Assembly: GCA_030523715.1 (NCBI GenBank)
Contig: JAUNHY010000005.1
Coordinates: 1-64,000, forward strand
Length of the DNA: 64,000 nt
Direction of reading: 5' to 3'
From: Candidatus Saccharimonadota bacterium
GTDB lineage: Bacteria > Patescibacteriota > Saccharimonadia > Saccharimonadales > Saccharimonadaceae
Of this stretch, positions 1 through 64,000 are shown one piece after another (the first letter of the stretch is position 1; each line of letters starts with the position of its first letter). The position numbers and the translations under genes were made by a program. The notes beneath the pieces are model-generated. The model did not search any database, was not told the origin of the DNA, and saw nothing but the letters and a program-made list of their open reading frames with translations.

Positions 1-55
1 GAGCGCTTCCATGGCATGGAAGAGGTGAGGAGTTCGAATCTCCTGTGCTCCACCA
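1..55 (+). tRNA. tRNA-Ala(GGC), 5' truncated by window edge
   Basis: The 3' part of a tRNA is visible: an anticodon stem CTTCC/GGAAG around loop ATGGCAT (anticodon GGC, alanine), a T arm AGGAG-TTCGAAT-CTCCT, the acceptor strand GTGCTCC, discriminator A and an encoded CCA ending at 55. The 5' acceptor strand and most of the D arm lie outside the window. Confidence 0.93.
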
Positions 56-74
56 TTTTTGTTATTATAAAAGT

Positions 75-662
75 ATGAGAGAAATTGAGACCCGTAAAAA
101 CAGCTTATTGCTTTGGCTGAGTTTACTAATATTTACGTTTGAAACTGTCGGTATTATTACCTATTATTGGCTAAATGGCTATAGTGGCGTCACCAATCTG
201 ACGATTAGTAAGTTTGTTGGGCTCAATTTGTGGAGTTCATTGATTTTTGGTGCTGGTAATGCATTGATTGTAATTCTGATGCTGTATTATCTTTCGGCGC
301 ATGCACGAATCAAAAATTCACTTTGGCATTTACTGATGGTTTTATATCTTGCGAGCTTTGTGGCGCTTTCGATATTCCCGCATGTGCCGGAACCGGGGAC
401 TCTTTCTGAAATACATCAATTTTTCTCAGCAGTAATGTTTTTCTTAATGCTTTTGCTTGGCGTTTTATCGCTAATAATTACAAAGCATAAATCTAGTACA
501 ATAATTGCTACATTGTTTACGACATTTTCGGTGTTTTTTATTATTTCGTATATCTTAAGGCCGGACTATTTCATAACTAATATTTTATGGTTTGAATCTG
601 CATATATTTATGCATTTTTTGCTCTTCTGATTAGCTCTAATAGTAAAAAGCTTGATGCATAA
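75..662 (+). CDS. DUF998-like integral membrane protein
   Basis: A 195-residue, very hydrophobic protein with about six predicted membrane segments. The first starts near residue 13 after a short charged N-terminus, and a lysine pair closes the C-terminus. The spacing of helices and the loop with SIFPH followed by HQFFSAVMFF recall DUF998-type proteins, whose function is unknown. I chose the ATG at 75. A GTG 30 bases upstream would overlap the tRNA 3' end. A TATTAT box at 63-68 sits six bases before this ATG and no Shine-Dalgarno is present, so the mRNA is probably leaderless unless read through from the tRNA. The family call is tentative; the membrane topology is clear. Confidence 0.7.
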   Translation: MREIETRKNSLLLWLSLLIFTFETVGIITYYWLNGYSGVTNLTISKFVGLNLWSSLIFGAGNALIVILMLYYLSAHARIKNSLWHLLMVLYLASFVALSIFPHVPEPGTLSEIHQFFSAVMFFLMLLLGVLSLIITKHKSSTIIATLFTTFSVFFIISYILRPDYFITNILWFESAYIYAFFALLISSNSKKLDA

Positions 663-691
663 AAAAATCCGGCTTTAGGACCGGATTTTTT
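663..691. terminator. Bidirectional terminator between convergent genes
   Basis: The stem TCCGG (668-672) pairs with CCGGA (681-685). It is flanked by A7 on one side and T6 on the other, so it can serve both the + gene ending at 662 and the - gene ending at 694. Confidence 0.85.
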
Positions 692-693
692 GA

Positions 694-1725
694 TTATTCT
701 TCGGCGTAGGTGTCGTTTTTATCTATAATTTTGATTTGATGTTCGCCATTTGTAATATAGAGCCCGATAATATAGTCGGAAACTATCTTATAGTCACTTT
801 GGCCATATGTACCCTGTTCGCGGTAGCGCACTACGCCAACAATGCCGTTTTTAACTGGTTTTCCTTTTAGATATTCCGATAGACTTTTTAGGTATTCCTC
901 GGCTTCAGATAGGCGGAAGCTGCTTTGGACCATTAAGAGGTTATTTTTGGTGTTGTTGGCTATCTCGATATCATGAATTTGCGTGCTGGCACTAAATTTT
1001 GATGCGCCGACATACTTGAGGGAGCGTTGATTTACGATGTCGAATAGGTTATTGACATCTTCGTAATCCGTTGTGAGCGTTTCGTGGTCATCTGAAACAC
1101 GAATCTCGTTGTGCGAGTAGCTAATTTCGGCGTAGATGGCGCCTTTGTCGGTTGAGACTACGTATGTATCCTTTTCTTTTTTGGTCTGTTTTTTATCGAC
1201 GATAAAACCATATTTTTGGGTAATGTAGTTATAGATGTATTCTTCTCTTTCGCCGCTCTGAAAGTCGTAATGGCAGGCTTCGTCGCCATTCATGCTGGCA
1301 ACTTGAATATTGTCTTTCTCGCCAGTGACTTTATTTCTACCGTTATCCAGGCAGACATAAACTTTATCGTTGTATTTTGCGATGTAAGAGCCAGCACTAT
1401 AGGGATCGTAAGGGCTTTTATTGATGAGGTCGCCAAGTTTTTCGAGGTCAGCTTTAAAGAATACGGATTTCTCGCTTTTTCCGTTCGAGATTTTATCGAC
1501 GAGTTCTGTAGCGACGTCCTTGTGCCAACTGATACGTTTATTATTTTTAATAATAATTATGGTTGCTGTTGCGCCTCCCGCAATTACGAGAACGCCTATT
1601 ATAATTCCGATTATTAGTCCTACTTTTGACTTTTTCTTAATGACTTGACCGGCGCCAGTCGGATTTTCGGGCGCGATTGGTGCGTCAAGGATACTATTAT
1701 TTGGTTGAGCGACATTATTATCCAT
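694..1725 (-). CDS. Single-pass membrane-anchored extracellular protein, unknown function
   Basis: A 343-residue protein with a proline- and asparagine-rich cytoplasmic N-terminus (about 30 residues), a KKKSK stop and one Ile/Gly-rich membrane helix (roughly 35-60). A 280-residue hydrophilic domain follows, presumably outside the cell. I do not recognise the outer domain. The architecture matches the proteins at 53430 and 54266 and is common among Saccharibacteria surface proteins. The ATG at 1725 has TATAAT (1732-1737, minus strand) six bases upstream and no ribosome-binding site, so it is likely leaderless. It stands alone between two terminators. Confidence 0.75.
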   Translation of the reverse strand: MDNNVAQPNNSILDAPIAPENPTGAGQVIKKKSKVGLIIGIIIGVLVIAGGATATIIIIKNNKRISWHKDVATELVDKISNGKSEKSVFFKADLEKLGDLINKSPYDPYSAGSYIAKYNDKVYVCLDNGRNKVTGEKDNIQVASMNGDEACHYDFQSGEREEYIYNYITQKYGFIVDKKQTKKEKDTYVVSTDKGAIYAEISYSHNEIRVSDDHETLTTDYEDVNNLFDIVNQRSLKYVGASKFSASTQIHDIEIANNTKNNLLMVQSSFRLSEAEEYLKSLSEYLKGKPVKNGIVGVVRYREQGTYGQSDYKIVSDYIIGLYITNGEHQIKIIDKNDTYAEE

Positions 1726-1731
1726 AAGCTT

Positions 1732-1737
1732 ATTATA
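1732..1737 (-). promoter_or_regulatory. -10 box of leaderless gene 694-1725
   Basis: TATAAT read on the minus strand, with AAGCTT then ATG directly after it. A start about seven bases past the box falls on the start codon. Confidence 0.6.
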
Positions 1738-1740
1738 CTA

Positions 1741-1772
1741 AAAAATATCTCCCCTTGCGGAGAGATATTTTT
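1741..1772 (-). terminator. Terminator of the alpha/rplM-rpsI operon
   Basis: ATATCTC (1745-1751) pairs with GAGATAT (1762-1768) with additional inner C-G pairs, followed on the minus strand by a T run. The same ATATCTC.../...GAGATAT stem recurs after tuf and rpsG. Confidence 0.85.
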
Positions 1773-1787
1773 TGTAGAAGCGATAAA

Positions 1788-2192
1788 TTAACGCTTGGAG
1801 AACTGTTCGCGTTTGCGAGCACTGCGGAGACCGTAGTGTTTGCGTTCTTTTTCGCGTGGGTCGCGCTTCATGAGGCCAGCCTTCTTGAGCACTGGACGGA
1901 ATTCTGGGAATTCGGTTACGAGTGCACGGGAGACGGCAAGCTTAATAGCGTCGACTTGTCCGGCAATACCACCGCCTTTAACGACAACGGTAATATCGTA
2001 TTCTTTTTGCTTCTGGGTCATTGCAAGAGGGTCGGTGATTTCAGCCATCAAGGTTTTGTTGCCACTTAAATATTCGAGAGCTGGTTTGCCGTTGATGGTA
2101 ATTTCGCCCTTACCCTTGTAAAGACGTGCGGATGCGGTAGCGGCTTTGCGGCTACCATCACCGTAGGTGTACTTAGCGTTCTTAGCTGGCAT
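1788..2192 (-). CDS. rpsI: 30S ribosomal protein S9
   Basis: 134 residues. S9 sits in the head of the 30S subunit, and its C-terminal tail reaches the P-site tRNA anticodon. The protein shows the family end, RKHYGLRSARKREQFSKR, with the invariant KR terminus, and the GGG(I)AGQ turn near residue 73. Length and ends are typical. It starts at the last base of the rplM stop region, so translation is coupled. It is the last gene of the superoperon and is followed by a strong terminator. Confidence 0.98.
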   Translation of the reverse strand: MPAKNAKYTYGDGSRKAATASARLYKGKGEITINGKPALEYLSGNKTLMAEITDPLAMTQKQKEYDITVVVKGGGIAGQVDAIKLAVSRALVTEFPEFRPVLKKAGLMKRDPREKERKHYGLRSARKREQFSKR

Positions 2193-2617
2193 TATTTAAT
2201 CTCCTTTGGCGTTTGTGCCGTGTGAGCATGCTCTGCGCCTGGGAAGACGCGGAGGCGAGCTAAGCGATCGGCTTGTAGTTTGTTCTTTGGAAGCATACCT
2301 TTAACGGCTTGTTCGATAGCAAGAGCTGGGTCTTTCTCGATAACTTCAGCGAGAGTGAGGTCAGTCAAGCCACCTGGGAAGCCGGAGTGACGATAATAGT
2401 GCTTATCAGTCATCTTATCGCCGGTAACTTTGAGGTTCTTTGCGTTGATAACTACAACGTAATCACCATTGTCGGTATGTGGCGTAAAGGTAACTTTGGA
2501 TTTGCCGAGTAGCTTGTCGGCAATAACAACTGCGAGCTTGCCGAGTGGCATCGTAGATGCGTCGACAATCCACCATTCGCGATTGATTTCAGAGGATTTT
2601 TGGCTATAAGTTTTCAT
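2192..2617 (-). CDS. rplM: 50S ribosomal protein L13
   Basis: 141 residues, standard length. L13 is an early-assembling 23S-binding protein. The family features are present: WWIVDA near the N-terminus, PLGKLA, the GDYVVVINA strand and the KMLPKNKL segment. It is directly upstream of rpsI with a one-base TAATG-type overlap, the usual rplM-rpsI pair. In many bacteria that pair is separate from the alpha operon; here it follows rplQ after two bases. Confidence 0.98.
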   Translation of the reverse strand: MKTYSQKSSEINREWWIVDASTMPLGKLAVVIADKLLGKSKVTFTPHTDNGDYVVVINAKNLKVTGDKMTDKHYYRHSGFPGGLTDLTLAEVIEKDPALAIEQAVKGMLPKNKLQADRLARLRVFPGAEHAHTAQTPKEIK

Positions 2618-2619
2618 AC

Positions 2620-3039
2620 TTATTTCTCCTCTTTCTTAGCAGCTGGCTTTTTCTCGGCCTTTTCTTCTTTGACTTCGTCTTTGATTTCGTCGACAAAGGA
2701 GATGGTTGCCATTTCGGAATTGTCACCGCGGCGGAAACCGGTGTGCTCAATCTTGAGATAGCCGCTGTCGCGCTTGATTTGTGGCGCAATAACATCTACG
2801 AGATTGTTGCCGATGAGTTGATCATTGAGGCGTGCAATTACGAGACGGCGGGAAGCTAAATCGCCTTTCTTTGCGATGGTGATGAGCTTCTCGGCTGGAC
2901 GGCGGATTTCTTTGGCCTTTGCTAAGGTAGTATTAATTGATTTGTACTTAAACAAGGAGCGCATGAGACCACGTGTTAATGCGGTGCGTTGGTCGTTTTC
3001 GCGACCGAACTTGCGCCCTTTATATCCGTGACGATGCAT
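2620..3039 (-). CDS. rplQ: 50S ribosomal protein L17 with charged C-terminal tail
   Basis: 139 residues. The conserved L17 core (MRHG-like start, KFGR...RTALTRGLMRSLF, then TLAKAKEIRRPAEKLIT) spans about the first 115 residues. The last 25 or so are a Lys/Glu/Ala-rich tail not needed for the fold. L17 lies near the peptide exit on the 50S. It follows rpoA without a gap (rpoA stop at 3040), as in other alpha operons. Similar tails appear on L22, L23, S5 and S17 in this window. Confidence 0.98.
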   Translation of the reverse strand: MHRHGYKGRKFGRENDQRTALTRGLMRSLFKYKSINTTLAKAKEIRRPAEKLITIAKKGDLASRRLVIARLNDQLIGNNLVDVIAPQIKRDSGYLKIEHTGFRRGDNSEMATISFVDEIKDEVKEEKAEKKPAAKKEEK

Positions 3040-3963
3040 TTAAACTTTTAACTCCGTTAGTTTTTCGCGGACCTCATCTAGAGCTTTAGCGCCGAAGCCC
3101 TTAAGTTCCTTGAGGTCGCTTTCTGATAATACGACGAGATCGCGTACGGTGCGAATTTCATTGTTAATCAATGCGTTTGCAGTACGTGCCGAAAGGCCAA
3201 GATCTTCGATTGGAAGCATAAGGCCAGATTCGTCTTCGGCTTTGCTTGCAGTTGGTGCAGGAGCGGATTCTACCGTAGTGCTACCGGCAAGCGCTTTGTA
3301 TTGGTTAACCAAGATGGCTGCAGCCTCTTCGAAAGCTTCACGTGGGGTAATAGTACCATCGGTGTCAATCGTAAGAGTTAATTGCTGGAGGTTGGTATCT
3401 TGGCCAACGCGAGTATTTTCAGCGTTATAGCGAACACGTAATACAGGAGTAAAGACGGCATCAAGTGCGATCATGTCGCCATGGATGCGTTCTTCACTGG
3501 ACTGTTCGATGCTGAGATAGCCACGGCCAGTATCGACAACCATATCCATCTTCAAAGTGAATTTTGGATCATCGATGTTGCAGATAATTTGCTGTGGGTT
3601 GGCGATTTCAACTTCGGCTGGAAGTTTGATATCGCCGGCTTTAACGACGCCGGTTCCCTTTTTCTCGAGATGAAGCTCGACAGGAGCGTCGGAGTGAGAC
3701 TTGATGTGAATGTTTTTAAGATTCAACATGATGTCTACGGTATCTTCGACGATGCCAGGGATGGCGGAAAATTCGTGAGTAGTACCTTCAATGCGGAAAG
3801 CAGTGATGGCAGCACCCTTAATGCTAGAGAGAAGTACGCGACGTAGTGAATTGCCAAGAGTGTTACCATAGCCATAATAAAGTGGCTTGATAACAAAGCT
3901 GGAACTGTTCTCACCAAGGTCCTTGATCTCTGCTAGTTCTGCTTCGTGAATTACTTTTGTCAT
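3040..3963 (-). CDS. rpoA: RNA polymerase alpha subunit
   Basis: 307 residues. The N-terminal dimerisation domain carries the canonical GNTLGNSLRRVLLSS stretch near residue 33. A linker near 230-240 (EDESGLMLP) precedes the alpha-CTD with SARTANALINNEIRTV and KELKGFGAKALDEV, the helix-hairpin-helix that contacts UP-element DNA. Both domains are complete. It sits between rpsD and rplQ in the classic alpha-operon order and starts ten bases after the rpsD stop. Confidence 0.99.
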   Translation of the reverse strand: MTKVIHEAELAEIKDLGENSSSFVIKPLYYGYGNTLGNSLRRVLLSSIKGAAITAFRIEGTTHEFSAIPGIVEDTVDIMLNLKNIHIKSHSDAPVELHLEKKGTGVVKAGDIKLPAEVEIANPQQIICNIDDPKFTLKMDMVVDTGRGYLSIEQSSEERIHGDMIALDAVFTPVLRVRYNAENTRVGQDTNLQQLTLTIDTDGTITPREAFEEAAAILVNQYKALAGSTTVESAPAPTASKAEDESGLMLPIEDLGLSARTANALINNEIRTVRDLVVLSESDLKELKGFGAKALDEVREKLTELKV

Positions 3964-3972
3964 ACTTCTCCT

Positions 3973-4590
3973 TTAGCGTGAGTAATACTCGACGATTAAT
4001 TGTTCGTTGATGCCCACCTCAGCTTCTTCGCGCTTTGGCGTACCAGTGATTTCGATTTTCATTTTCTTGACGTCTGCCTTCATCCAAGATAGAGGTGCCT
4101 GGCTAGCAGCACCGGCGACGTTAGCAAGATTTGCGAAATAAGTGTTTTTCTTTGATTTTGGACGAACTTCGAGAACGTCACCTGGGTTCAAACGGATGGA
4201 TGGAATATCGATACGATTACCATTCAAAGTGAAATGACCGTGAGAGACGAGCTGACGAGCGGCGCGACGAGTAGTCGCAAAACCGGCACGATAAACTACG
4301 TTATCTGCGCGACGTTCGAGATATTGAAGAAGGGTTTCACCCGTCATGCCTTCGGCGCGTTGTGCTTCACGCATGAGTTTGGCGAATTGCTTCTCGAGTA
4401 CGCCGTAAATGCGGCGAACTTTTTGCTTTTCGCGGAGCTGAGTCAAATAAAGGCTGCCACCGCGAACACGCATATCGGCGTGTTGACCAGGAATACCGGT
4501 CTTTTTTGCCATGACTTTTTGTGCTTTTGGAGCAAGCGCATAACCTTCACGGCGAGATTGTTTACCAATAGGTTGTAAATCGCGTGCCAT
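3973..4590 (-). CDS. rpsD: 30S ribosomal protein S4
   Basis: 205 residues, normal length. S4 nucleates 16S 5'-domain assembly and often represses the alpha operon. The S4 RNA-binding module is clear near residues 95-140 (LERRADNVVYRAGFATTRRAARQ, then VSHGHFTLNGNRIDIPS). The N-terminal domain lacks the CxxC zinc pair of some S4 forms. The protein ends in the standard EQLIVEYYSR. Its ATG overlaps the rpsK stop codon, so the two are translationally coupled. Confidence 0.98.
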   Translation of the reverse strand: MARDLQPIGKQSRREGYALAPKAQKVMAKKTGIPGQHADMRVRGGSLYLTQLREKQKVRRIYGVLEKQFAKLMREAQRAEGMTGETLLQYLERRADNVVYRAGFATTRRAARQLVSHGHFTLNGNRIDIPSIRLNPGDVLEVRPKSKKNTYFANLANVAGAASQAPLSWMKADVKKMKIEITGTPKREEAEVGINEQLIVEYYSR

Positions 4591-5021
4591 TATGGTTTCC
4601 TCTCTCCTTTAGGACGGCAACCACCGTGTGGAATTGGGGTTTTGTCCGTAATGCTGTTAATTGAAATACCCATAGTGCTAAATGCGCGAATAGCGCTGTC
4701 GCGGCCGAGGCCGATACCTTTGACGTAAACGTCGACGCTATTCATACCATGATCACGCTTGGCGATTTCAGCGACCTTCTCTGCGGCAATCTGGGCTGCG
4801 TAAGCAGTACCCTTCTTGGAACCGCGGAAGCCGTTGGCGCCAGCGGAAGAAGCGGCGAGAATCTCGCCTTTCTTGTCGGTAACGCTAACGATAGTGTTGT
4901 TGAAAGTAGCCTGAATGTGTGCTTCACCGGCTTGGACAATGCGTTTGCCCTTTTTGGCTTTAGCTTTAGGTGCTTTTGGCTCCATCTCAGGAGCTGTATT
5001 GACTGTAGTATCTTCTGCCAT
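4590..5021 (-). CDS. rpsK: 30S ribosomal protein S11
   Basis: 143 residues. The core from about residue 27 (IVQAGEAHIQATFNNTIVSVTDKKGE) to PHGGCRPKGERKP matches S11 of the 30S platform. The first 25 or so residues are an acidic, then Lys/Ala-rich extension, longer than in most bacteria. The start at 5021 has an AAGGAG site just upstream. The order rpsM-rpsK-rpsD-rpoA is conserved. Confidence 0.98.
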   Translation of the reverse strand: MAEDTTVNTAPEMEPKAPKAKAKKGKRIVQAGEAHIQATFNNTIVSVTDKKGEILAASSAGANGFRGSKKGTAYAAQIAAEKVAEIAKRDHGMNSVDVYVKGIGLGRDSAIRAFSTMGISINSITDKTPIPHGGCRPKGERKP

Positions 5022-5036
5022 ATTAACTCCTTAAGA

Positions 5037-5423
5037 TTAAGTTTTACTTGCTGCCTTTGGCTGGGCGCCGCCGACGGCGATAGCTTTACCTTTGCGTGTG
5101 CGCGCATTCGTGCGGGTGCGCTGACCGTTGACTGGTAAACCTGCCTTATGGCGAAGGCCCTTGTAGGAATTGATATCCTTGATACGTTTGATATTGTTGG
5201 TCACGAGGCGCTTGAGGTCACCTTCAACGGAATATTTACTGGAAATAATATCGTTGAGTTTTTGTTCTTGAGCCTCGGTGAGATCTTTCACCCGAGTGGT
5301 CGGCTCGATTTTAGCCGCCGCAAGGATGGCTTTGCTAGTGGTGCGACCGATACCATAGACATAAGTAAGTGCAATCCACACTTGCTTTTCGCTAGGAATC
5401 GTAACACCGGCGATTCTTGCCAT
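5037..5423 (-). CDS. rpsM: 30S ribosomal protein S13
   Basis: 128 residues. S13 bridges the 30S head to 50S and to P-site tRNA. The typical start MARIAGV, the helix-hairpin-helix ([14 protein letters not shown] near residue 22) and the C-terminal basic motif with [24 protein letters not shown] are all present. Three bases separate it from rpmJ upstream. No anomalies. Confidence 0.98.
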
Positions 5424-5425
5424 GC

Positions 5426-5542
5426 TTAACCCTGCCTTTGTTTATTCTTAGGTTTCTTCTTGTTAATGATACGTAGCACACCTTTGCGGCGGACGACGAT
5501 ATCATCAGGGCTGATTTTCTTTACACTAGCACGTACTTTCAT
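5426..5542 (-). CDS. rpmJ: 50S ribosomal protein L36, zinc-free form
   Basis: A 38-residue protein starting [14 protein letters not shown] and ending NKQRQG, the L36 signature ends. The canonical C-x2-C-x12-C-x4-H zinc site is gone. The position of CRNC reads SPDD and the third Cys is absent, so this is a C-minus form that cannot bind zinc. L36 packs against 23S near the factor-binding side. It is placed between infA and rpsM as usual. It is too short for routine ORF cut-offs; I translated it by hand (38 codons plus TAA). Confidence 0.95.
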
Positions 5543-5584
5543 GTATTGAAAATTACCTTTCTGAAAGCATCGGTTCTAAAATGC

Positions 5585-5604
5585 CCGGATACCGAAATAT
5601 CCGA
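5585..5604 (-). other. Small hairpin in infA-rpmJ intergenic gap
   Basis: CGGATA (5587-5592) pairs with TATCCG (5599-5604) inside the 90-base gap between infA and rpmJ. On the minus strand it is followed by only a short T run (GGGCATTTT), so it could be a weak attenuator or a processing stem. No promoter with good spacing was seen here. Confidence 0.3.
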
Positions 5605-5632
5605 GATATTTAGCTTCTCGCTTTCGATTAAT

Positions 5633-5914
5633 TTAATCTTTTTGGCGATAGCTGATGCGACCCTTTGTGAGATCGTAAGGGGTCAACTCAACATCCACCT
5701 TGTCGCCCGGCACGAGACGGATATAATTCTTACGCATTTTACCCGACATGTGAGCAACAATAATATGACCGTTCTCAAGTTCGACACGGAATTTTGTACC
5801 AGGAAGCGCCTCAACGACTTTGCCGGTGAGTTTAATTACTTCCTTATTTTTTGCGCCAGCTGAAGAATCAGCGTCTCTCTTGGCGACTTTGGTCGTTTTC
5901 TTGTGACTAGCCAT
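5633..5914 (-). CDS. infA: Translation initiation factor IF-1, N-terminally extended
   Basis: 93 residues against the usual 71-73. From about residue 24 it is a normal S1/OB-fold IF-1: [39 protein letters not shown] and the [11 protein letters not shown] end. The first 23 residues (Lys/Ala/Ser-rich) are extra. An internal start there would need a non-ATG codon, so the long form is probably real. IF-1 binds the 30S A site during initiation. It has its own promoter (5928-5956) with a short leader. Confidence 0.95.
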
Positions 5915-5927
5915 AAATTACCTTGGT

Positions 5928-5956
5928 ATTATATCAAAAATAAGGTTAAAAGTAAA
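5928..5956 (-). promoter_or_regulatory. Promoter of infA
   Basis: Minus-strand TTTACT (5951-5956), 17-base spacer, TATAAT (5928-5933). The predicted leader is only about six bases before the infA ATG at 5914. Confidence 0.6.
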
Positions 5957-5974
5957 GAGATATTTTATTGTTTT

Positions 5975-6646
5975 TTAGTTCAAAATTGCACGAATAATTA
6001 CGATGGATGTATAGTCGCTCTCGTCGTCACTCATTTGTTTTGCGGTGATTAGCGTGAGTGTCTCTTTGTCATCAATGCGGCGTTGAATGCTTGGTAGCTC
6101 GTTTTCGGCATTATAAGCGTCAATAATGCGGATTTCGGCGACTTTATAAGTGTATTTTGTGCCGTTTCCGAGTTCGACTTCAATACTGTCTTTCTTCTCG
6201 AGGCTGTCAAGGTTTGCAAAGGCGCCTTTCTTGGTTTCGCCACATTCGAGCCCGCTCATAAGGATTGCGCCACCTTGGCCTGGCTTCCCAGATCCGGCAG
6301 ACCACATTGCGTCATAGATATTTTGCGGCACGGCCAGAGTCTCGCTGTTGACAGTAGACTCTTTGATGCGGGCTCTTATTCCTAGGCGTTCAATAGTCAG
6401 ATAGCGTGGCTTGCTAGCCTCGACTTGATATTCATCTAAGTTTGGTTGTTCTTCAGAGGGCGAGACGGCTTCGGCGAGTTGAGTAATTACGGCATCGGAC
6501 TTGGAGCGTGTCTCGGCGCTTTTTGTGTTGTAATAATTGCGCTCCCACGCCAAAATCTTAACCATGCAGATGGCTACAGCTATTACTAGGACCCACCCGA
6601 TGATTTTTATGATTCTTTGAACTCTGCGATCAATCTTTAATGCCAT
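5975..6646 (-). CDS. Sortase-fold protein lacking catalytic residues
   Basis: 223 residues: a short cytoplasmic N-terminus, one membrane helix (about 11-31), a linker, then a sortase-type beta barrel from about residue 80. The sortase landmarks are visible: YLTIERLGI, the W-SAGSGKPGQGG loop, GAFANLDSLEKKD (as in GDxI sortases) and TLTLIT. All three catalytic positions are changed. The GH of the active His is G132-L133, the TLxTC cysteine is A202, and the Arg of the RYxV strand is replaced by Thr/Ser (213-214). It should therefore not transpeptidate and may be a scaffold or chaperone. It overlaps the secY stop (TAATG), which places it in the secY transcript where adk and map usually lie. Confidence 0.8.
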   Translation of the reverse strand: MALKIDRRVQRIIKIIGWVLVIAVAICMVKILAWERNYYNTKSAETRSKSDAVITQLAEAVSPSEEQPNLDEYQVEASKPRYLTIERLGIRARIKESTVNSETLAVPQNIYDAMWSAGSGKPGQGGAILMSGLECGETKKGAFANLDSLEKKDSIEVELGNGTKYTYKVAEIRIIDAYNAENELPSIQRRIDDKETLTLITAKQMSDDESDYTSIVIIRAILN

Positions 6647-8058
6647 TATTGATAATCGTCATAGGTTACCATTAACGCGCGGGAATTGAGCTGACGGAGG
6701 TTTTCGAGAGCGACTGTGACAACGATGAGAAGTCCAGTACCGGAAATAGAAAGACCAAGCGGATATCCGAGAGTGACAATGAATACATAATCAACAATAT
6801 ATGGCAACATTGCGATAACGCCTAGGGCGAGTGCGCCAAATAGGTTAAGACGATTGACGGTCTTATTGAAATAAATCTCGGTTTGTTTACCAGGACGTAC
6901 ACCTTCGATAAAACCACCTTGTTTTTGGAGATTTTCGGCGATTTCTTGGGCGTTGAAAACGATGCTGGTATAGAAATAGGTAAACATTACAACAAGAACA
7001 AAGTAGAGTGCTGGATAGATATAATCTTCCCATGACAGGCCATTTACATAATCGTAATTAGATGCCGATGGCGCAGAAAACCAATTTACTAAATTAGTAG
7101 CGATTTGGCTAGAAGGATCGGCGCGCTGAATGAGCTGACCGATAAATGCTGGTACGGACAGGAACGCGACGGCGAAGATGACTGGTACTACGCCGGCAGC
7201 GATGAGCTTAATTGGCATAATGGACTTAATGCCGCCATAGGCGCTATTGCCGCGAACGCGCTTCGCATAATTGATAGTAATAATACGTTGAGCTTCGTTG
7301 ATTTTTACTAAGAGGTAGAGCACGATAATCATGCCAATGCCGAGGCCGAGTACGATATAGAACATGGTTGGATTGACCGGAAGATCGAGCCAACCAAAGA
7401 GGCTAAGAGTGCCTTCGCTGGTGTCGAGGAGGCTGTTGCCAATGTTGGCAATGGTGGTTGGAAAGCCGGAGACGATACTACAGAAGATGACTGTAGAAAT
7501 ACCGTTACCGATGCCCTGTTCTGTTATAAGCTCGCCGAGCCACATTAATAATACGGAACCAGCTGTCATAGCGGTAATAGATAGCGCCCATTGGGCTGGA
7601 GTTGGATCTACTGATACGCTGGTATTTGCGGCAATAACTTCGTTATTTAAGATGAAGATATAGGCGATAGATTGCAAGATTGCGAGCGGTACGGTAATAA
7701 TGCGAGTCCACTGACTAATCTTGCGGCGACCGGTTTCGCCATCATTATTAAGCTCTTCCATGCGCGGAATGGCTTTCGTAAGAAGCTGCATGACGATAGA
7801 TGAGGTGATGTATGGGGATAGGCCGACAAGGATAATGGAAAAGTTGGTTAGGCCACCGCCGGAAATTAAGTTAATAAAGCCACCGAAATCGGTACTGTTA
7901 ACCAAGTTGTCGATAGCGGTCTTGAATGTAGCGGTGTCTCCGAGCGGAACTGGAACGTGCGCCAAAATGCGGTACGCGACGAGAATCCCTACGACGGCGA
8001 AGATGCGCTTGCACATGTCTTTGTTTTTCAAAGACTTGAAAATCGTCTTAAAATTCAT
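6646..8058 (-). CDS. secY: Protein translocase subunit SecY
   Basis: 470 residues with ten membrane helices, the channel of the Sec translocon. Recognisable parts are an N-terminal helix with VAYRILAHVPVPLGD, the plug region (FGGFINLISGGGLTNFSI), SPYITSSIVMQLL, the RxxxxY-type cytoplasmic loops (INYAKRVRGNSAYGG) and RPGKQTEIYFNKTVNRL. Complete. It has its own weak promoter after the rplO terminator and leads a secY-sortase-like-infA arrangement. A separate, weaker unit after rplO departs from the usual continuous spc operon. Confidence 0.98.
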   Translation of the reverse strand: MNFKTIFKSLKNKDMCKRIFAVVGILVAYRILAHVPVPLGDTATFKTAIDNLVNSTDFGGFINLISGGGLTNFSIILVGLSPYITSSIVMQLLTKAIPRMEELNNDGETGRRKISQWTRIITVPLAILQSIAYIFILNNEVIAANTSVSVDPTPAQWALSITAMTAGSVLLMWLGELITEQGIGNGISTVIFCSIVSGFPTTIANIGNSLLDTSEGTLSLFGWLDLPVNPTMFYIVLGLGIGMIIVLYLLVKINEAQRIITINYAKRVRGNSAYGGIKSIMPIKLIAAGVVPVIFAVAFLSVPAFIGQLIQRADPSSQIATNLVNWFSAPSASNYDYVNGLSWEDYIYPALYFVLVVMFTYFYTSIVFNAQEIAENLQKQGGFIEGVRPGKQTEIYFNKTVNRLNLFGALALGVIAMLPYIVDYVFIVTLGYPLGLSISGTGLLIVVTVALENLRQLNSRALMVTYDDYQ

Positions 8059-8085
8059 GTTACCTCTTGTTTTTACTCTTTCTAT

Positions 8086-8115
8086 ATTATCATAGTTTTG
8101 CTCTCTTGACTACAA
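8086..8115 (-). promoter_or_regulatory. Probable secY promoter
   Basis: Minus-strand TTGTAG (8110-8115), 18-base spacer and GATAAT (8086-8091), about 30 bases before the ATG. A plausible AGAGGT ribosome-binding site lies in between. The -35 overlaps the tail of the rplO terminator. Confidence 0.45.
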
Positions 8116-8140
8116 AAAGAGCGCCACTTGGACGCTCTTG
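8112..8140 (-). terminator. Terminator after rplO
   Basis: AGAGCG (8118-8123) pairs with CGCTCT (8133-8138), followed on the minus strand by five T. It separates the rplO end from secY. Confidence 0.75.
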
Positions 8141-8158
8141 ATGCGAATAATGTATTAA

Positions 8159-8626
8159 TTATTCTTCGTCTGCTTTCTTGACGCGAGTTGGAACGGCAAC
8201 TTTCTTGAAGGAGCCGCCAGCTTTCTTAATGGCCTCAATTGCGGTTTTGCTAGCAAATTGAGTTTCGAGATCGATTTTACTCTTAACTTCGCCGCGGGTA
8301 ATAATTTTTACCTTTGCGAATGGATCCTTGATGAGGTTAGCCTCGGCGAGAGTAAAGTTATCCACTTTGCCCTTAACTGTGTTGAGAGCGTCAGTATAAA
8401 CTACCTGTGCCTTACTATGAAGAGACTTAAAGCCTTTCATCTTTGGAATAGCCTGCATAATAGCGCGTTGACCGCCCATAAAGCCGGCTGGAAGTTTGTG
8501 GTGACCAGTACGGGATTTCTGACCCTTGGTACCACGACCAGCGGTTTTGCCTTGACCAGCGGAAATACCGCGGCCAATGCGTTTGCGGCTGGCATTCTTG
8601 CTAACTACGAGATCGTTGTATTTCAT
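8159..8626 (-). CDS. rplO: 50S ribosomal protein L15
   Basis: 155 residues. The Gly/Arg-rich N-terminal extension of L15 is clear (RKRIGRGISAGQGKTAGRGTKGQKSRTGHHKLPAGFMGG), followed by the globular domain ending in a basic tail. L15 organises 23S domain II. Its ATG overlaps the rpsE stop (TAATG). There is thus no room for rpmD (L30), which is normally between rpsE and rplO. Confidence 0.98.
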   Translation of the reverse strand: MKYNDLVVSKNASRKRIGRGISAGQGKTAGRGTKGQKSRTGHHKLPAGFMGGQRAIMQAIPKMKGFKSLHSKAQVVYTDALNTVKGKVDNFTLAEANLIKDPFAKVKIITRGEVKSKIDLETQFASKTAIEAIKKAGGSFKKVAVPTRVKKADEE

Positions 8627-9273
8627 TACTTATCCTCCTTTTTGGCGGATTTTTCAGCCTTTGGCTCGGCTTTCTTGGCGCCATTCCATTCGGATTTTGG
8701 AACTTGTTGCTTAAGGCCTTCGATTACTGCGTAGGCAATGTTTGCCTTATTGGTGGAACCGAGAGACTTGGAAATCAAGTTCTTAATGCCAGTGAGACCA
8801 ATAATCGAACGGACAACGCCGCCGGCGATAATACCAGTACCAGGTGCGGCTGGCTTCATAAGAACATTAGCGCCAGTAACCTTGGTTTCAACTTCGTGGC
8901 AAATAGTTTCGCCATTCATGTTGATGGTAATCATGTTCTTTTTGGCGCGGCGTTCAGCTTTTTGAACGGCGGAAGTGACATCGTTGCCTTTTGCGATACC
9001 GACGCCAACTTTATTCTTGTGGTTTCCGACTGCAACAAGGGCCTGGAAGCGCATACGGCGACCACCGGCTACGGTGCGGGAAACGCGATTGATAGAAATG
9101 TTTACAGTATCAAACTCTTTTTTACCTTCTTCGGCAGCGCGGCGATTGCGGCGATTGTCGCGGCGTCGGCCACGGAATTCACGCTCAGCTTTTGCTTCTT
9201 TTGCGGCAACTGCTTCGTCGGTAAGCTTGGTAGTACCAGCTTTGTTGATTACTTTCGGTTGCTTGTTTTCCAT
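8626..9273 (-). CDS. rpsE: 30S ribosomal protein S5 with both-end extensions
   Basis: 215 residues against about 166 normally. The double-stranded RNA-binding core starts near residue 55 (FDTVNISINRVSRTVAGGRRMRF) and includes VGVGIAKGNDVTSAVQKAERRAKK and the C-terminal LGSTNKANI...VIEGLKQQ. The extra length is a basic N-terminus (GRRRDNRRNRRAAEEG) and a Lys/Glu tail. I chose ATG 9273, preceded by TTGGAG at good spacing, over an in-frame start 33 bases upstream that would run into rplR. S5 guards decoding accuracy at the mRNA entry. Confidence 0.97.
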   Translation of the reverse strand: MENKQPKVINKAGTTKLTDEAVAAKEAKAEREFRGRRRDNRRNRRAAEEGKKEFDTVNISINRVSRTVAGGRRMRFQALVAVGNHKNKVGVGIAKGNDVTSAVQKAERRAKKNMITINMNGETICHEVETKVTGANVLMKPAAPGTGIIAGGVVRSIIGLTGIKNLISKSLGSTNKANIAYAVIEGLKQQVPKSEWNGAKKAEPKAEKSAKKEDK

Positions 9274-9274
9274 A

Positions 9275-9604
9275 TTAGAACTCCAATCCTTCCTTGCGAG
9301 CTGCATCAGCGAGAGCTTTCATGCGGCCTGCATAAAGGCGAGCGCCACGATCGAAAACGACTTTTTCGATTTTGGCTTTCTTAGCTTTCTTTGCGATTTC
9401 TGCACCAACATAAGCGGCGAGTTCGGTCTTGCTACCTTTTTGCTTACTGCCAACGGTAGTAGCATAAGCAAGGGTTGCACCCTTATCGTCATCAATGATT
9501 TGGGCAGTAACATGCGTATTGCTGATATTTACGCTAAGGCGTGGGCGTTCAGCAGTGCCGTGAATCTTTGCACGAGTGCGATTCGCTCTAAATTCTGCTT
9601 TCAT
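9275..9604 (-). CDS. rplR: 50S ribosomal protein L18
   Basis: 109 residues. L18 binds 5S rRNA. The N-terminus is slightly shortened (FRANRTRAKIHGTAERPRLSVNISNTHVTAQIIDD), followed by the AAYVGAEIAKKA helix and the end FDRGARLYAGRMKALADAARKEGLEF, all typical. Spacing to rplF (2 bases) and rpsE (1 base) is operon-like. Confidence 0.98.
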   Translation of the reverse strand: MKAEFRANRTRAKIHGTAERPRLSVNISNTHVTAQIIDDDKGATLAYATTVGSKQKGSKTELAAYVGAEIAKKAKKAKIEKVVFDRGARLYAGRMKALADAARKEGLEF

Positions 9605-9606
9605 GA

Positions 9607-10143
9607 TTATTTCTTCCCTGCCTTACCGGCTTTACGGATAATATATTCATTCTCGTACTTGATACCCTTGCCCTTGTATGGCTCTGGTTTCTTAAGTGCG
9701 CGAATTTCGGCGGCAACTTGGCCAACCTTTTGTTTATCGATGCCGGACACTGTGATGGTCATCTTATCGGTCTTTAATTCGACACCTTCTGGTGCTTTAT
9801 ATTTGACTGGATGAGAAAAACCAAGTGCCATCTCGATTTCTTTTGGACCACCGCTTAGGCGGAAGCCAACACCATTGATTTCAAGTTTTTTCTCGAAACC
9901 TTTGGTTACGCCAGTTACGGCGTTGTTAAGAAGTGCGCGCTGGAGACCATGCCAAGCTTTGGACTTTGGCTCGTCGTCTTTGCGCGTAACTATAATTTGG
10001 TTACCCTCGACTTTCGTCGTGGTATTTTCCTGGACAGGAACTGTAAGCGTGCCTTTTGGACCAGCGACGGTAATCTCTTTGTCGCCGACCGTAATTGTCA
10101 CGCCCGCAGGAATGTCTACAGGTAGTTTTCCGATACGACTCAT
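9607..10143 (-). CDS. rplF: 50S ribosomal protein L6
   Basis: 178 residues, standard length. It starts MSRIGKLPVDIPAGV at 10143, the universal L6 beginning; an upstream in-frame ATG gives a 26-residue extension unlike the family and was not used. The two L6 folds and the end GKGIKYENEYIIRKAGK are present. L6 lies near the factor-binding centre. In most genomes rplF follows rpsH directly. Here a 7-kb accessory block separates them, so this half-operon needs its own promoter; I could not place one confidently in the gap. Confidence 0.98.
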   Translation of the reverse strand: MSRIGKLPVDIPAGVTITVGDKEITVAGPKGTLTVPVQENTTTKVEGNQIIVTRKDDEPKSKAWHGLQRALLNNAVTGVTKGFEKKLEINGVGFRLSGGPKEIEMALGFSHPVKYKAPEGVELKTDKMTITVSGIDKQKVGQVAAEIRALKKPEPYKGKGIKYENEYIIRKAGKAGKK

Positions 10144-10214
10144 TGCGTTCCTCTTTGTTAATATCTCGGTAATTTTACCATATCTGGCATTAATTTGCAA
10201 GGATATTATATAAA

Positions 10215-10243
10215 TTGACATAACCGGTCTTTTATGCTACAAT
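10215..10243 (+). promoter_or_regulatory. Consensus sigma-70 promoter of the 10.3-14.8 kb operon
   Basis: TTGACA (10215-10220), a 17-base spacer and TACAAT (10238-10243) preceded by TGC, an extended -10. This is one of the strongest promoters by sequence in the window. It implies a leader of about 75 bases before the TTG start at 10325. Confidence 0.85.
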
Positions 10244-10324
10244 ATATAAGAAGTACCCCCTGTAGTTCAGTGAGGTATTTTTGTAGCTTAAAATGCATTG
10301 AATATTGAAAAGAGGTGATTATTT

Positions 10325-11155
10325 TTGATTCTGGAAGACCGCGAAGGCACTGCGAAGTGCCTGATTGACCCCATAAACGGATTACTGTCGAAGTCTGATT
10401 TGTTCCGGTTGTACCGCGCGAAGAGCCTGGATGAGTCGCAGAGTTATCTGTTGAGGATTCCGAGTGACGCAAGCGGAAATGGCCGCATGAACTATGAAGC
10501 ATCGACATTGAGCCGTTTGAAAGAGATTTCCGATAGAACAGAGGTGGAGTTTGCGGAGCAGCGTAAGGATCCCGATGCACGTGTGCATTATGACTGGCTG
10601 ATGCCGGTTTTGGTAGACTCTTTCATTTCTAGCGAAGACCAGGGATATCGTCAGATGAATTTGCTGTCTATTGTAGATGGTAATATCGAAGACTATGTTC
10701 CTTTGTCTAAGCTGATAGAGAGCTACAAAATCGACGTAAAGTCTGCCGCATGGGTGCTAGGTCGGTTCTTCAAGTTGCAATCATTTTTAGAGATGTGCGA
10801 TTGTCCGTTGCAATTTCGTGCCGATCAAGTAATCCTAGATCCGCAGATGCATCGCGTGGTTTACCTTGATTGGAGCAGCGCTAAAGGTTGCTCCTGGGGT
10901 GAAAATATCCGACGCGAGGCAGAGCTGGTTCTTGAATGGATTAAAGATGGTGGCACTGAGCACGAGGATGAATTCCGCTCGATGTTGGCCTATCTTGCCG
11001 ATCCGCAGAATGTCGCATCCTTAAATGGCGCTTCCGCGCACGCTTTGCTCTACCGGAATATTGATTCATGGTGGGGGCACAAGTATCATCCGTTCACTTA
11101 TTCTGACCGTAAGACTGGCGTTTGGCACCAAGTCCAAAATGCGCCCATTTGTTAG
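10325..11155 (+). CDS. Protein-kinase-fold protein, probable pseudokinase
   Basis: 276 residues; starts with TTG, with GAGGTG seven bases upstream. The pattern resembles a small bacterial kinase: YLLRIP near residue 41 where the ATP lysine should be (Arg44 instead), EAS at 58 for the helix-C Glu, PLQFRADQVILD (161-172) where HxDxxxxN is expected (Asp and Asn both replaced by Gln), and YLDWSSA (180-186) in place of DFG. Only the DFG Asp (D182) and the helix-C Glu survive. I infer a kinase-like fold without normal catalysis, perhaps a nucleotide sensor. The C-terminus carries a WGHKYHPFTY motif. First gene of a four-gene operon. The fold call is by pattern only. Confidence 0.6.
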   Translation: MILEDREGTAKCLIDPINGLLSKSDLFRLYRAKSLDESQSYLLRIPSDASGNGRMNYEASTLSRLKEISDRTEVEFAEQRKDPDARVHYDWLMPVLVDSFISSEDQGYRQMNLLSIVDGNIEDYVPLSKLIESYKIDVKSAAWVLGRFFKLQSFLEMCDCPLQFRADQVILDPQMHRVVYLDWSSAKGCSWGENIRREAELVLEWIKDGGTEHEDEFRSMLAYLADPQNVASLNGASAHALLYRNIDSWWGHKYHPFTYSDRKTGVWHQVQNAPIC

Positions 11156-11167
11156 GGAGGGATTTAG

Positions 11168-12283
11168 ATGGGTAGAGATTTGTTCACCAGTTACAGCTTC
11201 GAGACTGCCGCTCGTTCCAAGGGTGTGAGTTTCGAAAAGAAATCCGATGGCACGCGACGCGCCACCAAAAGCGTGACGCACGCGGCCGAGCAGCGCTCCA
11301 AGGCGTCTGGAAAGCTTGATCCGGCGGTGATGGTGATCCGGCGGTCTTTGCCGAGATTCGAGGAGTTGCCCGATGGGCGCTTTGAAATGACGGTTGGCTG
11401 TCCGATGGACATGGAGAGTAGCTGCGACACGACCGGCTCGATGGGTAGCAATGTTCAGACGATGATTGAGGTGTTGCCTGAAACTTACGACACCATCATG
11501 AAGGTTCTGCCTGGCTATGATCTGCAGCTTGCGCTGGGGATTTTTGGCGATAAGGTAGATAGTTTCGTGATGAATCGTCCGCAGTTTGAGATGACGGCCG
11601 AAAAAATCGTCGACTATGTCACCAAGCTTGTTCCGGAAAGTGCTGGCGGTGATTCCCCGGAGGATCCGCAGTATGCAGTTTTTGGTGCGGCTTACCTGAC
11701 TGACACCTATACGAATCGGCTCGGTTTGAAGGGGTACCATTTCATTATCACGGATGCTCCAATGCATACCGATTTGGACCCGAATATCATCGAGCGGATT
11801 TATGGCGGGAAAGTCTGGCAAGAATTGGCTGACAATGGCCATGGCGACATCGATCGTAAACATCTGCCGGATTTCGACGAGATGTTTGCGGCACTGCACG
11901 CACGCGCGCATGCGTTCATTATTGGTGTTGGCGGCATTAGTAGCTCTTTCCGGAGATACTATGACGAACAACACCGAGTTGAGATTCGCGATACGCGCTG
12001 TCTGCCCGCCGTGGAAGCGGCAATTATCGGATTGACCGAGGGTACACTACAGCCGATGGATGTGAAGAAATTCCTGAGAGAAAATCAGGTTTCGTCCAGC
12101 AATATCGAAGCAGCTGTGCCTGGTCTTTCGGCGGTAGAGTTTGCCGTTCAGCGTGCTCTGGAGCAGAAGTCTGGGAACGTAATTCCGAAAAAAGGCGATA
12201 TCTTCGCCTCGAAGCGGGATCTTCAGCCCGTTGACCATATTGACGTGGCTGACACTCCGACTGATGTAAATACTTGGCTTTGA
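11168..12283 (+). CDS. von Willebrand factor type A domain protein
   Basis: 371 residues. The vWA domain starts near residue 73. The MIDAS metal site is intact: D87-TTG-S91-M, a GGDSPED loop near residue 158 and ITDAP in the fourth strand. These DTTGSM/GGDxPED features resemble the vWA of vWA-kinase proteins. The first 70 residues are basic and low in structure, and the last 70 are also outside the domain. vWA domains bind protein partners through the metal, so it likely assembles with the neighbouring kinase-like and PurA-like proteins. It starts 12 bases after the previous stop with a GGGAGGG-type ribosome site. Confidence 0.8.
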   Translation: MGRDLFTSYSFETAARSKGVSFEKKSDGTRRATKSVTHAAEQRSKASGKLDPAVMVIRRSLPRFEELPDGRFEMTVGCPMDMESSCDTTGSMGSNVQTMIEVLPETYDTIMKVLPGYDLQLALGIFGDKVDSFVMNRPQFEMTAEKIVDYVTKLVPESAGGDSPEDPQYAVFGAAYLTDTYTNRLGLKGYHFIITDAPMHTDLDPNIIERIYGGKVWQELADNGHGDIDRKHLPDFDEMFAALHARAHAFIIGVGGISSSFRRYYDEQHRVEIRDTRCLPAVEAAIIGLTEGTLQPMDVKKFLRENQVSSSNIEAAVPGLSAVEFAVQRALEQKSGNVIPKKGDIFASKRDLQPVDHIDVADTPTDVNTWL

Positions 12284-12294
12284 GGTGATATCTA

Positions 12295-13617
12295 ATGGCC
12301 GAAAAAGCATATGTCATTACCGACCTTGGTCCTGGTGATGGTGGTAAAGGCGGAGTTGTCGAAGCGATAACCGAAAAAGTTCGCGCGCGCGTCGTCGTTA
12401 AAGAAGGTGGTGCGCAAGGTTCACACGGAGTTGTCCTGTCCGATGGGCGAAAGTTCAACTTTTCGCAGTGGGGCTGTGGCACTTTTCAAGGTGTTCCGAC
12501 GTATATTTCGAGTCGCTTTGTGATGTCCCCGATTGGCCTTTTAAACGAGGCCGACGCACTGGGCAAGGTTGGTATAACGAATGCTTTCGAGCTGTTATCG
12601 GCTGCCCCAGATTGCGTTTGCGCTACTCCATATCATCAGGTTTGGTCACAGCTCTATGAGATTTCCTTAAAGGATCGTCCGCATGGTACGGTTGGTACTG
12701 GTGTCGGTAAGGCCTGGCAACTTGCCACGGCTGAACCGGAACTGACCATTCGTAGCGAAATGCTGACAGATCGCGACAAGGTTCGTAATATTCTTGAGAA
12801 ACAACGTAATTTTGTGTGCGATATGTATGGTCATTTGACGAGAGACGATGTGCTCCCGCAAGACATACCATACTTGACGCGAAATTTGTCCGCGCTCGCA
12901 AACGATTTTGCTGTTGATGATATTGCGGATAGGATTTGCCTAGTTGGACGAAACTTGCGCATCCAAGAGATGCGCGACGTAGTGCGTCCGGCTGGCAATA
13001 TTGTCGTTGAGAGATCTCACGGTGTTCTTACTGATGCGGAAACTGGTTTCAAGCCACATGTTAGCTCATTGCGTACTTTGCCGATTTTTACGAGAAGATT
13101 GCTGGCCTATCATGGTTTCAGCGGTAAAGTCGTAAACTTGGGTGTTCATCGCGCATATGAGATTAGGCATGGGGCTGGACCGATACCAACAGAGGACGCT
13201 GCACTAAGAGAGTTGCTTCTGCCGCATAGTCATAAAGACAGCAACCGCTGGCAAGGTGACGTGCGCGTAGGAGCTCTGGACCTGATGCTGCTGGCACACG
13301 CCTTAAGCGCTTGTGACGGTAGCATTCAATTTGATGGGATTTGTTTGACCTGGTTTGACCAAATTCTGTTAAATGGTATCTGGAATGTTTGTTCTGCTTA
13401 TTCGATTAATAGGAACATTATTTTGCCGTTTACAAAGCTCGATACGCGAATGCTTGGGTTAGTTAAACCTCTGTTAACGCAGTATGGGCTACCGACTCGG
13501 GAAAATAATAAGGAGTTTCTTCTGGAAACCTGCAAAGAAGTCTTTGAATCCACATTCAATCTTCCGGTAAAGCTCATTTCATTTGGGCCGTGCCGCGAAG
13601 ACAAACAATTTTTGTGA
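12295..13617 (+). CDS. Adenylosuccinate synthetase-like (PurA superfamily) protein
   Basis: 440 residues, the length of PurA, which joins IMP and aspartate using GTP. Matches include the P-loop GDGGKGG (D15 and K18 match catalytic Asp13 and Lys16 of PurA), a GSHG loop (H44, as His41), GTVGTGVGKA for GTTGRGIGPA, and GPIPTED for GPFPTEL. Differences are large. The guanine-binding TKLD is TWFD, the aspartate loop TGRPRRCGW is changed to RWQGDVRVG, and the EGAQG strand is ERSHG. It is probably a ligase of altered specificity, comparable with the phage PurZ branch but keeping the catalytic Asp. A housekeeping PurA is not in this window. Third gene of the operon. Confidence 0.75.
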   Translation: MAEKAYVITDLGPGDGGKGGVVEAITEKVRARVVVKEGGAQGSHGVVLSDGRKFNFSQWGCGTFQGVPTYISSRFVMSPIGLLNEADALGKVGITNAFELLSAAPDCVCATPYHQVWSQLYEISLKDRPHGTVGTGVGKAWQLATAEPELTIRSEMLTDRDKVRNILEKQRNFVCDMYGHLTRDDVLPQDIPYLTRNLSALANDFAVDDIADRICLVGRNLRIQEMRDVVRPAGNIVVERSHGVLTDAETGFKPHVSSLRTLPIFTRRLLAYHGFSGKVVNLGVHRAYEIRHGAGPIPTEDAALRELLLPHSHKDSNRWQGDVRVGALDLMLLAHALSACDGSIQFDGICLTWFDQILLNGIWNVCSAYSINRNIILPFTKLDTRMLGLVKPLLTQYGLPTRENNKEFLLETCKEVFESTFNLPVKLISFGPCREDKQFL

Positions 13618-13630
13618 GGAGGAATATAAA

Positions 13631-14815
13631 ATGTCCGAAGAGATCAAGAACACCACTACTGAAACCGCTACTCCCGCCGTTGAGATGAACGACCGCGCTG
13701 AACTGTCTGCTAAGATCAAGGAATATGGTGGCGATGATTCTGTTGTTACCAAAGTTGTCGATCTTGGCGCTGAGTCTGTGGCTGATCTGGCGACGTTGAC
13801 GGAGACCGATCTGGTGTCCGCCGGCATGAAGCTGGTGAAAGCCCGGAAGATGTTGTCCGAGTTGAAGGCAAAAGAAAAAGAGGCGGTGGCTCCGGCTGTG
13901 CCCGTTTCTGCGCCGATGATGGCATCCGACTGGAATCTGATTCTGCCTAGCCCCTCTACGGATGAATCCTTCCTGAAGGCGCTCCGCACTGGCGGCGTGC
14001 TGAAGATTGAGGATTCTACCTATGAGGCGGCCCTGAGAGTCTTTCTCGCGGATCGTTGTGGTTTGTTCTCGGTGCCCGAGAAGCTGGCTGCCGAGATGGA
14101 GCGCTTCGCCGATGAAAGCGATGAGCCTGTGACTCCGACTTTCTTTAAGCTGAAGAAGTCCATTACGCGGCGTGACTATGGCGAGCTGTTCGCGGCCTTC
14201 GAAGGGCTGGACGGCACATTTGCCAGCAAGAAGCGCCGCGATGAGTTCATTAAGCGCGTGCGCAACGAGATGTGCCCCGCTATCCGCGATGCCTATGTGG
14301 CGCTCGACTCCTGGTACAACAGTATGCTGGCAACCACCAATAATCCGGCCACGCTGATTCAGTCTATTTCCAGCCTGATGAGCGGTGCCGGCATGGGCCT
14401 GGGCGCCAATCTGCCGCCGACGGATTCCGTCCATGATGCGGCCGATACGCTGAAGGATGCCATCAATCATGTGTTTCGTGGTACCGCTGCGCCGGTTGGT
14501 GCGGCGATGGCTAACGATGCGATGGAGATTGCTTCCATTCTGGAAGACCGTTCCCTGCCCGCTATGGTTGGCGCAGTGAATCGCGACCAGATGCTGAAGA
14601 AGCTGGGCGTGAATATTACGCCGAACTATACGCGGCTGGAGCAGAATCTGGTGCGCTTCGTGTTGAGCTATATTAAGTTCGACGAGGCTGCGGCTGGCAA
14701 CGAGGCCGCCTACCTGACGGCACTGTGGACGCTCGGCAATCAGATTAACTGGACCGACCTGGTCGGTAGTACCGGCGACGGTGTGATGGGCCTGGGCGGC
14801 AAGCGCGTTCTCTAA
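13631..14815 (+). CDS. Unknown protein with SAM-like N-terminal domain
   Basis: 394 residues; ATG 13631 follows AGGAGG. Residues about 25-80 (VVDLGAESVADLATLTETDL, then VSAGMKLVKARKMLSEL) have the spacing of a SAM (sterile alpha motif) protein-interaction domain. An Ala/Pro/Val linker follows, then a 300-residue mostly helical region I do not recognise. Its codon use (GCC, CTG, GGC) is visibly more GC-rich than the ribosomal genes around it, suggesting transfer. It ends the operon, directly before a strong terminator. Its position suggests it is the partner or effector of the vWA/PurA-like set, but no function can be read from the sequence. Confidence 0.6.
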   Translation: MSEEIKNTTTETATPAVEMNDRAELSAKIKEYGGDDSVVTKVVDLGAESVADLATLTETDLVSAGMKLVKARKMLSELKAKEKEAVAPAVPVSAPMMASDWNLILPSPSTDESFLKALRTGGVLKIEDSTYEAALRVFLADRCGLFSVPEKLAAEMERFADESDEPVTPTFFKLKKSITRRDYGELFAAFEGLDGTFASKKRRDEFIKRVRNEMCPAIRDAYVALDSWYNSMLATTNNPATLIQSISSLMSGAGMGLGANLPPTDSVHDAADTLKDAINHVFRGTAAPVGAAMANDAMEIASILEDRSLPAMVGAVNRDQMLKKLGVNITPNYTRLEQNLVRFVLSYIKFDEAAAGNEAAYLTALWTLGNQINWTDLVGSTGDGVMGLGGKRVL

Positions 14816-14838
14816 GATATTCAATGCTTCAATAAAAA

Positions 14839-14866
14839 GGGACCCCTTCGGGGGTCCCATTTTTTA
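14839..14866. terminator. Terminator of the pseudokinase-vWA-PurA-SAM operon
   Basis: GGGACCCC (14839-14846), a TTCG tetraloop and GGGGTCCC (14851-14858), followed by T6 on + and preceded by a run of A. It can also stop the convergent minus-strand gene ending at 14874. Confidence 0.93.
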
Positions 14867-14873
14867 TGGTCGA

Positions 14874-16061
14874 CTATGGTAATACGATGTACTTAGCGAA
14901 AAGTTGGGTTGCGATTGCGCGGTAGCGGTCATCGTAGAATGCACTTGCGCCGTCGATTCGTGCCAGAGTTTTAGTCTCTTGCGCGCAATCCTTGGGGTGT
15001 GCGGCCGGAAATGCTTTATGCATGAGGCGGAATTGTAGCAAGTCCATTTCCGTGCGCAGTAAACTTTGTCTTCGCTGTTCCTCATTGAGCTGCAGATAAC
15101 GTAGCGCGGCAAAGTATTGCGCTCTTTGGGTACCGCGTTCGGTGTTGCCAATCCAGGCCGAATCGAGAATCAGATGCGCGAAGACGGCGGGACGGTCGAC
15201 AACGGCTTCATATTCCTTAATGACGCCTGCAATAGGGTCGTAATGGAAAATGTCGAAGTCTGAATCGTTGCGACCGTAACCCTTCAATCTCGAACCGGTT
15301 AGAATCAGGATTTGATCATCTGGTACCTCCAATTTGCCGATAGTTTCGTAGTCGATGTTATCGCTAAAGGGGCCGGTGGGGTTCTTGATACTAAAGTTTT
15401 CGCCGAAGTTGTAATTCTTAGCGCGGGCTTCGCGCCAATGTCTACGCTCGGCCGTCTCGACGATGAGCGTAGGCGGTTTAGTGCGGGCAGCGATGTTTAT
15501 TTCTTTGATTGCTTTCCAGGTCTTAACTGAGAGTTTATCGATGAAATACATTACAGATGCGGCATCTTTGAGGCTCCAGCATAGTAAGTTATCGTCATGC
15601 ATGAAACGCATGATAGTGACGATGTCGGATTCGCCGAGATATTCGTACTGAACTAGCCAAGGAACGAGGTGCATCGCTTTTACGATGCGCTCCGGTTCGC
15701 CGATTGCGGCGCTAGATTCATAGATGTCGCCTAGGTTGAAGGCTTCGCGTAGGTCACGATAAGCCCAGCATTCTCGCCACGCTTCAAGATAGCGAGGTCT
15801 AAATTCTTTTGGCGCTTCTTTGAGCGTCTTAAAGGGTAGATAGAGTGCGAGGCGCGGGTACTTTGCAAGAATCTCAGTCACGCTCCAGTAGAAATTATTC
15901 TTATCTAGAGAGCTGGGTTTCTTGTTATTGAGGTACTCGCAGACGTCTTTTGCCAGGTATTTCCTTTCTGCCAGATGGTAGTTTTGGGCGTCATTTAAGA
16001 CAGCTTGAAACTGGGGCGGTAGGTCGTGCATGGCATCGATGATTGGTGCGGCTATATGCAT
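14874..16061 (-). CDS. Nucleotidyltransferase-fold protein with helical N-terminal domain
   Basis: 395 residues. Residues 256-270 read GSRLKGYGRNDSDFD, the GS-x10-DxD signature of the polymerase-beta/MNT nucleotidyltransferase superfamily (D268, D270 as metal ligands). The preceding 240 residues are helical with no family I recognise; the last 120 are helical too. It could be a nucleotide-adding enzyme or, as in many conflict systems, a protein-modifying AMPylase. It is transcribed from its own promoter (16124-16152) with a leader containing TGCACCTT and AAGGAGG, divergent from the ThyX gene and convergent with the vWA operon. The motif is solid; the function is unknown. Confidence 0.65.
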   Translation of the reverse strand: MHIAAPIIDAMHDLPPQFQAVLNDAQNYHLAERKYLAKDVCEYLNNKKPSSLDKNNFYWSVTEILAKYPRLALYLPFKTLKEAPKEFRPRYLEAWRECWAYRDLREAFNLGDIYESSAAIGEPERIVKAMHLVPWLVQYEYLGESDIVTIMRFMHDDNLLCWSLKDAASVMYFIDKLSVKTWKAIKEINIAARTKPPTLIVETAERRHWREARAKNYNFGENFSIKNPTGPFSDNIDYETIGKLEVPDDQILILTGSRLKGYGRNDSDFDIFHYDPIAGVIKEYEAVVDRPAVFAHLILDSAWIGNTERGTQRAQYFAALRYLQLNEEQRRQSLLRTEMDLLQFRLMHKAFPAAHPKDCAQETKTLARIDGASAFYDDRYRAIATQLFAKYIVLP

Positions 16062-16089
16062 AAAGATTCCTCCTTATAGTCGATTTTTA

Positions 16090-16098
16090 AGGTGCATA
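16090..16098 (-). promoter_or_regulatory. TGCACCTT leader motif upstream of 14874-16061
   Basis: Read on the minus strand, TGCACCTTA precedes the ATAAGGAGG ribosome site. CCTTA can pair with TAAGG of that site, which would hide it. The same TGCACC element occurs in the leaders of 24243-24713, 45808-46413 and rplA. Confidence 0.4.
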
Positions 16099-16123
16099 TT
16101 CCTTACGGATAGTATATCTGTAT

Positions 16124-16152
16124 ATTATATCATATTTCGATGATTTTGTCTA
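16124..16152 (-). promoter_or_regulatory. Promoter of the nucleotidyltransferase gene
   Basis: Minus-strand TAGACA (16147-16152), 17-base spacer, TATAAT (16124-16129). The leader is about 55 bases. Confidence 0.6.
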
Positions 16153-16171
16153 TCTTGGGTGCTGTTTATGC

Positions 16172-16200
16172 TTGCGTCCGATTGTTTTTTTAGTCATAAT
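16172..16200 (+). promoter_or_regulatory. Probable promoter of the ThyX-like gene
   Basis: TTGCGT (16172-16177), 17-base spacer, CATAAT (16195-16200), about 65 bases before the ATG. The leader ends in AAAGGAGGAAT. Confidence 0.5.
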
Positions 16201-16264
16201 CTGTAAAGGCGAGAATTATACTTGCTGATCTTTTAGATGCATGACTATAAAGGAGGAATGCGAT

Positions 16265-17425
16265 ATGAAAATGCGTGTTTTTGCATCGACCAAGCCTGGC
16301 TATGTCTTGCCGGTCGAAAATGCCCTGTTGCTGGCTGGCCACGAGGCCGGTATCTGCTACATGAAGGACGATTTCGACGCGATTCTGGCCGAACCGAGGA
16401 CGAGGACTATGAACCGCGTCAGGGGTACGGTTGGCTCCGGCCACCACAGCGTGTCTGGACATGCGAGTTATTGCCTCGTGCTGGAAGGACTTCCGAAAAT
16501 CATCGCGATGTTGCTGAACAATGAGAAGGACTACAACACCAGCGAAAAATCTGCCCGTTACACCAAGATGGAGACAACCGAGGAGGAACAGCGTATCTAC
16601 GATAAGTGGATTAACATTTTCCAGGTGCTGATCAAGGCCAAGTATCCGCAGATTAATGAGAAAACTATTGAGAAGCTCGCGATGGAGAATGCCCGCTACT
16701 TCATTTCTGTATTCACGCCGGCCACGACGATGGGCTACACTGTTGACTTACGTCAGGTGAACTATCTGATTGGCTTCTGCGAAAAGATGTATACGGAACA
16801 GACTAATGATCCTTTTATGATTGCGTTGAAGCCTTGGCTGGTAGAGCTGGCGGACTTGTTCCGTGATGTGTTCAACGTCGACGGCCTTCGCGATAATAAA
16901 GGGCGTGGATTCTCTCTGTTCGGTACGCGCGTTCGCCGCGAGAGCGTGGATGAAAATTACTGCGTGAACTATTTCGGTACGTTCTCGCAGTTGGCTCAGG
17001 CGCAGCGTCATCGTTCGTTGAACTATGAAATGCTGATTCCTTCGCTGGATGATTGCCAGTTCTATGTGCCACCTATCCTTGATGGCGGTGATCCGATGCT
17101 CCGTGAAGAGTATCTGGCGGATATGGAGTCGTTGAAGCATCGTTTTCCGCAGGGTATGCTGATTCATATCAATGAACGCGGACCGATTGAGAACTTCTGT
17201 ATGAAGTGTAACGAACGTCTTTGCGGTGCTGCTCAGCGTGAAATCTGCATTCAGACGGAAGCAACCTTGCAGAAACTGATGTCTGGTGCCATCGAGGATG
17301 ACTATCCCGAAGTATACCAGGAGCTTGCAAAGTACGATGGCAAGACTAAGTGTCAGTTTGGCTACTATGTCTGCGATCGTCCCTGCCCGCTCGGCCCGAA
17401 ACAAGCCTTCACTCGCTTGATTTAA
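16265..17425 (+). CDS. ThyX-like flavin-dependent thymidylate synthase, internally duplicated form
   Basis: 386 residues, much longer than classical ThyX (about 220-250). ThyX methylates dUMP using FAD and folate; its signature is RHRxxSxNExSxRY. Here the parts are split. The first half has GHHSVSGHASY and SEKSARY (S93-Y99) but NEK where RHR should be. The second half has RHRS (248-251) without SxRY. Each half also shows the later ThyX helices (ENARYFISVF...TVDLRQ in the first, AQREIC in the second). Five or more Cys near the C-terminus (FCMKCNERLC, YVCDRPC) may bind a metal. ATG 16265 follows AAAGGAGG. Probably a pseudo-dimer-in-one-chain enzyme; substrate uncertain. Confidence 0.75.
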   Translation: MKMRVFASTKPGYVLPVENALLLAGHEAGICYMKDDFDAILAEPRTRTMNRVRGTVGSGHHSVSGHASYCLVLEGLPKIIAMLLNNEKDYNTSEKSARYTKMETTEEEQRIYDKWINIFQVLIKAKYPQINEKTIEKLAMENARYFISVFTPATTMGYTVDLRQVNYLIGFCEKMYTEQTNDPFMIALKPWLVELADLFRDVFNVDGLRDNKGRGFSLFGTRVRRESVDENYCVNYFGTFSQLAQAQRHRSLNYEMLIPSLDDCQFYVPPILDGGDPMLREEYLADMESLKHRFPQGMLIHINERGPIENFCMKCNERLCGAAQREICIQTEATLQKLMSGAIEDDYPEVYQELAKYDGKTKCQFGYYVCDRPCPLGPKQAFTRLI

Positions 17426-17441
17426 CCAGTCTTGCACAACA

Positions 17442-17471
17442 AAAAACCACCGGTTTGTCCGGTGGTTTTTC
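17442..17471. terminator. Bidirectional terminator between thyX-like gene and rpsH
   Basis: AACCACCGG (17445-17453) pairs with CCGGTGGTT (17459-17467), flanked by A and T runs. It ends the + gene and the minus-strand rplC-rpsH operon. Confidence 0.92.
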
Positions 17472-17479
17472 TGGTTTTA

Positions 17480-17881
17480 TTACCAAACCTTGACTAGGAT
17501 TTCTCCGCCGAGTTTATTCTTTACGGCTTCTTGACCAGTCATGATGCCTTTGCTCGTAGATACGAGAACGGTACCGCGGCCAGATTTAACTTTTGGAATC
17601 TCGTTGACGCCAGCGTAAACGCGACGACCTGGAGTGGAAACCTTATCGATCTCGTTGATGCGTGTAGCTTCACCTTCGTTATTAATTACGATATGGAGAA
17701 TGCCACGTGGTTTTGCATCTTCGACTTCTACCTTTTCGAGGTAGTTAATCTTCTGTAACTTGTCAGCAACAGCGAACTTAAGCTTGCTAGTAGGAACACG
17801 TACTTCGTTCTTACCGACAGCGATTGCGTTGCGAATGCGGGTAAGCAAGTCAGCTACAGGATCAGTTGTTTGAATAGACAT
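17480..17881 (-). CDS. rpsH: 30S ribosomal protein S8
   Basis: 133 residues, normal. The start DPVADLLTRIRNAI, the middle RKSL-like region and the C-terminal STSKGIMTGQEA(V)...GGEILVKVW fit S8, which binds the central 16S domain and regulates spc operons in E. coli. It is the last gene of the rplC-rpsH piece; rplF lies 7 kb further on. Confidence 0.98.
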   Translation of the reverse strand: MSIQTTDPVADLLTRIRNAIAVGKNEVRVPTSKLKFAVADKLQKINYLEKVEVEDAKPRGILHIVINNEGEATRINEIDKVSTPGRRVYAGVNEIPKVKSGRGTVLVSTSKGIMTGQEAVKNKLGGEILVKVW

Positions 17882-17894
17882 ATCTTCTCCTTTC

Positions 17895-18164
17895 CTACCA
17901 ACTACTCTTTGTTACGCCAGGGATTTCGCCCTTGCTTGCTTTTTCACGGAAATTAATACGGCTGAGGCCGAAGCGGCGCATATAGCCACGTGGACGACCA
18001 TCGAGCAAATCGCGGTTCTTAAGGCGAGTTGGGCTGGAGTTGCGTGGCAACTTCTGAAGACCCTCTAGGTCGCCAGCAGCCTTAAGTTCTGCGCGCTTTG
18101 CGGCGTATTTTTCGTACATCTTGCGACGTTTTTCATCGCGAAGGACAGCGGATTTCTTTGCCAT
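17895..18164 (-). CDS. rpsN: 30S ribosomal protein S14, long zinc-free form
   Basis: 89 residues. The long S14 type, with [31 protein letters not shown] in place of the CxxC...CxxC of the short zinc form. I took MAKKSAV (18164), with an AGGAGG-type site, rather than the in-frame GTG/ATG 21 bases upstream inside rplE. S14 sits in the 30S head. Order rplE-rpsN-rpsH is conserved. Confidence 0.97.
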
Positions 18165-18165
18165 A

Positions 18166-18738
18166 CTACTTGTCCTCCTTTTCAAACGGCATGCCGAATT
18201 TTTCTAACAATTTCATGCTCCCTTCAGGTGAACCATTCTTAATAACGAAAGTGATTTCAAGACCATGAAGTACGGCGGCATCTTCGAAAGATATTTCTGG
18301 GAAGACGGTCTGCTCTTTGAGACCAAGGTTGTAATTACCCTGGGCGTCAAAGGCTTTGCGCGATACGCCATGGAAATCGCGTACGTGTGGTAGTGCGATA
18401 TTGATCAAGCGATCCATGAATTCATACATTTTGTCGTTGCGAAGAGTGGTCATATAGCCGACAGGGGCACCCATGCCTTTGCGAATCTTGAACTGAGCAA
18501 TAGATTTCTTGGCCTGACGACCAACTACGGCTTGGCCGGTAATCTTTGTCAAGGTAAGTTCTACGGTTTCAGTAAAGCGTTTATCTTCACGCTTTTTGCC
18601 AACACCAGAGGAAACCATGATCTTTTCGAGTTTTGGTACCTGATTGATGTTGTCGAGCTTGAGCTCTTTTTGCAATGCCTTAGCGATTTCTTTGTCGTAA
18701 AGAGTCTTAAGGCGTGCTTCATATTTAGTTTCGGCCAT
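18166..18738 (-). CDS. rplE: 50S ribosomal protein L5
   Basis: 190 residues. L5 binds 5S rRNA and contacts P-site tRNA. The conserved parts are [44 protein letters not shown], the [22 protein letters not shown] loop and [12 protein letters not shown]. Complete, with a short N-terminal extension. Its ATG overlaps the rplX stop. Confidence 0.98.
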
Positions 18739-19058
18739 TACTTAATCTCCCGATTGTTAGCTTGGCGGGCGATGCGAACGGCGTTACCTTTGTCGTTCTT
18801 TACGAAACCGACGCGACTGGTCTTGCCAGCTTTTTCGTCGATAACTAAAGCGACCTTGCTTGCATCGATGCCGACTTGAATATCTTTCTTACCGCCAGCG
18901 CGATACATATTTGGACGCATGTGGCGGGTGCGATTGCCGATACCCTCAATGAGTACCTTGTTTTCGCTTGGCATTACCTTGGTAACTTTACCGGTTTTGC
19001 CTTTATCTGCACCTGAAATGATCTTTACGATATCACCAGTTTTAATACGAGTACCCAT
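18738..19058 (-). CDS. rplX: 50S ribosomal protein L24
   Basis: 106 residues. A KOW motif at the N-terminus (IKTGDIVKIISGADKGKTGKV) and the RHMRPN segment mark L24, a 50S assembly initiator near the exit tunnel. Typical length; TAATG junction with rplE. Confidence 0.98.
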   Translation of the reverse strand: MGTRIKTGDIVKIISGADKGKTGKVTKVMPSENKVLIEGIGNRTRHMRPNMYRAGGKKDIQVGIDASKVALVIDEKAGKTSRVGFVKNDKGNAVRIARQANNREIK

Positions 19059-19059
19059 A

Positions 19060-19428
19060 TTATAGTACCTCCGGTGCTAAGCTGATGATTTTGGTATAAC
19101 CGAGGTCGCGAAGTTCGCGTGGAACTGGACCGAATACGCGGGTACCTTTTGGAGTCTTGTCTTCGTTGACGAGTACGGCTGCATTGTCGTCGAAACGAAT
19201 GGTAGAACCATCTGGACGGCGAATAGCCTGACGAGTGCGAACGATTACGGCGCGAACAACGGCTTTTTTCTTAACGTTGCCGGTTGGGGATGCATCCTTA
19301 ACCGAGCAAGTTACGATATCACCGACGTGGGCGTAACGAGCACGAGTGCCGCCGAGTACGCGGATAACGCCAAGTTCCTTAGCGCCACTGTTGTCGGCAA
19401 CCTTCAAACGTGTTTCTTGCTGAATCAT
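19060..19428 (-). CDS. rplN: 50S ribosomal protein L14
   Basis: 122 residues, the exact family length. It begins [27 protein letters not shown] and ends with [23 protein letters not shown], close to the universal L14 sequence. L14 forms a bridge to 16S at the subunit interface. No anomalies. Confidence 0.99.
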
Positions 19429-19431
19429 TTA

Positions 19432-19734
19432 TTATTTCTCCTCTTTATCGTCACTTTCGACCTCAGTGACTCCTTCTTTAAGCTCAACTTTTCCACGGCT
19501 CTTTTCAATTACTTTGACGAGAGTCCAGGTTTTAGTCTTGCTGATTGGACGCGATTCGGCGATCATTACGACATCGCCTTCGTGCGCCTCGTTCTTCTCA
19601 TCGTGTGCAGTATATTTGCGGGTGATTGAGAACTGTTTCTTATAGATTGGATGCGTCTCACGAGAGGTGATTTCGACGGTGATCGTCTTGTCACGCTTAT
19701 CGGAGGACACAACTCCTGTTAGTGTGCGTGCCAT
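19432..19734 (-). CDS. rpsQ: 30S ribosomal protein S17
   Basis: 100 residues. The OB fold is recognised from [37 protein letters not shown] and [18 protein letters not shown]. The last 15-18 residues are an acidic/Lys tail absent from most S17. The start codon overlaps the rpmC stop by one base. Confidence 0.98.
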
Positions 19735-19907
19735 TATTCATCTCCTTTCGTGGCGTTAATTTGCGTTAAGATGCGTGCAATTTCTTTCTTCAAAGCTTTA
19801 ATGCGGTGTGGATTCTGTAATGTAGAACCGAGACCTTGCTGTGCGACGAGGAGTTCCTCGCGCTTAGCTTCGAGTTGTTCTTCAAGAGAGAGTTGTTTTT
19901 CTGCCAT
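19734..19907 (-). CDS. rpmC: 50S ribosomal protein L29
   Basis: 57 residues, translated by hand. It starts [20 protein letters not shown] and contains [24 protein letters not shown], the standard two-helix L29 with the (L/N)xxRI motif. L29 surrounds the tunnel exit with L23, where SRP and trigger factor dock. It lies between rplP and rpsQ with a TAATG overlap. Confidence 0.95.
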
Positions 19908-19909
19908 AA

Positions 19910-20329
19910 TTAGAGCTCCTCTTTCTTAATGATCTTGCAGCGTACTGGGAGTTTGTGGGAAGCCAAGCGAAGTGCTTCCTTTGCTTGCTCGTCAGTAACG
20001 TCGGCGATTTCGAACATAACTGTACCGGCTTTTACCTTAGCGACGTGGAATTGTGGTTCACCTTTGCCGCTACCCATCTTGACATCAAGAGGTTTCTTGG
20101 TGACTGGGGTGTGTGGGAAGATGCGAATCCAGATTTTACCACCACGCTTAACATAGCGGGTAATTGCCTGGCGGGCTGCCTCGATTTGGCGGCCATTAAC
20201 GCGTTCATTATCAAGGCTCATAAGGCCATAATCGCCAAATGCTACAGTGTTGCAGCGAGTGGCATTGCCTTCGTTTTTGCCTTTGCGAACCTTGCGGTGC
20301 GCTTCTTTACGTGGTTGAGTAAGTGCCAT
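19910..20329 (-). CDS. rplP: 50S ribosomal protein L16
   Basis: 139 residues. Signature parts are RKEAHRKVRKGKNEGNATR, GDYGLMSLDNERVNGRQIEAAR, the IRIFPHTPVTKKPLDVKMGSGKG loop (the hydroxylatable Arg region near the A site) and MFEIADV. It starts at 20329 and follows rpsC after three bases. Confidence 0.98.
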   Translation of the reverse strand: MALTQPRKEAHRKVRKGKNEGNATRCNTVAFGDYGLMSLDNERVNGRQIEAARQAITRYVKRGGKIWIRIFPHTPVTKKPLDVKMGSGKGEPQFHVAKVKAGTVMFEIADVTDEQAKEALRLASHKLPVRCKIIKKEEL

Positions 20330-20332
20330 AAT

Positions 20333-20959
20333 TTATTTCTCCCCCTTATAGATCCAAACTTTAACACCTACGATACCAGCGATAGTCTGAGCGTGCTCGA
20401 CATAGAAGTCGATGTCAGCGCGGAGAGTATGTAGAGGCACGGAGCCTTCGATAAACTTTTCGCGGCGGGACATTTCAGCGCCGTTCAAACGACCGGAAAC
20501 CTCAACGCGAATACCCTTAGCGCCAGCGTTCATCGTAGAGGCGCAAGCCATCTTGACGGCGCGGCGGAAGTTCATACGCTTACCAAGCTGGAAACCAATA
20601 TTTTCGGCAACGAGCTTGGCGCTGAGTTCTGGTTTTTTAACTTCTTCGACATTAATGCGAAGTGGTGCGCTGGTAACCGTTTCGAGTTCTTTCTTGAGTT
20701 CGTTGATACCAGCACCTTGCTTACCGATTACGGCACCAGCTTTAGCGGTACGAATAGTAATGGTAGTAAGGTTAGGGCTGCGCTCAATCGTGATACGATC
20801 AATGGTTGGGCGGCTCTTAAAGCGATTCTCGATTACTTCGCGAATCTTGACATCTTCGATGAGCCAATTCTTGAAGTCTGCCTTGCGGGAGAACCACTTG
20901 CTGCTCCAGTTCTTGTTAACCTGGAGACGATAGCTGACTGGGTTAACTTTCTGACCCAT
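20333..20959 (-). CDS. rpsC: 30S ribosomal protein S3
   Basis: 208 residues. MGQKVNPVSYRL is the universal start; the KH domain contains the GXXG loop in AVIGKQGAGINEL (near residue 80), and the C-terminal domain has GRLNGAEMSRREKFIEGSVPLHTLRADIDF. It forms the mRNA entry with S4 and S5. Complete but without the extra C-terminal tail seen in many bacteria. Confidence 0.98.
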   Translation of the reverse strand: MGQKVNPVSYRLQVNKNWSSKWFSRKADFKNWLIEDVKIREVIENRFKSRPTIDRITIERSPNLTTITIRTAKAGAVIGKQGAGINELKKELETVTSAPLRINVEEVKKPELSAKLVAENIGFQLGKRMNFRRAVKMACASTMNAGAKGIRVEVSGRLNGAEMSRREKFIEGSVPLHTLRADIDFYVEHAQTIAGIVGVKVWIYKGEK

Positions 20960-21357
20960 TACTTCTTCTCCTTTTCTGCTTTAGCTGCTTTTTCGGCAGT
21001 CTTCTTAGCTTTTTCTTCGCCTACGACCTCAACGAAGATGTTGGATGAAATCTTTTCATAAGGTAAAGCACGACCACGGCTAGCTGGAACATAGCGGCGC
21101 ATACGAGTACCAGCGGTGACAGAAATGCGGGAAATCGCAATCGTCTTGGTATCGATGTTGCTGTTAGTGTTCAATAAGTTAGCATTGGCAGATTCAATTG
21201 CTTTACGTACAGCCTTGGCGGCGCGACGTGGCGTATTCTCGAGGATTACGATTGCGTCAGCGACGTAACGGTCACGGACCAAGCTAGCAACAATGTTAAC
21301 TTTGCGTGGCTGGCTGTCAACGCCTTTAATATATGCGTGTGCAGATTTAGTAGCCAT
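20959..21357 (-). CDS. rplV: 50S ribosomal protein L22 with charged tail
   Basis: 132 residues. The L22 core (DSQPRKVNIVASLVRDRYVADAIVILENTPRRAAKAVRKAIESA) and the tunnel-lining hairpin (GTRMRRYVPASRGRALPYEK) are normal. The final 22 residues are Lys/Ala/Glu-rich. The start overlaps nothing; the stop overlaps the rpsC ATG. Confidence 0.98.
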   Translation of the reverse strand: MATKSAHAYIKGVDSQPRKVNIVASLVRDRYVADAIVILENTPRRAAKAVRKAIESANANLLNTNSNIDTKTIAISRISVTAGTRMRRYVPASRGRALPYEKISSNIFVEVVGEEKAKKTAEKAAKAEKEKK

Positions 21358-21360
21358 ACT

Positions 21361-21654
21361 TTATGCCCCCTTCTTTGCTGCTTCGGCCTCAGCGGCTTTC
21401 TTGCCACCGTGGCGCTTAAACTTACGAGTTGGAGCAAATTCACCGAGCTTGTGGCCAACCATGTTTTCAGTTACGAAAACTGGAACATGGACGCGACCGT
21501 TATGAACGGCGATTGTGCGGCTAACCATTTCTGGGCTGATCGTAGATTCACGTGCCCAGGTCTTGACGATAGTGCGGTCTTCTGCGGAAAGTGCTTCAAT
21601 CTTTTTCTGAAGCTTGGCGTCCACATAAAGGCCTTTCTTAAGAGATCTAGACAT
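21361..21654 (-). CDS. rpsS: 30S ribosomal protein S19
   Basis: 97 residues. [66 protein letters not shown](K)F are all S19 landmarks (30S head, A-site side). The C-terminus ends in an Ala/Glu/Lys stretch slightly longer than usual. Confidence 0.98.
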
Positions 21655-21657
21655 AGA

Positions 21658-22494
21658 CTATTTCCTCTTCCCTTCATGACGACTGCGAACAATCATCTTG
21701 TTAGTTTTCTTATTATGACGAGTACGGTAACCCAAAGTGAGCTGACCCCATGGTGTGCGTGGAGCTTTACCGGAACCGTGGCGACCGCCGTCACCACCAC
21801 CGTGTGGGTGATCCGTAGCGTTCATAACAACACCACGTACGGTTGGGCGAATGCCTTTGCGGCGTTTGCGACCAGCGGAACCAATCTTGATGTTCTGGTG
21901 CTGCTCGTTGCCAACTACGCCAATGTTTGCTTGGCAGGTAGTAAGAACTTTGCGCATTTCGCCAGATGGCATGCGGATGGTTGCATAGCCGTCTTCCTTG
22001 GCCATGAGCTGGGCGGTTGCGCCAGCGGCACGAACCAATTGGGCGCCTTTACCTGGAGTTAATTCAATTGCATAAATTTGGGTACCAACTGGGATAAGCT
22101 CGATGCTCATGCGGTTGCTGGTTTCAATCGGAGCTTCGTCGCCAGTCTTGATTTCTGCACCCTTGCGCATATTTTGATCGGCGAGGATGTAGTAATAAAC
22201 ACCATTTTGATCCTGAACGCGGGCAATGCGTGCGCTGCGGTTTGGATCGTATTCGATTTCCATAACCTTGAGGGTAAGACCTGCTGGAAGGTTGTGGGTA
22301 AGAATGCGGTAATGGCGCTTGACGCCGCCGCCACGATGGCGAACGGTGATGCGGCCAGAGTTATTTTTACCGGCAATCTGTTTCTTGCTCTTTACCAAGC
22401 TCTTCAATGGTTTACGGGTAGTAATCTGGTCGAAGTCTTGGGTAGTTTTCTGACGCTGAGCCGGCGTGGTTGGACGATAAGCTTTAATAGCCAT
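21658..22494 (-). CDS. rplB: 50S ribosomal protein L2
   Basis: 278 residues. The peptidyl-transferase-centre protein with its conserved His region: DHPHGGGDGGR near residue 226 and APRTPWGQLTLGYRTR following. The RNA-binding domain has HRGGGVKRHYRI and IEYDPNRSARIA. Complete, normal length, four-base spacing to rpsS. Confidence 0.99.
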   Translation of the reverse strand: MAIKAYRPTTPAQRQKTTQDFDQITTRKPLKSLVKSKKQIAGKNNSGRITVRHRGGGVKRHYRILTHNLPAGLTLKVMEIEYDPNRSARIARVQDQNGVYYYILADQNMRKGAEIKTGDEAPIETSNRMSIELIPVGTQIYAIELTPGKGAQLVRAAGATAQLMAKEDGYATIRMPSGEMRKVLTTCQANIGVVGNEQHQNIKIGSAGRKRRKGIRPTVRGVVMNATDHPHGGGDGGRHGSGKAPRTPWGQLTLGYRTRHNKKTNKMIVRSRHEGKRK

Positions 22495-22832
22495 TATTTA
22501 TCTCCTTTCTTGTCGGCCTTTTTATCAGCTTTTTCTTCTTCAACTGGTTCTTCGTCGAAGACTTTGATTTTGTCACCTTCTTTGAGAGTGACATAAGCAA
22601 TCTTCTTGTCTTGGCGATAGGTTGTACCAGGGTAAGCGTGCTTGCCGCGGCTAAACTTAGTAGCTTTGCCTTTGCGGAGAGTCATGCGTACGGAAGTTAC
22701 GGTTACGTTATATTGTTCAGAAACTTGTTTTGCGACAGCTTGCTTGCTTGCACTCGTTGGAACGATAAACATGTAAGCGCGCTTGGTTTCTTCGCGATAA
22801 GCTTTCTCGGTTTGAATTGGGCGAACTAACAT
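22494..22832 (-). CDS. rplW: 50S ribosomal protein L23 with charged tail
   Basis: 112 residues from the ATG at 22832, which overlaps the rplD stop (TAATG). An in-frame GTG start further upstream would lie inside rplD and was rejected. Core: RPIQTEKAYREET, YMFIVPTSASKQAVAKQVSEQYNVTVTSVRM. The last 20 residues are a Glu/Lys/Asp tail. L23 is the docking site for trigger factor and SRP. Confidence 0.97.
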   Translation of the reverse strand: MLVRPIQTEKAYREETKRAYMFIVPTSASKQAVAKQVSEQYNVTVTSVRMTLRKGKATKFSRGKHAYPGTTYRQDKKIAYVTLKEGDKIKVFDEEPVEEEKADKKADKKGDK

Positions 22833-23434
22833 TAGGCGTTCTCCTTTCCGAGCAACCATTCATTGATGGTTGTTAAAGCTGCTTCAACGATGATGATTTC
22901 ATCAGCGTTGAGAATGTCGAAGACGTTAAGATAAGTTGGACGTACGACCTTGATGTTGGCAATGTTGCCAGTAGCACGAATGATGCTTTCGGTCTTTTCT
23001 GGAACTACAACGAGATAGTTCTTGTTGCCTTCGATCTTAAGTTCTTTGACGGCATCTTTAGTTTTGCCGCTCTTGGCGTCAAAGCTAGCGACGGTCTTTA
23101 CGGCTTTGTCGGCATTTTTCATGGACAAAGCTTGGCGAACAGCTTGAAGTTTAGCATTTTTGCTGATTTTCTTGGTGAAGTTTTCTTCGCCAGTACGACC
23201 AAATGCTACACCACCGTGGCGCCAAATTGGGTTACGAGTCGAACCAAAGCGAGCGCGACCAGTACCTTTTTGCTTCCAAGGCTTCTTGCCACCGCCGCGA
23301 ACCTCACCACGTTTGAGAGTTTTAGCGTGAGAGCTGCGGGAGTTAGCTAGATATGCATCGTAAGCTAATTTGACTAATTCGTGATTGTCTACGGAAAGAC
23401 CAAATACGTCTTTGTTTAATTTTGCTTCTGCCAT
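22832..23434 (-). CDS. rplD: 50S ribosomal protein L4
   Basis: 200 residues. The exit-tunnel loop is recognised (SSHAKTLKRGEVRGGGKKPWKQKGTGRARFGSTRNPIWRHGGVAFG) as is the C-terminal globular domain ending NADEIIIVEAALTTINEWLLGKENA. L4 is the classic autoregulator of S10 operons and could bind the structured leader upstream of rplC. Confidence 0.99.
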   Translation of the reverse strand: MAEAKLNKDVFGLSVDNHELVKLAYDAYLANSRSSHAKTLKRGEVRGGGKKPWKQKGTGRARFGSTRNPIWRHGGVAFGRTGEENFTKKISKNAKLQAVRQALSMKNADKAVKTVASFDAKSGKTKDAVKELKIEGNKNYLVVVPEKTESIIRATGNIANIKVVRPTYLNVFDILNADEIIIVEAALTTINEWLLGKENA

Positions 23435-23435
23435 A

Positions 23436-24056
23436 TTAGTCCTTTCCCTCCACCATTACGAGACCTTTGTTTGGACCAGGCACAGCGCCTTTAAGACCAA
23501 TAAGGTTGTGGTCGGTGTCGATATAGGAGACAACCAAGTTTTTGACGGTTACGCGATCGTGACCCATGCGGCCTGCCATCTTCTTGCCCTTGAAGACTTT
23601 CTGTGGGTACATGGAACCGATGGAACCAACTTTGCGAATGTCGCCTTTGAAACCGTGTGTGTTACGAGATTCCTGGAAGTTGTGGCGCTTAACGGTACCG
23701 GCAAAGCCCTTACCTTTGCTCGTACCTGTAACTTGGACCTTATCGCCAATTGTAAAGTTGGCGACGGTGATTTCGCTACCAAGCGTGACGTCTTCTGGGA
23801 TATTCTCGACGCGGAATTCACGGATGTGTTTAGGGTTAATATCTTTTCCGGATTTTTTAACGTGTCCGGACACGGCCTTGCTCAGATTCCTACCCTGACC
23901 ATATGCCAATTGCACAGCGCTATAGCCGTCAGTTTCGACAGACTTAGTCTGAGTCACTGTGCATGGGCCGGCTTGAAGGATAGTTACAGGGGTAACTACG
24001 CCATCGTCGCCGATGATCTGGGTCATACCAATCTTGGTGCCGAGGATGATTTTCAT
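23436..24056 (-). CDS. rplC: 50S ribosomal protein L3
   Basis: 206 residues. It begins MKIILGTKIGMTQI and contains GTSKGKGFAGTVKRHNF (the loop that reaches the peptidyl-transferase centre) and GSIGSMYPQKVFKGKKMAGRMGHDRVTVKNL. It is first of a 15-gene operon with its own strong promoter and a structured leader, because the usual first gene rpsJ is detached and lies about 0.8 kb upstream as its own unit. Confidence 0.99.
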   Translation of the reverse strand: MKIILGTKIGMTQIIGDDGVVTPVTILQAGPCTVTQTKSVETDGYSAVQLAYGQGRNLSKAVSGHVKKSGKDINPKHIREFRVENIPEDVTLGSEITVANFTIGDKVQVTGTSKGKGFAGTVKRHNFQESRNTHGFKGDIRKVGSIGSMYPQKVFKGKKMAGRMGHDRVTVKNLVVSYIDTDHNLIGLKGAVPGPNKGLVMVEGKD

Positions 24057-24082
24057 CTGTGGGCGTCCTTTCCCATTAAAAT

Positions 24083-24142
24083 CACTTGGCTTGTGAGTGG
24101 TATCCGGACTCTCAACCGGACCGTACCTCTTGCGCCAAAGTG
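24083..24142 (-). promoter_or_regulatory. Structured 5' leader of the rplC operon
   Basis: On the minus strand CACTTTGGC (24134-24142) can pair with GCCAAGTG (24083-24090). Inside is a second stem, TCCGG...CCGGA, and a GAGGTA/TACC pairing between the two. A nested, multi-stem leader before rplC is what an L4-type autoregulatory target would need; this is inference from pairing only. Confidence 0.5.
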
Positions 24143-24168
24143 ACGTTATTTGATAATATACGCGGTTT

Positions 24169-24198
24169 ATTATATCACAAGCCGCCCAAGAATGTCAA
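24169..24198 (-). promoter_or_regulatory. Promoter of the rplC-rpsH operon
   Basis: Minus-strand TTGACA (24193-24198), 18-base spacer and TATAAT (24169-24174) preceded by TGTGA. Strong by sequence. Confidence 0.8.
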
Positions 24199-24213
24199 AC
24201 ATTTTTAAGATGT

Positions 24214-24238
24214 AAAAAGGCGCCCTTTTGGGGCGCCG
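24214..24238 (-). terminator. Terminator of gene 24243-24713
   Basis: GGCGCCC (24219-24225) pairs with GGGCGCC (24231-24237), then T5 on the minus strand. It lies just upstream of the rplC promoter, isolating the two units. Confidence 0.9.
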
Positions 24239-24242
24239 AGGA

Positions 24243-24713
24243 TCATGCTTCGTAGATAAGTTTTTCGATTTCCTTTATGGCTGCACGTAGATTTTCGATT
24301 TCGCTATCAAAACCTTCGATTGAAATTGTTTTTATGGAATCATAGCAGATGGCATCGGATTTAATTTTTCTAGTTTCGATGCTGATCTCTTGGAGAGCGC
24401 GATGGGTGGCGTATTCTAAAGCTTCAAGCGCATCCATGTACTCGACATATAACTGGAGATGTTCTGGTACTTCATGGTCGTATAGTTTGATAACTCCGGC
24501 ACTAGATTTGGCATTTTTTAGATAGATTTCGATGAGTGCAAGATAGCCAATGACTTGAGCTTGGCTGTCGGCAAGATGCTTAGGCGCATCGATAGCGACA
24601 TGAATTTTTCCATGGCATTGATATCTTTCTGCGAGATCGTTTAAGATCTGATAGGCACACTCTAAGTTAACCTGGCACTCTTTCAGATGCCGTAAAATGA
24701 CAGTATTTAGCAT
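24243..24713 (-). CDS. Small helical protein of unknown function
   Basis: 156 residues from ATG 24713, chosen because TTTGGAGGAAT lies just upstream; the longer reading to 24794 would cross the promoter. The sequence is nearly all helical, with four or five amphipathic helices and several Cys (CQVNLECAYQ, YQCH, AICYDS), and no signal peptide or membrane segment. I recognise no family. It is a complete transcription unit (promoter 24766-24794, terminator 24214-24238) set between rpsJ and rplC, where no other gene is normally found. The leader carries TTGCACCTTTGGAGG. Confidence 0.65.
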   Translation of the reverse strand: MLNTVILRHLKECQVNLECAYQILNDLAERYQCHGKIHVAIDAPKHLADSQAQVIGYLALIEIYLKNAKSSAGVIKLYDHEVPEHLQLYVEYMDALEALEYATHRALQEISIETRKIKSDAICYDSIKTISIEGFDSEIENLRAAIKEIEKLIYEA

Positions 24714-24727
24714 GATTATTCCTCCAA

Positions 24728-24735
24728 AGGTGCAA
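24728..24735 (-). promoter_or_regulatory. TGCACCTT motif next to the ribosome site of gene 24243-24713
   Basis: On the minus strand TTGCACCTTTGGAGGAAT: the element abuts GGAGG directly. CCTT or CCTTT could pair partly with the purine run. It is shared with three other leaders in the window. Confidence 0.4.
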
Positions 24736-24765
24736 TTCGGTCGATGAATCGGCGTATATCTTATT

Positions 24766-24794
24766 ATTATAGCACAAACGTTATAAAAAGTCAA
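24766..24794 (-). promoter_or_regulatory. Promoter of gene 24243-24713
   Basis: Minus-strand TTGACT (24789-24794), 17-base spacer ending TGTGC, TATAAT (24766-24771). Almost the same layout as the flotillin and 47625 promoters. Confidence 0.8.
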
Positions 24795-24803
24795 TGCGGC
24801 AAC

Positions 24804-24830
24804 AAAAAGCCACTCCTGTTGGAGTGGCTA
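24804..24830 (-). terminator. Terminator after rpsJ
   Basis: AGCCACTCC (24808-24816) pairs with GGAGTGGCT (24821-24829), followed on the minus strand by T5. It makes rpsJ a single-gene unit. Confidence 0.92.
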
Positions 24831-24842
24831 GTTTTGCGATAA

Positions 24843-25163
24843 TTACATCTTGATTTCGGCGTCAACGCCAGCTGGCAAAGAGAGATTCTGTAATGCATCA
24901 ATCGTCTTTGGCGTAGCATTAATAACGTCGATAAGACGCTTGTGGACCTTCATTTCGAAAGCTTCACCACCAGTCTTGTAGACATGTGGGCTCTTTACGA
25001 CGGTAAAGGTAGAACGCTTGGTTGGGAGCGGAACTGGACCGCTTACATTAGCGCCGGTACGAATAGCGGTATCGACGATTTGTTTTGCGCTCTGGTCGAT
25101 CAAACGATGATCATAGGCCTTGAGGCGAATGCGGATCTTAAGACCCTCGGCTTTTTCTGCCAT
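24843..25163 (-). CDS. rpsJ: 30S ribosomal protein S10 (NusE)
   Basis: 106 residues. [42 protein letters not shown] is diagnostic, and the rest including HKRLIDV fits. S10 is also the NusE antitermination partner that binds NusG. It has its own promoter, leader and terminator and is cut off from the rest of the S10 operon by the 24243 gene. Confidence 0.99.
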
Positions 25164-25180
25164 TTATTATCCTTTCTGCT

Positions 25181-25235
25181 TTTCGTATAACCTCAGATTA
25201 CATCTAGACGTGTAGTCGATGAGTTTTTTACGAAA
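25181..25235 (-). promoter_or_regulatory. Structured 5' leader of rpsJ
   Basis: TACGAAA (25229-25235) and TTTCGTA (25181-25187) form a closing stem on the minus strand, with an inner CTACA/TGTA pairing. It could be an autoregulatory leader; evidence is pairing potential only. Confidence 0.4.
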
Positions 25236-25256
25236 CTATTATTAAGTTGTATGTAT

Positions 25257-25285
25257 GTTATACCAAGAATTATCCAATTAGTCAA
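25257..25285 (-). promoter_or_regulatory. Promoter of rpsJ
   Basis: Minus-strand TTGACT (25280-25285), 17-base spacer, TATAAC (25257-25262); leader of about 90 bases. Confidence 0.75.
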
Positions 25286-25299
25286 TGTGTTCTGGGGTG

Positions 25300-25731
25300 T
25301 TATTTTGGAATAAAACCAGATAGTATGATTATAATCGCAAAGGCTATCATGCATCCGCCGACTATGTAGAATACTCTTGCTCCAGATTTGTCTTCCGGGT
25401 CATAGTATTCTTCTGTGTTATTTGGATTGATATAGATTTTTCTTTCCTCGCCTTTTTCGACGGTTACTCCGGCAAAAAAGACATTTTTGTGGCAATATTC
25501 GACCATATGGCCGTTTACCTCGACTTCCCATACGGGGTGGCATAATGAATCGTCGACGCGCTCGTTTGGATATTCCAATCTGACACAGCGTGCAGTAACT
25601 TCGTTGGTGCACGTTTTTAGCCTTCTTTTTTTAGTAAAGGATGGCGCTGTTATTAAAGCGATTCCGGCAAAAAATAATATTAAAACTGGCAGTAAAAACA
25701 GCAATAGGGCTAAGTTAATTATCATGTTCAT
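25300..25731 (-). CDS. Two-helix membrane protein, DUF3592-like
   Basis: 143 residues. A membrane helix at about 5-28, a 75-residue extracytoplasmic beta-rich segment containing HPVWEVEVNGHMVEY and GEERKIYINPNN, and a second helix at about 118-138. This helix-beta-helix plan with a P(V)xxVxVNG core and YINP-type end is that of DUF3592 proteins, whose role is unknown. It starts at ATG 25731, six bases after TAGAAT, so probably leaderless; a second ATG lies two codons in. It is a single-gene unit. Confidence 0.65.
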   Translation of the reverse strand: MNMIINLALLLFLLPVLILFFAGIALITAPSFTKKRRLKTCTNEVTARCVRLEYPNERVDDSLCHPVWEVEVNGHMVEYCHKNVFFAGVTVEKGEERKIYINPNNTEEYYDPEDKSGARVFYIVGGCMIAFAIIIILSGFIPK

Positions 25732-25737
25732 GCTTTG

Positions 25738-25743
25738 ATTCTA
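25738..25743 (-). promoter_or_regulatory. -10 box of leaderless gene 25300-25731
   Basis: TAGAAT on the minus strand preceded by TATGC (extended -10), six bases before the ATG. Confidence 0.55.
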
Positions 25744-25750
25744 GCATATA

Positions 25751-25779
25751 AAAAACGCCCCCAGTCGAAACCGGGGGCT
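25751..25779 (-). terminator. Terminator after the manC-like pseudogene
   Basis: GCCCCC (25757-25762) pairs with GGGGGC (25773-25778), followed on the minus strand by a T run. Confidence 0.88.
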
Positions 25780-25804
25780 TGAGATGTGGATCTTTGTTGT
25801 GACT

Positions 25805-27021
25805 TTAGATTTTACCGCTCTCGGCGCGCTTGGATACGGTAATCTGGATGATGCCGTTACGGGCCTTGATTGCGCTGATAGAGATATAGTCCATGCCAAC
25901 GAAACTGACGCGAATTTGGTCAGAGAAATTCGTTCTCTCGACGATGCAGTTACGCGATTTAACTGAGTAATCGTTGGAAAGGATGCGCTTGTTACTCTGA
26001 TAGTGATCTACCAACTGGCGCACCAGCTGGCATTCTTCGTGAGCAACGCAGGCCACATACATCAACCCATTGATTTCGCTGACGACTACGGAGCCGTCTT
26101 CGATGTCGGTCGCATAGATTTCGACGTCTTCTGGCGCTACAAAGAGCGAGCCGAGACATTCCGTACGATCGACATAGCCCTTGCCGAGGCTGGCATTGTG
26201 ATGGTTTGGCGTTTTGCGACTGACTTCCCAGAGGGATTTCAGAGTTCCGCAATCGTGCCAATCGAACTCACCGATGGCGACGCGAAGCTCACCGAGAAGC
26301 ATCATGAGCTCATCAGTGCTAAGCGGTTCTTCCTCGAGGTTAAGAGTATCTGTCGCCTCGAGTATTGTTTTGGCCGTCCAGACATTTATGCCGGTATTGC
26401 AGGCGCTGTCGTCGGAACGCATCATTTTCTTGGCGGTCTTTTCGTCAGGCTTCTCTACGAAGCCGGTGACCTTGCGACAGAAGTCCTCGCCTTCATTGTC
26501 ATAGATGGCGTGTCCGCAACCAATGAATGTTATCAGGTCGCGAATCTTGACGCCCACGATGGTCGGCTGTCCTCCCTCGGCGCTGCGAATTGCCAACTTC
26601 ATCGTATCGACGAAATTGCCGAAGCCATCCTCCTGGTTAATGTACTGATCTGATGGCGTGTTGATGATTGTGGCCTCGGGGTCCTGTTCGCTGATAAACT
26701 CTGCGGCTTTTACCATGGCGCCGGCGTAGCCGTAGCTAGCCGAAATCTGGTAAATGTTCGGTGTAATCACGCCGAGCGGTGCGAGCTGCTTGGCGGCAAG
26801 CTCAGTCTGACGTTCAGTGGTCGTGATGACAATGACGTGATTCGGCTTGATGCCGATTTCATAGAACCGTTTGACGGTTGCCTGAATGAAAGTGTTGTCG
26901 TTGTCTAGCTGGCAGAACTGCTTAGGCAGTTCTCATTACTAAGCGGAAACAGTCTCGTCCCCTGCCCTCCAGCGATAACCGCCAGCCATAAATGATTTCC
27001 TTTGGTCTTTTCTTTGGTCAT
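25805..27021 (-). pseudogene. Mannose-1-phosphate guanylyltransferase-like gene with one-base frameshift
   Basis: The protein would have about 405 residues and make GDP-mannose from mannose-1-phosphate. The N-terminal piece (ATG 27021, SD GGAGGG) holds the nucleotidyltransferase signature LAVIAGGQGTRLFPLSNENC and then hits TAG. The rest continues in another frame from LPKQFCQLDNDNTFIQATVKRFY through NTPSDQYI, GFVEKPDEKTA, NTGINVW and a C-terminal beta-helix to 25805. One missing C in TGCCTAAG (about 26925) would restore PKQF. The break lies in the loop of a perfect 7-bp inverted repeat (26915-26932). The downstream piece remains open for 321 codons from an internal ATG (26770). It could be a recent mutation, phase variation or an assembly error. 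Own promoter and terminator. Confidence 0.85.
26915..26932. repeat. Perfect 7-bp inverted repeat at the frameshift site
   Basis: GAACTGC (26915-26921), a four-base loop TTAG, and GCAGTTC (26926-26932). The lost base of the manC-like gene belongs at the loop edge, a typical position for a hairpin-induced deletion. Confidence 0.8.
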
Positions 27022-27118
27022 AAGAAACCCTCCCTTTCTTTCTGAAAGATCCATCGTGTTAATGTGCGACTATAGTCATAAAGGCACAAAAAATGCCGGT
27101 TTAAACGACTATTTTTAT

Positions 27119-27147
27119 ATTATATCACACTTTGCCAAAAAATGCAA
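27119..27147 (-). promoter_or_regulatory. Promoter of the manC-like gene
   Basis: Minus-strand TTGCAT (27142-27147), 17-base spacer ending TGTGA, TATAAT (27119-27124). The leader is about 90 bases and contains a GGCA/TGCC stem and a GACTATAGTC palindrome (27068-27077). Confidence 0.7.
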
Positions 27148-27154
27148 TAGACAT

Positions 27155-27187
27155 AAAAATATCTCCCCCATTTGGAGGAGATATTTT
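27155..27187 (-). terminator. Terminator of tuf
   Basis: AAAATATCTCC pairs with GGAGATATTTT around a short C/ATTTG/G loop. Same stem sequence as the rpsI and rpsG terminators. It immediately precedes the -35 of the manC-like promoter. Confidence 0.9.
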
Positions 27188-27202
27188 AGATTAAGATATC
27201 AA

Positions 27203-28384
27203 TTATTTGACGATCTTAGTAACAACGCCAGAACCGACGGTCTTGCCGCCTTCGCGGATAGCAAAGCGGTCGTTGTCGTTCATAGCGATTGGAGCTTGAA
27301 GCTTGACGCTGAAGGTTACGGTATCGCCAGGCATGACGATTTCCTTATCCTTTGGAAGCTCAACTTCACCAGTAACATCGGTGGTGCGGAAGTAGAACTG
27401 TGGCTTGTAACCATTCTGGAATGGAGTATGGCGGCCGCCCTCTTCCTTCTTCAAGATGTAAACTTGGCCTTCAAATTCGGTGTGTGGGGTGATAGTGCCT
27501 GGTTTGGCAATAACCTGACCACGCTCGATTTGTTCGCGCTCAATACCGCGGAGGAGAAGACCGGCGTTATCGCCAGCTTGACCCTGATCGAGAGTCTTGT
27601 GGAAGGCTTCGATACCGGTAACAACGGACTTTTGGGTTTCTTTAAGACCAACGATTTCAACTTCGTCGTTGATGTGGACAGTACCCTGCTCGATACGACC
27701 AGTAGCAACAGTACCACGACCTTTGATGGAGAAGACATCCTCGATTGGCATCAAGAATGGCTTGTTGAAGTCATGCTCTGGAATGTCGAAGTATTCGTCC
27801 ATAGCCTTGACGAGCTCCATGATGGCGTCTTCGTTTTCCTTATCACCTTCGAGAGCCTTGGTTGCAGAACCCTTGATGATTGGGCAGTTGCGATCGAAAC
27901 CGTTCTTCTCGAGAAGATCACGGATATCGTCTTCGACGAGCTCAACGAGATCAGGATCAGCGAGATCCATCTTGTTCAAGAAGACAATGATTTTTGGAAC
28001 GTTTACCTGGTGAGCCAAGAGGACGTGCTCACGAGTCTGTGGCAAAGCACCATCGTTAGCAGCAACCACGAGGATTGCGCCATCGACCTGTGCGGCACCG
28101 GTAATCATGTTCTTAATATAGTCTGCGTGGCCTGGCATATCTACGTGTGCGTAATGGCGCTTCTCAGACTCATACTCCTGGTGGGAAGTAGCGATGGTAA
28201 TACCACGAGCCTTTTCCTCTGGAGCGTTATCGATCTGATCATAAGCAACTGGCTTATTGATATCAGAAGGAAGTCTCTTTGCGAGAACAGCAGTGATAGC
28301 AGCCGTCAAAGTGGTTTTACCGTGGTCAACGTGGCCCATGGTACCGACATTGATATGTGGCTTGCTACGGTCAAAATCTGCCAT
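27203..28384 (-). CDS. tuf: Translation elongation factor EF-Tu
   Basis: 393 residues. GTPase motifs: GHVDHGKTT (17-25), the effector [17 protein letters not shown] (136-139) and the SA/SAT-type G5. Domains 2 and 3 are complete with the [13 protein letters not shown] strand. It delivers aminoacyl-tRNA to the A site. It has its own promoter and a leader hairpin and is separate from fusA and rpsG-rpsL, which normally form the str operon with it. Confidence 0.99.
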
Positions 28385-28414
28385 AGTTAATATTTCTCCT
28401 TTATTGTTAATAAA

Positions 28415-28444
28415 TTTTGGGCACTAATATTAACCAGCCCAAAA
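28415..28444 (-). promoter_or_regulatory. Leader hairpin of tuf
   Basis: TTTTGGGC (28415-28422) pairs with GCCCAAAA (28437-28444) around a 14-base loop in the tuf 5' leader. It has no terminal T run in the transcript, so it is more likely a stability or regulatory stem than a terminator. Confidence 0.45.
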
Positions 28445-28458
28445 GTCTATATGGGATT

Positions 28459-28487
28459 ATTTTATATTATTTTGCAATCTGTGTAAA
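28459..28487 (-). promoter_or_regulatory. Promoter of tuf
   Basis: Minus-strand TTTACA (28482-28487), 17-base spacer, TAAAAT (28459-28464). Confidence 0.6.
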
Positions 28488-28499
28488 GCATTATCGGAT

Positions 28500-28533
28500 A
28501 AAAAATACCCCCCTTTTTGGGGGGGTATTTTGA
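28500..28533 (-). terminator. Terminator of fusA
   Basis: An AAAATACCCCCC arm and a GGGGGGTATTTT arm around a T5 loop, with a T run on the minus strand. Confidence 0.92.
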
Positions 28534-28538
28534 AAAGC

Positions 28539-30632
28539 TTATTTTGCGTTGCGCTTCTCGATGATTTCCTGCGCAATGTTCGGTGGGACTTCCTCGTAGC
28601 CGAATAGCTCCATCGTAGAAGCAGCACGACCCTGGGACATACCGCGAAGATCGGAGGTATAACCAAACATGTTAGCGAGTGGCACGTAACCAGTGATAAT
28701 CTTTACGCCGTTATCACGGTCTTCCATATTATCGATGCGGCCACGGCGAGAGTTGAGATCGCCGATAACGTCGCCCATGAAATCTTCTGGAGTTGTAATC
28801 TCAATCTTCATGACTGGCTCGAGAAGGACTGGACGAGCAGCTTTAATACCGTCGCGGGTAGCAAGTACACCAGCGAGGTGGAATGCGAGCTCGGAAGAGT
28901 CAACATCATGGTAAGAACCATCATAAAGGGTTGCTTTAACATCGAGTACTGGATAGCCAGCAATAACGCCGCCATCAAGGGTTTCCTTAATACCTTCCAT
29001 GACTGGTTTGCGGTATTCGAGAGGCACGACGCCGCCCTTAATCATATCGACAAACTCGAAGCCCTTGCCTGGCTCATTTGGCTCAAACTTAACCCAAACA
29101 TCACCGTACTGACCGCGACCACCGGACTGCTTAATGTGCTTACCATGAGCTTCGGCAGTGCCGCGAATAGTTTCACGATAGGCAACTTGTGGCTCGCCCG
29201 TGTTAGCTTCAACGTTAAATTCGCGCTTGAGACGATCGATAATAATTTCCAAATGGAGCTCGCCCATACCAGAAATAATGGTCTGGCCGGATTCTTCGTC
29301 GGTGTGGACGCGGAAAGTTGGGTCTTCTTCGGCTAGTTTGCTAAGGCCAATAGCCATCTTTTCCTGGTCGGCTTTGGTTTTAGGCTCAACGGCGATAGAT
29401 ACTGGTGGATCTGGGAAAGTAATAGATTCGAGCAAAATTGGATGTGCTGGGTCGCAGAGGGTGGTACCAGTTGTGGTATCTTTGAGACCTACGACGGCTG
29501 CAATATCGCCTGCACCAATTTCAGTAATGTCGTCGCGCTTATCAGCAAACATGCGTACTAGGCGTCCGACACGCTCTTTATTGCCGGTAGTGGCGTTCAT
29601 CACGTAAGAGCCTGCTTCGAGCTTACCAGAGTAAACGCGAATGAAGATTAACTTACCTACGAATGGGTCGGTTGCAATCTTGAATGCAAGTGCGGTTAAA
29701 GGCTCTTTTTCGTCGCTATGGCGAACGATATCTTCGCCGGTTTTTGGTGACTTGCCAAGAATTGCTGGAATATCAGTTGGGGCTGGCAAGAAGTCAGTTA
29801 CGAGGTCGAGAACCTTCTCTACGATAACGCCACGGCCATCGCCGCCGGTTACGAGGAAGAATTGACCATCGATGACGCGCTTGCGGAGAGCTTTCTTAAG
29901 CTCATCGGCAGAAATGGCTTCTTCGCCTTCGCTGAAGTATTTTTCCATGAGAGCTTCGTCGGCCTGGACGGCTTCTTCGACGAGCATCGAACGATAGTTC
30001 TTGGCTTTTTCGACCATGTCGGCTGGAATTTCGCCAACGGTAAGTTCGTGATCGGCATAATCTTTGTAGGTGTAAGCCTTCATTTCAATAAGGTCTACGA
30101 CGCCGCAGATATCTTTTTCGAAGCCGATTGGCAAATGAATAGCATAGGCGTTCTTGGATAGGCGCTTATGAATAGATTCAAGAGATTTGTAGAAATCACC
30201 ACCAATTTGGTTGATCTTATTAATGAAGCAAACGCGTGGAATACCATATTTATCAGCCTGGCGCCAAACAGTTTCGGACTGAGCTTCGACACCCATCTTG
30301 CCATCGAATACTACGATAGCGCCGTCGAGAACGCGAAGAGAACGCTCGACCTCGGCGGTAAAGTCGATGTGGCCTGGGGTATCAATAATGTTGATCTTAT
30401 GACCTTTCCAATAGGCCGTAACAGCTGCGGAAGTAATGGTAATGCCACGTTCCTTTTCCTGTTCCATCCAGTCGGTTGTAGCACCGCCAGTGTCGCCCTT
30501 AACTAGGTCAATTTTATGTTTGAGACCGGTACGATAAAGAATCGCCTCGGAGGTGGTAGTCTTACCCGCGTCAATATGGGCAATGATACCGATGTTCCTA
30601 TACTTCGATAGGTCTGTAACTTTTTCTGCCAT
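28539..30632 (-). CDS. fusA: Translation elongation factor EF-G
   Basis: 697 residues, five domains. G domain: GIIAHIDAGKTT (14-25), RGITITSAA, DTPGHIDF, NKIN. Domain IV carries the tip loop and domain V the end near QGRAASTMELFGYEEVPPNIAQ. It drives translocation and, with RRF (frr, 61645), ribosome recycling. It is transcribed alone, with a fusA-specific terminator, unlike the rpsL-rpsG-fusA-tuf operon of most bacteria. Confidence 0.99.
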   Translation of the reverse strand: MAEKVTDLSKYRNIGIIAHIDAGKTTTSEAILYRTGLKHKIDLVKGDTGGATTDWMEQEKERGITITSAAVTAYWKGHKINIIDTPGHIDFTAEVERSLRVLDGAIVVFDGKMGVEAQSETVWRQADKYGIPRVCFINKINQIGGDFYKSLESIHKRLSKNAYAIHLPIGFEKDICGVVDLIEMKAYTYKDYADHELTVGEIPADMVEKAKNYRSMLVEEAVQADEALMEKYFSEGEEAISADELKKALRKRVIDGQFFLVTGGDGRGVIVEKVLDLVTDFLPAPTDIPAILGKSPKTGEDIVRHSDEKEPLTALAFKIATDPFVGKLIFIRVYSGKLEAGSYVMNATTGNKERVGRLVRMFADKRDDITEIGAGDIAAVVGLKDTTTGTTLCDPAHPILLESITFPDPPVSIAVEPKTKADQEKMAIGLSKLAEEDPTFRVHTDEESGQTIISGMGELHLEIIIDRLKREFNVEANTGEPQVAYRETIRGTAEAHGKHIKQSGGRGQYGDVWVKFEPNEPGKGFEFVDMIKGGVVPLEYRKPVMEGIKETLDGGVIAGYPVLDVKATLYDGSYHDVDSSELAFHLAGVLATRDGIKAARPVLLEPVMKIEITTPEDFMGDVIGDLNSRRGRIDNMEDRDNGVKIITGYVPLANMFGYTSDLRGMSQGRAASTMELFGYEEVPPNIAQEIIEKRNAK

Positions 30633-30690
30633 ATAATTCCTTATTATTTTTTAGACAATAGCAATAATTGCTTCATTAAAGCTTTATCTA

Positions 30691-30719
30691 ATATTAACAT
30701 ATTTTCGCGGGGTGCGAAA
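30691..30719 (-). promoter_or_regulatory. Weak candidate promoter of fusA
   Basis: Minus-strand TAATAT (30691-30696) preceded by TATGT, with a poor -35 (TTTCGC, 30714-30719) at 17 bases. No better match was seen in the 100-base gap. Confidence 0.35.
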
Positions 30720-30736
30720 GTAGTAATTATCTATAA

Positions 30737-32155
30737 TTAGCGAGAACTTATTATTATCTGCCCTAAATCGTTTTTCAGTGTTGAAACCGTGCGATTACTT
30801 AGGTCAAGATGCACATGATAATGCTTTCCTTTATAGACGCGGTCAAAATCGAAGACGCCTTTCGAAGTCGTTCGGCGAACTTTTAGTGAGCCATTTGCTA
30901 TAACGACGTCGGTTCGCCAGAGGTGGATTAGTTTTCGGTAGAAGTTTAGCACGGAATCTTCATTGTGGTCTTGGAGAATGTATTCTGCCCAGTCGATTGG
31001 TTGGCGGGCGTTATCGCGTGAATTGCGTTTAACGGCGCGCATCGCTTGGGCCTTATTCTTGCCTTCGTGGCGAAGGCGTTGGTAAATTTGTCTAGATTGT
31101 ACGCCCGGATAATCATCAATGTTATTGCTGAGTTCTGGGTTCGCGGTGCCAAGTTCCTGCCCTTGATAGATACATGGATAATAACTTGGCAGTAAGAATT
31201 GCAGCATTGCTAAAACTTTCGCATCGGCTTCGAAGCGTGAAACGGCGCGAGGCGTGTCGTGCGTTTCGAGTGCGAAAGAAAATTTCTTTTCCGGGGTCCA
31301 TTTAGCGAGTTTCTTGAACCATTGCTTATAATGGACTTTTTGAATTTTATCCTTCATCGAGAATAATGTGTCTGCTACATCGAGAGTACCAATATTAAAA
31401 CTGGCATCAAAGGCTTTGCGGGTAAGCTCGCGGAACTTTGCTTTGCTCATAAAGTTGCCGCCGACGGGTTCAGCAATAGTGAAGATGTTGTGTTGACTAA
31501 ATAGTTTCTCGAGAATATCGACGGTTTGCGTAGTTTGGTAATAATTGAAGAAGCCAGCAATTCGCGGTAAGTAGCCTGGTTTGAAAGCGCTATCAGCTAG
31601 AATGTTTGCTGAATCAACGCGAAAACCGGCGACGCCACGGTTAGTCCAGAATTTAATAATATCTTTGAATTCTTTTACGACGCGTGGATTATAAAAGTTT
31701 AAGTCTGGTTGGCTTCTATCATAGAGGTGTAAATAATATTTTCCGCGAACCTGGTCGTAATCAAAGGCGGGCCCGCCAAAGAACGAATTCCAGTTAAGCG
31801 GGCGATCGAGCCAGACATAGTAATCCTTGTACCACGGGTCGAGTTTTTCGGAAGCCTTAAACCACGGATGTTCAGTAGACGTATGATTCAGTACTAGGTC
31901 TAGTAAGATTTTAATGTCGTATTTATTGCAGACTGTAACTAGATGGCGAAAATCACTCATATTGCCAAATCTTGGGTCGATTTTGGTGTAGTCTGCAACA
32001 TCGTAACCTCCATCAATCCAAGGGCTAAAGAAGATTGGACTGAGCCAGATATAGTCGACATCTAGGCGTGCAATGAGTGGGATTTTGTCGGCGATATCCC
32101 TTAGTGAGCCAATTGCAGTTGGATAGATTTGATAAATAAGTTTATGCCCAGCCAT
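30737..32155 (-). CDS. GH13 alpha-glucosidase / oligo-1,6-glucosidase-like enzyme
   Basis: 472 residues. The (beta/alpha)8 barrel motifs of GH13 are in order: YIWLSPIFFSP, DLVLNHTS (86-93), GFRVDSANI with nucleophile D181, IAEPV with acid/base E229, and ETHDTPRA with H299-D300. The QPDLNF segment is that of oligo-1,6-glucosidases, dextran glucosidases and trehalulose/trehalose enzymes, which act on short alpha-glucosides. There is no signal peptide, so it is cytoplasmic. With the glucan phosphorylase at 48257 it points to glucan use or storage. ATG 32155 lies eight bases after TAGAAT: likely leaderless. Confidence 0.88.
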   Translation of the reverse strand: MAGHKLIYQIYPTAIGSLRDIADKIPLIARLDVDYIWLSPIFFSPWIDGGYDVADYTKIDPRFGNMSDFRHLVTVCNKYDIKILLDLVLNHTSTEHPWFKASEKLDPWYKDYYVWLDRPLNWNSFFGGPAFDYDQVRGKYYLHLYDRSQPDLNFYNPRVVKEFKDIIKFWTNRGVAGFRVDSANILADSAFKPGYLPRIAGFFNYYQTTQTVDILEKLFSQHNIFTIAEPVGGNFMSKAKFRELTRKAFDASFNIGTLDVADTLFSMKDKIQKVHYKQWFKKLAKWTPEKKFSFALETHDTPRAVSRFEADAKVLAMLQFLLPSYYPCIYQGQELGTANPELSNNIDDYPGVQSRQIYQRLRHEGKNKAQAMRAVKRNSRDNARQPIDWAEYILQDHNEDSVLNFYRKLIHLWRTDVVIANGSLKVRRTTSKGVFDFDRVYKGKHYHVHLDLSNRTVSTLKNDLGQIIISSR

Positions 32156-32163
32156 TTGTTTTT

Positions 32164-32169
32164 ATTCTA
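32164..32169 (-). promoter_or_regulatory. -10 box of the GH13 gene
   Basis: TAGAAT on the minus strand preceded by TATGC (extended -10), eight bases before the ATG. Confidence 0.5.
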
Positions 32170-32173
32170 GCAT

Positions 32174-32201
32174 AAAAATGCCCCGAACTTTCGTTCGGGG
32201 C
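32174..32201 (-). terminator. Terminator of the flotillin gene
   Basis: GCCCCGAAC (32180-32188), loop TTTC, GTTCGGGGC (32193-32201), then a T run on the minus strand. It overlaps the region just upstream of the GH13 promoter. Confidence 0.92.
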
Positions 32202-32212
32202 TGGGGATATGC

Positions 32213-33874
32213 TTATTCGGTCTCTGTGGTCTCGCCGGCATCCGGCAGTTCAGGGTTATTACCCTTGATGGGGTCAGCAACTGCGGCGACGATTTTGCGC
32301 ACGGTTTCGGTCAGATTCTCGTCGTTGAGAGCGTTGTTCTGAGCGTCCGCCTGCGCGAAGAGCTGCGGAATGCGTCCGAGGACGCTGGTCAGCAGATCTC
32401 CGCCGCCTTCACCCTTAGAGCCTCCGCTAAAGTCGTAGAACTTGGCGTTCTTGCCGACTTCGGCCATGACTTCGGCGACGGCCGTCGCGACCTTGACGCG
32501 GGTTGTCTGTTCGATTTCCAGTTTCTGGATTTCGAAGTTGACTCTGTCGTTGGCGGCGCGAGCCTCTGACAGCGCGCGTTCGGCTTCGGCTTCGGCCTTA
32601 CCTTTTGCCTCGATGGCTTCAGCTTCGGCTTTACCTGTTGCCGCAATGGCGGCTGCGTCAGCTTCGCCCTTCATGCGAATAGCCTCAGCGTCGGCACCGG
32701 CTTTTGCTTTGATAGCGGCTGCTTCGGCTTCAGCTTCGGTCTTCTTGGCTTCGGCGACACCCTTTGCTTCGGTAACCTTGGCGCTGGATTCACCTTCTGC
32801 CTGTGCTTTACGGGCGGCGGCAGCAGCTTCAGCTTCGCGAGTCTTGCGAGTCGCAGCAGCTTCTGCTTCACCGGCAGCCTCCGTCTTCTTCTGCTCGGCA
32901 TCAGCCTGAGCTTTGATGATGGCGGCTTTTTTCTCCGTCTCGGCCTTGGTTACGGCCACTTTCTGAGCGGCCTGAGCGGCCAGGTCAGCCTGGTTCTGCC
33001 GTTCGATTTCGGCGGCACCCTGCTTGACGGCCAGCTGACGGTTGATTTCCTCCTGCTGGAGCTCTCCGGCACGATCGGCTTCGACCTGCCTGCGGTCGGT
33101 TTCAGCTTTGAATTCGGCGCGCTTAACGTCGGCATCACGCTGTTTCTCGGCCACTGCTACCTGTGCTGCCAATTCGGCCTCACTAGCGGAGCGATCGGTG
33201 TCGGCTTTCTTCTCGCGAATAGAGCGTTGCGCGTCGGCGGCAATGTTTGCCGCATCGCGTTTCTTTGTTTCGCGATCCTGAGCGGCCAGATCTTTGTAGT
33301 AGGTCGAACCATCGGCATCTTCCACTTCGTGGATGGAGAGCGTCACGGACAAGCCGAGAGTGCTCATCTGATCCTTGATGGATTTCTTGACTTCATCGTC
33401 GAGCTGGTCTTTTTCCTTCATGACCGCCTCTGGCGTCATTCTGGATATAACCGCGCGGACGCCGCCGGATACAATATCCAATACGACGCGCTGAAGTTCT
33501 TCTTCACGTTTATCGAGGAAGTTACAGACTGCTTTCTGGAGAGCCTCCATAGACGAGACGTCGGGGCTATAGGCGACAGCCCAATCCAGACGGATCGGCA
33601 CGCCGGTAATAGTCTTTGTGACGTCACCTCTTACATCTGCCGTGCGAATGCAGCAGTCGAATCGATCGAAGCGCTGAAGGAAAGGCCAGACGATGCTACC
33701 GCCTGCGCGGATGATCTTGGGGTTTCCGTTCTTGTCGGTTGCGCCAACGCCAGAGATTACGAGTGCTTCGTTACCTTTGGCGGTCTTCACAAATGCGAAG
33801 ATGAGCACGATGATGAGAACTACTGCTACAACTACGGGGATGAGAATGGGGAGAATTCCGATGATACCTGCCAT
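32213..33874 (-). CDS. Flotillin-like SPFH/band-7 protein
   Basis: 553 residues. An N-terminal membrane hairpin (about 4-28), then an SPFH domain (residues 35-210, with WPFLQRFDRFD and SVTLSIHEVED), and a 250-residue coiled coil of Ala/Glu/Lys repeats (EAEAxA-type), ending in an acidic tail. This is the plan of bacterial flotillins (FloT/YuaG), which form membrane-associated oligomers and organise membrane domains. It is monocistronic with a consensus promoter and AAGGAGG site. Its GC-rich codons (GCG, GCC, AAG) differ from nearby genes, partly because of the Ala-rich repeat. Confidence 0.9.
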   Translation of the reverse strand: MAGIIGILPILIPVVVAVVLIIVLIFAFVKTAKGNEALVISGVGATDKNGNPKIIRAGGSIVWPFLQRFDRFDCCIRTADVRGDVTKTITGVPIRLDWAVAYSPDVSSMEALQKAVCNFLDKREEELQRVVLDIVSGGVRAVISRMTPEAVMKEKDQLDDEVKKSIKDQMSTLGLSVTLSIHEVEDADGSTYYKDLAAQDRETKKRDAANIAADAQRSIREKKADTDRSASEAELAAQVAVAEKQRDADVKRAEFKAETDRRQVEADRAGELQQEEINRQLAVKQGAAEIERQNQADLAAQAAQKVAVTKAETEKKAAIIKAQADAEQKKTEAAGEAEAAATRKTREAEAAAAARKAQAEGESSAKVTEAKGVAEAKKTEAEAEAAAIKAKAGADAEAIRMKGEADAAAIAATGKAEAEAIEAKGKAEAEAERALSEARAANDRVNFEIQKLEIEQTTRVKVATAVAEVMAEVGKNAKFYDFSGGSKGEGGGDLLTSVLGRIPQLFAQADAQNNALNDENLTETVRKIVAAVADPIKGNNPELPDAGETTETE

Positions 33875-33972
33875 TGTTTTTTACCTCCTTATGGTAAGTC
33901 TGTTTCGGATACGACTAGCGTAAGAGTTCAATAATAAGCATATTTTTAAAGAACCCCCACACGCAGTATATT

Positions 33973-34001
33973 ATTATAGCACACATTTGTATAAAAGTCA
34001 A
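33973..34001 (-). promoter_or_regulatory. Promoter of the flotillin gene
   Basis: Minus-strand TTGACT (33996-34001), 17-base spacer ending TGTGC, TATAAT (33973-33978). Leader about 90 bases. Confidence 0.82.
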
Positions 34002-34010
34002 TAACATATA

Positions 34011-34041
34011 AAAATATCTCCTCTCTTGGAGGAGATATTAA
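34011..34041 (-). terminator. Terminator of rpsL-rpsG
   Basis: AATATCTCC pairs with GGAGATATT around TCTCTTGGA, followed by T on the minus strand. Third copy of the ATATCTCC-type terminator. Confidence 0.88.
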
Positions 34042-34058
34042 AATCGAATCTGATTTTA

Positions 34059-34538
34059 TTAGGCGCGAGCAAAGTGCGCAAAGGCACGGTTTGCTTCGGC
34101 CATGCGGTGACAATCTTCCTTCTTCTTGAAGGCGGCACCGGTTTCATTGCAGGCGTCAACGATTTCTGCCTCGAGGCGCTTGGCATATGGCATGCCAGAA
34201 CGTTCGCGAGCGGCCTGAACGAGCCAGCTCATAGCAAAGTGAAGTTGGCGATGGCCAGCGATTGGGAATGGAATTTGATAGTTCGCGCCACCAACGCGGC
34301 GTGACTTGACTTCGAAATCTGGGCTAACATTACTGATAGCCTTCTCGAGGACCTCTACTGGGTTTTCGCTCTTTAATTTCTTAGCTGCACCCTCGATGGC
34401 TTCGTAAACTGCGCGTTCGGCGACGTGTTTTTTGCCATCAAGCATAGATTTGTTAATCAAACGCTGTACGAGTACGCTTTGGTATTTGCGGTCTGGCATA
34501 ACCTTGCGCTGCAAGCTAGAAGTAACTTTACGTGGCAT
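34059..34538 (-). CDS. rpsG: 30S ribosomal protein S7
   Basis: 159 residues. Landmarks: PRKVTSSLQRKVMPDRKYQSVLVQRLINKSMLDGKKHVAE and GGANYQIPFPI. S7 nucleates the 30S head. The C-terminus is normal (HRMAEANRAFAHFARA). Two bases separate it from rpsL; fusA is elsewhere. Confidence 0.98.
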   Translation of the reverse strand: MPRKVTSSLQRKVMPDRKYQSVLVQRLINKSMLDGKKHVAERAVYEAIEGAAKKLKSENPVEVLEKAISNVSPDFEVKSRRVGGANYQIPFPIAGHRQLHFAMSWLVQAARERSGMPYAKRLEAEIVDACNETGAAFKKKEDCHRMAEANRAFAHFARA

Positions 34539-34540
34539 AA

Positions 34541-34954
34541 TTAATTACCCTCCTTCTTAGCACCGTACTTAGAACGGCCTTGCTTGCGGCCCTGAACGCC
34601 CTGAAGATCGAGCGTACCGCGTACGATATGATAACGGACACCTGGGAGATCTGGCACACGACCACCACGGACGAGCACAACTGCGTGCTCTTGGAGGTTA
34701 TGGCCTTCACCGCCGATGTATGCCCAAACTTCCTGGCCGTTAGTAAGGCGCACACGAGCAACTTTACGCAAAGCGGAGTTTGGTTTCTTTGGGGTTTTAG
34801 TGGTTACCTTGACACAGACGCCACGTTTGAGTGGAGCGGCCTGCTTGTAGTAACGAGTTTTGAGCGTATTTACGATGGATCCGAGTGCCGGAGCTTTACT
34901 CTTCTTGGCAGCGGATTTACGTGGCTTACGCACTAATTGATTGATTGTAGGCAC
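34541..34954 (-). CDS. rpsL: 30S ribosomal protein S12
   Basis: 137 residues; GTG start at 34954 giving [13 protein letters not shown]. The decoding-centre segments are intact: [22 protein letters not shown] and [28 protein letters not shown]. The lysines that mutate to streptomycin resistance in E. coli (the TPKKPNSA and RVPDLPG regions) are the wild-type kind. It has a good promoter and a leader hairpin. Confidence 0.98.
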
Positions 34955-34991
34955 AAAAAATCCTTTTCTAATTAAATTTATTGCTGTAATA

Positions 34992-35025
34992 GAGCTCAGT
35001 TGTCCAGCATTAACAAACAGAGCTC
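34992..35025 (-). promoter_or_regulatory. Leader hairpin of rpsL
   Basis: GAGCTC (34992-34997) and GAGCTC (35020-35025) pair, extended inward by three more pairs after a mismatch. It lies in the rpsL 5' leader and could be a ribosomal-protein binding site. Confidence 0.45.
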
Positions 35026-35042
35026 ACGAAACTCTTGGGAGT

Positions 35043-35071
35043 ATTTTAGCACTTTCGCTAATATTATTCAA
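35043..35071 (-). promoter_or_regulatory. Promoter of rpsL-rpsG
   Basis: Minus-strand TTGAAT (35066-35071), 17-base spacer ending GTGC, TAAAAT (35043-35048). Confidence 0.7.
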
Positions 35072-35076
35072 GCATG

Positions 35077-35103
35077 AAAAAAAGGGAGCCGTTATAGCTC
35101 CCT
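35077..35103 (-). terminator. Terminator overlapping the end of gene 35092-35487
   Basis: GGGAGC (35084-35089) pairs with GCTCCC (35097-35102), followed on the minus strand by seven T. The stop codon of the gene (35092-35094) lies in the loop. Confidence 0.85.
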
Positions 35104-35487
35104 AATATGGTTTTCCAGGAATTCTCTTTGTCTGCGCAACATGGTTTTTAGCCAATAACTGTGCGCGTCGTCATAGCTTAGACGAGATTCGAGCCATTCT
35201 ATCTTCTGGATTGGCTTCATCTTCTTGATGGCGCGCTCGTCACGCTTGAATTCCCTTTCTAAATACTTCAAGGTACACTTACGCGGTAGCTTGTCGCTCC
35301 ATACGTATCCTCCTAGGGTCTTATCGACTTCGTCGTGCAACTCTTTATGAATGTCGCGATTTATCTTCACGGTGAAACCGCCTCGAAGCAAAACTCCAAC
35401 TGGTCCTAGACGCAGCCATGCACGTTCTGGATAGAGTAAGTGATGCTTATTGCGGCGGACGGAGGGTCTTTTGGCTGCTTTTTCCAT
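35092..35487 (-). CDS. Small basic protein of unknown function (RNKHHLL motif)
   Basis: 131 residues, strongly basic, no signal or membrane segment. The N-terminus has VRRNKHHLLYPERAW and later a short IHKELHDEV helix; the C-terminal half is helical and rich in Lys/Arg/Glu. The clustered HH and the H...H helix could bind metal or nucleic acid, but I do not recognise the family. ATG 35487 has GGTG about eight bases upstream. A -10 TACAAT lies at 35529-35534 with no real -35. Its terminator overlaps the gene's own 3' end. Confidence 0.6.
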   Translation of the reverse strand: MEKAAKRPSVRRNKHHLLYPERAWLRLGPVGVLLRGGFTVKINRDIHKELHDEVDKTLGGYVWSDKLPRKCTLKYLEREFKRDERAIKKMKPIQKIEWLESRLSYDDAHSYWLKTMLRRQREFLENHIREL

Positions 35488-35528
35488 TCATGCATCACCA
35501 TCCTTTCATGTCTGGAAAACTGAGGATA

Positions 35529-35534
35529 ATTGTA
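35529..35534 (-). promoter_or_regulatory. -10 box of gene 35092-35487
   Basis: TACAAT on the minus strand, about 40 bases before the ATG; the -35 position falls in the T run of the upstream terminator and is poor. Confidence 0.4.
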
Positions 35535-35550
35535 TCTTATATCTTAAAAA

Positions 35551-35576
35551 ATAAAAAGCCCCGCGGTGCGGGGCGT
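35551..35576 (-). terminator. Terminator of the HD-hydrolase gene
   Basis: GCCCCGC (35558-35564), loop GGT, GCGGGGC (35568-35574), then T run on the minus strand. Confidence 0.92.
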
Positions 35577-35581
35577 GGCGC

Positions 35582-36274
35582 TCAGCTCATCGTATTTAGG
35601 GCGATGTTGTGCTTAAGTGCCAGCAGATCATTGAGTGCGCGTAGATTGATGGATAGTGCGTAAAGTTGGTGATAATATTGTCGGTATTTCTTGATTGTGA
35701 TGGCATTGTAGATGACGGGTAATAGCCAGCGATGGGTTTCGAGAACATTTTTGATAATATTCTTTTCCGGAAGTTCCTCGGCTGTTGTCAGGTTATGATA
35801 GCGGTCGATAGCCTTACATATTAAGGCCTCGGGGTCTTCGATGAGTCTTGCATAAGTTTCGCTCTTAACGACGAGTTTCTTGAACATCTTTTCATCATCA
35901 TCATCGTCTTCCTTGTAGTCATACTTGAATGTGAGGTGCTTAACTCCGCGCTGGACTCTTTCGTTGAATGGCAATTCTTCTGGTTCTACGCCGCAATCTT
36001 CGCAAATGTCATGCAGAAGTGCGATGCAAATTTGGTCTTCGGTTTTGGCGCCGATAGCTATGCTGAATGTCGCAACAAACAGCGGATGAACAATAAATGG
36101 TTGACCGTTCATCCTGGTCATTCCTTCATGTTTTTGCCATGCATATTCAAGGGCGGATTGAGCCTGGGTCATCTTATGTTCGCTGAAGTAATACTCGAGT
36201 TCGCGACGTAACACGTGCTCATCGTATCCATATTGATACATACGATCACTCCTTTCTTGGTAAAGTGCAGACAT
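35582..36274 (-). CDS. HD-domain protein, SpoT-type (p)ppGpp hydrolase-like
   Basis: 230 residues. The HD motifs follow the SpoT/RelA/Mesh1 order: KHEGMTRMNGQPFIVHP (H49, R54, H63), LLHDICEDCG (H88-D89, E92-D93) and AIDRYHN (D157, N161). No synthetase, TGS or ACT domain is present, so it would be a small alarmone hydrolase that removes pyrophosphate from ppGpp with Mn2+. Two starts are possible, each with a good ribosome site: ATG 36274 after GAGGAGG and ATG 36241 after AAAGGAG. An acidic loop (EDDDDDE, about 122-128) is unusual. Substrate is inferred from the family only. Confidence 0.78.
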   Translation of the reverse strand: MSALYQERSDRMYQYGYDEHVLRRELEYYFSEHKMTQAQSALEYAWQKHEGMTRMNGQPFIVHPLFVATFSIAIGAKTEDQICIALLHDICEDCGVEPEELPFNERVQRGVKHLTFKYDYKEDDDDDEKMFKKLVVKSETYARLIEDPEALICKAIDRYHNLTTAEELPEKNIIKNVLETHRWLLPVIYNAITIKKYRQYYHQLYALSINLRALNDLLALKHNIALNTMS

Positions 36275-36312
36275 CTAGTTTCCTCCTCTCCCCGATGTTT
36301 GAGAGTTGTCGT

Positions 36313-36341
36313 ATTATATAATGTTATTTTTCTTTTCGCAA
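36313..36341 (-). promoter_or_regulatory. Promoter of the HD-hydrolase gene
   Basis: Minus-strand TTGCGA (36336-36341), 17-base spacer, TATAAT (36313-36318). The -35 lies inside the 3' end of the upstream gene (36324-36917). Confidence 0.6.
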
Positions 36342-36917
36342 GTGTAGTGTCGCGAAGCTTATTAAGCCTGTTCCACCCAAGATTAGTATTGCCCAGCCCA
36401 GTGTTGCTAAGATGCTTTGATTATAAACTAGGAGGAATGGATATGGACCATCTACGACGCGACACAGATTAAGAATTATTAGGACTATGGCGTAGAGTAG
36501 CGTTGCGCCGATTGGCCATAGTATGTCCTTATTTTTTAGATTGTGTTTTTCTAACAGTAGGAATGAAGCAATCGCTAAAATTGGACAGATTAGATGATTG
36601 TAAAGCATCTGATCAGTGAGTAATAAGATATATAATCCATTTTCTAACATCGGAGAAAGTACGAAGATTACGGCTAAAAACGTGACAGCCAGCATCGTAG
36701 TTGAGACATATTTTAGAATGTTCAGCCATTTCGGCTGCGGTTTTCCTCGTAGTGCATAAAAGATGTATGCCGATGATGCCGTTAAAGCCAGCAAATTGCT
36801 ATCCATCGTGTAATATTCTATGCCGAGGGCGCCTTTTACCTGAAGTCGGACAATAATGCCAATGATTTCAAAAATAATAATAGCGATGTTTATTGCTAGG
36901 ATTATTTTATATTTCAT
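36324..36917 (-). CDS. Pr6Pr-like six-helix membrane protein
   Basis: 197 residues, about six membrane helices. GIEYYTMDSNLLAL after the first helix and MLYNHLICPILAIASFLLLE in the fourth match the pattern of Pr6Pr (predicted six-pass) membrane proteins of unknown function. It overlaps the upstream GrpB-like gene by four bases (ATGA), so it is co-translated with it. No own promoter was seen. Confidence 0.65.
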   Translation of the reverse strand: MKYKIILAINIAIIIFEIIGIIVRLQVKGALGIEYYTMDSNLLALTASSAYIFYALRGKPQPKWLNILKYVSTTMLAVTFLAVIFVLSPMLENGLYILLLTDQMLYNHLICPILAIASFLLLEKHNLKNKDILWPIGATLLYAIVLIILNLCRVVDGPYPFLLVYNQSILATLGWAILILGGTGLISFATLHLRKEK

Positions 36918-37810
36918 AGGAGTGTAAATATCCCATAGAAAATACTAAACAATGCGCTAATAGCGCCTAGCCCAACTGTGATCCACTTTAGAGTATCTAG
37001 GAATGGTTCGGTTCGTTCGTTTAAGGCGCTTTTTGCCATAATGGAAGTTGCGATTGCAAACAGGATTCCCGGTAGTATGTTATAGAATAGTACTCCGCCA
37101 ATACTAACGTAATTAAAACCAATGTAGCCAGACGCCCATATGAAGGTATGGAAGATGCCGAACATAATTACGAAGACGGACGCTTTAATAAGTGATGTGC
37201 TGACGCCGCGATATATTCTAGAGTTTTCTGGGCTTCTTGGCACTAATTCTACATTTATTTCTTCGTTGCGATATTTGACCTTATGTCGGCCCAATGCCTG
37301 CTGAATTGATTGACTTTTGGCGTAGAAATATTTGTCTGGAGAGTTGTAGTAATTATGCTTTGCGAAAAAATGTACATTTTCGTAGTCATTGCGAGTTTTT
37401 GGATTAACTTTTAATTCTTTTGCAAAATGTACCATCCCCTGGTAATAGCCGCTATCTGTAACGGCGATATGGAGATAATAATCTGGATTTTCACGCGCGC
37501 CTTTACGAACTAGTATTTCGTCGTTATGGCTTTTAGCTCTATGGAAATTACCATCCGGAATCGTCTCTAATTTTTTAGCTATGCGTTCGCGATTTTTCTC
37601 GTTAGTCACGCTGACAGCTATATCTATAACTGGGTAAGCTGTAATATCGGTTGCCGATGTGGTACCGACATGTTCGATGTATATTACGTCATCGCCAATG
37701 AGCTTTTTCAGTTCGGCTTTTATCGTTTTAAATTGCTCACGGTATGTTAGATCGCCATCTTTGATGCGGATACGTTTGTCCAGATGCTGTTTGCTCGTGT
37801 CTTCGTACAT
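36914..37810 (-). CDS. GrpB-family (UPF0157) domain fused to C-terminal membrane helices
   Basis: 298 residues. Residues 20-165 form a GrpB domain (YIEHVGTTSATDITAYPVIDIAVSV, LVRKGARENPDYYLHIA), a nucleotidyltransferase-superfamily fold of unclear activity. The canonical GSTSVPGLxAKPIIDI is degraded to GTTSATDITAYPVIDI. After a linker, three membrane segments (about 205-225, 235-260, 275-297) anchor it. The order GrpB then membrane helices is unusual. It overlaps the next gene by one base and belongs to a three-gene operon. Confidence 0.75.
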   Translation of the reverse strand: MYEDTSKQHLDKRIRIKDGDLTYREQFKTIKAELKKLIGDDVIYIEHVGTTSATDITAYPVIDIAVSVTNEKNRERIAKKLETIPDGNFHRAKSHNDEILVRKGARENPDYYLHIAVTDSGYYQGMVHFAKELKVNPKTRNDYENVHFFAKHNYYNSPDKYFYAKSQSIQQALGRHKVKYRNEEINVELVPRSPENSRIYRGVSTSLIKASVFVIMFGIFHTFIWASGYIGFNYVSIGGVLFYNILPGILFAIATSIMAKSALNERTEPFLDTLKWITVGLGAISALFSIFYGIFTLL

Positions 37811-38313
37811 TACTTTTCCAATATCCCCTTAATGAAATCTGCTTTTGCTGCGGTATATTTCTTGCGCTCATCGGCATATTTGACAGCTAAATCTTTCTTG
37901 AGATTTTCGTACTGTTTTAGAGTGTCTGGATGATCGCGTAGGTAATTCCGGAATTTTATATAGTTCTTAAAACGAGGCGCATTTTTATCTAAGACATGGA
38001 TGAAATGGGTACGATTCTCTTCTGGGCCTTTTCGAACAAGCCATTCATCCTTATCCGAGTCTTCCTTAATTGAATATTGCGAGAGTTTTTCGATAATTGG
38101 CCTGTATTTTTCAAATTCATCTAAACTATCTAGGCCGACGGCAATATCGATGATTGGTTTTGCGCTTAACCCTGGCACAGACGTCGAACCAACATGCTCT
38201 ATCGGAGTTTCTTTACCGAAAATGTCTTGAAGCTCAATCTTTTCTTGCAAGAAGTCTTCGGCCCACTTTGGATTATAAGGCTCAAGACTCACTTTACCCA
38301 CTGCTAAACCCAT
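37810..38313 (-). CDS. GrpB-family (UPF0157) protein
   Basis: 167 residues, family length. The motif IEHVGSTSVPGLSAKPIIDIAVGL (38-61) and LVRKGPEENRTHFIHVL are standard. GrpB proteins adopt a nucleotidyltransferase fold and have been linked to dephospho-CoA-like or unknown reactions; no activity can be assigned here. It is a closer match to the family than its downstream paralogue. ATG 38313 is eight bases after TATAAT, probably leaderless. Confidence 0.88.
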   Translation of the reverse strand: MGLAVGKVSLEPYNPKWAEDFLQEKIELQDIFGKETPIEHVGSTSVPGLSAKPIIDIAVGLDSLDEFEKYRPIIEKLSQYSIKEDSDKDEWLVRKGPEENRTHFIHVLDKNAPRFKNYIKFRNYLRDHPDTLKQYENLKKDLAVKYADERKKYTAAKADFIKGILEK

Positions 38314-38321
38314 ATATGTTT

Positions 38322-38327
38322 ATTATA
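38322..38327 (-). promoter_or_regulatory. -10 box of the GrpB operon
   Basis: TATAAT on the minus strand, eight bases before the ATG at 38313. It overlaps a + strand TATAAT at 38326-38331. Confidence 0.5.
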
Positions 38328-38331
38328 TAAT
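38326..38331 (+). promoter_or_regulatory. -10 box of the arylsulfotransferase gene
   Basis: TATAAT on the + strand; a short leader with TGGAGG precedes ATG 38351. It overlaps the divergent -10 of the GrpB operon. Confidence 0.5.
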
Positions 38332-38350
38332 GGTTTTAATTGGAGGTTTC

Positions 38351-40315
38351 ATGAAAAAGTATTCTTTGATAGATAAATTTTGGCTAGTTTTCTTACCGCT
38401 TCTAGTTTTGGCTATAATAATCTGTAGTCTTTCTGGAGTTATAAAGCCGAGGAGTCTTATGACTACAGAGCTAAGTGTTGCCGCAAAACAAAAACTATTC
38501 GAAGAACGAATTTCGGCGGATGGTTATACGTTTGATGACCCTAATATTATTCTTAATCCTTACGGAAACTCCCCCTTAACTGCCATAATCGCTTTCGAAA
38601 GCGAAACTCCGATTCGCCCAACCATTAAGATTATTGGGCACGACGATAAAACGACTATTGATTTCTCATTTAATATTTCTAGCACTCACTTACTCCCAAT
38701 TTATGGACTTTATCCTGGTGAAGATAATAAGATTGTTATTTCTTACGATGATATCGAAAAGGAAATCCATATCGTTACCGAAGATTTACCGGAGGATTTT
38801 CCGAAAGCTTCTGTTGTTGCATCGCAGCAAGATTTACTAGATAATCAGCTATATTTCTTTACGCCTTCTAGTAATGGTTATACTTGTGCCTATGATATTA
38901 ATGGCGAAGTACGTTGGTATCTAACGCAAAAAGCTATTTGGGATATTTCTCGTCTACAAAATGGGCACTTGTTATTATCGACCGAGCGTCTTCTGAATAA
39001 TCCTTACTATTTAACGGGTCTTTATGAAATTGATTTGCTCGGAAAGGTTCATGCTGAGTATTCTCTCCCTGGCGGTTATCATCATGATTATTTTGAGTTG
39101 GATAATGGAAACTTATTGATTGCGAGCGACAACTTTGATGGCGTTAATGATACTGTCGAAGATTATATTGTTGAACTAAATCGTATGACGGGTGTGGTTG
39201 AACGAAAATATAATCTAAAGGATATTTTGCCTGTTAATAACACCGGAAATGAGAACTGGTCTAGCGATGACTGGTTCCATAACAATGCAATTTGGTATGA
39301 CAAAGAGTCTAATGAAATTTTACTTTCTGGTAGACATGCGGATGCGATTATCGCCATTGACTATGAATCTGGAGATTTACGTTGGATTCTCGGCGATTCG
39401 ACCGGTTGGCCAGAAAACTATCGTCATTATTTCTTGAAACCGATTGGTAATAACTTTGAATGGCAGTGGAGCCAACATGCTGTTATGAAAACTCCCGAGG
39501 GTTATATATTCCTATTTGATAACGGAAATAATAAGTCGAAACTTTCGGATAGCTATGTCGCAGCCAACAATAGTTATTCGAGAGGCGTGATGTATAAAAT
39601 TGACGAATACGAAATGACTGTCGAGCAGATCTGGCAGTATGGCAAAGAGCGTGGAGCAAACTTTTACTCACCATATATTTCAGACGTCGATTACATTGAA
39701 GGCGGTCATTATATTATTCATTCCGGTGGTATTGTACGAAAAGATGGCGTAGCGTTAAATCAGCCCGCAGGTAGAACTGACGCTAACGAGCTATTATCTG
39801 ATACCGCTGAAATTATCAATAACGTTGTCGTCTTCGAATTGACGCTACCGACAAATACTTATCGCGTCGAGAAGATGTCTGCATATACTTCTGCAGATTA
39901 TAATGGTGTCTCGCTTGGCGATGCGATGCGTGTTGGCTCGTTAGGCAAAACGGAGATTGCAGAGACAAAGTATGGCCTAGTTCGTAGTGTCGATATTGAT
40001 GATAAATATAATTCGCATAGTATTAATCTAACAAAGCAAGAGGATCGCCTGGTGTTTTCGGGCACATTTAAACGCGGTAGCAATGTGCGACTCGTGCTTG
40101 TAAAAGGCCTCGAGCAAAAATACTATAAGTTGCGCGTGACAGATAAGGCTCATGCCGCACTTTGTGTTGCCGTTTTTGACGAGGGTGAGAATGAAGATCA
40201 AGAAGAGCTAACTATTACTCGTTTCATAAATGGCGAGGGGCTAAGTGGTAAATACGATGTCTACTTAGAGATTTATGATACGATTTATGACCTAAGGCAA
40301 CAGGCTTCGTTCTAA
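38351..40315 (+). CDS. Arylsulfotransferase (AssT)-like secreted protein
   Basis: 654 residues from ATG 38351 (TGGAGG upstream); an earlier in-frame start lacks a site. An N-terminal membrane/signal segment (about 8-30), an N-terminal beta domain, then a beta-propeller. ASST-type motifs: YDINGEVRWYLT, SLPGGYHHDYFELDNGNLLI, DDWFHNNAIWYD, SGRHADAIIAID...LRWILGD and WQWSQHAVMKTPEGYIFLFDNGN. The family moves sulfate between phenols using a catalytic His. It lies outside the membrane and is presumably anchored by its N-terminus. It ends four bases inside the convergent ABC-F gene. Substrate is unknown. Confidence 0.85.
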   Translation: MKKYSLIDKFWLVFLPLLVLAIIICSLSGVIKPRSLMTTELSVAAKQKLFEERISADGYTFDDPNIILNPYGNSPLTAIIAFESETPIRPTIKIIGHDDKTTIDFSFNISSTHLLPIYGLYPGEDNKIVISYDDIEKEIHIVTEDLPEDFPKASVVASQQDLLDNQLYFFTPSSNGYTCAYDINGEVRWYLTQKAIWDISRLQNGHLLLSTERLLNNPYYLTGLYEIDLLGKVHAEYSLPGGYHHDYFELDNGNLLIASDNFDGVNDTVEDYIVELNRMTGVVERKYNLKDILPVNNTGNENWSSDDWFHNNAIWYDKESNEILLSGRHADAIIAIDYESGDLRWILGDSTGWPENYRHYFLKPIGNNFEWQWSQHAVMKTPEGYIFLFDNGNNKSKLSDSYVAANNSYSRGVMYKIDEYEMTVEQIWQYGKERGANFYSPYISDVDYIEGGHYIIHSGGIVRKDGVALNQPAGRTDANELLSDTAEIINNVVVFELTLPTNTYRVEKMSAYTSADYNGVSLGDAMRVGSLGKTEIAETKYGLVRSVDIDDKYNSHSINLTKQEDRLVFSGTFKRGSNVRLVLVKGLEQKYYKLRVTDKAHAALCVAVFDEGENEDQEELTITRFINGEGLSGKYDVYLEIYDTIYDLRQQASF

Positions 40316-41955
40316 ACTAGATCGGAATTTAGGTAATAGTAATATTCAAGTAATTCGTGCGAGTAGTTTTTGATTATACCGAGTGCTGGCTGGTCTGGTT
40401 CATGGCTCGGCAGGATGAGCATGCGCGTGATTCCTACTTGCTCGACGAAACTTGGATTGTGGCTAACCATGATGATTGTGCCTTCATAGTCTCTAAAGTT
40501 TTCACCGATAATCTTCTGTGTTTCTGGGTCGAAATGGTTGGTCGGCTCATCCAAAATTATTACATTTGTGCGTTTGGTTAATATTTTGCATAATGCTACG
40601 CGGGCTTTTTCTCCCGGACTCAATACGGACACTTTCTTATTTACGTCGTCGCCCTGGAACAAGAAGTTGCTTAAGATGCTGCGCATTTCTGAATCAGAAT
40701 AGTCATAAGATTTGACGTTATCGAGTATCGTTTCGCGCTCATCGAGAACTTCAAGTTCCTGAGCATAGTATGCAATGGTCGTGTTTTGGCTCGGTATAAT
40801 TGTGCCCTCGTCTGGTGTTAATTCCCCTACGATAAGTTTTAGGAGCGTGGATTTACCGATGCCGTTTTCTCCGACAATTAAGAATTTTTCGCCACGCGTT
40901 AGGCTAAAAGATAACTTCTCGTATAGTGGTGCTTTTCCTGGGTAATGAAAAGTGAGATTCTGGACTTCTAGCGGTATTTTCCCGGATTGCCTATTCGGAA
41001 GAATTCGCATTTCGACTTTTTTGTAATCTTGTTCGCGAACTTCTAGTTCAGCCAATTTCCGATCTAGCATTTTTTCGCGTACGTGACCTTGTTTAATGAG
41101 CGCCGTGTTGCTGCGCTTAGCGTTGCGGGCGCGCTCGACGAACTCTTGTATGCGTTTTATTTCGCGTTCTTGTTGCGTGATACGCTTATCTTGTTCTGCC
41201 TTTTCTTCGGCGTATTGGCGACGGAAGTATGTGTAATTTCCGCGATATACGGACATTTTGTGGGTGGTTTTGTTTAAGAAGAGTGTTTTATTTGTAACCG
41301 TATCGAGAAATTCTGTATCGTGACTAATTACTAGCACCATCCCGCGATAATTGCGGAGGTAATTTGCGACAAAAGCCTTAGTAGTAACGTCGAGATGGTT
41401 TGTTGGTTCATCTAATAATAGTAGCCCGGCATTCTCGAATAGGACGCGCGCAAAAGCGACTTTGGATTTTTGACCGCCCGAGAGTTGCTTCATTGGCGCA
41501 TCCATAAGCTCTTGGAGCCCCATTTTTTCAATAATTTTTAATAATTCATAGTCAAAGTTGGCGATATCGTACGAATCGATGAGGTCTTGAAGATTTACGA
41601 TGCGCTCCATGATGGCTTGGCTGTCTGGGTACTTGGCGAGTTTTTCATACTCGGCGTTCAGTTGTTCTTGAAGCATATCGACTGGGCGTGCGGCGGCTAT
41701 GTATTGCCATACGGTAATATCGTCGTGTTTGGAGTCGATCTTAATTTCTTGCGGTAGGTAACCAAGTCGCAAGCCCGGAAGCTCTAGCTCGCCATCGTCT
41801 AGCTTCTGTTCACCTAATATTACTTTAAATAGAGTAGATTTCCCTGCCCCATTTACGCCCACAACCCCTACTTTATCCGTAGCATCAAAATGAAAGCTAC
41901 AATCGTCGTAGATTTTTTCGGCACCAAAAGATAGCTGTAGGTGTTGTGCTTTCAT
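40312..41955 (-). CDS. ABC-F family ATPase (ribosome-associated type)
   Basis: 547 residues. Two ABC domains: GVNGAGKSTL, LSGGQKSKVAFARVL and LLLDEPTNHLD in the first; GENGIGKSTL, LSPGEKARVALC and IILDEPTNHFD in the second. A charged interdomain linker lies at about 235-295 (QQEREIKRIQEFVERARNAKR). No membrane segments. ABC-F proteins act on stalled or antibiotic-bound ribosomes. I took ATG 41955; the open frame extends 80 codons further but over the divergent promoter. The second signature is LSPGE, not LSGGQ. Leaderless: TATAAT is seven bases upstream. Confidence 0.92.
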   Translation of the reverse strand: MKAQHLQLSFGAEKIYDDCSFHFDATDKVGVVGVNGAGKSTLFKVILGEQKLDDGELELPGLRLGYLPQEIKIDSKHDDITVWQYIAAARPVDMLQEQLNAEYEKLAKYPDSQAIMERIVNLQDLIDSYDIANFDYELLKIIEKMGLQELMDAPMKQLSGGQKSKVAFARVLFENAGLLLLDEPTNHLDVTTKAFVANYLRNYRGMVLVISHDTEFLDTVTNKTLFLNKTTHKMSVYRGNYTYFRRQYAEEKAEQDKRITQQEREIKRIQEFVERARNAKRSNTALIKQGHVREKMLDRKLAELEVREQDYKKVEMRILPNRQSGKIPLEVQNLTFHYPGKAPLYEKLSFSLTRGEKFLIVGENGIGKSTLLKLIVGELTPDEGTIIPSQNTTIAYYAQELEVLDERETILDNVKSYDYSDSEMRSILSNFLFQGDDVNKKVSVLSPGEKARVALCKILTKRTNVIILDEPTNHFDPETQKIIGENFRDYEGTIIMVSHNPSFVEQVGITRMLILPSHEPDQPALGIIKNYSHELLEYYYYLNSDLV

Positions 41956-41962
41956 GGCGTAT

Positions 41963-41968
41963 ATTATA
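41963..41968 (-). promoter_or_regulatory. -10 box of the ABC-F gene
   Basis: TATAAT on the minus strand, seven bases before ATG 41955; only 39 bases separate it from the divergent CotH gene. Confidence 0.6.
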
Positions 41969-41980
41969 TCGCAAAAGTTG

Positions 41981-41986
41981 TATAAT
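41981..41986 (+). promoter_or_regulatory. -10 box of the CotH-like gene
   Basis: TATAAT eight bases before ATG 41995; a second overlapping copy lies at 41986-41991. Confidence 0.6.
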
Positions 41987-41994
41987 ATAATCAA

Positions 41995-43572
41995 ATGAAG
42001 CGTAACGCAACCATATTGGCAATAGCTTTGGCTTTGGTGCTGATTTTGGTAGCGATTTTTCTCCCTCGTTCTAGAGAATTTTCTTTTTCGGATACTCAGA
42101 TAACACAAGAAGAATGGGATAAGATTATTTCTACCCATATTTATAATAAATATCTGAACCTTGATGGTGTTACTTTTAATGGCTATGAACTCCAACTAGA
42201 TTCGGATAATGACCGGTATTTTTACTCTATTATTGAAGGTGATGACGATGCCTATGCGCCGTTGGTCTATTTCCCGAAGAATAGCCTCGTGAAGATTGCG
42301 ACGCTAGACCCGAACATCAGTTATAATCGCACCGCAAAAAATGAGACTACGCGGATGCTTATTTATACGAGCGTTGATTATCGTGAGGTTGAGCTCGTAA
42401 CTACGACTTTGCCGTTGTTGAATATCGACACGAAAGGCCACCGCAACCTAAGCGAAGAATATAGTGATGCTCATATTAAAATATTTGATAACCGTCAATT
42501 TGCTCATTCGCGGAATATTGAGTCTGATACAAAAATACATATTCGTGGCTCGACATCTCTCTGGCAAGAAAAGAAAAGTTACAGACTGAATTTGACTTTG
42601 CCGAATGGCGCTAATAACCATATTGGTTTGCTCGGAATGCGCAAAGATGATGATTGGGTCTTAAACAATCTATATGGCGATCATGAAAAAGTGCGCAATA
42701 TTCTTTCGGCGCAATTGTGGAATGATTGTTGTAGTTATCATAATGAGGCCGAGGCACAGAATAGCTTCGAATATCGATTCGTAGAAGCATTTATTGATAA
42801 CTCATATGCCGGATTATATCTATTGGGCTACAAGCCAGATAAAAAGACCGAAAATCTTCGCGGCGACGAACTTCTTTTTAAAGGTAAAGATTGGAGCAAT
42901 GCGGAGGTTTTGGCTAACGACGATAATTTTTCGCGTTACTATGAGTTAGAAAAAGGAGACATAGACGAAACACTAGCTAAAGAAGAGCTAATGAAATATA
43001 TCAATGCGATTGCCTATGGTTCAGCTGAGGATATTTATCATATGTTTGATGTAGATAACGCTATCGACATTGAGCTGCATGGTATGCTTACTCAGAATGT
43101 CGATTATGCCAAAGATAATAAAACTAAGAATCTTTATCTAACTATCAAGCATAGTCCTAGTCGGAGCTATTTATTATATACGCCATGGGACTTCGATTTG
43201 AGCTTAGGTAACTCCTGGAAAAATCATACGGCTAATATGTCTAGTACTGATTCTTATGGGTCTCCTATTGATACTATAATTGTAACTGAACAGATGCCGA
43301 CGGGCGCGTTGCGAAGGCTCGGCGATAGCAATATAGAGCAAAAAATTAAAGCTCGTTATGCTGAATTGAGGGGCGGAGCATGGAATGATGAGCATATCTT
43401 CGGTCTTGTCGATAGTTATGAGCGCAAGATATTCGAATCAGGCGCATACTTTCGAGAGGAAACACGCTGGCCGAATGGTAATTATCTAGAAGGAGCTTTT
43501 GACCTGAGTGCCTTCAAAAATTATCTCCGTGAAAGAATTGATTTCGTCGATTCCTATTACGGATATCGCTAA
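41995..43572 (+). CDS. CotH-family secreted protein kinase-like protein
   Basis: 525 residues. An N-terminal signal/anchor (about 5-24) and a CotH domain from about residue 120. Landmarks: IHIRGSTSLWQEKKSYRLNLTL, DDDWVLNNLYGDHEKVRNILSAQLW, FVEAFIDNSYAGLYLLGYKPD and LYTPWDFDLSLGN (DxD metal site). CotH of Bacillus phosphorylates spore-coat proteins; non-sporulating bacteria also encode secreted members. Here it would phosphorylate surface proteins, but ATP outside the cell is an open question. Divergent from ABC-F; leaderless by its -10. Confidence 0.85.
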   Translation: MKRNATILAIALALVLILVAIFLPRSREFSFSDTQITQEEWDKIISTHIYNKYLNLDGVTFNGYELQLDSDNDRYFYSIIEGDDDAYAPLVYFPKNSLVKIATLDPNISYNRTAKNETTRMLIYTSVDYREVELVTTTLPLLNIDTKGHRNLSEEYSDAHIKIFDNRQFAHSRNIESDTKIHIRGSTSLWQEKKSYRLNLTLPNGANNHIGLLGMRKDDDWVLNNLYGDHEKVRNILSAQLWNDCCSYHNEAEAQNSFEYRFVEAFIDNSYAGLYLLGYKPDKKTENLRGDELLFKGKDWSNAEVLANDDNFSRYYELEKGDIDETLAKEELMKYINAIAYGSAEDIYHMFDVDNAIDIELHGMLTQNVDYAKDNKTKNLYLTIKHSPSRSYLLYTPWDFDLSLGNSWKNHTANMSSTDSYGSPIDTIIVTEQMPTGALRRLGDSNIEQKIKARYAELRGGAWNDEHIFGLVDSYERKIFESGAYFREETRWPNGNYLEGAFDLSAFKNYLRERIDFVDSYYGYR

Positions 43573-43857
43573 TTATTTTTTCTTTGATTCATGTTCGCAA
43601 AACTTGCGAATTTCTGAGTAGAAATAGATGTTTGCTAATACGAAAGTTGCGCCAAATGCGACGAATAGTGTACTGGCACGTCCCATAATAATCGAACAAT
43701 CTTGCGCGATGCCAACTATTGTCGTTACGAGAGCGATCATTAATAGGAAAAATGGAATAATGTATGCCAGGAAAAATATCGTTTTCCCATAAAGTGTCTT
43801 ATTGAACTTTTGAAATGTTTTGCGCATTCCTTTTATATCTAAATCATAAACGCTCAT
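43573..43857 (-). CDS. Small two-helix membrane protein
   Basis: 94 residues: a basic amphipathic N-terminus (KTFQKFNKTLYGKT), membrane helices at about 26-50 and 58-80, and a Lys-rich C-terminus. No family recognised. It converges on the CotH gene without an intergenic gap (stop codons are adjacent). It is divergent from the pilin-peptidase gene with 37 bases between starts; TATTAT lies six bases before its ATG. Confidence 0.6.
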   Translation of the reverse strand: MSVYDLDIKGMRKTFQKFNKTLYGKTIFFLAYIIPFFLLMIALVTTIVGIAQDCSIIMGRASTLFVAFGATFVLANIYFYSEIRKFCEHESKKK

Positions 43858-43863
43858 ATTTAT

Positions 43864-43869
43864 ATAATA
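43864..43869 (-). promoter_or_regulatory. -10 box of gene 43573-43857
   Basis: TATTAT on the minus strand, six bases before the ATG. Confidence 0.5.
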
Positions 43870-43882
43870 GCAAATTATTTGC

Positions 43883-43888
43883 TACAAT
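43883..43888 (+). promoter_or_regulatory. -10 box of the pilin-peptidase gene
   Basis: TACAAT preceded by TGC, six bases before ATG 43895. Confidence 0.6.
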
Positions 43889-43894
43889 AATGAC

Positions 43895-45097
43895 ATGAGT
43901 AAGCACGAGCGTTACATGAGAAAGAAATCTTTTACTAAAATACTGATAGCAGCGACTACTATCTTTTGCGCTGCCTTTACTATTATTTCTGTACCGTCTC
44001 CTGTTAGTGCGGCCACCGAAATGTGCCAATGCACGAATACCTATTCAGATGGCACGACGAAGGTCGAAGAAGGATCCCCGGCATTGATGTTTGCCGATAG
44101 CAATGGCTGCTACTGTGGCGGGACGATTAATATAATTAAGACCGCTCTAAATATATTTATGGCCGGGATCGCAGTATTAGGCACTATCGGCATTATTTGG
44201 TCTGGTTTTATGTATATGAGTGCTCGCGATAACGAGGCGCAGACTGCACAAGCCAAAAACCGTATGATCCAAATTTTTATTGGTATCGCCGCTTTCGGAT
44301 TATTCGATGTTGCGGCGAACCTGCTTCTCCCTGGTGGCATGGCGAGCGCTACTCCTACTGTGGTTAGCTCTACTTCCAAGAAGGTCGCTCGTACGGATAT
44401 GGAGATTGAAAGACCGGCCAGCAGTGCTCCAACCTCTACGCCATCCTCATCGTCTACTTCTTCATCGTCGCCATCTTCTTCCTCAACTTCCTCTTCATCT
44501 CCTTCCTCTTCTTCGCAATCTTCAAGCTCTACTCCGCCTGGTGGGAATAATTGTTCCGATTACGGTGTCGGTAGTGGCGGTTCTTTCCAGACGCAATATA
44601 GTGATGAAACACAGTGGAAAGGTGGTAACTGTCCAAACTGTCAAATTCGAAAATCTGGTTGTCCGATGGTAGCAGCACTTAATGCGATTATTAAGGTCAC
44701 TGGATGCAAACTCACTAAGAAAATGTTCGCGCAGCACATGAAAGAATATACTAATGGTTTCACTAATCGTAAGGGGCTGTTCTTGAATGATAGTGATTGG
44801 AGCAACACTGGTGGCCCAATAGTTGAACATTATTTAAGTACTTATAAAGTTCATTATAAAACCATCAGTAAAGGACAAGTGAAATCAGCACTCCAGGCCG
44901 GTCATGCAGTTGTCGCGCGTGGGAAAGGTACCGATGGTTCAAATCATGTATTTTCTGATGGTGGACATTATGTAGCATTTACTAGTATTAGTGGTAATAC
45001 TGTCAAAGTCCAGAATCCTGCGCGAAGTGCCTATGGTAGCGTTTCTTATGAAACCGCGGTTAAATATGCTACTAATTTTTGGGAGGTATGGAAATAA
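43895..45097 (+). CDS. VirB2/TrbC-like pilin fused to a C39-like cysteine peptidase
   Basis: 400 residues in three parts. Residues 1-40 are a signal peptide (cut near SPVSAA). Residues 75-147 carry two membrane helices around a short basic loop (NIFMAGIAVLGTIGIIWSGF...KNRMIQIFIGIAAFGLFDVA), the pattern of T4SS pilins. About 175-215 is a Ser/Pro linker of repeated SSSSPSSSS-type units. Residues 228-400 are a papain-like C39/C39-2 domain with Q232, C256 (in KSGCPMVA), H358 (GGHYVAF) and N374 (VQNPA) in place. A Cys-rich patch precedes the first helix. Such a peptidase on a pilin would act outside the cell, for instance on substrates exported by the pilus or on host peptides. Confidence 0.75.
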   Translation: MSKHERYMRKKSFTKILIAATTIFCAAFTIISVPSPVSAATEMCQCTNTYSDGTTKVEEGSPALMFADSNGCYCGGTINIIKTALNIFMAGIAVLGTIGIIWSGFMYMSARDNEAQTAQAKNRMIQIFIGIAAFGLFDVAANLLLPGGMASATPTVVSSTSKKVARTDMEIERPASSAPTSTPSSSSTSSSSPSSSSTSSSSPSSSSQSSSSTPPGGNNCSDYGVGSGGSFQTQYSDETQWKGGNCPNCQIRKSGCPMVAALNAIIKVTGCKLTKKMFAQHMKEYTNGFTNRKGLFLNDSDWSNTGGPIVEHYLSTYKVHYKTISKGQVKSALQAGHAVVARGKGTDGSNHVFSDGGHYVAFTSISGNTVKVQNPARSAYGSVSYETAVKYATNFWEVWK

Positions 45098-45615
45098 TGG
45101 AAAATTCAAACTCTTGGCATGGTGGTGCTAGCGCAGTTGTGCCCGCTGGATATGATAATCCGGAGCAGCCTAAGAAGAATTTCAAAATATTAATCATTTC
45201 CGGAATAGTATTACTTATTCTCATCGTCGTTACAGTAGTAGCGGTTCTAACGCTCGGGAATAATAGTGACTCTGATTATGCGGGCGAAGAATATGATATT
45301 AGCTCAGAAAACACCGGCGGCGAAGATGTTGTTATTCCAGCAGATGAATCGCTTGATTTTCTCGATAAATATCCTATTTCGGACGAGAGTAAAACTTCTA
45401 TCATGATGGCAATATATGATAATCTCGATAAGTTTTACTCAAATTCTGGATATACTGTCGTTCATTACGATCTTGATAGCGTAGAATCTTCGGGATCATC
45501 TATTTCATTTAACTTTACGACCGACATCGAAGACGTGACATTTCATGCATTAATTGGTTATGATAAAGACGGCAACATTAGTTATACTTACATAACATAT
45601 AGTGAAACTGAGTAG
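45097..45615 (+). CDS. Single-pass membrane protein co-encoded with the pilin-peptidase
   Basis: 172 residues. ATG 45097 overlaps the TAA of the previous gene (TAATG), so it is translated with it. A hydrophilic N-terminus, one membrane helix (about 36-58), an acidic linker, and a 90-residue outer domain rich in Tyr, Ser and Asp. No known family; it could be an accessory or inhibitor of the adjacent peptidase, which is inference from position only. Confidence 0.6.
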   Translation: MENSNSWHGGASAVVPAGYDNPEQPKKNFKILIISGIVLLILIVVTVVAVLTLGNNSDSDYAGEEYDISSENTGGEDVVIPADESLDFLDKYPISDESKTSIMMAIYDNLDKFYSNSGYTVVHYDLDSVESSGSSISFNFTTDIEDVTFHALIGYDKDGNISYTYITYSETE

Positions 45616-45616
45616 T

Positions 45617-45648
45617 TAAAAAACGCGCCCTACGGGGCGTTTTTTTTG
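45617..45648 (+). terminator. Terminator of the pilin-peptidase operon
   Basis: AACGC...GCCC, loop TAC, GGGGCGTT with one bulged G, then eight T. The tRNA-Gln gene starts right after it on the other strand. Confidence 0.85.
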
Positions 45649-45651
45649 ATT

Positions 45652-45726
45652 TGGCTGGGGATGAGGGATTCGAACCCCCGAATGGTGGGACCAGAACCCA
45701 CTGCCTTACCACTTGGCGAATCCCCA
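45652..45726 (-). tRNA. tRNA-Gln(CTG)
   Basis: 75 bases. The acceptor TGGGGAT pairs with ATCCCCA, D arm GCC...GGC, anticodon stem GTGGG/CCCAC with loop TTCTGGT (anticodon CTG), T arm GGGGG-TTCGAAT-CCCTC, discriminator G and encoded CCA. Confidence 0.95.
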
Positions 45727-45772
45727 ACGGATTATTCGGTCTTGTTTATTTTAGCGCATTTTTCCGAAAAAG

Positions 45773-45800
45773 AAAACCCCGGGCGGCGTCGCTCGGGGAT
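45773..45800 (-). terminator. Terminator of gene 45808-46413
   Basis: CCCCGGGCG (45777-45785) pairs with CGCTCGGGG (45790-45798) around GCGT, T run on the minus strand. Confidence 0.85.
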
Positions 45801-45807
45801 TTCTGGT

Positions 45808-46413
45808 TTAAAAACCACAGATGCGTAAACGATATTTGATTATTTCTTCGGTACTGAGTTCGCTATGATAATGATCGCCAGATAGATCGACTTCGTCTGG
45901 CTCAATATCGAAGTAATCGTCATTCCATTCTTTATGTTCTTCTTTACAATTTGGTCTGGCCAGTGAGTAAACCGCGTAGAATAGGTCACGGGAATCATCC
46001 TCTGCGATAGCGTCTGGAATATATTGCGTGGACTTCATGATCGCATGCTCGCGGAAACTGAACGGAATCGCAAGCATGATGTCTGTTGGGCACTCTTCGG
46101 TGATGCGGAATCGAATTTGTCCGTTCTCGTAATTCTTGTCGTAGAGATTTCCGAGCAGAAAACCGAATAGTTTATTCACGGGTAATCCAAGCGACTTCAT
46201 GAGAGATTCGTAGCGATAGTCGATTGCGTCAAACTTAAATGCGTGCATGGCTCCACCGCGCTTGCGGAATAGATGATCCCCCATGTGGAGGCATAGTTTT
46301 CCAGACACGATCGTGTGTCCATATTGAGTATGAAATGCATTTTCCATCGAGCACATATCGCCCGCGCCACAATAAGCCGTAAAAATTTGGCCATTTTGCA
46401 TTGTTATTTTCAC
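45808..46413 (-). CDS. Protein of unknown function
   Basis: 201 residues, acidic, no signal or membrane segment. The N-terminal half is beta-rich with GAGDMCSMENAFHTQYGHT and GGAMHAFKFDAIDYRYE; the C-terminus is acidic with a His-rich stretch (SGDHYHSEL). I recognise no family. The start is uncertain: GTG 46413 or ATG 46401, four codons inside; AAAGG lies between the TGCACC element and either start. It has a consensus promoter and its own terminator and is divergent from the acyltransferase-like gene. Confidence 0.6.
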   Translation of the reverse strand: MKITMQNGQIFTAYCGAGDMCSMENAFHTQYGHTIVSGKLCLHMGDHLFRKRGGAMHAFKFDAIDYRYESLMKSLGLPVNKLFGFLLGNLYDKNYENGQIRFRITEECPTDIMLAIPFSFREHAIMKSTQYIPDAIAEDDSRDLFYAVYSLARPNCKEEHKEWNDDYFDIEPDEVDLSGDHYHSELSTEEIIKYRLRICGF

Positions 46414-46423
46414 ATCCTTTCAA

Positions 46424-46432
46424 GGTGCAATA
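46424..46432 (-). promoter_or_regulatory. TGCACCTT motif in the leader of gene 45808-46413
   Basis: On the minus strand ATTGCACCTTGAAAGGAT. CCTT can pair with AAGG just after it, covering the ribosome site. Similar to TTTGCACCACGAAAGGAT in the rplA leader. Confidence 0.45.
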
Positions 46433-46441
46433 TCTCTGTTA

Positions 46442-46470
46442 GTTATAGCATCATTATTCACAAATGTCAA
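46442..46470 (-). promoter_or_regulatory. Promoter of gene 45808-46413
   Basis: Minus-strand TTGACA (46465-46470), 17-base spacer ending ATGC, TATAAC (46442-46447). The -35 lies within the spacer of the opposing promoter. Confidence 0.75.
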
Positions 46471-46485
46471 TTTATATGCTACAAT
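46457..46485 (+). promoter_or_regulatory. Promoter of gene 46530-47498
   Basis: TTCACA (46457-46462), 17-base spacer ending ATGC, TACAAT (46480-46485). It overlaps the divergent minus-strand promoter, so the two should exclude each other. Confidence 0.65.
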
Positions 46486-46529
46486 GTTAGCAGAGGTCCT
46501 AATCTAGTACTTTGAGAGGAGGTGGCTAT

Positions 46530-47498
46530 ATGAAAAAGCTACCTATGGAAGAAATTAAGGACATTCCTACACGACAAGTCATCGAAGATCTGAGGGCGCG
46601 CAAGTACTCCCTGCTCGAAAGCGCTGGGTGCCACAAGCTGCGCTCGGAAATGAAGTGGCCGGGGCTGGTTTGCCGCCTCGTTATCAACTGGGTTTGGGGC
46701 ACAAGTGGAATTGACAAGAAATCTTTTAGGCATGATCGCCTGGTCGCCGCTAAGCTAGCAAAGTTGTTAGATTGGGCGGCGCCGTCGGAAATCACTGGAA
46801 CCATTCCAACTAGAACACATAGTCTAGTAATCGGTTTTAATCATCCTTCTCTTGGCGAGATTATCCGATTCATCCGCATCTGCATGTCCGACCACCACAA
46901 CCATTCTCATCTGTTCCCCGTGAATCTGCCTTGGTACGAGGCGTTGATGCCCGTCGTCGACAAACTTGAGCGTCTTGGCATCTATATCACGCCTATCATC
47001 ACTCCGTCTACCTATGACAAAATGCAGAAAATAGCATCTAACGAAGATATGATCGTGATTGAGGAGCTTCGCAAGGGCTTTAGTATGCGTTATGTCGAAT
47101 TGTGCACCGAGTTCGTAAAGAATCACGGTGTAATTTGGGTGGCGCCGTCCGCAACGCGCCGTCCAACTGTTTTTCGCTCGAAGAACGAATACGATAATCT
47201 CGAACGAGCCGAACCGCCCACAATGACACTGATTGCCAGCTCGATGGTTCGCGCCGGTATCAAGGACTGCGAATTTTTGAGTTGCGCCGTAGTGCCGCCA
47301 CAAGGTGCTACGCGTGGCTTAAACCTGTTCAAAGAGTACGAACTTAACTTTGGGGAGTGCTACGACATGAACCAGGTTGGCTGGTTGATTCGCCAGAAAT
47401 GCGAGCATCACCGCGGTCGCATGTTTGAGTACGAATTCCTGCAGAGCATCTGTCATTCTTTGAAAAGCATGAACGCTGAACATTTGTTCTATTCCTAA
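46530..47498 (+). CDS. PlsC-like acyltransferase-fold protein, divergent
   Basis: 322 residues from ATG 46530 (AGAGGAGG upstream). Residues about 100-190 contain LVIGFNHPSLGEI, matching the NHxxxxD motif I of glycerolipid acyltransferases with Glu for Asp. GVIWVAPSATRRPTVF then stands in the place of FPEGTRS (motif III). A transmembrane region is not obvious. If active it would transfer acyl chains to a lipid or other acceptor. The altered motifs make the substrate, and even activity, uncertain. It has its own promoter and terminator. GC-rich codons compared with neighbours. Confidence 0.55.
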   Translation: MKKLPMEEIKDIPTRQVIEDLRARKYSLLESAGCHKLRSEMKWPGLVCRLVINWVWGTSGIDKKSFRHDRLVAAKLAKLLDWAAPSEITGTIPTRTHSLVIGFNHPSLGEIIRFIRICMSDHHNHSHLFPVNLPWYEALMPVVDKLERLGIYITPIITPSTYDKMQKIASNEDMIVIEELRKGFSMRYVELCTEFVKNHGVIWVAPSATRRPTVFRSKNEYDNLERAEPPTMTLIASSMVRAGIKDCEFLSCAVVPPQGATRGLNLFKEYELNFGECYDMNQVGWLIRQKCEHHRGRMFEYEFLQSICHSLKSMNAEHLFYS

Positions 47499-47509
47499 TT
47501 CTTCCAGCG

Positions 47510-47535
47510 CCGGCCTGTAAAAGGGCCGGTTTTTC
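47510..47535 (+). terminator. Terminator of gene 46530-47498
   Basis: CCGGCC (47510-47515) pairs with GGCCGG (47524-47529), followed by T5. Confidence 0.9.
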
Positions 47536-47543
47536 TTGGCTTA

Positions 47544-47572
47544 TTGACTTTTTTTATATTTTGTGCTATAAT
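47544..47572 (+). promoter_or_regulatory. Promoter of gene 47625-48062
   Basis: TTGACT (47544-47549), 17-base spacer ending TGTGC, TATAAT (47567-47572). The leader has a small hairpin TCTCG/CGAGA (47585-47599). Confidence 0.8.
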
Positions 47573-47624
47573 TATATAGATATGTCTCGTTTTGCGAGAA
47601 TATTGGCCTTTAGGAGGGGTATAT

Positions 47625-48062
47625 ATGACAGAAAAACAGATTTTTTCATTCAAAGTGGTTGTTGTTTGTGTGTTGCTGATGGCTTTGCTGGTCGGAGTGG
47701 TTGTTATTAAGGACGCTATCGCTAGTGCTACAAAATCTAATTATGACAAAGCGCGTGAGAGGATTTCAGAAACCAAGACGGATGCCGGTGATGATTGTAT
47801 CGCCTTTAACTTATTCGACTTCAATGTGGGCAAAATTAACTCTGGCGATTTACGTGCCTTGACATCAAATCTAGCCGACGAATATCAGAAGAAAAACAAT
47901 TTTCAGCATTTCTATAATCCCATTGAGCTTTATATGGAATACCAGGGCCACGACTGGAATGGCATCACCGATGACATGCATAGCCTGGTATTTAGCGATG
48001 GCAGCTCGATTGTGGCTAGTGTCGTGAATGATACATTACATCTGGAATATTGTAGCGGCTGA
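47625..48062 (+). CDS. Membrane-anchored secreted protein; in-frame TGA before an 26-codon extension
   Basis: 145 residues from ATG 47625 (TAGGAGG upstream; the ORF upstream of this has no site). One N-terminal membrane helix (about 8-30), then an extracellular domain with Cys residues. After TGA (48060-48062) the same frame continues for 26 sense codons (TKRSDGELDCGTIKDLWIAS...KSY) to TAA at 48141-48143. That stretch reads like a protein end, with a Cys that could pair with an upstream Cys. Since TGA is a normal stop in other genes here, this is either a nonsense mutation, readthrough, or coincidence. The terminator lies after the second stop. No family recognised. Confidence 0.6.
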   Translation: MTEKQIFSFKVVVVCVLLMALLVGVVVIKDAIASATKSNYDKARERISETKTDAGDDCIAFNLFDFNVGKINSGDLRALTSNLADEYQKKNNFQHFYNPIELYMEYQGHDWNGITDDMHSLVFSDGSSIVASVVNDTLHLEYCSG

Positions 48063-48166
48063 ACCAAGCGTAGCGATGGCGAGCTGGATTGCGGCACCAT
48101 AAAAGATCTCTGGATTGCATCAAATGGCAGCAAAAGCTATTAATTTTTTCTATCAACAACCCCAAA

Positions 48167-48193
48167 AACCATCCTGCAAAGGGTGGTTTTTTC
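48167..48193 (+). terminator. Terminator after gene 47625
   Basis: AACCATCC (48167-48174) pairs with GGGTGGTT (48181-48188, one G-T pair), then T run. Confidence 0.85.
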
Positions 48194-48207
48194 TTATTAA
48201 AATATGT

Positions 48208-48213
48208 TATTAT
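48208..48213 (+). promoter_or_regulatory. -10 box of the glucan phosphorylase gene
   Basis: TATTAT preceded by TGT (extended -10), about 44 bases before the GTG start; no good -35. Confidence 0.4.
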
Positions 48214-48256
48214 AGAAAGGATTAAAGCATAAGAAATAACAAATTAGGAAAACAGG

Positions 48257-50005
48257 GTGGAAAACAGTAATCCAGATCACAGAGTATATCATCCGCTTGA
48301 TTCCGTAGAGGAAGCCGAGCAGTTTTACTCTGCGATTAGTCGCGACAAATTAACTCAAAAATTATCTCCAGAGCGCCCATATTGTTATTGGACTATCGAA
48401 ACTTATGATAAGTCTAATGGCATCCGTGGCGGTGGCGGTCTCGGCGTTTTGGCGGCCGATATGCGCCGTGTTGCCGAGCAGTTACAAGTGCCTTTCGTGC
48501 TCGTAACGCCATTTTATCCATGGGAATCGCATCAACGTATGCAAAATATGGAACAAATCGACTATCATGAGGAACGCGACTATCATGATTATGGCTTTAA
48601 TTATGTCGATAATGTTCGTATTAAGACTTCCACTACTTCCGTTGAATTATCCGTCATAGAAAAACAGATGGGTTCTTCCCGTTTCTTATGTATTACCGAA
48701 CCGAATTTTGGCGAACTTTATTCTGGCGAATCTGGTTCCGACCATCGTCTTTACCAAGAAGTTGCGCTCGGTTTTGGCGGCTATCAAGCTTTGAAGCTAG
48801 TCGGTCTTCGACCAGCGGTTATTCAGCTAAACGAAGTTGCAACCTTCTTTGCTGCGATTGCGCGTCTCGATGAACTAGTAAGTTCTGGTATGAATGTTTA
48901 CGAAGCAGTTGTCTATACCCGTAAGCATACACTTTATACGAACCATACTCTCGTGCAAGCGGCCGAGGCGACTTTCCACTACGAGCAGTTTGAACGCTAT
49001 GTCTTCCCAAATATTAAGAGCACTTCGGTGCGTCGTTGGCTGTCTGATAAATTTACAGATGGGGTAATTCGTTTATCCACGCCGACCGTAGAAATTGCAG
49101 AATTACGTTCTGGCGTTTCTAAACTTCACGCCCGCGTCGCAAACTATCATGATATAAATGGTCAGCGCATCAAGTTCAAGAGCGTAACTAATGGTATTCA
49201 TATGCGGACTTGGGTCTTGCCAGAGATTATGGATTACTATCATGAGCATGGAATTCTAGATCGCTTTGATTTGCCGACGACAGTCGATTTTGAGGATGCT
49301 GTCGAGAAAGTATCCGCTTCAGATATTCGTCATTTAAAGAACCTCGGCCGACAAAGATTGAATGAAATCCTGGCGCATCGTACCGACCAGTATGGCAATC
49401 CTGTCCATATTCCAGAAAATGCCTTCTTATTTGACTTTAAGCGCCGCTTCGTTGATTACAAGCGTCCAACTTTGCCTTTCAACGATCCGGACCGCTTAGC
49501 AAGCATTCTAGAGCGTAATAATGCGCATTATATTCTGGCCGGCCGTGTCCATATGGGCGACGAGAGAATGTTCAAGAAGCTCATGAATACATTGCATTTG
49601 ATTGATGGCCATCCAGTCCTCAAAGAGCGCGTACATTACCTGCCAGATTATGACGAAGAGCTTGGTTTGGCGTTATCCCTTGGCGCAAATAGCTCTATCA
49701 ATACACCAATTGTCGGCCTGGAGGCATGTGGCACGAGTTGGATGAAAGATGTAGCAAATATGGGAATGTTGATCTCGACACATGATGGCGGTGTAGCGGA
49801 TATGCCTTCAGATAATTACCTAACAATTGATGGCAAGACCGAAGAACAAGAGACCGAGGATCTCTATCGTCAAATGGAAGTTGCCTGTAAGGCCTGGCAA
49901 AATGATTTCGACCTTGAATATTGGATTCATCGCGAATTAATTGCATACCTAGACATCTGTTCTGGTTCTCGCATGATGCGCGACTATCTCAATTATCTGT
50001 TTTAG
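48257..50005 (+). CDS. glgP: Alpha-glucan phosphorylase (GT35), short form
   Basis: 582 residues against 750-830 for E. coli glycogen phosphorylase, closer to the shorter alpha-glucan phosphorylase branch. The fold motifs are IETYDKSNGIRGGGGLGVLAAD, LNEVATFFA, VTNGIHMRTWV, FVDYKRP and GLEACGTSWMKD with the expected PLP lysine. It releases glucose-1-phosphate from alpha-glucans. The start is GTG 48257 with a weak AGGA site; no in-frame ATG is better placed. Cytoplasmic. It fits with the GH13 enzyme at 30737 in a glucan pathway. Confidence 0.85.
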   Translation: MENSNPDHRVYHPLDSVEEAEQFYSAISRDKLTQKLSPERPYCYWTIETYDKSNGIRGGGGLGVLAADMRRVAEQLQVPFVLVTPFYPWESHQRMQNMEQIDYHEERDYHDYGFNYVDNVRIKTSTTSVELSVIEKQMGSSRFLCITEPNFGELYSGESGSDHRLYQEVALGFGGYQALKLVGLRPAVIQLNEVATFFAAIARLDELVSSGMNVYEAVVYTRKHTLYTNHTLVQAAEATFHYEQFERYVFPNIKSTSVRRWLSDKFTDGVIRLSTPTVEIAELRSGVSKLHARVANYHDINGQRIKFKSVTNGIHMRTWVLPEIMDYYHEHGILDRFDLPTTVDFEDAVEKVSASDIRHLKNLGRQRLNEILAHRTDQYGNPVHIPENAFLFDFKRRFVDYKRPTLPFNDPDRLASILERNNAHYILAGRVHMGDERMFKKLMNTLHLIDGHPVLKERVHYLPDYDEELGLALSLGANSSINTPIVGLEACGTSWMKDVANMGMLISTHDGGVADMPSDNYLTIDGKTEEQETEDLYRQMEVACKAWQNDFDLEYWIHRELIAYLDICSGSRMMRDYLNYLF

Positions 50006-50011
50006 AGAATC

Positions 50012-50043
50012 ATGACCGGCATTTGCAAAAGTGCCGGTTTTTT
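50012..50043 (+). terminator. Terminator of glgP
   Basis: CCGGCA (50016-50021) pairs with TGCCGG (50032-50037), then T6. The -35 of the secE promoter is in the hairpin loop. Confidence 0.88.
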
Positions 50044-50051
50044 GTTATACT
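50023..50051 (+). promoter_or_regulatory. Promoter of secE-nusG, overlapping the upstream terminator
   Basis: TTGCAA (50023-50028), 17-base spacer, TATACT (50046-50051). The -35 lies in the loop of the glgP terminator. A further AGTCC/GGACT hairpin follows in the leader. Confidence 0.6.
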
Positions 50052-50094
50052 CTTGACAAGAGTCCGAAAGGACTATTTTTAATGGGAGCAATTC

Positions 50095-50523
50095 ATGGCA
50101 AACGTAACCAGAATTAAGGCCAAGGATGATGGCGCTTCAAAGAAAAAAGAAGCCAAGAAGTCCGACGAGCCAGCTGAAATTACTCGCAAGGTCACAGTAA
50201 AAGTAAAGAATAGCGAGAACAAAAAGGTCCGCGCTAAAAATCACAAAGAGGCCAAAAAGTTGGAGAAAGCCGAAAAGAAGGCCGCCCGTAAGGCTGCACG
50301 TGAAGGTAAAAAACCATTCATTCTGTTCCGCCCATTCGTAGCGTTCGGCCATTATATCCGCGATTCATTCCGCGAAGTGCGCCAAGTACGCTGGCCAGAT
50401 CGCAAAGCTACTTGGAAACTCGTTCTTTCCGTAATTGTTTATGTAGTAGTCATTGCAGTTTTTATTATGTTGCTCGACATGCTATTCACTTATCTATTTA
50501 ACTTAATCTATGGAGGATTATAA
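50095..50523 (+). CDS. secE: Protein translocase subunit SecE with long basic N-terminus
   Basis: 142 residues, twice the minimal SecE. The first 75 residues are Lys/Ala/Glu-rich and low in structure. The C-terminal 65 hold the SecE amphipathic helix ([20 protein letters not shown]) and one membrane helix. It clamps SecY. It is two bases from nusG, the usual pair. Confidence 0.93.
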
Positions 50524-50525
50524 TT

Positions 50526-51077
50526 ATGGCCGTTAACCGCTATGATGGTTCTCGCGCTTGGTATGCGATCAGTACTTACTCCGGCTATGAGGATAAGGTT
50601 GCCGATTCTATTAAGCAGCGTATTGGTAGTGCCGATCTTGCAAACAAGATTTTTGATGCTCTCGTCCCAAAAGAAAAACAGATTGAAATTAAAAATGGCA
50701 AACGCCGCGTAGCTGATAAAAAAATCTTCCAAGGTTATGTCCTTGTCGAAATGTGTCTTTCCGATGAAACTTGGTATATTATCCGCAATACGCCTGGCGT
50801 AACCGGCTTTGTTGGTACTGGCACTCAGCCGACTCCTGTTTCCAAGAAGGAAATTGAAAAGATTAAGAAGCGCATGGGCGTCGATGATCCAAAGTTTACC
50901 GTCAATTACGAAATTGGCGAAGTTGTCTCTGTCACAGATGGTCCATTCAAAGGCTTTGAGGGTACGATTTCCGAAATTGACGCCAACAAGGGCAAGCTAA
51001 AAGTGCTCGTTTCAATGTTCGGTCGTGAGACCGCAGTTGAGCTCGATGCTCTTCAGGTTAAGAAGATCGATGACTAA
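50526..51077 (+). CDS. nusG: Transcription termination/antitermination factor NusG
   Basis: 183 residues. The NGN domain begins [18 protein letters not shown] and includes [10 protein letters not shown] and TPGVTGFVG; the KOW domain ([22 protein letters not shown]) follows. It couples RNA polymerase to ribosomes via S10. Typical length. Ends 10 bases before a strong terminator. Confidence 0.97.
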
Positions 51078-51085
51078 TTCGAGAT

Positions 51086-51116
51086 GCCCCCTAGATTTGC
51101 GTCTGGGGGCTTTTTG
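51086..51116 (+). terminator. Terminator after nusG
   Basis: GCCCCCTAGA (51086-51095) pairs with TCTGGGGGC, then T5. The rplK promoter -35 overlaps its loop. Confidence 0.9.
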
Positions 51117-51125
51117 ATGTATAAT
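51097..51125 (+). promoter_or_regulatory. Promoter of rplK, overlapping the nusG terminator
   Basis: TTGCGT (51097-51102), 17-base spacer, TATAAT (51120-51125). Confidence 0.65.
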
Positions 51126-51139
51126 ATAGCGCGTTACGC

Positions 51140-51155
51140 ACGTTTAATTAAACGT
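51140..51155. promoter_or_regulatory. Perfect 16-bp palindrome in the rplK leader
   Basis: ACGTTTAATTAAACGT, about 15 bases after the -10. It could be an operator or an RNA stem. It is the longest perfect palindrome I saw in the window outside terminators. Confidence 0.5.
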
Positions 51156-51160
51156 AATTT

Positions 51161-51183
51161 CCGGTGAAGCGCTTCAAAGCCGG
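51161..51183 (+). promoter_or_regulatory. Second leader hairpin of rplK
   Basis: CCGG (51161-51164) pairs with CCGG (51180-51183), enclosing the palindrome TGAAGCGCTTCA (51165-51176). It lies just before the AGAAGGA ribosome site and could serve L11/L1-type control. Confidence 0.4.
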
Positions 51184-51200
51184 AGAAGGATATTAACAAA

Positions 51201-51629
51201 ATGGCAGAAAAGAAATGCATCGGCAACCTTAAGTTGCGCATTCCTGGCGGTAAAGCAACAGCTGGACCTCCAGTAGGTAGCACCCTTGGTCAGTGGGGTC
51301 TTAACATGATGGACTTTATTAACCCATTCAATGAGAAGACCAAAGAGTTCCAAGGTAAGAACGTTATTGTTCATATTAAGGTTTACGAAGATCGCACTTT
51401 CGACTGGACCTGCTTAGGTCAGCCAGTTGACGATTTGATTCGCGAAAAAATCAAACTCGAAAAAGGTAGCGGTCGCCCTAATACTGAGAAAGTTGGTAAG
51501 ATTACCATGGCTCAGATTAAGGAAATTGCTGCAATTAAGAAAGATCAGCTCAATGCCGTCGACGAAGCTGGTGCCTGCAAGGTTATTGCCGGTACTGCTC
51601 GCTCTATGGGCGTTGAAGTAGTTGAGTAA
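51201..51629 (+). CDS. rplK: 50S ribosomal protein L11
   Basis: 142 residues, exact length. LKLRIPGGKATAGPPVGSTLGQWGLNMMDF is diagnostic; the C-terminal RNA-binding domain follows (ITMAQIKEIAAIKKDQLNAVDEAGACKVIAGTARSMGV). L11 forms the GTPase-associated centre. It is separated from rplA, which normally follows directly, by cdsA. Confidence 0.99.
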   Translation: MAEKKCIGNLKLRIPGGKATAGPPVGSTLGQWGLNMMDFINPFNEKTKEFQGKNVIVHIKVYEDRTFDWTCLGQPVDDLIREKIKLEKGSGRPNTEKVGKITMAQIKEIAAIKKDQLNAVDEAGACKVIAGTARSMGVEVVE

Positions 51630-51640
51630 TTCTACAGATA

Positions 51641-51666
51641 GACCACTCTTTAGGGTGGTCTTTTTG
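51641..51666 (+). terminator. Terminator after rplK
   Basis: AGACCAC (51641-51647) pairs with GTGGTCT (51656-51662), then T5. Confidence 0.88.
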
Positions 51667-51677
51667 TTATTTTATGT

Positions 51678-51683
51678 TATAAT
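51678..51683 (+). promoter_or_regulatory. Extended -10 of cdsA
   Basis: TATAAT preceded by TGT; the -35 is poor because the rplK terminator occupies that place. Leader about 40 bases ending in GAGGAGGTGAG. Confidence 0.5.
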
Positions 51684-51729
51684 ATATTTAGCTATTGCTT
51701 TCCATACTATTTCACGAGGAGGTGAGATT

Positions 51730-52407
51730 ATGAAAGGGAGAGTAATTGGAGCACTTTGGATTGCTGGTGCATTATTGATATGCTTCTTTGGTTTCGGTGG
51801 TGCATATTTCAATGCGCTAATCGCCTTCTGCATCTTGATGTCCGCTGCAGAGATTTTAATCATTTCGGTGGGTCAGCCTTGGCGCATGGAACCTCTTGCC
51901 TGCCAACCTTACGGAATATGGGCCTGGCAATTGCTCGTGCTCTTCTTTGCGCTGTTCGGATGTCTCGTGTTGAGTCGTCAGCAAGTTGCAATAGCGATTA
52001 TTCTCAGCACACTTACCGACGTCGGAGCCTTCGCCGTGGGAAAACTCTTTGGAAAGCATCGTGCAGATTTCGCAAGCCGCATATCGCCAAAGAAGACCTA
52101 CGAGGGCTTCATAGGTGGTATTATCTGCTCTGCCCTTACGGTATTCTTCTGCCCATTGTTTGGAATTACGCTCACGCCCAGAGTGATTATCTTCCTAGCC
52201 GCCGGCGGATTCTTCGCAGAACTCGGTGACTTGATAGGATCGGCGACCAAGAGGCAGCTCGGAATCAAAGATTCCGGTGATGGACTACGAGTTTTTCCTA
52301 TCGTTGGTTGGCTCGAATTCCCTCTCCGTGGACATGGTGGTTACCTAGACCGTCTCGATTCGATATCGATGGTACTGATGTTCCTCGCAATCCTCCTGGC
52401 GCCGTAA
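51730..52407 (+). CDS. cdsA: Phosphatidate cytidylyltransferase (CDP-diacylglycerol synthase)
   Basis: 225 residues, on the short side, with about six membrane segments. CdsA makes CDP-diacylglycerol from phosphatidate and CTP. Motifs: SPKKTYEGFIGG and GDLIGSATKRQLGIKDSG, then GHGGYLDRLDS. The spacing between KDSG and GHGG is about 15 residues longer than usual (GDGLRVFPIVGWLEFPLR inserted). ATG 51730 follows GAGGAGG. Inserted between rplK and rplA with its own promoter and terminator. GC-rich codons compared with rplK. Confidence 0.88.
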   Translation: MKGRVIGALWIAGALLICFFGFGGAYFNALIAFCILMSAAEILIISVGQPWRMEPLACQPYGIWAWQLLVLFFALFGCLVLSRQQVAIAIILSTLTDVGAFAVGKLFGKHRADFASRISPKKTYEGFIGGIICSALTVFFCPLFGITLTPRVIIFLAAGGFFAELGDLIGSATKRQLGIKDSGDGLRVFPIVGWLEFPLRGHGGYLDRLDSISMVLMFLAILLAP

Positions 52408-52429
52408 GATTCATCTACGGCGCCTTTTT
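52398..52429 (+). terminator. Terminator of cdsA, overlapping its stop codon
   Basis: GGCGCCGTA (52398-52406) pairs with TACGGCGCC (52416-52424), then T5. The first arm includes the final codons and stop of cdsA. Confidence 0.92.
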
Positions 52430-52430
52430 C

Positions 52431-52459
52431 TTGCATAAGTTTACTTTTTATGATAAGAT
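52431..52459 (+). promoter_or_regulatory. Promoter of rplA
   Basis: TTGCAT (52431-52436), 17-base spacer, TAAGAT (52454-52459). The leader contains TTTGCACCACGAAAGGAT close to the start. Confidence 0.55.
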
Positions 52460-52522
52460 ATAACAAGTTAAATTTAAGGTTGGGAGAGCCAATCGCTCGT
52501 TTGCACCACGAAAGGATATTTT

Positions 52523-53428
52523 ATGGCAGAAGAAGCCAAAGAAATTCTTGAGACCGCCCCAGAAGCAGTCGAAACTCCAGCTGAAGAAGTCGTTAAAGAG
52601 AAATTCGCCAAAGCTGGTAAAAAATCTAAGAAGCATCAGGAAGAAGTAAAAGCAGAAGCTGAGCGCCAAGCTCGCAAAGCTGAAGCTGCCGCTGAACCAG
52701 AGAAAAAAGCTGGTCCAAAGCCTGTTACTCGTACTCGTCTCGAACGCCGTGGTAAGAATTACCGCAAGGCAAACGAGAAAGTTGAGAAAGGTAAAGCCTA
52801 TAGTCTCGAGGAAGCAGTTAAGCTTGCCGTTGCAACAAGCCCAGTTAAGTTTGATGCCACGCTAGAAATGCATTTCCGTCTCGGCGTAGACCCACGCCAG
52901 GCCGATCAAAACATTCGCGCTACCGTAACTTTGCCTGCCGGTACCGGCAAAAGCATTCGCGTAGCCGTGTTTGCTCCACTCGATATTGCTAAAGCCGCTA
53001 AGGCCGCTGGTGCAGATATCGCAGAGGACGAAGAATTCACGAAGCGTCTCGATAAAGAACAGCTCGATTTTGATGTTCTTATCTCTACGCCACAATACAT
53101 GCCAAAGCTTGGTAAATATGCTCGCTTACTCGGCCCTAAAGGTTTGATGCCTAATCCAAAGGCTGGTACTGTTACGACCGATATTGAGAAGGCCGTCAAG
53201 GAAGCTAAGGCTGGTAAGATTGAATACCGCGTCGATAAGCAAGCTATCATTCATGTTGGCCTCGGAAAAGTTTCCTTCGGCGCTGATAAGCTTATGGAAA
53301 ACGTAAACGCTTTCATCGAAAGCCTCAAGAGCCAAAAACCGGCATCTATCAAAGGTCAATTCGTGAAGTCTGTTTACATTACTACCACGATGGGCCCAAG
53401 TATCCTCGTAGAGAATATCTACAATTAG
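52523..53428 (+). CDS. rplA: 50S ribosomal protein L1 with N-terminal extension
   Basis: 301 residues against about 230. The first 70 or so residues are Ala/Glu/Lys-rich extra sequence. L1 itself starts near RRGKNYRKANEKVEKGKAYSLEEAV and includes MPKLGKYARLLGPKGLMPNPKAGTVT. L1 moves the E-site tRNA and in many bacteria represses its own mRNA. It has its own promoter and terminator here. Confidence 0.97.
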   Translation: MAEEAKEILETAPEAVETPAEEVVKEKFAKAGKKSKKHQEEVKAEAERQARKAEAAAEPEKKAGPKPVTRTRLERRGKNYRKANEKVEKGKAYSLEEAVKLAVATSPVKFDATLEMHFRLGVDPRQADQNIRATVTLPAGTGKSIRVAVFAPLDIAKAAKAAGADIAEDEEFTKRLDKEQLDFDVLISTPQYMPKLGKYARLLGPKGLMPNPKAGTVTTDIEKAVKEAKAGKIEYRVDKQAIIHVGLGKVSFGADKLMENVNAFIESLKSQKPASIKGQFVKSVYITTTMGPSILVENIYN

Positions 53429-53429
53429 T

Positions 53430-54266
53430 CTAGTTTTTATCTAGCATCTTTGAAGCATCTCCGCTTGCGGAGGTGCTTTTTTCTCCATTAGTCGTTACGC
53501 CAGCTTCTATATCAGTAGAATTAGCTCCGTCCGTATTAGTATTGTCCGTCTTGTATACTTTTGCCTTAATGGCATCATCGAAGTTGTAGAGCATATTATT
53601 GCCATTATAAACATCTATGCAGTCATATTTGGCGCCGTTTGAATAAGTTCTCTTATCTATGCCGATTTCACTAATAACCTGCATTGCCTCCAACGTGATA
53701 CTGCGACACAAAACGACCTCGTTTGAGTATGCGTAAGCCATCTTCCATGCGCCACCATCCTTGCGGTAATAGTAGTATCCAACGCCCCCGATGGTTACGT
53801 TGGCCAGCATATAGCGATGATCCTTGGTCATACGCATCCAATTCGTGGCGTGGTTGACACTCATGCCGTCGAAGCTAATCGTTATTCTAGTGGCATTCTC
53901 GGAATGAATGCGATCTAGAGTCTCATGCGTTAGATCCTCTTCCTTTTCTAAGCCAAGGCCATCTAGCGCAACTTGTATTTTAGAATTCTTTTCTTCTATC
54001 TCAGCTTTAAGCTCGGCAATTTCCGCATCTTTCTGGGTCGCATTATTATAAGTAGTAATCCCAAAGGCTACTGAAGCCAATAATAGAAGGAGCACTATCA
54101 CAAATGATACTTTTAGACCTACGCCTTTTTTCGAGATTGTAAGGTCGGCTATTGTCTCTTTTTCCGGAACAACAGACATCGGCTGCATCTGCTGAGGGGC
54201 AGCCATGTTGTTTGTTGGGCCAGGATAGGCAACTTGCTGAGGAGGCACTTGGGTTTGCGGGTTCAT
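53430..54266 (-). CDS. Single-pass surface protein, unknown (pair member 1)
   Basis: 278 residues: a Pro/Gln/Met-rich cytoplasmic N-terminus (about 40), a membrane helix (about 52-75), a short coiled coil (KDAEIAELKAEIEEKNSK), then an extracellular domain with YYYYRKDGGAWK. No family recognised. Its ATG overlaps the stop of the upstream gene (TAATG). The rplA terminator lies within its last codons. Secreted and membrane-anchored; function unknown. Confidence 0.68.
   Translation of the reverse strand: MNPQTQVPPQQVAYPGPTNNMAAPQQMQPMSVVPEKETIADLTISKKGVGLKVSFVIVLLLLLASVAFGITTYNNATQKDAEIAELKAEIEEKNSKIQVALDGLGLEKEEDLTHETLDRIHSENATRITISFDGMSVNHATNWMRMTKDHRYMLANVTIGGVGYYYYRKDGGAWKMAYAYSNEVVLCRSITLEAMQVISEIGIDKRTYSNGAKYDCIDVYNGNNMLYNFDDAIKAKVYKTDNTNTDGANSTDIEAGVTTNGEKSTSASGDASKMLDKN
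53454..53482 (+). terminator. Terminator of rplA inside the convergent gene
   Basis: AGCATCTCCGC (53454-53464) pairs with GGAGGTGCT and flanking bases, then T6 on the + strand. Confidence 0.85.
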
Positions 54267-55024
54267 TATTCGATGTCCTCGTAGTTCTTTTTATCTTTGA
54301 ATAGTCTCTGCATGGCTTCTTTTGTAGCGTTGAACCAAGCTGTTTCTTCATCTGTCATATTGTTTGCTTTTTCCGGTTCATAAGATTCATCTATATTTAG
54401 ATAGTTATGATTCTCGTAAATAATAGCAGTTTTTATGATATTTTTATTCCACTCGTCGTTTGGATCTATCTCAAGGAATTTATTTACATATTCATCGGCC
54501 GTAATTGTTAAGTAGACCATTGGAGACGAATCGCCGCTCCAATACGAAAATGAATAATTATCTTGCGGTGCATCTTTGGTCACGCCCCAAATGCAGATAC
54601 CATAGTTAAAAATAGTATATTTAACACTCTTTAGAGTATCGCTGATTTTAACTTTTTTATTGATGGCTGGGATGTAGATGTAGTCTTTAGCAATAGCCGG
54701 CTTAGCGGGGTCTATGCTCGCTAAGGTATTATACGAATTATCTTCCGGCTCTACATCTGGCATATCTGGCTGCTCGGTTTCACTATTGTCGTTGAGCATA
54801 TTCTTTTTTAGCCTTAGCTCGTAATACTGGCGAATTTGCGCGACTTGTTCTTTATATTCTGCCTTAGCCTCTTCGTAAGCTTCAGCTGATATCTCGTCAC
54901 GATTCGGCATGTTTGTGTAAGTAAAAGCTAAAATAACACCTAGGGCAACAGAAATCACGGCAAATACTATTCCGATAATCATCCAGGTTTTTGGGTTTTT
55001 GACCTTTTTGGCCTCTTCCATCAA
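54266..55024 (-). CDS. Single-pass surface protein, unknown (pair member 2)
   Basis: 252 residues: KKVKNPKTW start, one membrane helix (about 14-36), a charged helical stalk (EAYEEAKAEYKEQVAQIRQYYELRLKKN), then a domain beginning YIYIPAINKKVKISDTLKSVKY. Not a recognised family. It leads the two-gene operon; AAAGGAGG precedes the start (ATG 55024; a second ATG follows directly). The promoter is a TGG-TAAAAT extended -10 at 55047-55052. Confidence 0.68.
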   Translation of the reverse strand: MMEEAKKVKNPKTWMIIGIVFAVISVALGVILAFTYTNMPNRDEISAEAYEEAKAEYKEQVAQIRQYYELRLKKNMLNDNSETEQPDMPDVEPEDNSYNTLASIDPAKPAIAKDYIYIPAINKKVKISDTLKSVKYTIFNYGICIWGVTKDAPQDNYSFSYWSGDSSPMVYLTITADEYVNKFLEIDPNDEWNKNIIKTAIIYENHNYLNIDESYEPEKANNMTDEETAWFNATKEAMQRLFKDKKNYEDIE

Positions 55025-55046
55025 AATACCTCCTTTTTCTTTTTAT

Positions 55047-55052
55047 ATTTTA
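55047..55052 (-). promoter_or_regulatory. Extended -10 of the 53430-55024 operon
   Basis: TAAAAT preceded by TGG on the minus strand; weak -35. Confidence 0.45.
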
Positions 55053-55077
55053 CCATAAGCGCCCGAATCAAAACATA

Positions 55078-55110
55078 AAAAATATGCCCTCTCGAGTGGG
55101 GCATATTTTG
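55078..55110 (-). terminator. Terminator of rpmG
   Basis: AATATGCCC (55081-55089) pairs with GGGCATATT (55099-55107), T run on the minus strand. Confidence 0.9.
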
Positions 55111-55111
55111 T

Positions 55112-55321
55112 TTAGCGCTTCTTTTCCTTTACTTCGTTGCGGCCAAGGTTCTTCTTCGTCTCAGTGAAGACCACGTGTTTGCGCAAAACTGGGTCATACT
55201 TGCGAAGGCTGAGCTTGTCTGGCGTGTTCATGGTGTTCTTCTTGGTATAGTAAAGGCGAATACCAGATTCTTCAGAAACCAAACCAACAAGCTTGCGCTT
55301 GGTATTATTTTTCTTTGCCAT
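55112..55321 (-). CDS. rpmG: 50S ribosomal protein L33, zinc-free form
   Basis: 69 residues, longer than the usual 50-55. Core: [33 protein letters not shown]. The CxxC pairs are absent, so no zinc is bound. There is a short N-terminal Lys-rich stretch and a Lys/Glu tail. Transcribed alone; TAAAAT lies nine bases before the ATG at 55321. Confidence 0.93.
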
Positions 55322-55330
55322 ATTGTTGAT

Positions 55331-55336
55331 ATTTTA
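55331..55336 (-). promoter_or_regulatory. -10 box of rpmG
   Basis: TAAAAT preceded by TGTGC on the minus strand, nine bases before the ATG (leader of two or three bases at most). Confidence 0.5.
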
Positions 55337-55372
55337 GCACATCTGTTAGATTTTGTAAAATGCTGAGTTTGC

Positions 55373-55378
55373 TATAAT
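55373..55378 (+). promoter_or_regulatory. Extended -10 of the trxA operon
   Basis: TATAAT preceded by TGC; -35 weak; leader about 14 bases with AAGGAGAT. Confidence 0.55.
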
Positions 55379-55397
55379 TAATATAAAGGAGATACTT

Positions 55398-55712
55398 ATG
55401 ATAATTATCAATGGTACAAATGACAATTTTCAAAAAGAAGTTCTCGAGTCCGAATTGCCGGTTTTAGTTGATTTTAATGCGACTTGGTGCCCACCGTGCC
55501 AGGCTCTTCATCCTATTCTAGAAGAAATCGCCAACGAGGGTGGAGATTTTAAGATTGTAGCCGTAGATATAGATGATGAAGAAGAACTAGCCGAAAAATT
55601 CAATATTAGTTCGATTCCCTGCTTGATTCTATTTAATGATGGCGTTGAAGTTGATCGCAAGATTGGCCTTCAGCCCAAAAAACGGCTCCAGAAAATGCTA
55701 GGAGTTAAATAA
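55398..55712 (+). CDS. trxA: Thioredoxin
   Basis: 104 residues. Active site WCPPC (about 29-33) instead of the usual WCGPC, with PVLVDFNATW before it and the cis-Pro SIPCLILF (about 74) after. A Cys sits at the cis-Pro neighbour position (P-C). Reduces disulfides in the cytoplasm with TrxB. ATG overlaps nothing; its stop overlaps the trxB start (TAATG), so they are co-translated. Confidence 0.93.
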   Translation: MIIINGTNDNFQKEVLESELPVLVDFNATWCPPCQALHPILEEIANEGGDFKIVAVDIDDEEELAEKFNISSIPCLILFNDGVEVDRKIGLQPKKRLQKMLGVK

Positions 55713-56608
55713 TGTACGATATTGCTATAGTCGGTGCTGGCCCAGCAGGATTAACTGCTGGTATCTATGCCGTCCGCGCAAACAAAAAAGTGATAGTTTT
55801 TGAGGCACTCACGGCCGGTGGCCAAATCATTAATACTTCACATATCGATAATTATCCAGTCGCTCCTCATATAACAGGCCTCGAGTTTGGCCAAACTCTC
55901 GAAAAGCAGGCCAAAGATTTAGACGTCGAGATTGAATACTCCGAAGTAACCCATATCGTGAAAGAAAATAACAGATTCATGATAAGGACTGAAGATGAAA
56001 CCTATTTCTCTAGGGCCGTCATTATTGCATCTGGTACTTCCCCACGAAAGCTTGGCCTAGAGAACGAAGATGTTTTTGTCGGGAAAGGTATTTCTTATTG
56101 CGCCACCTGCGACGGAGCTTTTTACAAAGGAAAGACTGTCGCCGTTAATGGTGGCGGTAATTCTGCTTTACATGAAGCTCTTTATCTTTCTGATATTGCT
56201 GCAAAAGTTTATCTAATTCATCGCCGGAACGAATTTCGCGCTTCAGATAATCTTGTAGACAAAGTGAAAGCAAAAGATAATATTGAGCTAGTTCTCGAAT
56301 CTAGCATCATTGAACTACTGGGAGACGGCCATTTACAGGGTATTAAAACCGATACTGGCCGAGAAATAGAGCTGGACGGTTTGTTTGTTTCGATTGGCCG
56401 CACGCCGAATACCAAAAATCTTATCGATGGTTTAGAATTAGTAGAGGGGGATTACGCTAAAGCTAATGAAGATTGCCATACTAATATCCCCGGCGTCTTT
56501 GTAGCTGGTGATGTTCGCAGCAAAGAGCTGCGCCAACTCGTTACTGCTACGAGCGACGGTGCGATTGCAGCAACAGAAGCCGTAAACTATCTTAAGGAGG
56601 TTCAGTGA
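55712..56608 (+). CDS. trxB: Thioredoxin reductase
   Basis: 298 residues. FAD site GAGPAGLTAGIYAVRANKKV, NADPH site GGGNSALHEALYL, redox pair CATCDG (about 132-135) and FAD end GVFVAGDVR. Complete, normal length. It overlaps the next gene by four bases, so the acetyltransferase-FtsK-gamma fusion is in the same operon. Confidence 0.95.
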   Translation: MYDIAIVGAGPAGLTAGIYAVRANKKVIVFEALTAGGQIINTSHIDNYPVAPHITGLEFGQTLEKQAKDLDVEIEYSEVTHIVKENNRFMIRTEDETYFSRAVIIASGTSPRKLGLENEDVFVGKGISYCATCDGAFYKGKTVAVNGGGNSALHEALYLSDIAAKVYLIHRRNEFRASDNLVDKVKAKDNIELVLESSIIELLGDGHLQGIKTDTGREIELDGLFVSIGRTPNTKNLIDGLELVEGDYAKANEDCHTNIPGVFVAGDVRSKELRQLVTATSDGAIAATEAVNYLKEVQ

Positions 56609-57666
56609 ACGAAAAAGAAAAAATGCTGGCCGGAAACTGGTACTTAGCTAATGACGCCCAGTTAGTCACCGAAAGAACCACGACGCGCACGCTTTTACAA
56701 CGCTATAATCTGACGATTGCATCCGATTTTATGGGGCGCGACGCTCAACTTCGTCAAATTCTCGGAAAAGCCGGCAATAATCTCAAGATCGAACAACCTT
56801 TCTGGTGTGACTACGGCAAAAATATAGAGATTGGCGAAAACTTTTATTCCAACTTTGGTTTAACTATTCTTGATGGAGCAAAGGTTACGATTGGCGATAA
56901 CGTAAAATTTGGTCCGAACTGCAACCTTTACACCGTCACGCATCCGAAAGAAACCGAAAAACGTAATCAAGGCTTAGAGCAAGCACTTCCGATTACGATC
57001 GGTAATAACGTCTGGCTAGGTGGAAACGTGACAATCTTGCCAGGTGTTTCAATTGGCGATAATGCAATTATTGGCGCTGGGAGCGTTGTTACGAAAAATG
57101 TACCAGCTAATACGATTTTCGCCGGCGTTCCTGCCAAAAAGATTTCCGTAAACTATGACACTGAGTGGCAGACAATTATCGACATAACTGATAAGGCGCT
57201 TAAAGGCGACATTAAGCTATCGACATCTAATATCCAGCGCGATTTTTCGATTGGTTACGGCCGCGCCGTACAACTTCTCTCTATGATGGAAGATGCCGGC
57301 ATCATTAAACGCATTGATAACGGCAAATATGAATTATCCATTAAGTCTATTTATGACATTAATATTCCAGAAGGCATCGCAGTCAACTTCCCTGAAGATT
57401 TAGAGTATTATACCGCAAACTGGCAACTTATTGTCAATGTTTTGGATTTTGTACTGAAGTCCGGTAAAGATAGTCTAAGCGTCGCTTTAATACAAAAAAT
57501 CTGTCATATTGGTTATCATCGCGCCACTTTATTGATTGACACAATGGAAGCAAACGATATTGTTAAGCGCGAAAAACAAAATGGTAAAACTGTCATAAAG
57601 CTGGCTATTTCTAGCCTTAACGAGATAGAGATACCGAGTAGCGTCAAAATCGATTTACCGAAATAA
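56605..57666 (+). CDS. Left-handed-beta-helix acetyltransferase fused to two FtsK-gamma DNA-binding domains
   Basis: 353 residues. Residues 1-180 are a maltose/galactoside O-acetyltransferase-type enzyme (MLAGNWYLANDAQL start, hexapeptide repeats, catalytic H113 in VTHP, GNNVWLGGNVTILPGVSIGDN). The rest contains two winged-helix units with the FtsK-gamma signature: STSNIQRDFSIGYGRAVQLL (206-225) and ALIQKICHIGYHRATLLID (294-312). FtsK-gamma normally reads KOPS sites at the end of the DNA translocase. Here it is attached to an acyl-CoA enzyme. It starts by a 4-base overlap with trxB. I know of no established function for this fusion. Confidence 0.8.
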   Translation: MNEKEKMLAGNWYLANDAQLVTERTTTRTLLQRYNLTIASDFMGRDAQLRQILGKAGNNLKIEQPFWCDYGKNIEIGENFYSNFGLTILDGAKVTIGDNVKFGPNCNLYTVTHPKETEKRNQGLEQALPITIGNNVWLGGNVTILPGVSIGDNAIIGAGSVVTKNVPANTIFAGVPAKKISVNYDTEWQTIIDITDKALKGDIKLSTSNIQRDFSIGYGRAVQLLSMMEDAGIIKRIDNGKYELSIKSIYDINIPEGIAVNFPEDLEYYTANWQLIVNVLDFVLKSGKDSLSVALIQKICHIGYHRATLLIDTMEANDIVKREKQNGKTVIKLAISSLNEIEIPSSVKIDLPK

Positions 57667-57674
57667 GCGTATGC

Positions 57675-57680
57675 TATAAT
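57675..57680 (+). promoter_or_regulatory. -10 box of gene 57691-58146
   Basis: TATAAT preceded by TGC, ten bases before ATG 57691. Confidence 0.5.
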
Positions 57681-57690
57681 GGCCTTAGAT

Positions 57691-58146
57691 ATGCATAAAA
57701 CAAAGCGTCATCTACTTAAGATAGTTCCTGTATTATCTGGCGTTGCTCTCTTATTCGTCTTAGCCGGTAGCACCGCAATGTTATTGCGTTCTCCGGACGA
57801 TATAGTAGAGACGGAGACCTCGGATAATCCAGAAACAGCCGAGACGACCGCCGAGGAACCGAAAGATACGTCCGTAAAAATCGAAGCCGATAAAAACACT
57901 GATTGGAGTTACGAAATTGAAGATCAGGATATTATCGAATTGAGTGATTCTCAGTTTAATGAGTTTGTTTCGGTCCTAAACGACAAAACTGAAACTACGC
58001 ATGAGTTTTTCTTTAAAGGGTTGCAAGAAGGCTCCACGGTCATAAGATTCACATCGGACGACGGTAAGCTTGTAGAGTACTCCGTAAATGTTGATACTGA
58101 CCTAAACGCCACTTTGGAAATTATAGATAATACCGTCACCGAGTAG
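57691..58146 (+). CDS. Membrane-anchored extracellular protein, chagasin-like domain possible
   Basis: 151 residues from ATG 57691; an ATG four codons earlier overlaps the -10 box. One N-terminal helix (about 8-30), a Thr/Glu linker, then a small beta domain (WSYEIEDQDI, FFFKGLQEGSTVIRFTS, EYSVNVD) whose strand pattern recalls chagasin/I42 cysteine-peptidase inhibitors. That match is weak. The idea of an inhibitor is of interest because a C39-like surface peptidase is encoded at 43895. Confidence 0.55.
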   Translation: MHKTKRHLLKIVPVLSGVALLFVLAGSTAMLLRSPDDIVETETSDNPETAETTAEEPKDTSVKIEADKNTDWSYEIEDQDIIELSDSQFNEFVSVLNDKTETTHEFFFKGLQEGSTVIRFTSDDGKLVEYSVNVDTDLNATLEIIDNTVTE

Positions 58147-58148
58147 GA

Positions 58149-58177
58149 TTGACTCAACTGTTATTTTAGGTTATTAT
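58149..58177 (+). promoter_or_regulatory. Promoter of the VanZ-like gene
   Basis: TTGACT (58149-58154), 17-base spacer, TATTAT (58172-58177). Confidence 0.7.
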
Positions 58178-58220
58178 ATTTTTTGAGTTAAAACTTGCAA
58201 TTTAAAAGGGGGTGTTTTCG

Positions 58221-58658
58221 TTGACGGTAAAGAAGGCGTTTCGCTGGCTTCTGGTGTTGATATGGCTAGCGTTTACAATATTTCTCTCTCGCCAAAATGG
58301 CGTCGGCAGTTCTACGTTGTCTGGGGGTGTTGCTACTGGCCTTAGTGGTTTTCTCGCAAAAATTGGCATCAAAGTAAACTACTACAGTTTTCATGCGTTT
58401 TTACGCCAAATGGCACACTTTGGCATACATCTTGTGTTAGCAATTCTCTTCTACCGAGCCCTCGTGTTGGTATGTAGAGGCTTTAAGACAAGCATCTGCC
58501 TCAGCTTGCTCTTCTGTGGGCTGGTTGCACTTTATGATGAGTATGTTCAATATTATAGGCCCGGACGCGTCTTCGACCTGGAAGATATTGCGCTGAACTT
58601 ATTAGGCGTAAGCCTTGGCGTCATTCTCGGCATTCTTTCCGTTAAACAAAACGAATAA
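58221..58658 (+). CDS. VanZ-like membrane protein
   Basis: 145 residues from TTG 58221, placed about seven bases after AAGGGGGTG; a GTG at 58212 overlaps that site and is less likely. Four membrane helices. The family motif HAFLRQMAHFGIHLVLAILFYRA and YDEYVQYYRPGRVFDLEDIALNLLG is present. VanZ-type proteins are linked to teicoplanin resistance and envelope functions; the activity is unknown. Single-gene unit with its own terminator. Confidence 0.85.
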   Translation: MTVKKAFRWLLVLIWLAFTIFLSRQNGVGSSTLSGGVATGLSGFLAKIGIKVNYYSFHAFLRQMAHFGIHLVLAILFYRALVLVCRGFKTSICLSLLFCGLVALYDEYVQYYRPGRVFDLEDIALNLLGVSLGVILGILSVKQNE

Positions 58659-58684
58659 CCACCTCGCAAGGGGTGGTTTTTTAT
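58657..58684 (+). terminator. Terminator of the VanZ-like gene
   Basis: AACCACC (58657-58663) pairs with GGTGGTT, then six T. It overlaps the stop codon. Confidence 0.88.
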
Positions 58685-58696
58685 AGTTTCGTATCT

Positions 58697-58702
58697 TAAA
58701 AT
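58697..58702 (+). promoter_or_regulatory. -10 box of sufC
   Basis: TAAAAT seven bases before ATG 58710; no Shine-Dalgarno. Confidence 0.5.
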
Positions 58703-58709
58703 ATTATTA

Positions 58710-59366
58710 ATGTTGGAGTTGAGAAATATTTGTTATAAGATTGGGAGGCGCGAAATTCTGCATAATGTTTCTTTTTGCGTTGGTTCTAAAGAGTTTGTAG
58801 CAATTACTGGTCCAAATGGAAGCGGCAAATCAACCTTGCTTCAGATTATAATGGGTATTCGTCAGCCTTCTTCAGGGAATATTATCTTTAATGGTAAAGA
58901 CATATCCAAAATATCTATTACTGATCGCGCAAAAATTGGCCTTGCGTATTCTTTTCAGCAACCTGTACTTTTTAAAGGATTAACGGTAAAGGATATTCTC
59001 CAAATATCCGCTACTGGAAATGAGACATTCCTAGTTGATAATGATACTGACTACGGCGAGCTTCTACGGGCCGTCGGTCTCAGCCCAGAAGAATACTTAG
59101 GACGCGAGATTAACGACTCATTATCTGGCGGCGAACTTAAGCGTATCGAGATTGCCTCGGCGTTTGCGAGAAACGCTAAACTAACACTCTTCGATGAGCC
59201 CGAAGCTGGCATAGACCTATGGAGTTTCGATAAGCTAATTAAACTATTTAGGAATCGTCCAGACAAGGCGATAATCGTGATATCTCACCAGAAACGCATA
59301 TTAGATGTGGCTGATAGGGTCTTAAAGCTAGAGAATGGTCGGATTAGTGAGGTTACGAAGTTATGA
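58710..59366 (+). CDS. sufC: Fe-S assembly ATPase SufC/SmsC
   Basis: 218 residues. Walker A GPNGSGKST (36-44), Q-loop SFQQPV, signature SLSGGELKRIEIA (the SufC variant of LSGGQ), Walker B LTLFDEPEAGID, H-loop SHQ. It drives Fe-S cluster building with SufB-type scaffold proteins in the cytoplasm. It overlaps the next gene by four bases. Confidence 0.9.
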   Translation: MLELRNICYKIGRREILHNVSFCVGSKEFVAITGPNGSGKSTLLQIIMGIRQPSSGNIIFNGKDISKISITDRAKIGLAYSFQQPVLFKGLTVKDILQISATGNETFLVDNDTDYGELLRAVGLSPEEYLGREINDSLSGGELKRIEIASAFARNAKLTLFDEPEAGIDLWSFDKLIKLFRNRPDKAIIVISHQKRILDVADRVLKLENGRISEVTKL

Positions 59367-60286
59367 TGAATCTCGACGAAATTGAACAGAAATTACTGAA
59401 AGATGTTGCCAGCATTACCTCTGTTCCAGAAGGAGCCTATAATTTTCGCGTAAATGGCGAGTCTATCAGTAGACAGAGCTCCGAACATATTAATATTGTG
59501 CCAAAAATCAATAAGAGCGGCATTGATATCTATATTTCGCCGGACACAAAAGACGAAGTAGTGCATATCCCCGTAATCATCAGCAAAAGTGGACTAAAGG
59601 AGGCCGTCTATAATGACTTCCATATTGGCGATAACTGCGAGGTGACGATTGTAGCTGGCTGCGGGATCTATAACTGCGGCACAGACGATTCGGTACATGA
59701 CGGAATCCATACTTTTTATATCGGTAGAGGTTCTAAGGTCAAGTATATCGAAAAACACTACGGAGCCGGTCCTGGCGCAGGCAAAATACTAAATCCTGTC
59801 ACGAACTTATATCTTGAGCCAGGTAGTTACGCGGAATTAGAAATGGAGCAAATCAGAGGCGTCGACTCTACTAAGCGCCTGACTCATGCCGAGCTAAAAG
59901 ATGGTTCAAAAATTTTAATTCAAGAGCGACTCCTTACTCATGGCAGACAAACAGCTAATAGTATTATCGAAGTTACAATGCTCGAAAAGAATACAAGTGC
60001 CGACATTGTTTCCCGTTCGGTTGCAAGAGATTACTCGCGCCAAAGCTTCACTTCCCATATAATCGGTGAGGCTCTTTGTAGGGGCCACTCCGAGTGTGAC
60101 GCAATCATGATGGAAAACGCACAAGTTGTAGCTACGCCTTCTCTTGAGGCTAGTGATATAAACGCCGAGCTCATACATGAGGCTGCTATTGGAAAGATTG
60201 CTGGCACTCAATTGACTAAGTTGATGACGTTAGGATTGACGCGAAATCAGGCAGAATCGCAGATTATTAATGGATTTTTGAAATAA
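59363..60286 (+). CDS. sufB: SufB/SufD-family Fe-S scaffold (SmsB-like)
   Basis: 307 residues, shorter than E. coli SufB (495) or SufD (423). The SufBD beta-helix core is present: YIEKHYGAGPG, GRQTANSIIEVTMLEKNTSADIVSRS, GHSECDAIMMENAQVVATPSLEAS, ELIHEAAIGKIAGTQLTKLMTLGLTRNQAESQIINGFL. A Cys (in SECD) stands where the SufB scaffold cysteine is expected. With SufC alone, and no SufD, SufS or SufU beside it, this is the minimal two-gene SMS/SUF layout. Likely assembles Fe-S clusters for all users. Confidence 0.88.
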   Translation: MMNLDEIEQKLLKDVASITSVPEGAYNFRVNGESISRQSSEHINIVPKINKSGIDIYISPDTKDEVVHIPVIISKSGLKEAVYNDFHIGDNCEVTIVAGCGIYNCGTDDSVHDGIHTFYIGRGSKVKYIEKHYGAGPGAGKILNPVTNLYLEPGSYAELEMEQIRGVDSTKRLTHAELKDGSKILIQERLLTHGRQTANSIIEVTMLEKNTSADIVSRSVARDYSRQSFTSHIIGEALCRGHSECDAIMMENAQVVATPSLEASDINAELIHEAAIGKIAGTQLTKLMTLGLTRNQAESQIINGFLK

Positions 60287-60297
60287 GGCATAAAAAA

Positions 60298-60373
60298 TGG
60301 AGCCGCGACCGGGATTTGAACCCGGGACCTCATCCTTACCATGGATGCGCTCTACCGACTGAGCTATCGCGGC
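60298..60373 (-). tRNA. tRNA-Thr(GGT)
   Basis: 76 bases. Acceptor GCCGCGA/TCGCGGC, D arm GCTC...GAGC, anticodon stem CATCC/GGATG with loop ATGGTAA (anticodon GGT), T arm CCGGG-TTCAAAT-CCCGG, discriminator T, encoded CCA. Confidence 0.95.
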
Positions 60374-60401
60374 AACTTACGTGATTTTATCATATTATGC
60401 C

Positions 60402-60438
60402 AAAAAAATAAAGAGCTCACGCATATATGAACTCTTTA
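60402..60438 (-). terminator. Terminator of the 60456-63805 minus-strand run
   Basis: AAAGAG and TCA (60410-60418) pair with TGA and CTCTTT (60428-60437, one mismatch), then T7 on the minus strand. Confidence 0.8.
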
Positions 60439-60455
60439 TCCGCAATGTATAAGGA

Positions 60456-60776
60456 TTAATCGTTATCTATCATTTCGAATGAGTTTTCGAATATCTTATT
60501 TGCTCTACGTTGCATATTTATTGTATTAATAGCCGTGATGACAAAAATAAAAATAGTCATGACAATTATCAATGCGGCAATAATAAAGATAAAAGTATGC
60601 GCTGCCTTCATAGGCCTTAGATCAAAGTCACTCGGTCGGAGATGATCTTCTGCCATTTCGTGGTCGTATTCGATGGCAAACTTGCGGCGACACGATTTAC
60701 ATTCGACATCACGTTCGCCTACTTTAAAATCTAGATTCGCATTACAGTTTGGGCACTTTTTCTCAATTATTTTCAT
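60456..60776 (-). CDS. Zinc-ribbon membrane protein
   Basis: 106 residues. Residues 8-29 form a CxxC...CxxC zinc ribbon (CPNCNANLDFKVGERDVECKSC), then a charged linker and one membrane helix (about 60-85). A short cytoplasmic zinc ribbon followed by a membrane helix suggests a sensor or scaffold; no function is known. Two bases separate it from the next gene. Confidence 0.72.
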   Translation of the reverse strand: MKIIEKKCPNCNANLDFKVGERDVECKSCRRKFAIEYDHEMAEDHLRPSDFDLRPMKAAHTFIFIIAALIIVMTIFIFVITAINTINMQRRANKIFENSFEMIDND

Positions 60777-60777
60777 A

Positions 60778-60981
60778 TTATCTATTATAGACGTAATTAC
60801 TGTCTAAAACCCCGTCCGAATTATCTTTTAGTTGATTTTGAGCGTAAAAAGTAAAAGCCAACATGCCAACCGCGAAGGCGATAACGACTCCGCAGATAAC
60901 TCGCATCATAATCTTTACGAGTTTCGGATCTACCTCTTTCGAGCCGATTCCCTGCCTTGATTTAGCTTTGTTTTTTTCCAT
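60778..60981 (-). CDS. Small single-pass membrane protein
   Basis: 67 residues: a basic N-terminus, one membrane helix (about 26-48) and a short polar tail. No family recognised. It is set within an operon-like run with spacings of two or three bases. Confidence 0.55.
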   Translation of the reverse strand: MEKNKAKSRQGIGSKEVDPKLVKIMMRVICGVVIAFAVGMLAFTFYAQNQLKDNSDGVLDSNYVYNR

Positions 60982-60984
60982 TTA

Positions 60985-61629
60985 TTATTCCGCTCTCTCC
61001 GTCAGCTCAACATACTTTGGTTGAATATTCTCGATCTTAACGAAAATTGCATTACCCTCAACATCCGTAGTATCATTCGCGGCGATGCTGCTGGTATTAA
61101 TATAGATGTTATAGTCGCCATCGCGCGTAATGGAGTTGATGCCGAAATATGATAGTCCTTCCATTTCGGAGGTAATTAGAATAACGGAGCCAGAATTGAA
61201 GAAGTTTTCTTCTAGCTGCAGGCCGTGTTCTTCCGTACGACCGCCCAGCATATTTACTTGATTAATTGCGTCTTCATACTCCGTATTGCTCTTAATTAGA
61301 CAATATTTTTCACAGTTGAGTTTTTTGAGAAGAGTATAATACTTTGGTTCTTGATCTTCGGAGCTATCGGAATTAACCTCTGGACGATATGAATAGCTAG
61401 CCGAATCATATTTAACCGATATTACTTCGGTTATATTATCTTTATCCGTTAATGCTGGATCTCCGTCTACTAAGGCCATGTATTTCTTATTGATTTCCAT
61501 ACCAAAGAGAATAAGCCCCATTACAATTGCAGCACCCGCCAAAAAGCAGATAGCGGTAGTTAAGACAACTTTAGTATCTATTACTGTTGAATTGTTTTTG
61601 TTTGCGCTAGTGCCACCCTTTTCTGACAT
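60985..61629 (-). CDS. Single-pass extracellular protein, unknown
   Basis: 214 residues from ATG 61629 (AAAGGG upstream). One membrane helix at about 24-48, then an extracellular alpha/beta domain (KLNCEKYCLI with two Cys; YFGINSITRDGDYNIYIN). I recognise no family. It follows frr by 15 bases and is likely co-transcribed. Confidence 0.65.
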   Translation of the reverse strand: MSEKGGTSANKNNSTVIDTKVVLTTAICFLAGAAIVMGLILFGMEINKKYMALVDGDPALTDKDNITEVISVKYDSASYSYRPEVNSDSSEDQEPKYYTLLKKLNCEKYCLIKSNTEYEDAINQVNMLGGRTEEHGLQLEENFFNSGSVILITSEMEGLSYFGINSITRDGDYNIYINTSSIAANDTTDVEGNAIFVKIENIQPKYVELTERAE

Positions 61630-61644
61630 CACTTTCCCTTTCTA

Positions 61645-62187
61645 TTAAATTTTCATAATGTCTGCTTCTTTTTCGGCAAACAATTTATCAATTTCGGTAT
61701 TGAAGTCCTTAATCATATCATCGACTTCTTTCTCGGCGCGCTTATGTGCATCCTCAGCTAATTCTGCGGCTTTAATATCCTTGCGCGCATCATCGCGGGC
61801 TTTGCGAAGAGAAATTTTTGCCTCTTCGACTTTTCCACTAGCACTCTTAACTATTTCCTTACGGCGCTCTTCAGTTAGCGGCGGAACTGGAACGCGAATT
61901 ACGCGACCATCATCGGAAGGATTGAGCCCCAAGCTCTGATCTGCGCGAATTGCAGCTGAAATCTTTGCGATATTATTCGTGTCGTATGGGGTAATCAATA
62001 ACATAGTACCGCCAGATACGGTTACGTTTGCTATCTGGTTTAGTGGCGTAAACTGGCCATAAACTTCAGCCTTCACGCTCGCAAGCATATCTGGGTGCGC
62101 ACGACCGGTACGGACTTTTTTCATTTCTTCTTTAAAACGGTCTACCGTCTCGGTCATCTTGGTTTTTACGCCGTTAGTATTGAACAT
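61645..62187 (-). CDS. frr: Ribosome recycling factor
   Basis: 180 residues. Two-domain RRF: KTKMTETVDRFKEEMKKVRTGRAHPDML, then RVPVPPLTEERRKEIVK and the long helix pair ending ADIMKI. It splits post-termination ribosomes with EF-G. Its start overlaps the parB end by 22 bases, an unusual link between translation recycling and chromosome segregation genes. Confidence 0.97.
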   Translation of the reverse strand: MFNTNGVKTKMTETVDRFKEEMKKVRTGRAHPDMLASVKAEVYGQFTPLNQIANVTVSGGTMLLITPYDTNNIAKISAAIRADQSLGLNPSDDGRVIRVPVPPLTEERRKEIVKSASGKVEEAKISLRKARDDARKDIKAAELAEDAHKRAEKEVDDMIKDFNTEIDKLFAEKEADIMKI

Positions 62188-63044
62188 AGTCTCTCAAACT
62201 CCTTCTCGTTCTTAAACTTAATTACGATATCTCCCGAACCACGGGCGCTAGTATGTACTTTAACCTTGACGCCAAGATGATTGCCTATCTTCTCAGCGCG
62301 AGCGTCACTAGAAGCACTTTCTGGACGTTCTTTTGCTTGCTTAATGGCTTTTTTGCGTGCCTTAAGTTCAACCATATACTGCTCTACTTTGCGCGCGCTC
62401 CAGCCTTCGGAAATAATGTGTGGCAAAACTGCATTGATTTCTTCTGGTGAGGCCGTAATTAACGGACGCATCTGGCCTTCAGAAAGGTTATGCTCAACCA
62501 TACTATGTTTAACTTCATCTGGCAATGTCAGAAGTCGCATTTTGTTCACAACTGCAGATTCACTCTTGCCGACACGTTTCGCTACTTCTGCTGGACTAAG
62601 ATTAAATTGGCTTTTGAGCTTAGCGTAGGCGGTCGCAATTTCAATAGCATTTAAATCCTCGCGCTGAACATTCTCTATTAATGAGATTTCTAGTCGCTCC
62701 TGCGCTTCGAGCGTGCGCACGATTGCTGGTACTTTATCTAGCTCGGCAAGTTTAGATGCGCGCCAACGCCGTTCACCAGCTACAATCTTATACTTATCGC
62801 CCTCCTTCGTGACGACAAGTGGTTGCAATACGCCATGTTTACGGATAGAATCCGCAAGGGCCTGGAGCTCATTCAAATCAAAATTTCGACGTGGCTGTTC
62901 CTCGTCTGGGATAATGTCGGATACTTTAATCTGACGAAGCTGGCTGTCTTTTTTGTCTTCGTCGGCTGTTGGATCAAAAATATCATCAAAATCGTCGGTA
63001 GGGATAAGATTTGCGAATCCGCTACCTAAACGGCGAGCGCTCAT
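62166..63044 (-). CDS. parB: Chromosome partitioning protein ParB
   Basis: 292 residues. The N-terminal CTPase/ParB box: IIPDEEQPRRNFDLNELQALADSIRKHGVLQPLVVTK, then GERRWRASKLAELDKVPAIV and the HTH ENVQREDLNAIEIA...LSPAEVAKRVGKSESAVVNKMRLL. It loads on parS and spreads. It overlaps parA by four bases. No parS was found in this window. Confidence 0.96.
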   Translation of the reverse strand: MSARRLGSGFANLIPTDDFDDIFDPTADEDKKDSQLRQIKVSDIIPDEEQPRRNFDLNELQALADSIRKHGVLQPLVVTKEGDKYKIVAGERRWRASKLAELDKVPAIVRTLEAQERLEISLIENVQREDLNAIEIATAYAKLKSQFNLSPAEVAKRVGKSESAVVNKMRLLTLPDEVKHSMVEHNLSEGQMRPLITASPEEINAVLPHIISEGWSARKVEQYMVELKARKKAIKQAKERPESASSDARAEKIGNHLGVKVKVHTSARGSGDIVIKFKNEKEFERLCSILTA

Positions 63045-63805
63045 TTAGTGCGCTCCATAACCTCTTCGGCGAGGTTCTTATAAGACTTTGCACCCTTGCT
63101 GAAGCGGTCGTATTGGCCAATTGGGATGCCATGGCTTGGCGCTTCGGCCAAGCGAACATTGCGCGGAATGGTAGTTTCGAATACTAAATCTTTGAAACGT
63201 TTCTTCACTTCGGCTAGAACTTCAGAACTTAGAGCCGTACGTCGATCGTACATTGTCGCCAAAACGCCTAGCAATTTAAGATTAGGATTCATGGCTTTGC
63301 GCACAAGCTTCATCGTCTCGAGGAGCTGACCAACACCTTGCATGGCATAAAATTCAGTCTGAATAGGTACCAAAACGTATTCTGATGCGATCATACAGTT
63401 TACCGTCAATAACGATAGACTTGGTGGGCTATCGATAATAATAAAATCATAATCGTCCACAACAGTTGAAATAGCATGTTTAAGGAGAAGGAATTTGTTT
63501 TCCATCTCATTCATTTGGACTTCAACATCAGCTAGCTCTGGAATCGTAGGAGCTACAAAAAGACGCTTGGCCTTGTTTCGAATAATAATATCTTTAAGCT
63601 CACATTCGCCAAGCATGACGTCGCACATAGTCTTGTCGAGTTCGCGTAAATCGATACCAAGGCCAGAACCAGCGTTGCCCTGAGGATCAAAATCTATAAC
63701 TAGAGTTTTTTTGCCGGCTTTTGCAAGATAGAAAGCAAGATTAATAGACGTTGTAGTCTTGCCGACGCCTCCCTTTTGATTGGTAACAGTAATTACCTTT
63801 GCCAT
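63041..63805 (-). CDS. parA: Chromosome partitioning ATPase ParA/Soj
   Basis: 254 residues. The deviant Walker A KGGVGKTT (10-17), a switch region and DSPPSLSLLT are standard. It binds DNA non-specifically in the ATP form and moves ParB-parS. ATG 63805 has TAAAAT six bases upstream and no ribosome site, so it is probably leaderless. ParAB suggests a neighbourhood near the origin, but the origin itself is not in the window. Confidence 0.96.
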   Translation of the reverse strand: MAKVITVTNQKGGVGKTTTSINLAFYLAKAGKKTLVIDFDPQGNAGSGLGIDLRELDKTMCDVMLGECELKDIIIRNKAKRLFVAPTIPELADVEVQMNEMENKFLLLKHAISTVVDDYDFIIIDSPPSLSLLTVNCMIASEYVLVPIQTEFYAMQGVGQLLETMKLVRKAMNPNLKLLGVLATMYDRRTALSSEVLAEVKKRFKDLVFETTIPRNVRLAEAPSHGIPIGQYDRFSKGAKSYKNLAEEVMERTK

Positions 63806-63811
63806 ATAACT

Positions 63812-63817
63812 ATTTTA
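63812..63817 (-). promoter_or_regulatory. -10 box of parA
   Basis: TAAAAT on the minus strand, six bases before the ATG. Confidence 0.5.
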
Positions 63818-63846
63818 CGATAAATTTCACGATAATTAAAGAGAAA

Positions 63847-64000
63847 CTACCAAATGTAGGACTCAATAATTTGAGGAAGTGGAATTTCAAGTAAAATTAA
63901 AGCCTTTTCTTCGTAGCGAGTGCCAAGATAGTTAATCAGGTCGATATCCTTATCGAAGAATTTTACTTTCTCGTTGACTTTTACGCCATCAGGCTTCTGA
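63847..64000 (-). CDS. C-terminal end of an unidentified gene, cut by the window edge
   Basis: The minus strand is open from the window end to TAG at 63847-63849, about 50 codons, with a coding-like composition (VNEKVKFFDKDIDLINYL, RYEEKALILLEIPLPQIIES). No family can be assigned from this piece. It runs in the same direction as parA and ends 42 bases before it. Confidence 0.6.
   Translation of the reverse strand, partial: QKPDGVKVNEKVKFFDKDIDLINYLGTRYEEKALILLEIPLPQIIESYIW

Follow-up and report, generated by a model that had tools for sequence, protein, structure and literature searches.

VirB2-like pilins and their gene arrays have been reported in Patescibacteria in a study that, in the passages available, also discusses VirB1 hydrolases (PMC12102498). 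The T4SS with its VirB2-like pilin array is reported to be essential in one species (PMC12857230, PMC12102498), S. epibionticum as cited in the available passages of PMC12102498, and a 2025 review, in the part available, mentions the pilin array alone. Patescibacteria depend on other microbes, and the function of their pilins and the means by which cells of this size breach the surface of a host are standing questions. The locus described here involves the same pilin type in the same organisms, and the plain pilin of its genome sits in such an array. The accessible passages of PMC12102498 describe pilins alone in these arrays and mention no enzyme passenger, linker, or partner gene. No pilin-enzyme fusion is described in the passages of that paper that were found; subscription papers and preprints lay outside the search, and a prior description is possible.

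The window, the whole 64,000-nucleotide stretch of DNA that was analyzed, is contig C11 of an 888-kb genome of rumen-type Saccharibacteria. A forward-strand open reading frame at 43895-45097 encodes a 400-residue protein made up, in order, of a signal peptide, a Cys segment, a pilin hairpin, a linker, and a C39-like domain. The features of this gene and its partner are as follows.

43895..44014, + strand: Sec-type signal peptide, residues 1-40, ending ...PVSA/ATE (from sequence; helix at residues 3-31 in the model)
44015..44107, + strand: short segment with Cys, ahead of the pilin, CQCTNTYSDGTTKVEEG...NG (common to the orthologues and L046)
44108..44341, + strand: T4SS (VirB2/TrbC-like) pilin helix-loop-helix, residues ~72-149, with loop ARDNEAQ (PF18895, NF045849, model, and alignment A7)
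44357..44539, + strand: low-complexity Ser/Pro/Thr-rich linker, residues ~155-215 (from sequence; pLDDT <50 at residues 163-212)
44546..45094, + strand: C39-like papain-fold peptidase passenger, residues 218-400 (PF13529 above cut-off, invariant residues, and fold matches)
45097..45615, + strand: partner with a short N-terminal tail, one transmembrane (TM) helix, a juxtamembrane TGG, and an ectodomain of a helix and four strands (orthologues, model, and gene junction)

Other genes lie nearby. An arylsulfotransferase (PF05935, E 4e-97) with its Ig-like N-terminal domain is encoded at 38330-40315 (+), which is unexpected for so reduced a genome. Just upstream of the fusion, at 41995-43572 (+), is a CotH kinase-family protein (PF08757, E 6.5e-30), whose gene overlaps the called 5' end of an ABC-F gene on the opposite strand. 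At the L045 locus, an ABC-F-like gene is directly upstream of the fusion orthologue.

The initial annotation had proposed that the protein begins with a signal peptide and two pilin-like helices. Indeed, the signal peptide precedes a pair of hydrophobic helices joined through a short charged loop, the arrangement expected of a member of this pilin family, and the AlphaFold2 model contains two long helices at residues 77-109 and 114-144. The window fusion matches the pilin-like NCBIfam family NF045849 (E 5e-6) and Pfam TrbC (E 0.0034). Its match to PF18895 (T4SS_pilin) at residues 79-139 has an E value of 5.6e-4 and, at 20.4 bits, falls below the cut-off of 26.6 bits, which is passed by the orthologue L138 (30.6 bits) and by L046 (33.5 bits), a protein with the same kind of Cys-containing pre-pilin segment and a different passenger. 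The same genome also encodes a plain pilin free of peptidase, of the kind that had been suggested as a check, which is 44% identical to fusion residues 23-151 (E 2e-22). This plain pilin adjoins PrgI-, VirB4-, and VirB6-like genes in the T4SS cluster of contig C2 (the VirB6-like label comes from sequence only, without a Pfam match). The pilin call is supported by the NF045849 match, the orthologues above the PF18895 cut-off, and the related plain pilin at T4SS genes.

The C-terminal domain, in which Gln, Cys, His, and Asn had been noticed in papain-like order, matches PF13529 (Peptidase_C39_2) at residues 252-376 with 28.4 bits against a cut-off of 24. Gln234, Cys256, His358, and Asn374 are invariant across four aligned orthologues, and the Cys, His, and Asn also fall inside conserved blocks of L138 and L139, so the catalytic assignment withstood the comparison with homologues. 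Structure prediction agreed as well, giving a mostly confident papain-like domain (AlphaFold2; block mean pLDDT mostly 66-96 over residues 218-400) in addition to the two long helices. The predicted passenger fold has many matches among C39/papain structures, with Z scores of 9-12.6. The top match is PeiR (PDB 8z4h; Z 12.6, rmsd 2.8 over 139 residues, 14% identity), followed by the C39 domains of ComA and PCAT1 (Z 11.7) and a papain-like toxin with its immunity protein (9l5u; Z 11.6); CdiA-CT and staphopain are also among the best. Differences of less than 1 Z unit count as ties, so the fold reads as C39/papain-like and does not indicate a substrate. A sequence search of the PDB gave no usable match. 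In the orthologue pair L139/L137, passenger dN is 0.008 and dS is 0.417 (dN/dS ~0.02); the invariant Gln/Cys/His/Asn and the low dN relative to dS in this one close pair suggest that the window peptidase is probably active. These two loci come from two genera (L137 in G260 and L139 in G394), and their C39 passengers and partners are nearly identical in protein, with 3 amino-acid-changing and 31 silent differences in the passenger, reflecting either recent transfer or a misbinned contig.

With six full-length orthologues, counting the window copy, and one truncated orthologue, as well as 103 long ORFs with the same pilin type in a set of 61 near relatives plus 393 genomes from the order, the fusion is confirmed as real, far beyond chance. 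A single-protein query of the genome contigs returned no relative of the window fusion, and an alignment query returned six. The named records with orthologues are Candidatus Saccharibacteria; a source is stated for two of them, sheep omasum and water-buffalo rumen. What had been noticed as a single protein thus belongs to a large modular family with interchangeable enzymes, N- or C-terminal passengers, and dedicated partner genes. The window genome itself contains at least six pilin-enzyme fusions, five long ones found with the window protein and a sixth found separately. The sixth (L213:3229-4806, contig C1) joins the pilin to a pair of Big_2 domains and one esterase-like domain. One of the five, the C39C fusion at L013:8460-9660 on contig C5, is frameshifted within the pilin hairpin in the assembly, which represents either a broken gene or an assembly error.

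Passengers identified by Pfam include VanY, C39_2, NlpC/P60, phage tail lysozyme, NAGPA, Y_phosphatase3, abhydrolase, GDSL, metallo-beta-lactamase, and endolysin-like domains, some with scores under the curated cut-off. There are three C39-like passenger groups besides that of the window, as well as NlpC/CHAP-like passengers and, as we read the sequences, a putative beta-propeller-like group. Most ORFs have either the pilin followed by the passenger or the passenger followed by the pilin. Known VirB2-type pilins have both termini facing out, and if this holds here, the passenger would be outside in both layouts. In several genomes, a fusion is the first gene of the pilin array. A phylum-wide search found the pilin itself across Patescibacteria, including in fusions to very large surface proteins. 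Two such proteins of >3,000 residues, from other Patescibacteria, start with a pilin hairpin of the same kind (L214:29-10084 and L215:2-10993, the latter running off its stretch), and at L219:1787-2881, four tandem pilin hairpins are encoded in one protein, with single pilins adjoining.

Near-identical pilins carry unrelated passengers. In genome G026, L047 (VanY) and L048 (C39-like) share 82% identity up to where the pilin ends; the similarity between their passengers does not exceed that of shuffled sequence. Similarly, L051 (VanY) and L066 (C39-like) of G034 are 80% identical over 257 residues, with passengers again no better than shuffled. The pilins of L070 and L071, from two species, are 99% identical, and their N-terminal regions are 36% identical. 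Across 15 sequences with unrelated passengers, the pilin domain has a mean column identity of 56%, loop included. The family displays the constant delivery module and exchanged effector domains by which a polymorphic system is recognized.

Downstream of the window fusion, the ATG of the partner gene overlaps the fusion TAA by one base (TAATG), as it also does in L043, L044, and L138. Orthologues of this partner occur only directly downstream of the window passenger type (7/7, including one contig-truncated case), and all 18 C39-type fusions adjoin a single-TM ectodomain protein. Family R3 accompanies the six fusions of the window group (C39A) and the truncated seventh, R4 accompanies C39B (4/4), and R1 accompanies C39C/D (8/8, two of them recovered by profile search). 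Among pairs of N-pilin fusions having partners, the partner family is common to 45 of 62 same-passenger pairs (73%) versus 23 of 533 different-passenger pairs (4%); at 45-60% pilin identity, the counts are 16/18 versus 8/83. As the pairs are non-independent, these counts are descriptive and carry no probability. In the swapped pairs above, the C39B members have a partner and the VanY twins, L047 and L051, do not. The C39B partner gene lies upstream of the fusion, on its pilin side, yet tracks the passenger. An orphan R4-like gene (L010:7360-8124, E 2.5e-8) lies between the two C39B operons of the window genome. Partners are not universal, since a recognizable one is lacking beside many NlpC/CHAP-like fusions and several VanY fusions. 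Members of R1 and R4 are also found beside other passengers (lysozyme in L069 and metallo-beta-lactamase in L164). Neighbor-gene specificity is strong for the C39 groups and absent or shared for several other passengers.

A single ancestor for all partners was considered and rejected, as R1, R3, and R4 align over the TM or short stretches only; the alignment of R0 with R2 partners covers most of their length (hhalign probability 97.6). Some short motifs recur in the cytoplasmic tails of partner families with differing ectodomains (e.g., L048:3230-3823, L053:2692-3363, and L057:2682-3200), GSMVEPxxP-like in R1/R4 and FExxFxxxV-like in R0/R2. The predicted model of the window partner matches designed beta-sheet proteins by Foldseek (E 0.013-0.017), one of them labeled a cystatin fold, with Z scores of 4.4-5.2, which are weak and within the range of common arrangements. 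Cystatins inhibit papain-like peptidases; as the match is weak, the possible cystatin-like topology of the ectodomain is a hint at most.

The TGG at partner residues 73-75, just outside the membrane, is unchanged in seven partners that diverge elsewhere and is a possible double-glycine cleavage site for a C39 enzyme. This invariance, like the fold matches to double-glycine C39 peptidases (Z 11-12), is what would be expected if the C39 domain were a processing protease that cuts after double glycine with its own partner as substrate. We consider this very improbable: TGG is absent from the partners of the other C39 groups among the sequences read, the other passengers would be left without a reason, and, to our knowledge, C39_2 proteins as a group are not leader peptidases. 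A surface peptidase feeding on environmental peptides, with the pilin hairpin as its membrane anchor and no role for the T4SS, would suit both the position of the window fusion away from T4SS genes and the value of amino-acid scavenging to a reduced genome. The pilin is nonetheless more strongly constrained than an anchor needs (56% mean column identity in 15 sequences) and is close to the T4SS-linked plain pilin, and fusions head pilin arrays in several genomes, making this account unlikely in our judgment. Equally little weight goes to a housekeeping role, in which the fusions would be VirB1-like hydrolases opening the cell's own peptidoglycan for T4SS assembly under regulation by the partner. 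The presence of six or more different fusions in a single genome and the swapping of passengers are a poor fit to one conserved step, as are esterase, phosphatase, and metallo-beta-lactamase passengers, and none of the fusions found in the window genome is inside the T4SS cluster on contig C2. What speaks for such a role is that many passengers are cell-wall enzymes, that most VirB2-bearing Patescibacterial genomes have no recognized VirB1, and that gram-positive VirB1s carry CHAP (the last two points from available passages of PMC12102498).

We lean slightly toward the reading that the T4SS pilin is a carrier that displays exchangeable enzymes at the host-contact surface, with the partner as a cognate inhibitor; pilus incorporation, enzymatic activity, a host substrate, and inhibition by the partner are what we infer within it. 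The signal peptide and pilin hairpin would place the C39-like peptidase outside the cell, where the fusion may join the membrane pool of T4SS pilins or be built into a pilus alongside plain pilins. The peptidase would then cleave a bond, in a peptide or in the cell wall, at the surface of the microbe on which the Saccharibacterium lives, as one of an exchangeable pilin-carried set of peptidases, NlpC/CHAP-like enzymes, VanY, tail lysozyme, esterases, and phosphatases. The translationally coupled, membrane-anchored partner would protect the producer's own surface.

The initial annotation is partly supported as an interpretation. Given the signal peptide and the two-helix pilin hairpin ahead of the passenger, the best reading is that it would act at the surface or at host contact. 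The initial annotation had envisaged host peptides as possible targets; the wall of the host is no less likely to be attacked than its proteins, since several sister passengers (VanY, tail lysozyme, and NlpC/CHAP-like) are cell-wall enzymes by family. The presence of both C39 and VanY passengers in the close relative G026 points to bacterial peptidoglycan. A pseudomurein (methanogen) target was raised by the PeiR match and the two rumen/omasum orthologue records; it was kept at low probability because the remaining C39 structures score within 1 Z unit of PeiR, a tie, and because of the C39 and VanY passengers of G026. A search for pseudomurein-binding repeats (PF09373) found none in 41 genomes of the genus, and a control search was equally silent, so this result is uninformative.

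A larger and distinctly tentative proposal is that the Saccharibacteria T4SS pilus is an enzyme-bearing fibre and polymorphic effector system, in which the pilin delivers, passengers are swapped through recombination to suit the host surface, and matching surface-anchored partners confer immunity. If true, this would set which hosts these episymbionts can breach. A pilin with exchangeable enzymes would offer a testable answer to both standing questions, together with a list of candidate host-contact genes and candidate inhibitors. The range of passengers suggests a set of tools with which the surfaces of other microbes could be opened.

Polymorphic toxin systems and Xanthomonas T4SS effectors with immunity proteins also have a constant delivery module, exchangeable effector domains, and cognate and orphan neighbor genes. 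In contrast to both, the delivery module here is a structural pilin subunit that can lie on either side of the passenger, and the partners are single-TM surface proteins, with toxicity and immunity as candidate functions. VirB1/TraG-type hydrolases are likewise T4SS-linked cell-wall enzymes, including CHAP (PMC12102498, available passages); VirB1 is without a pilin domain, and many passengers of the pilin fusions are not wall hydrolases. PeiR (PMC6189367), a C39 pseudomurein endoisopeptidase encoded by a virus of a rumen methanogen, is the best fold match, yet it ties with ComA and PCAT1, and the window passenger is 14% identical to it, with no pseudomurein-binding repeats seen. In the same phylum, a Patescibacterial operon likewise has papain-like or Gly-Gly peptidases that are interchangeable on one membrane anchor (PMC12419801). 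There the anchor, with links to VanZ and to an ABC transporter, is formed by a coiled coil, whereas the passengers described here are joined to a pilin.
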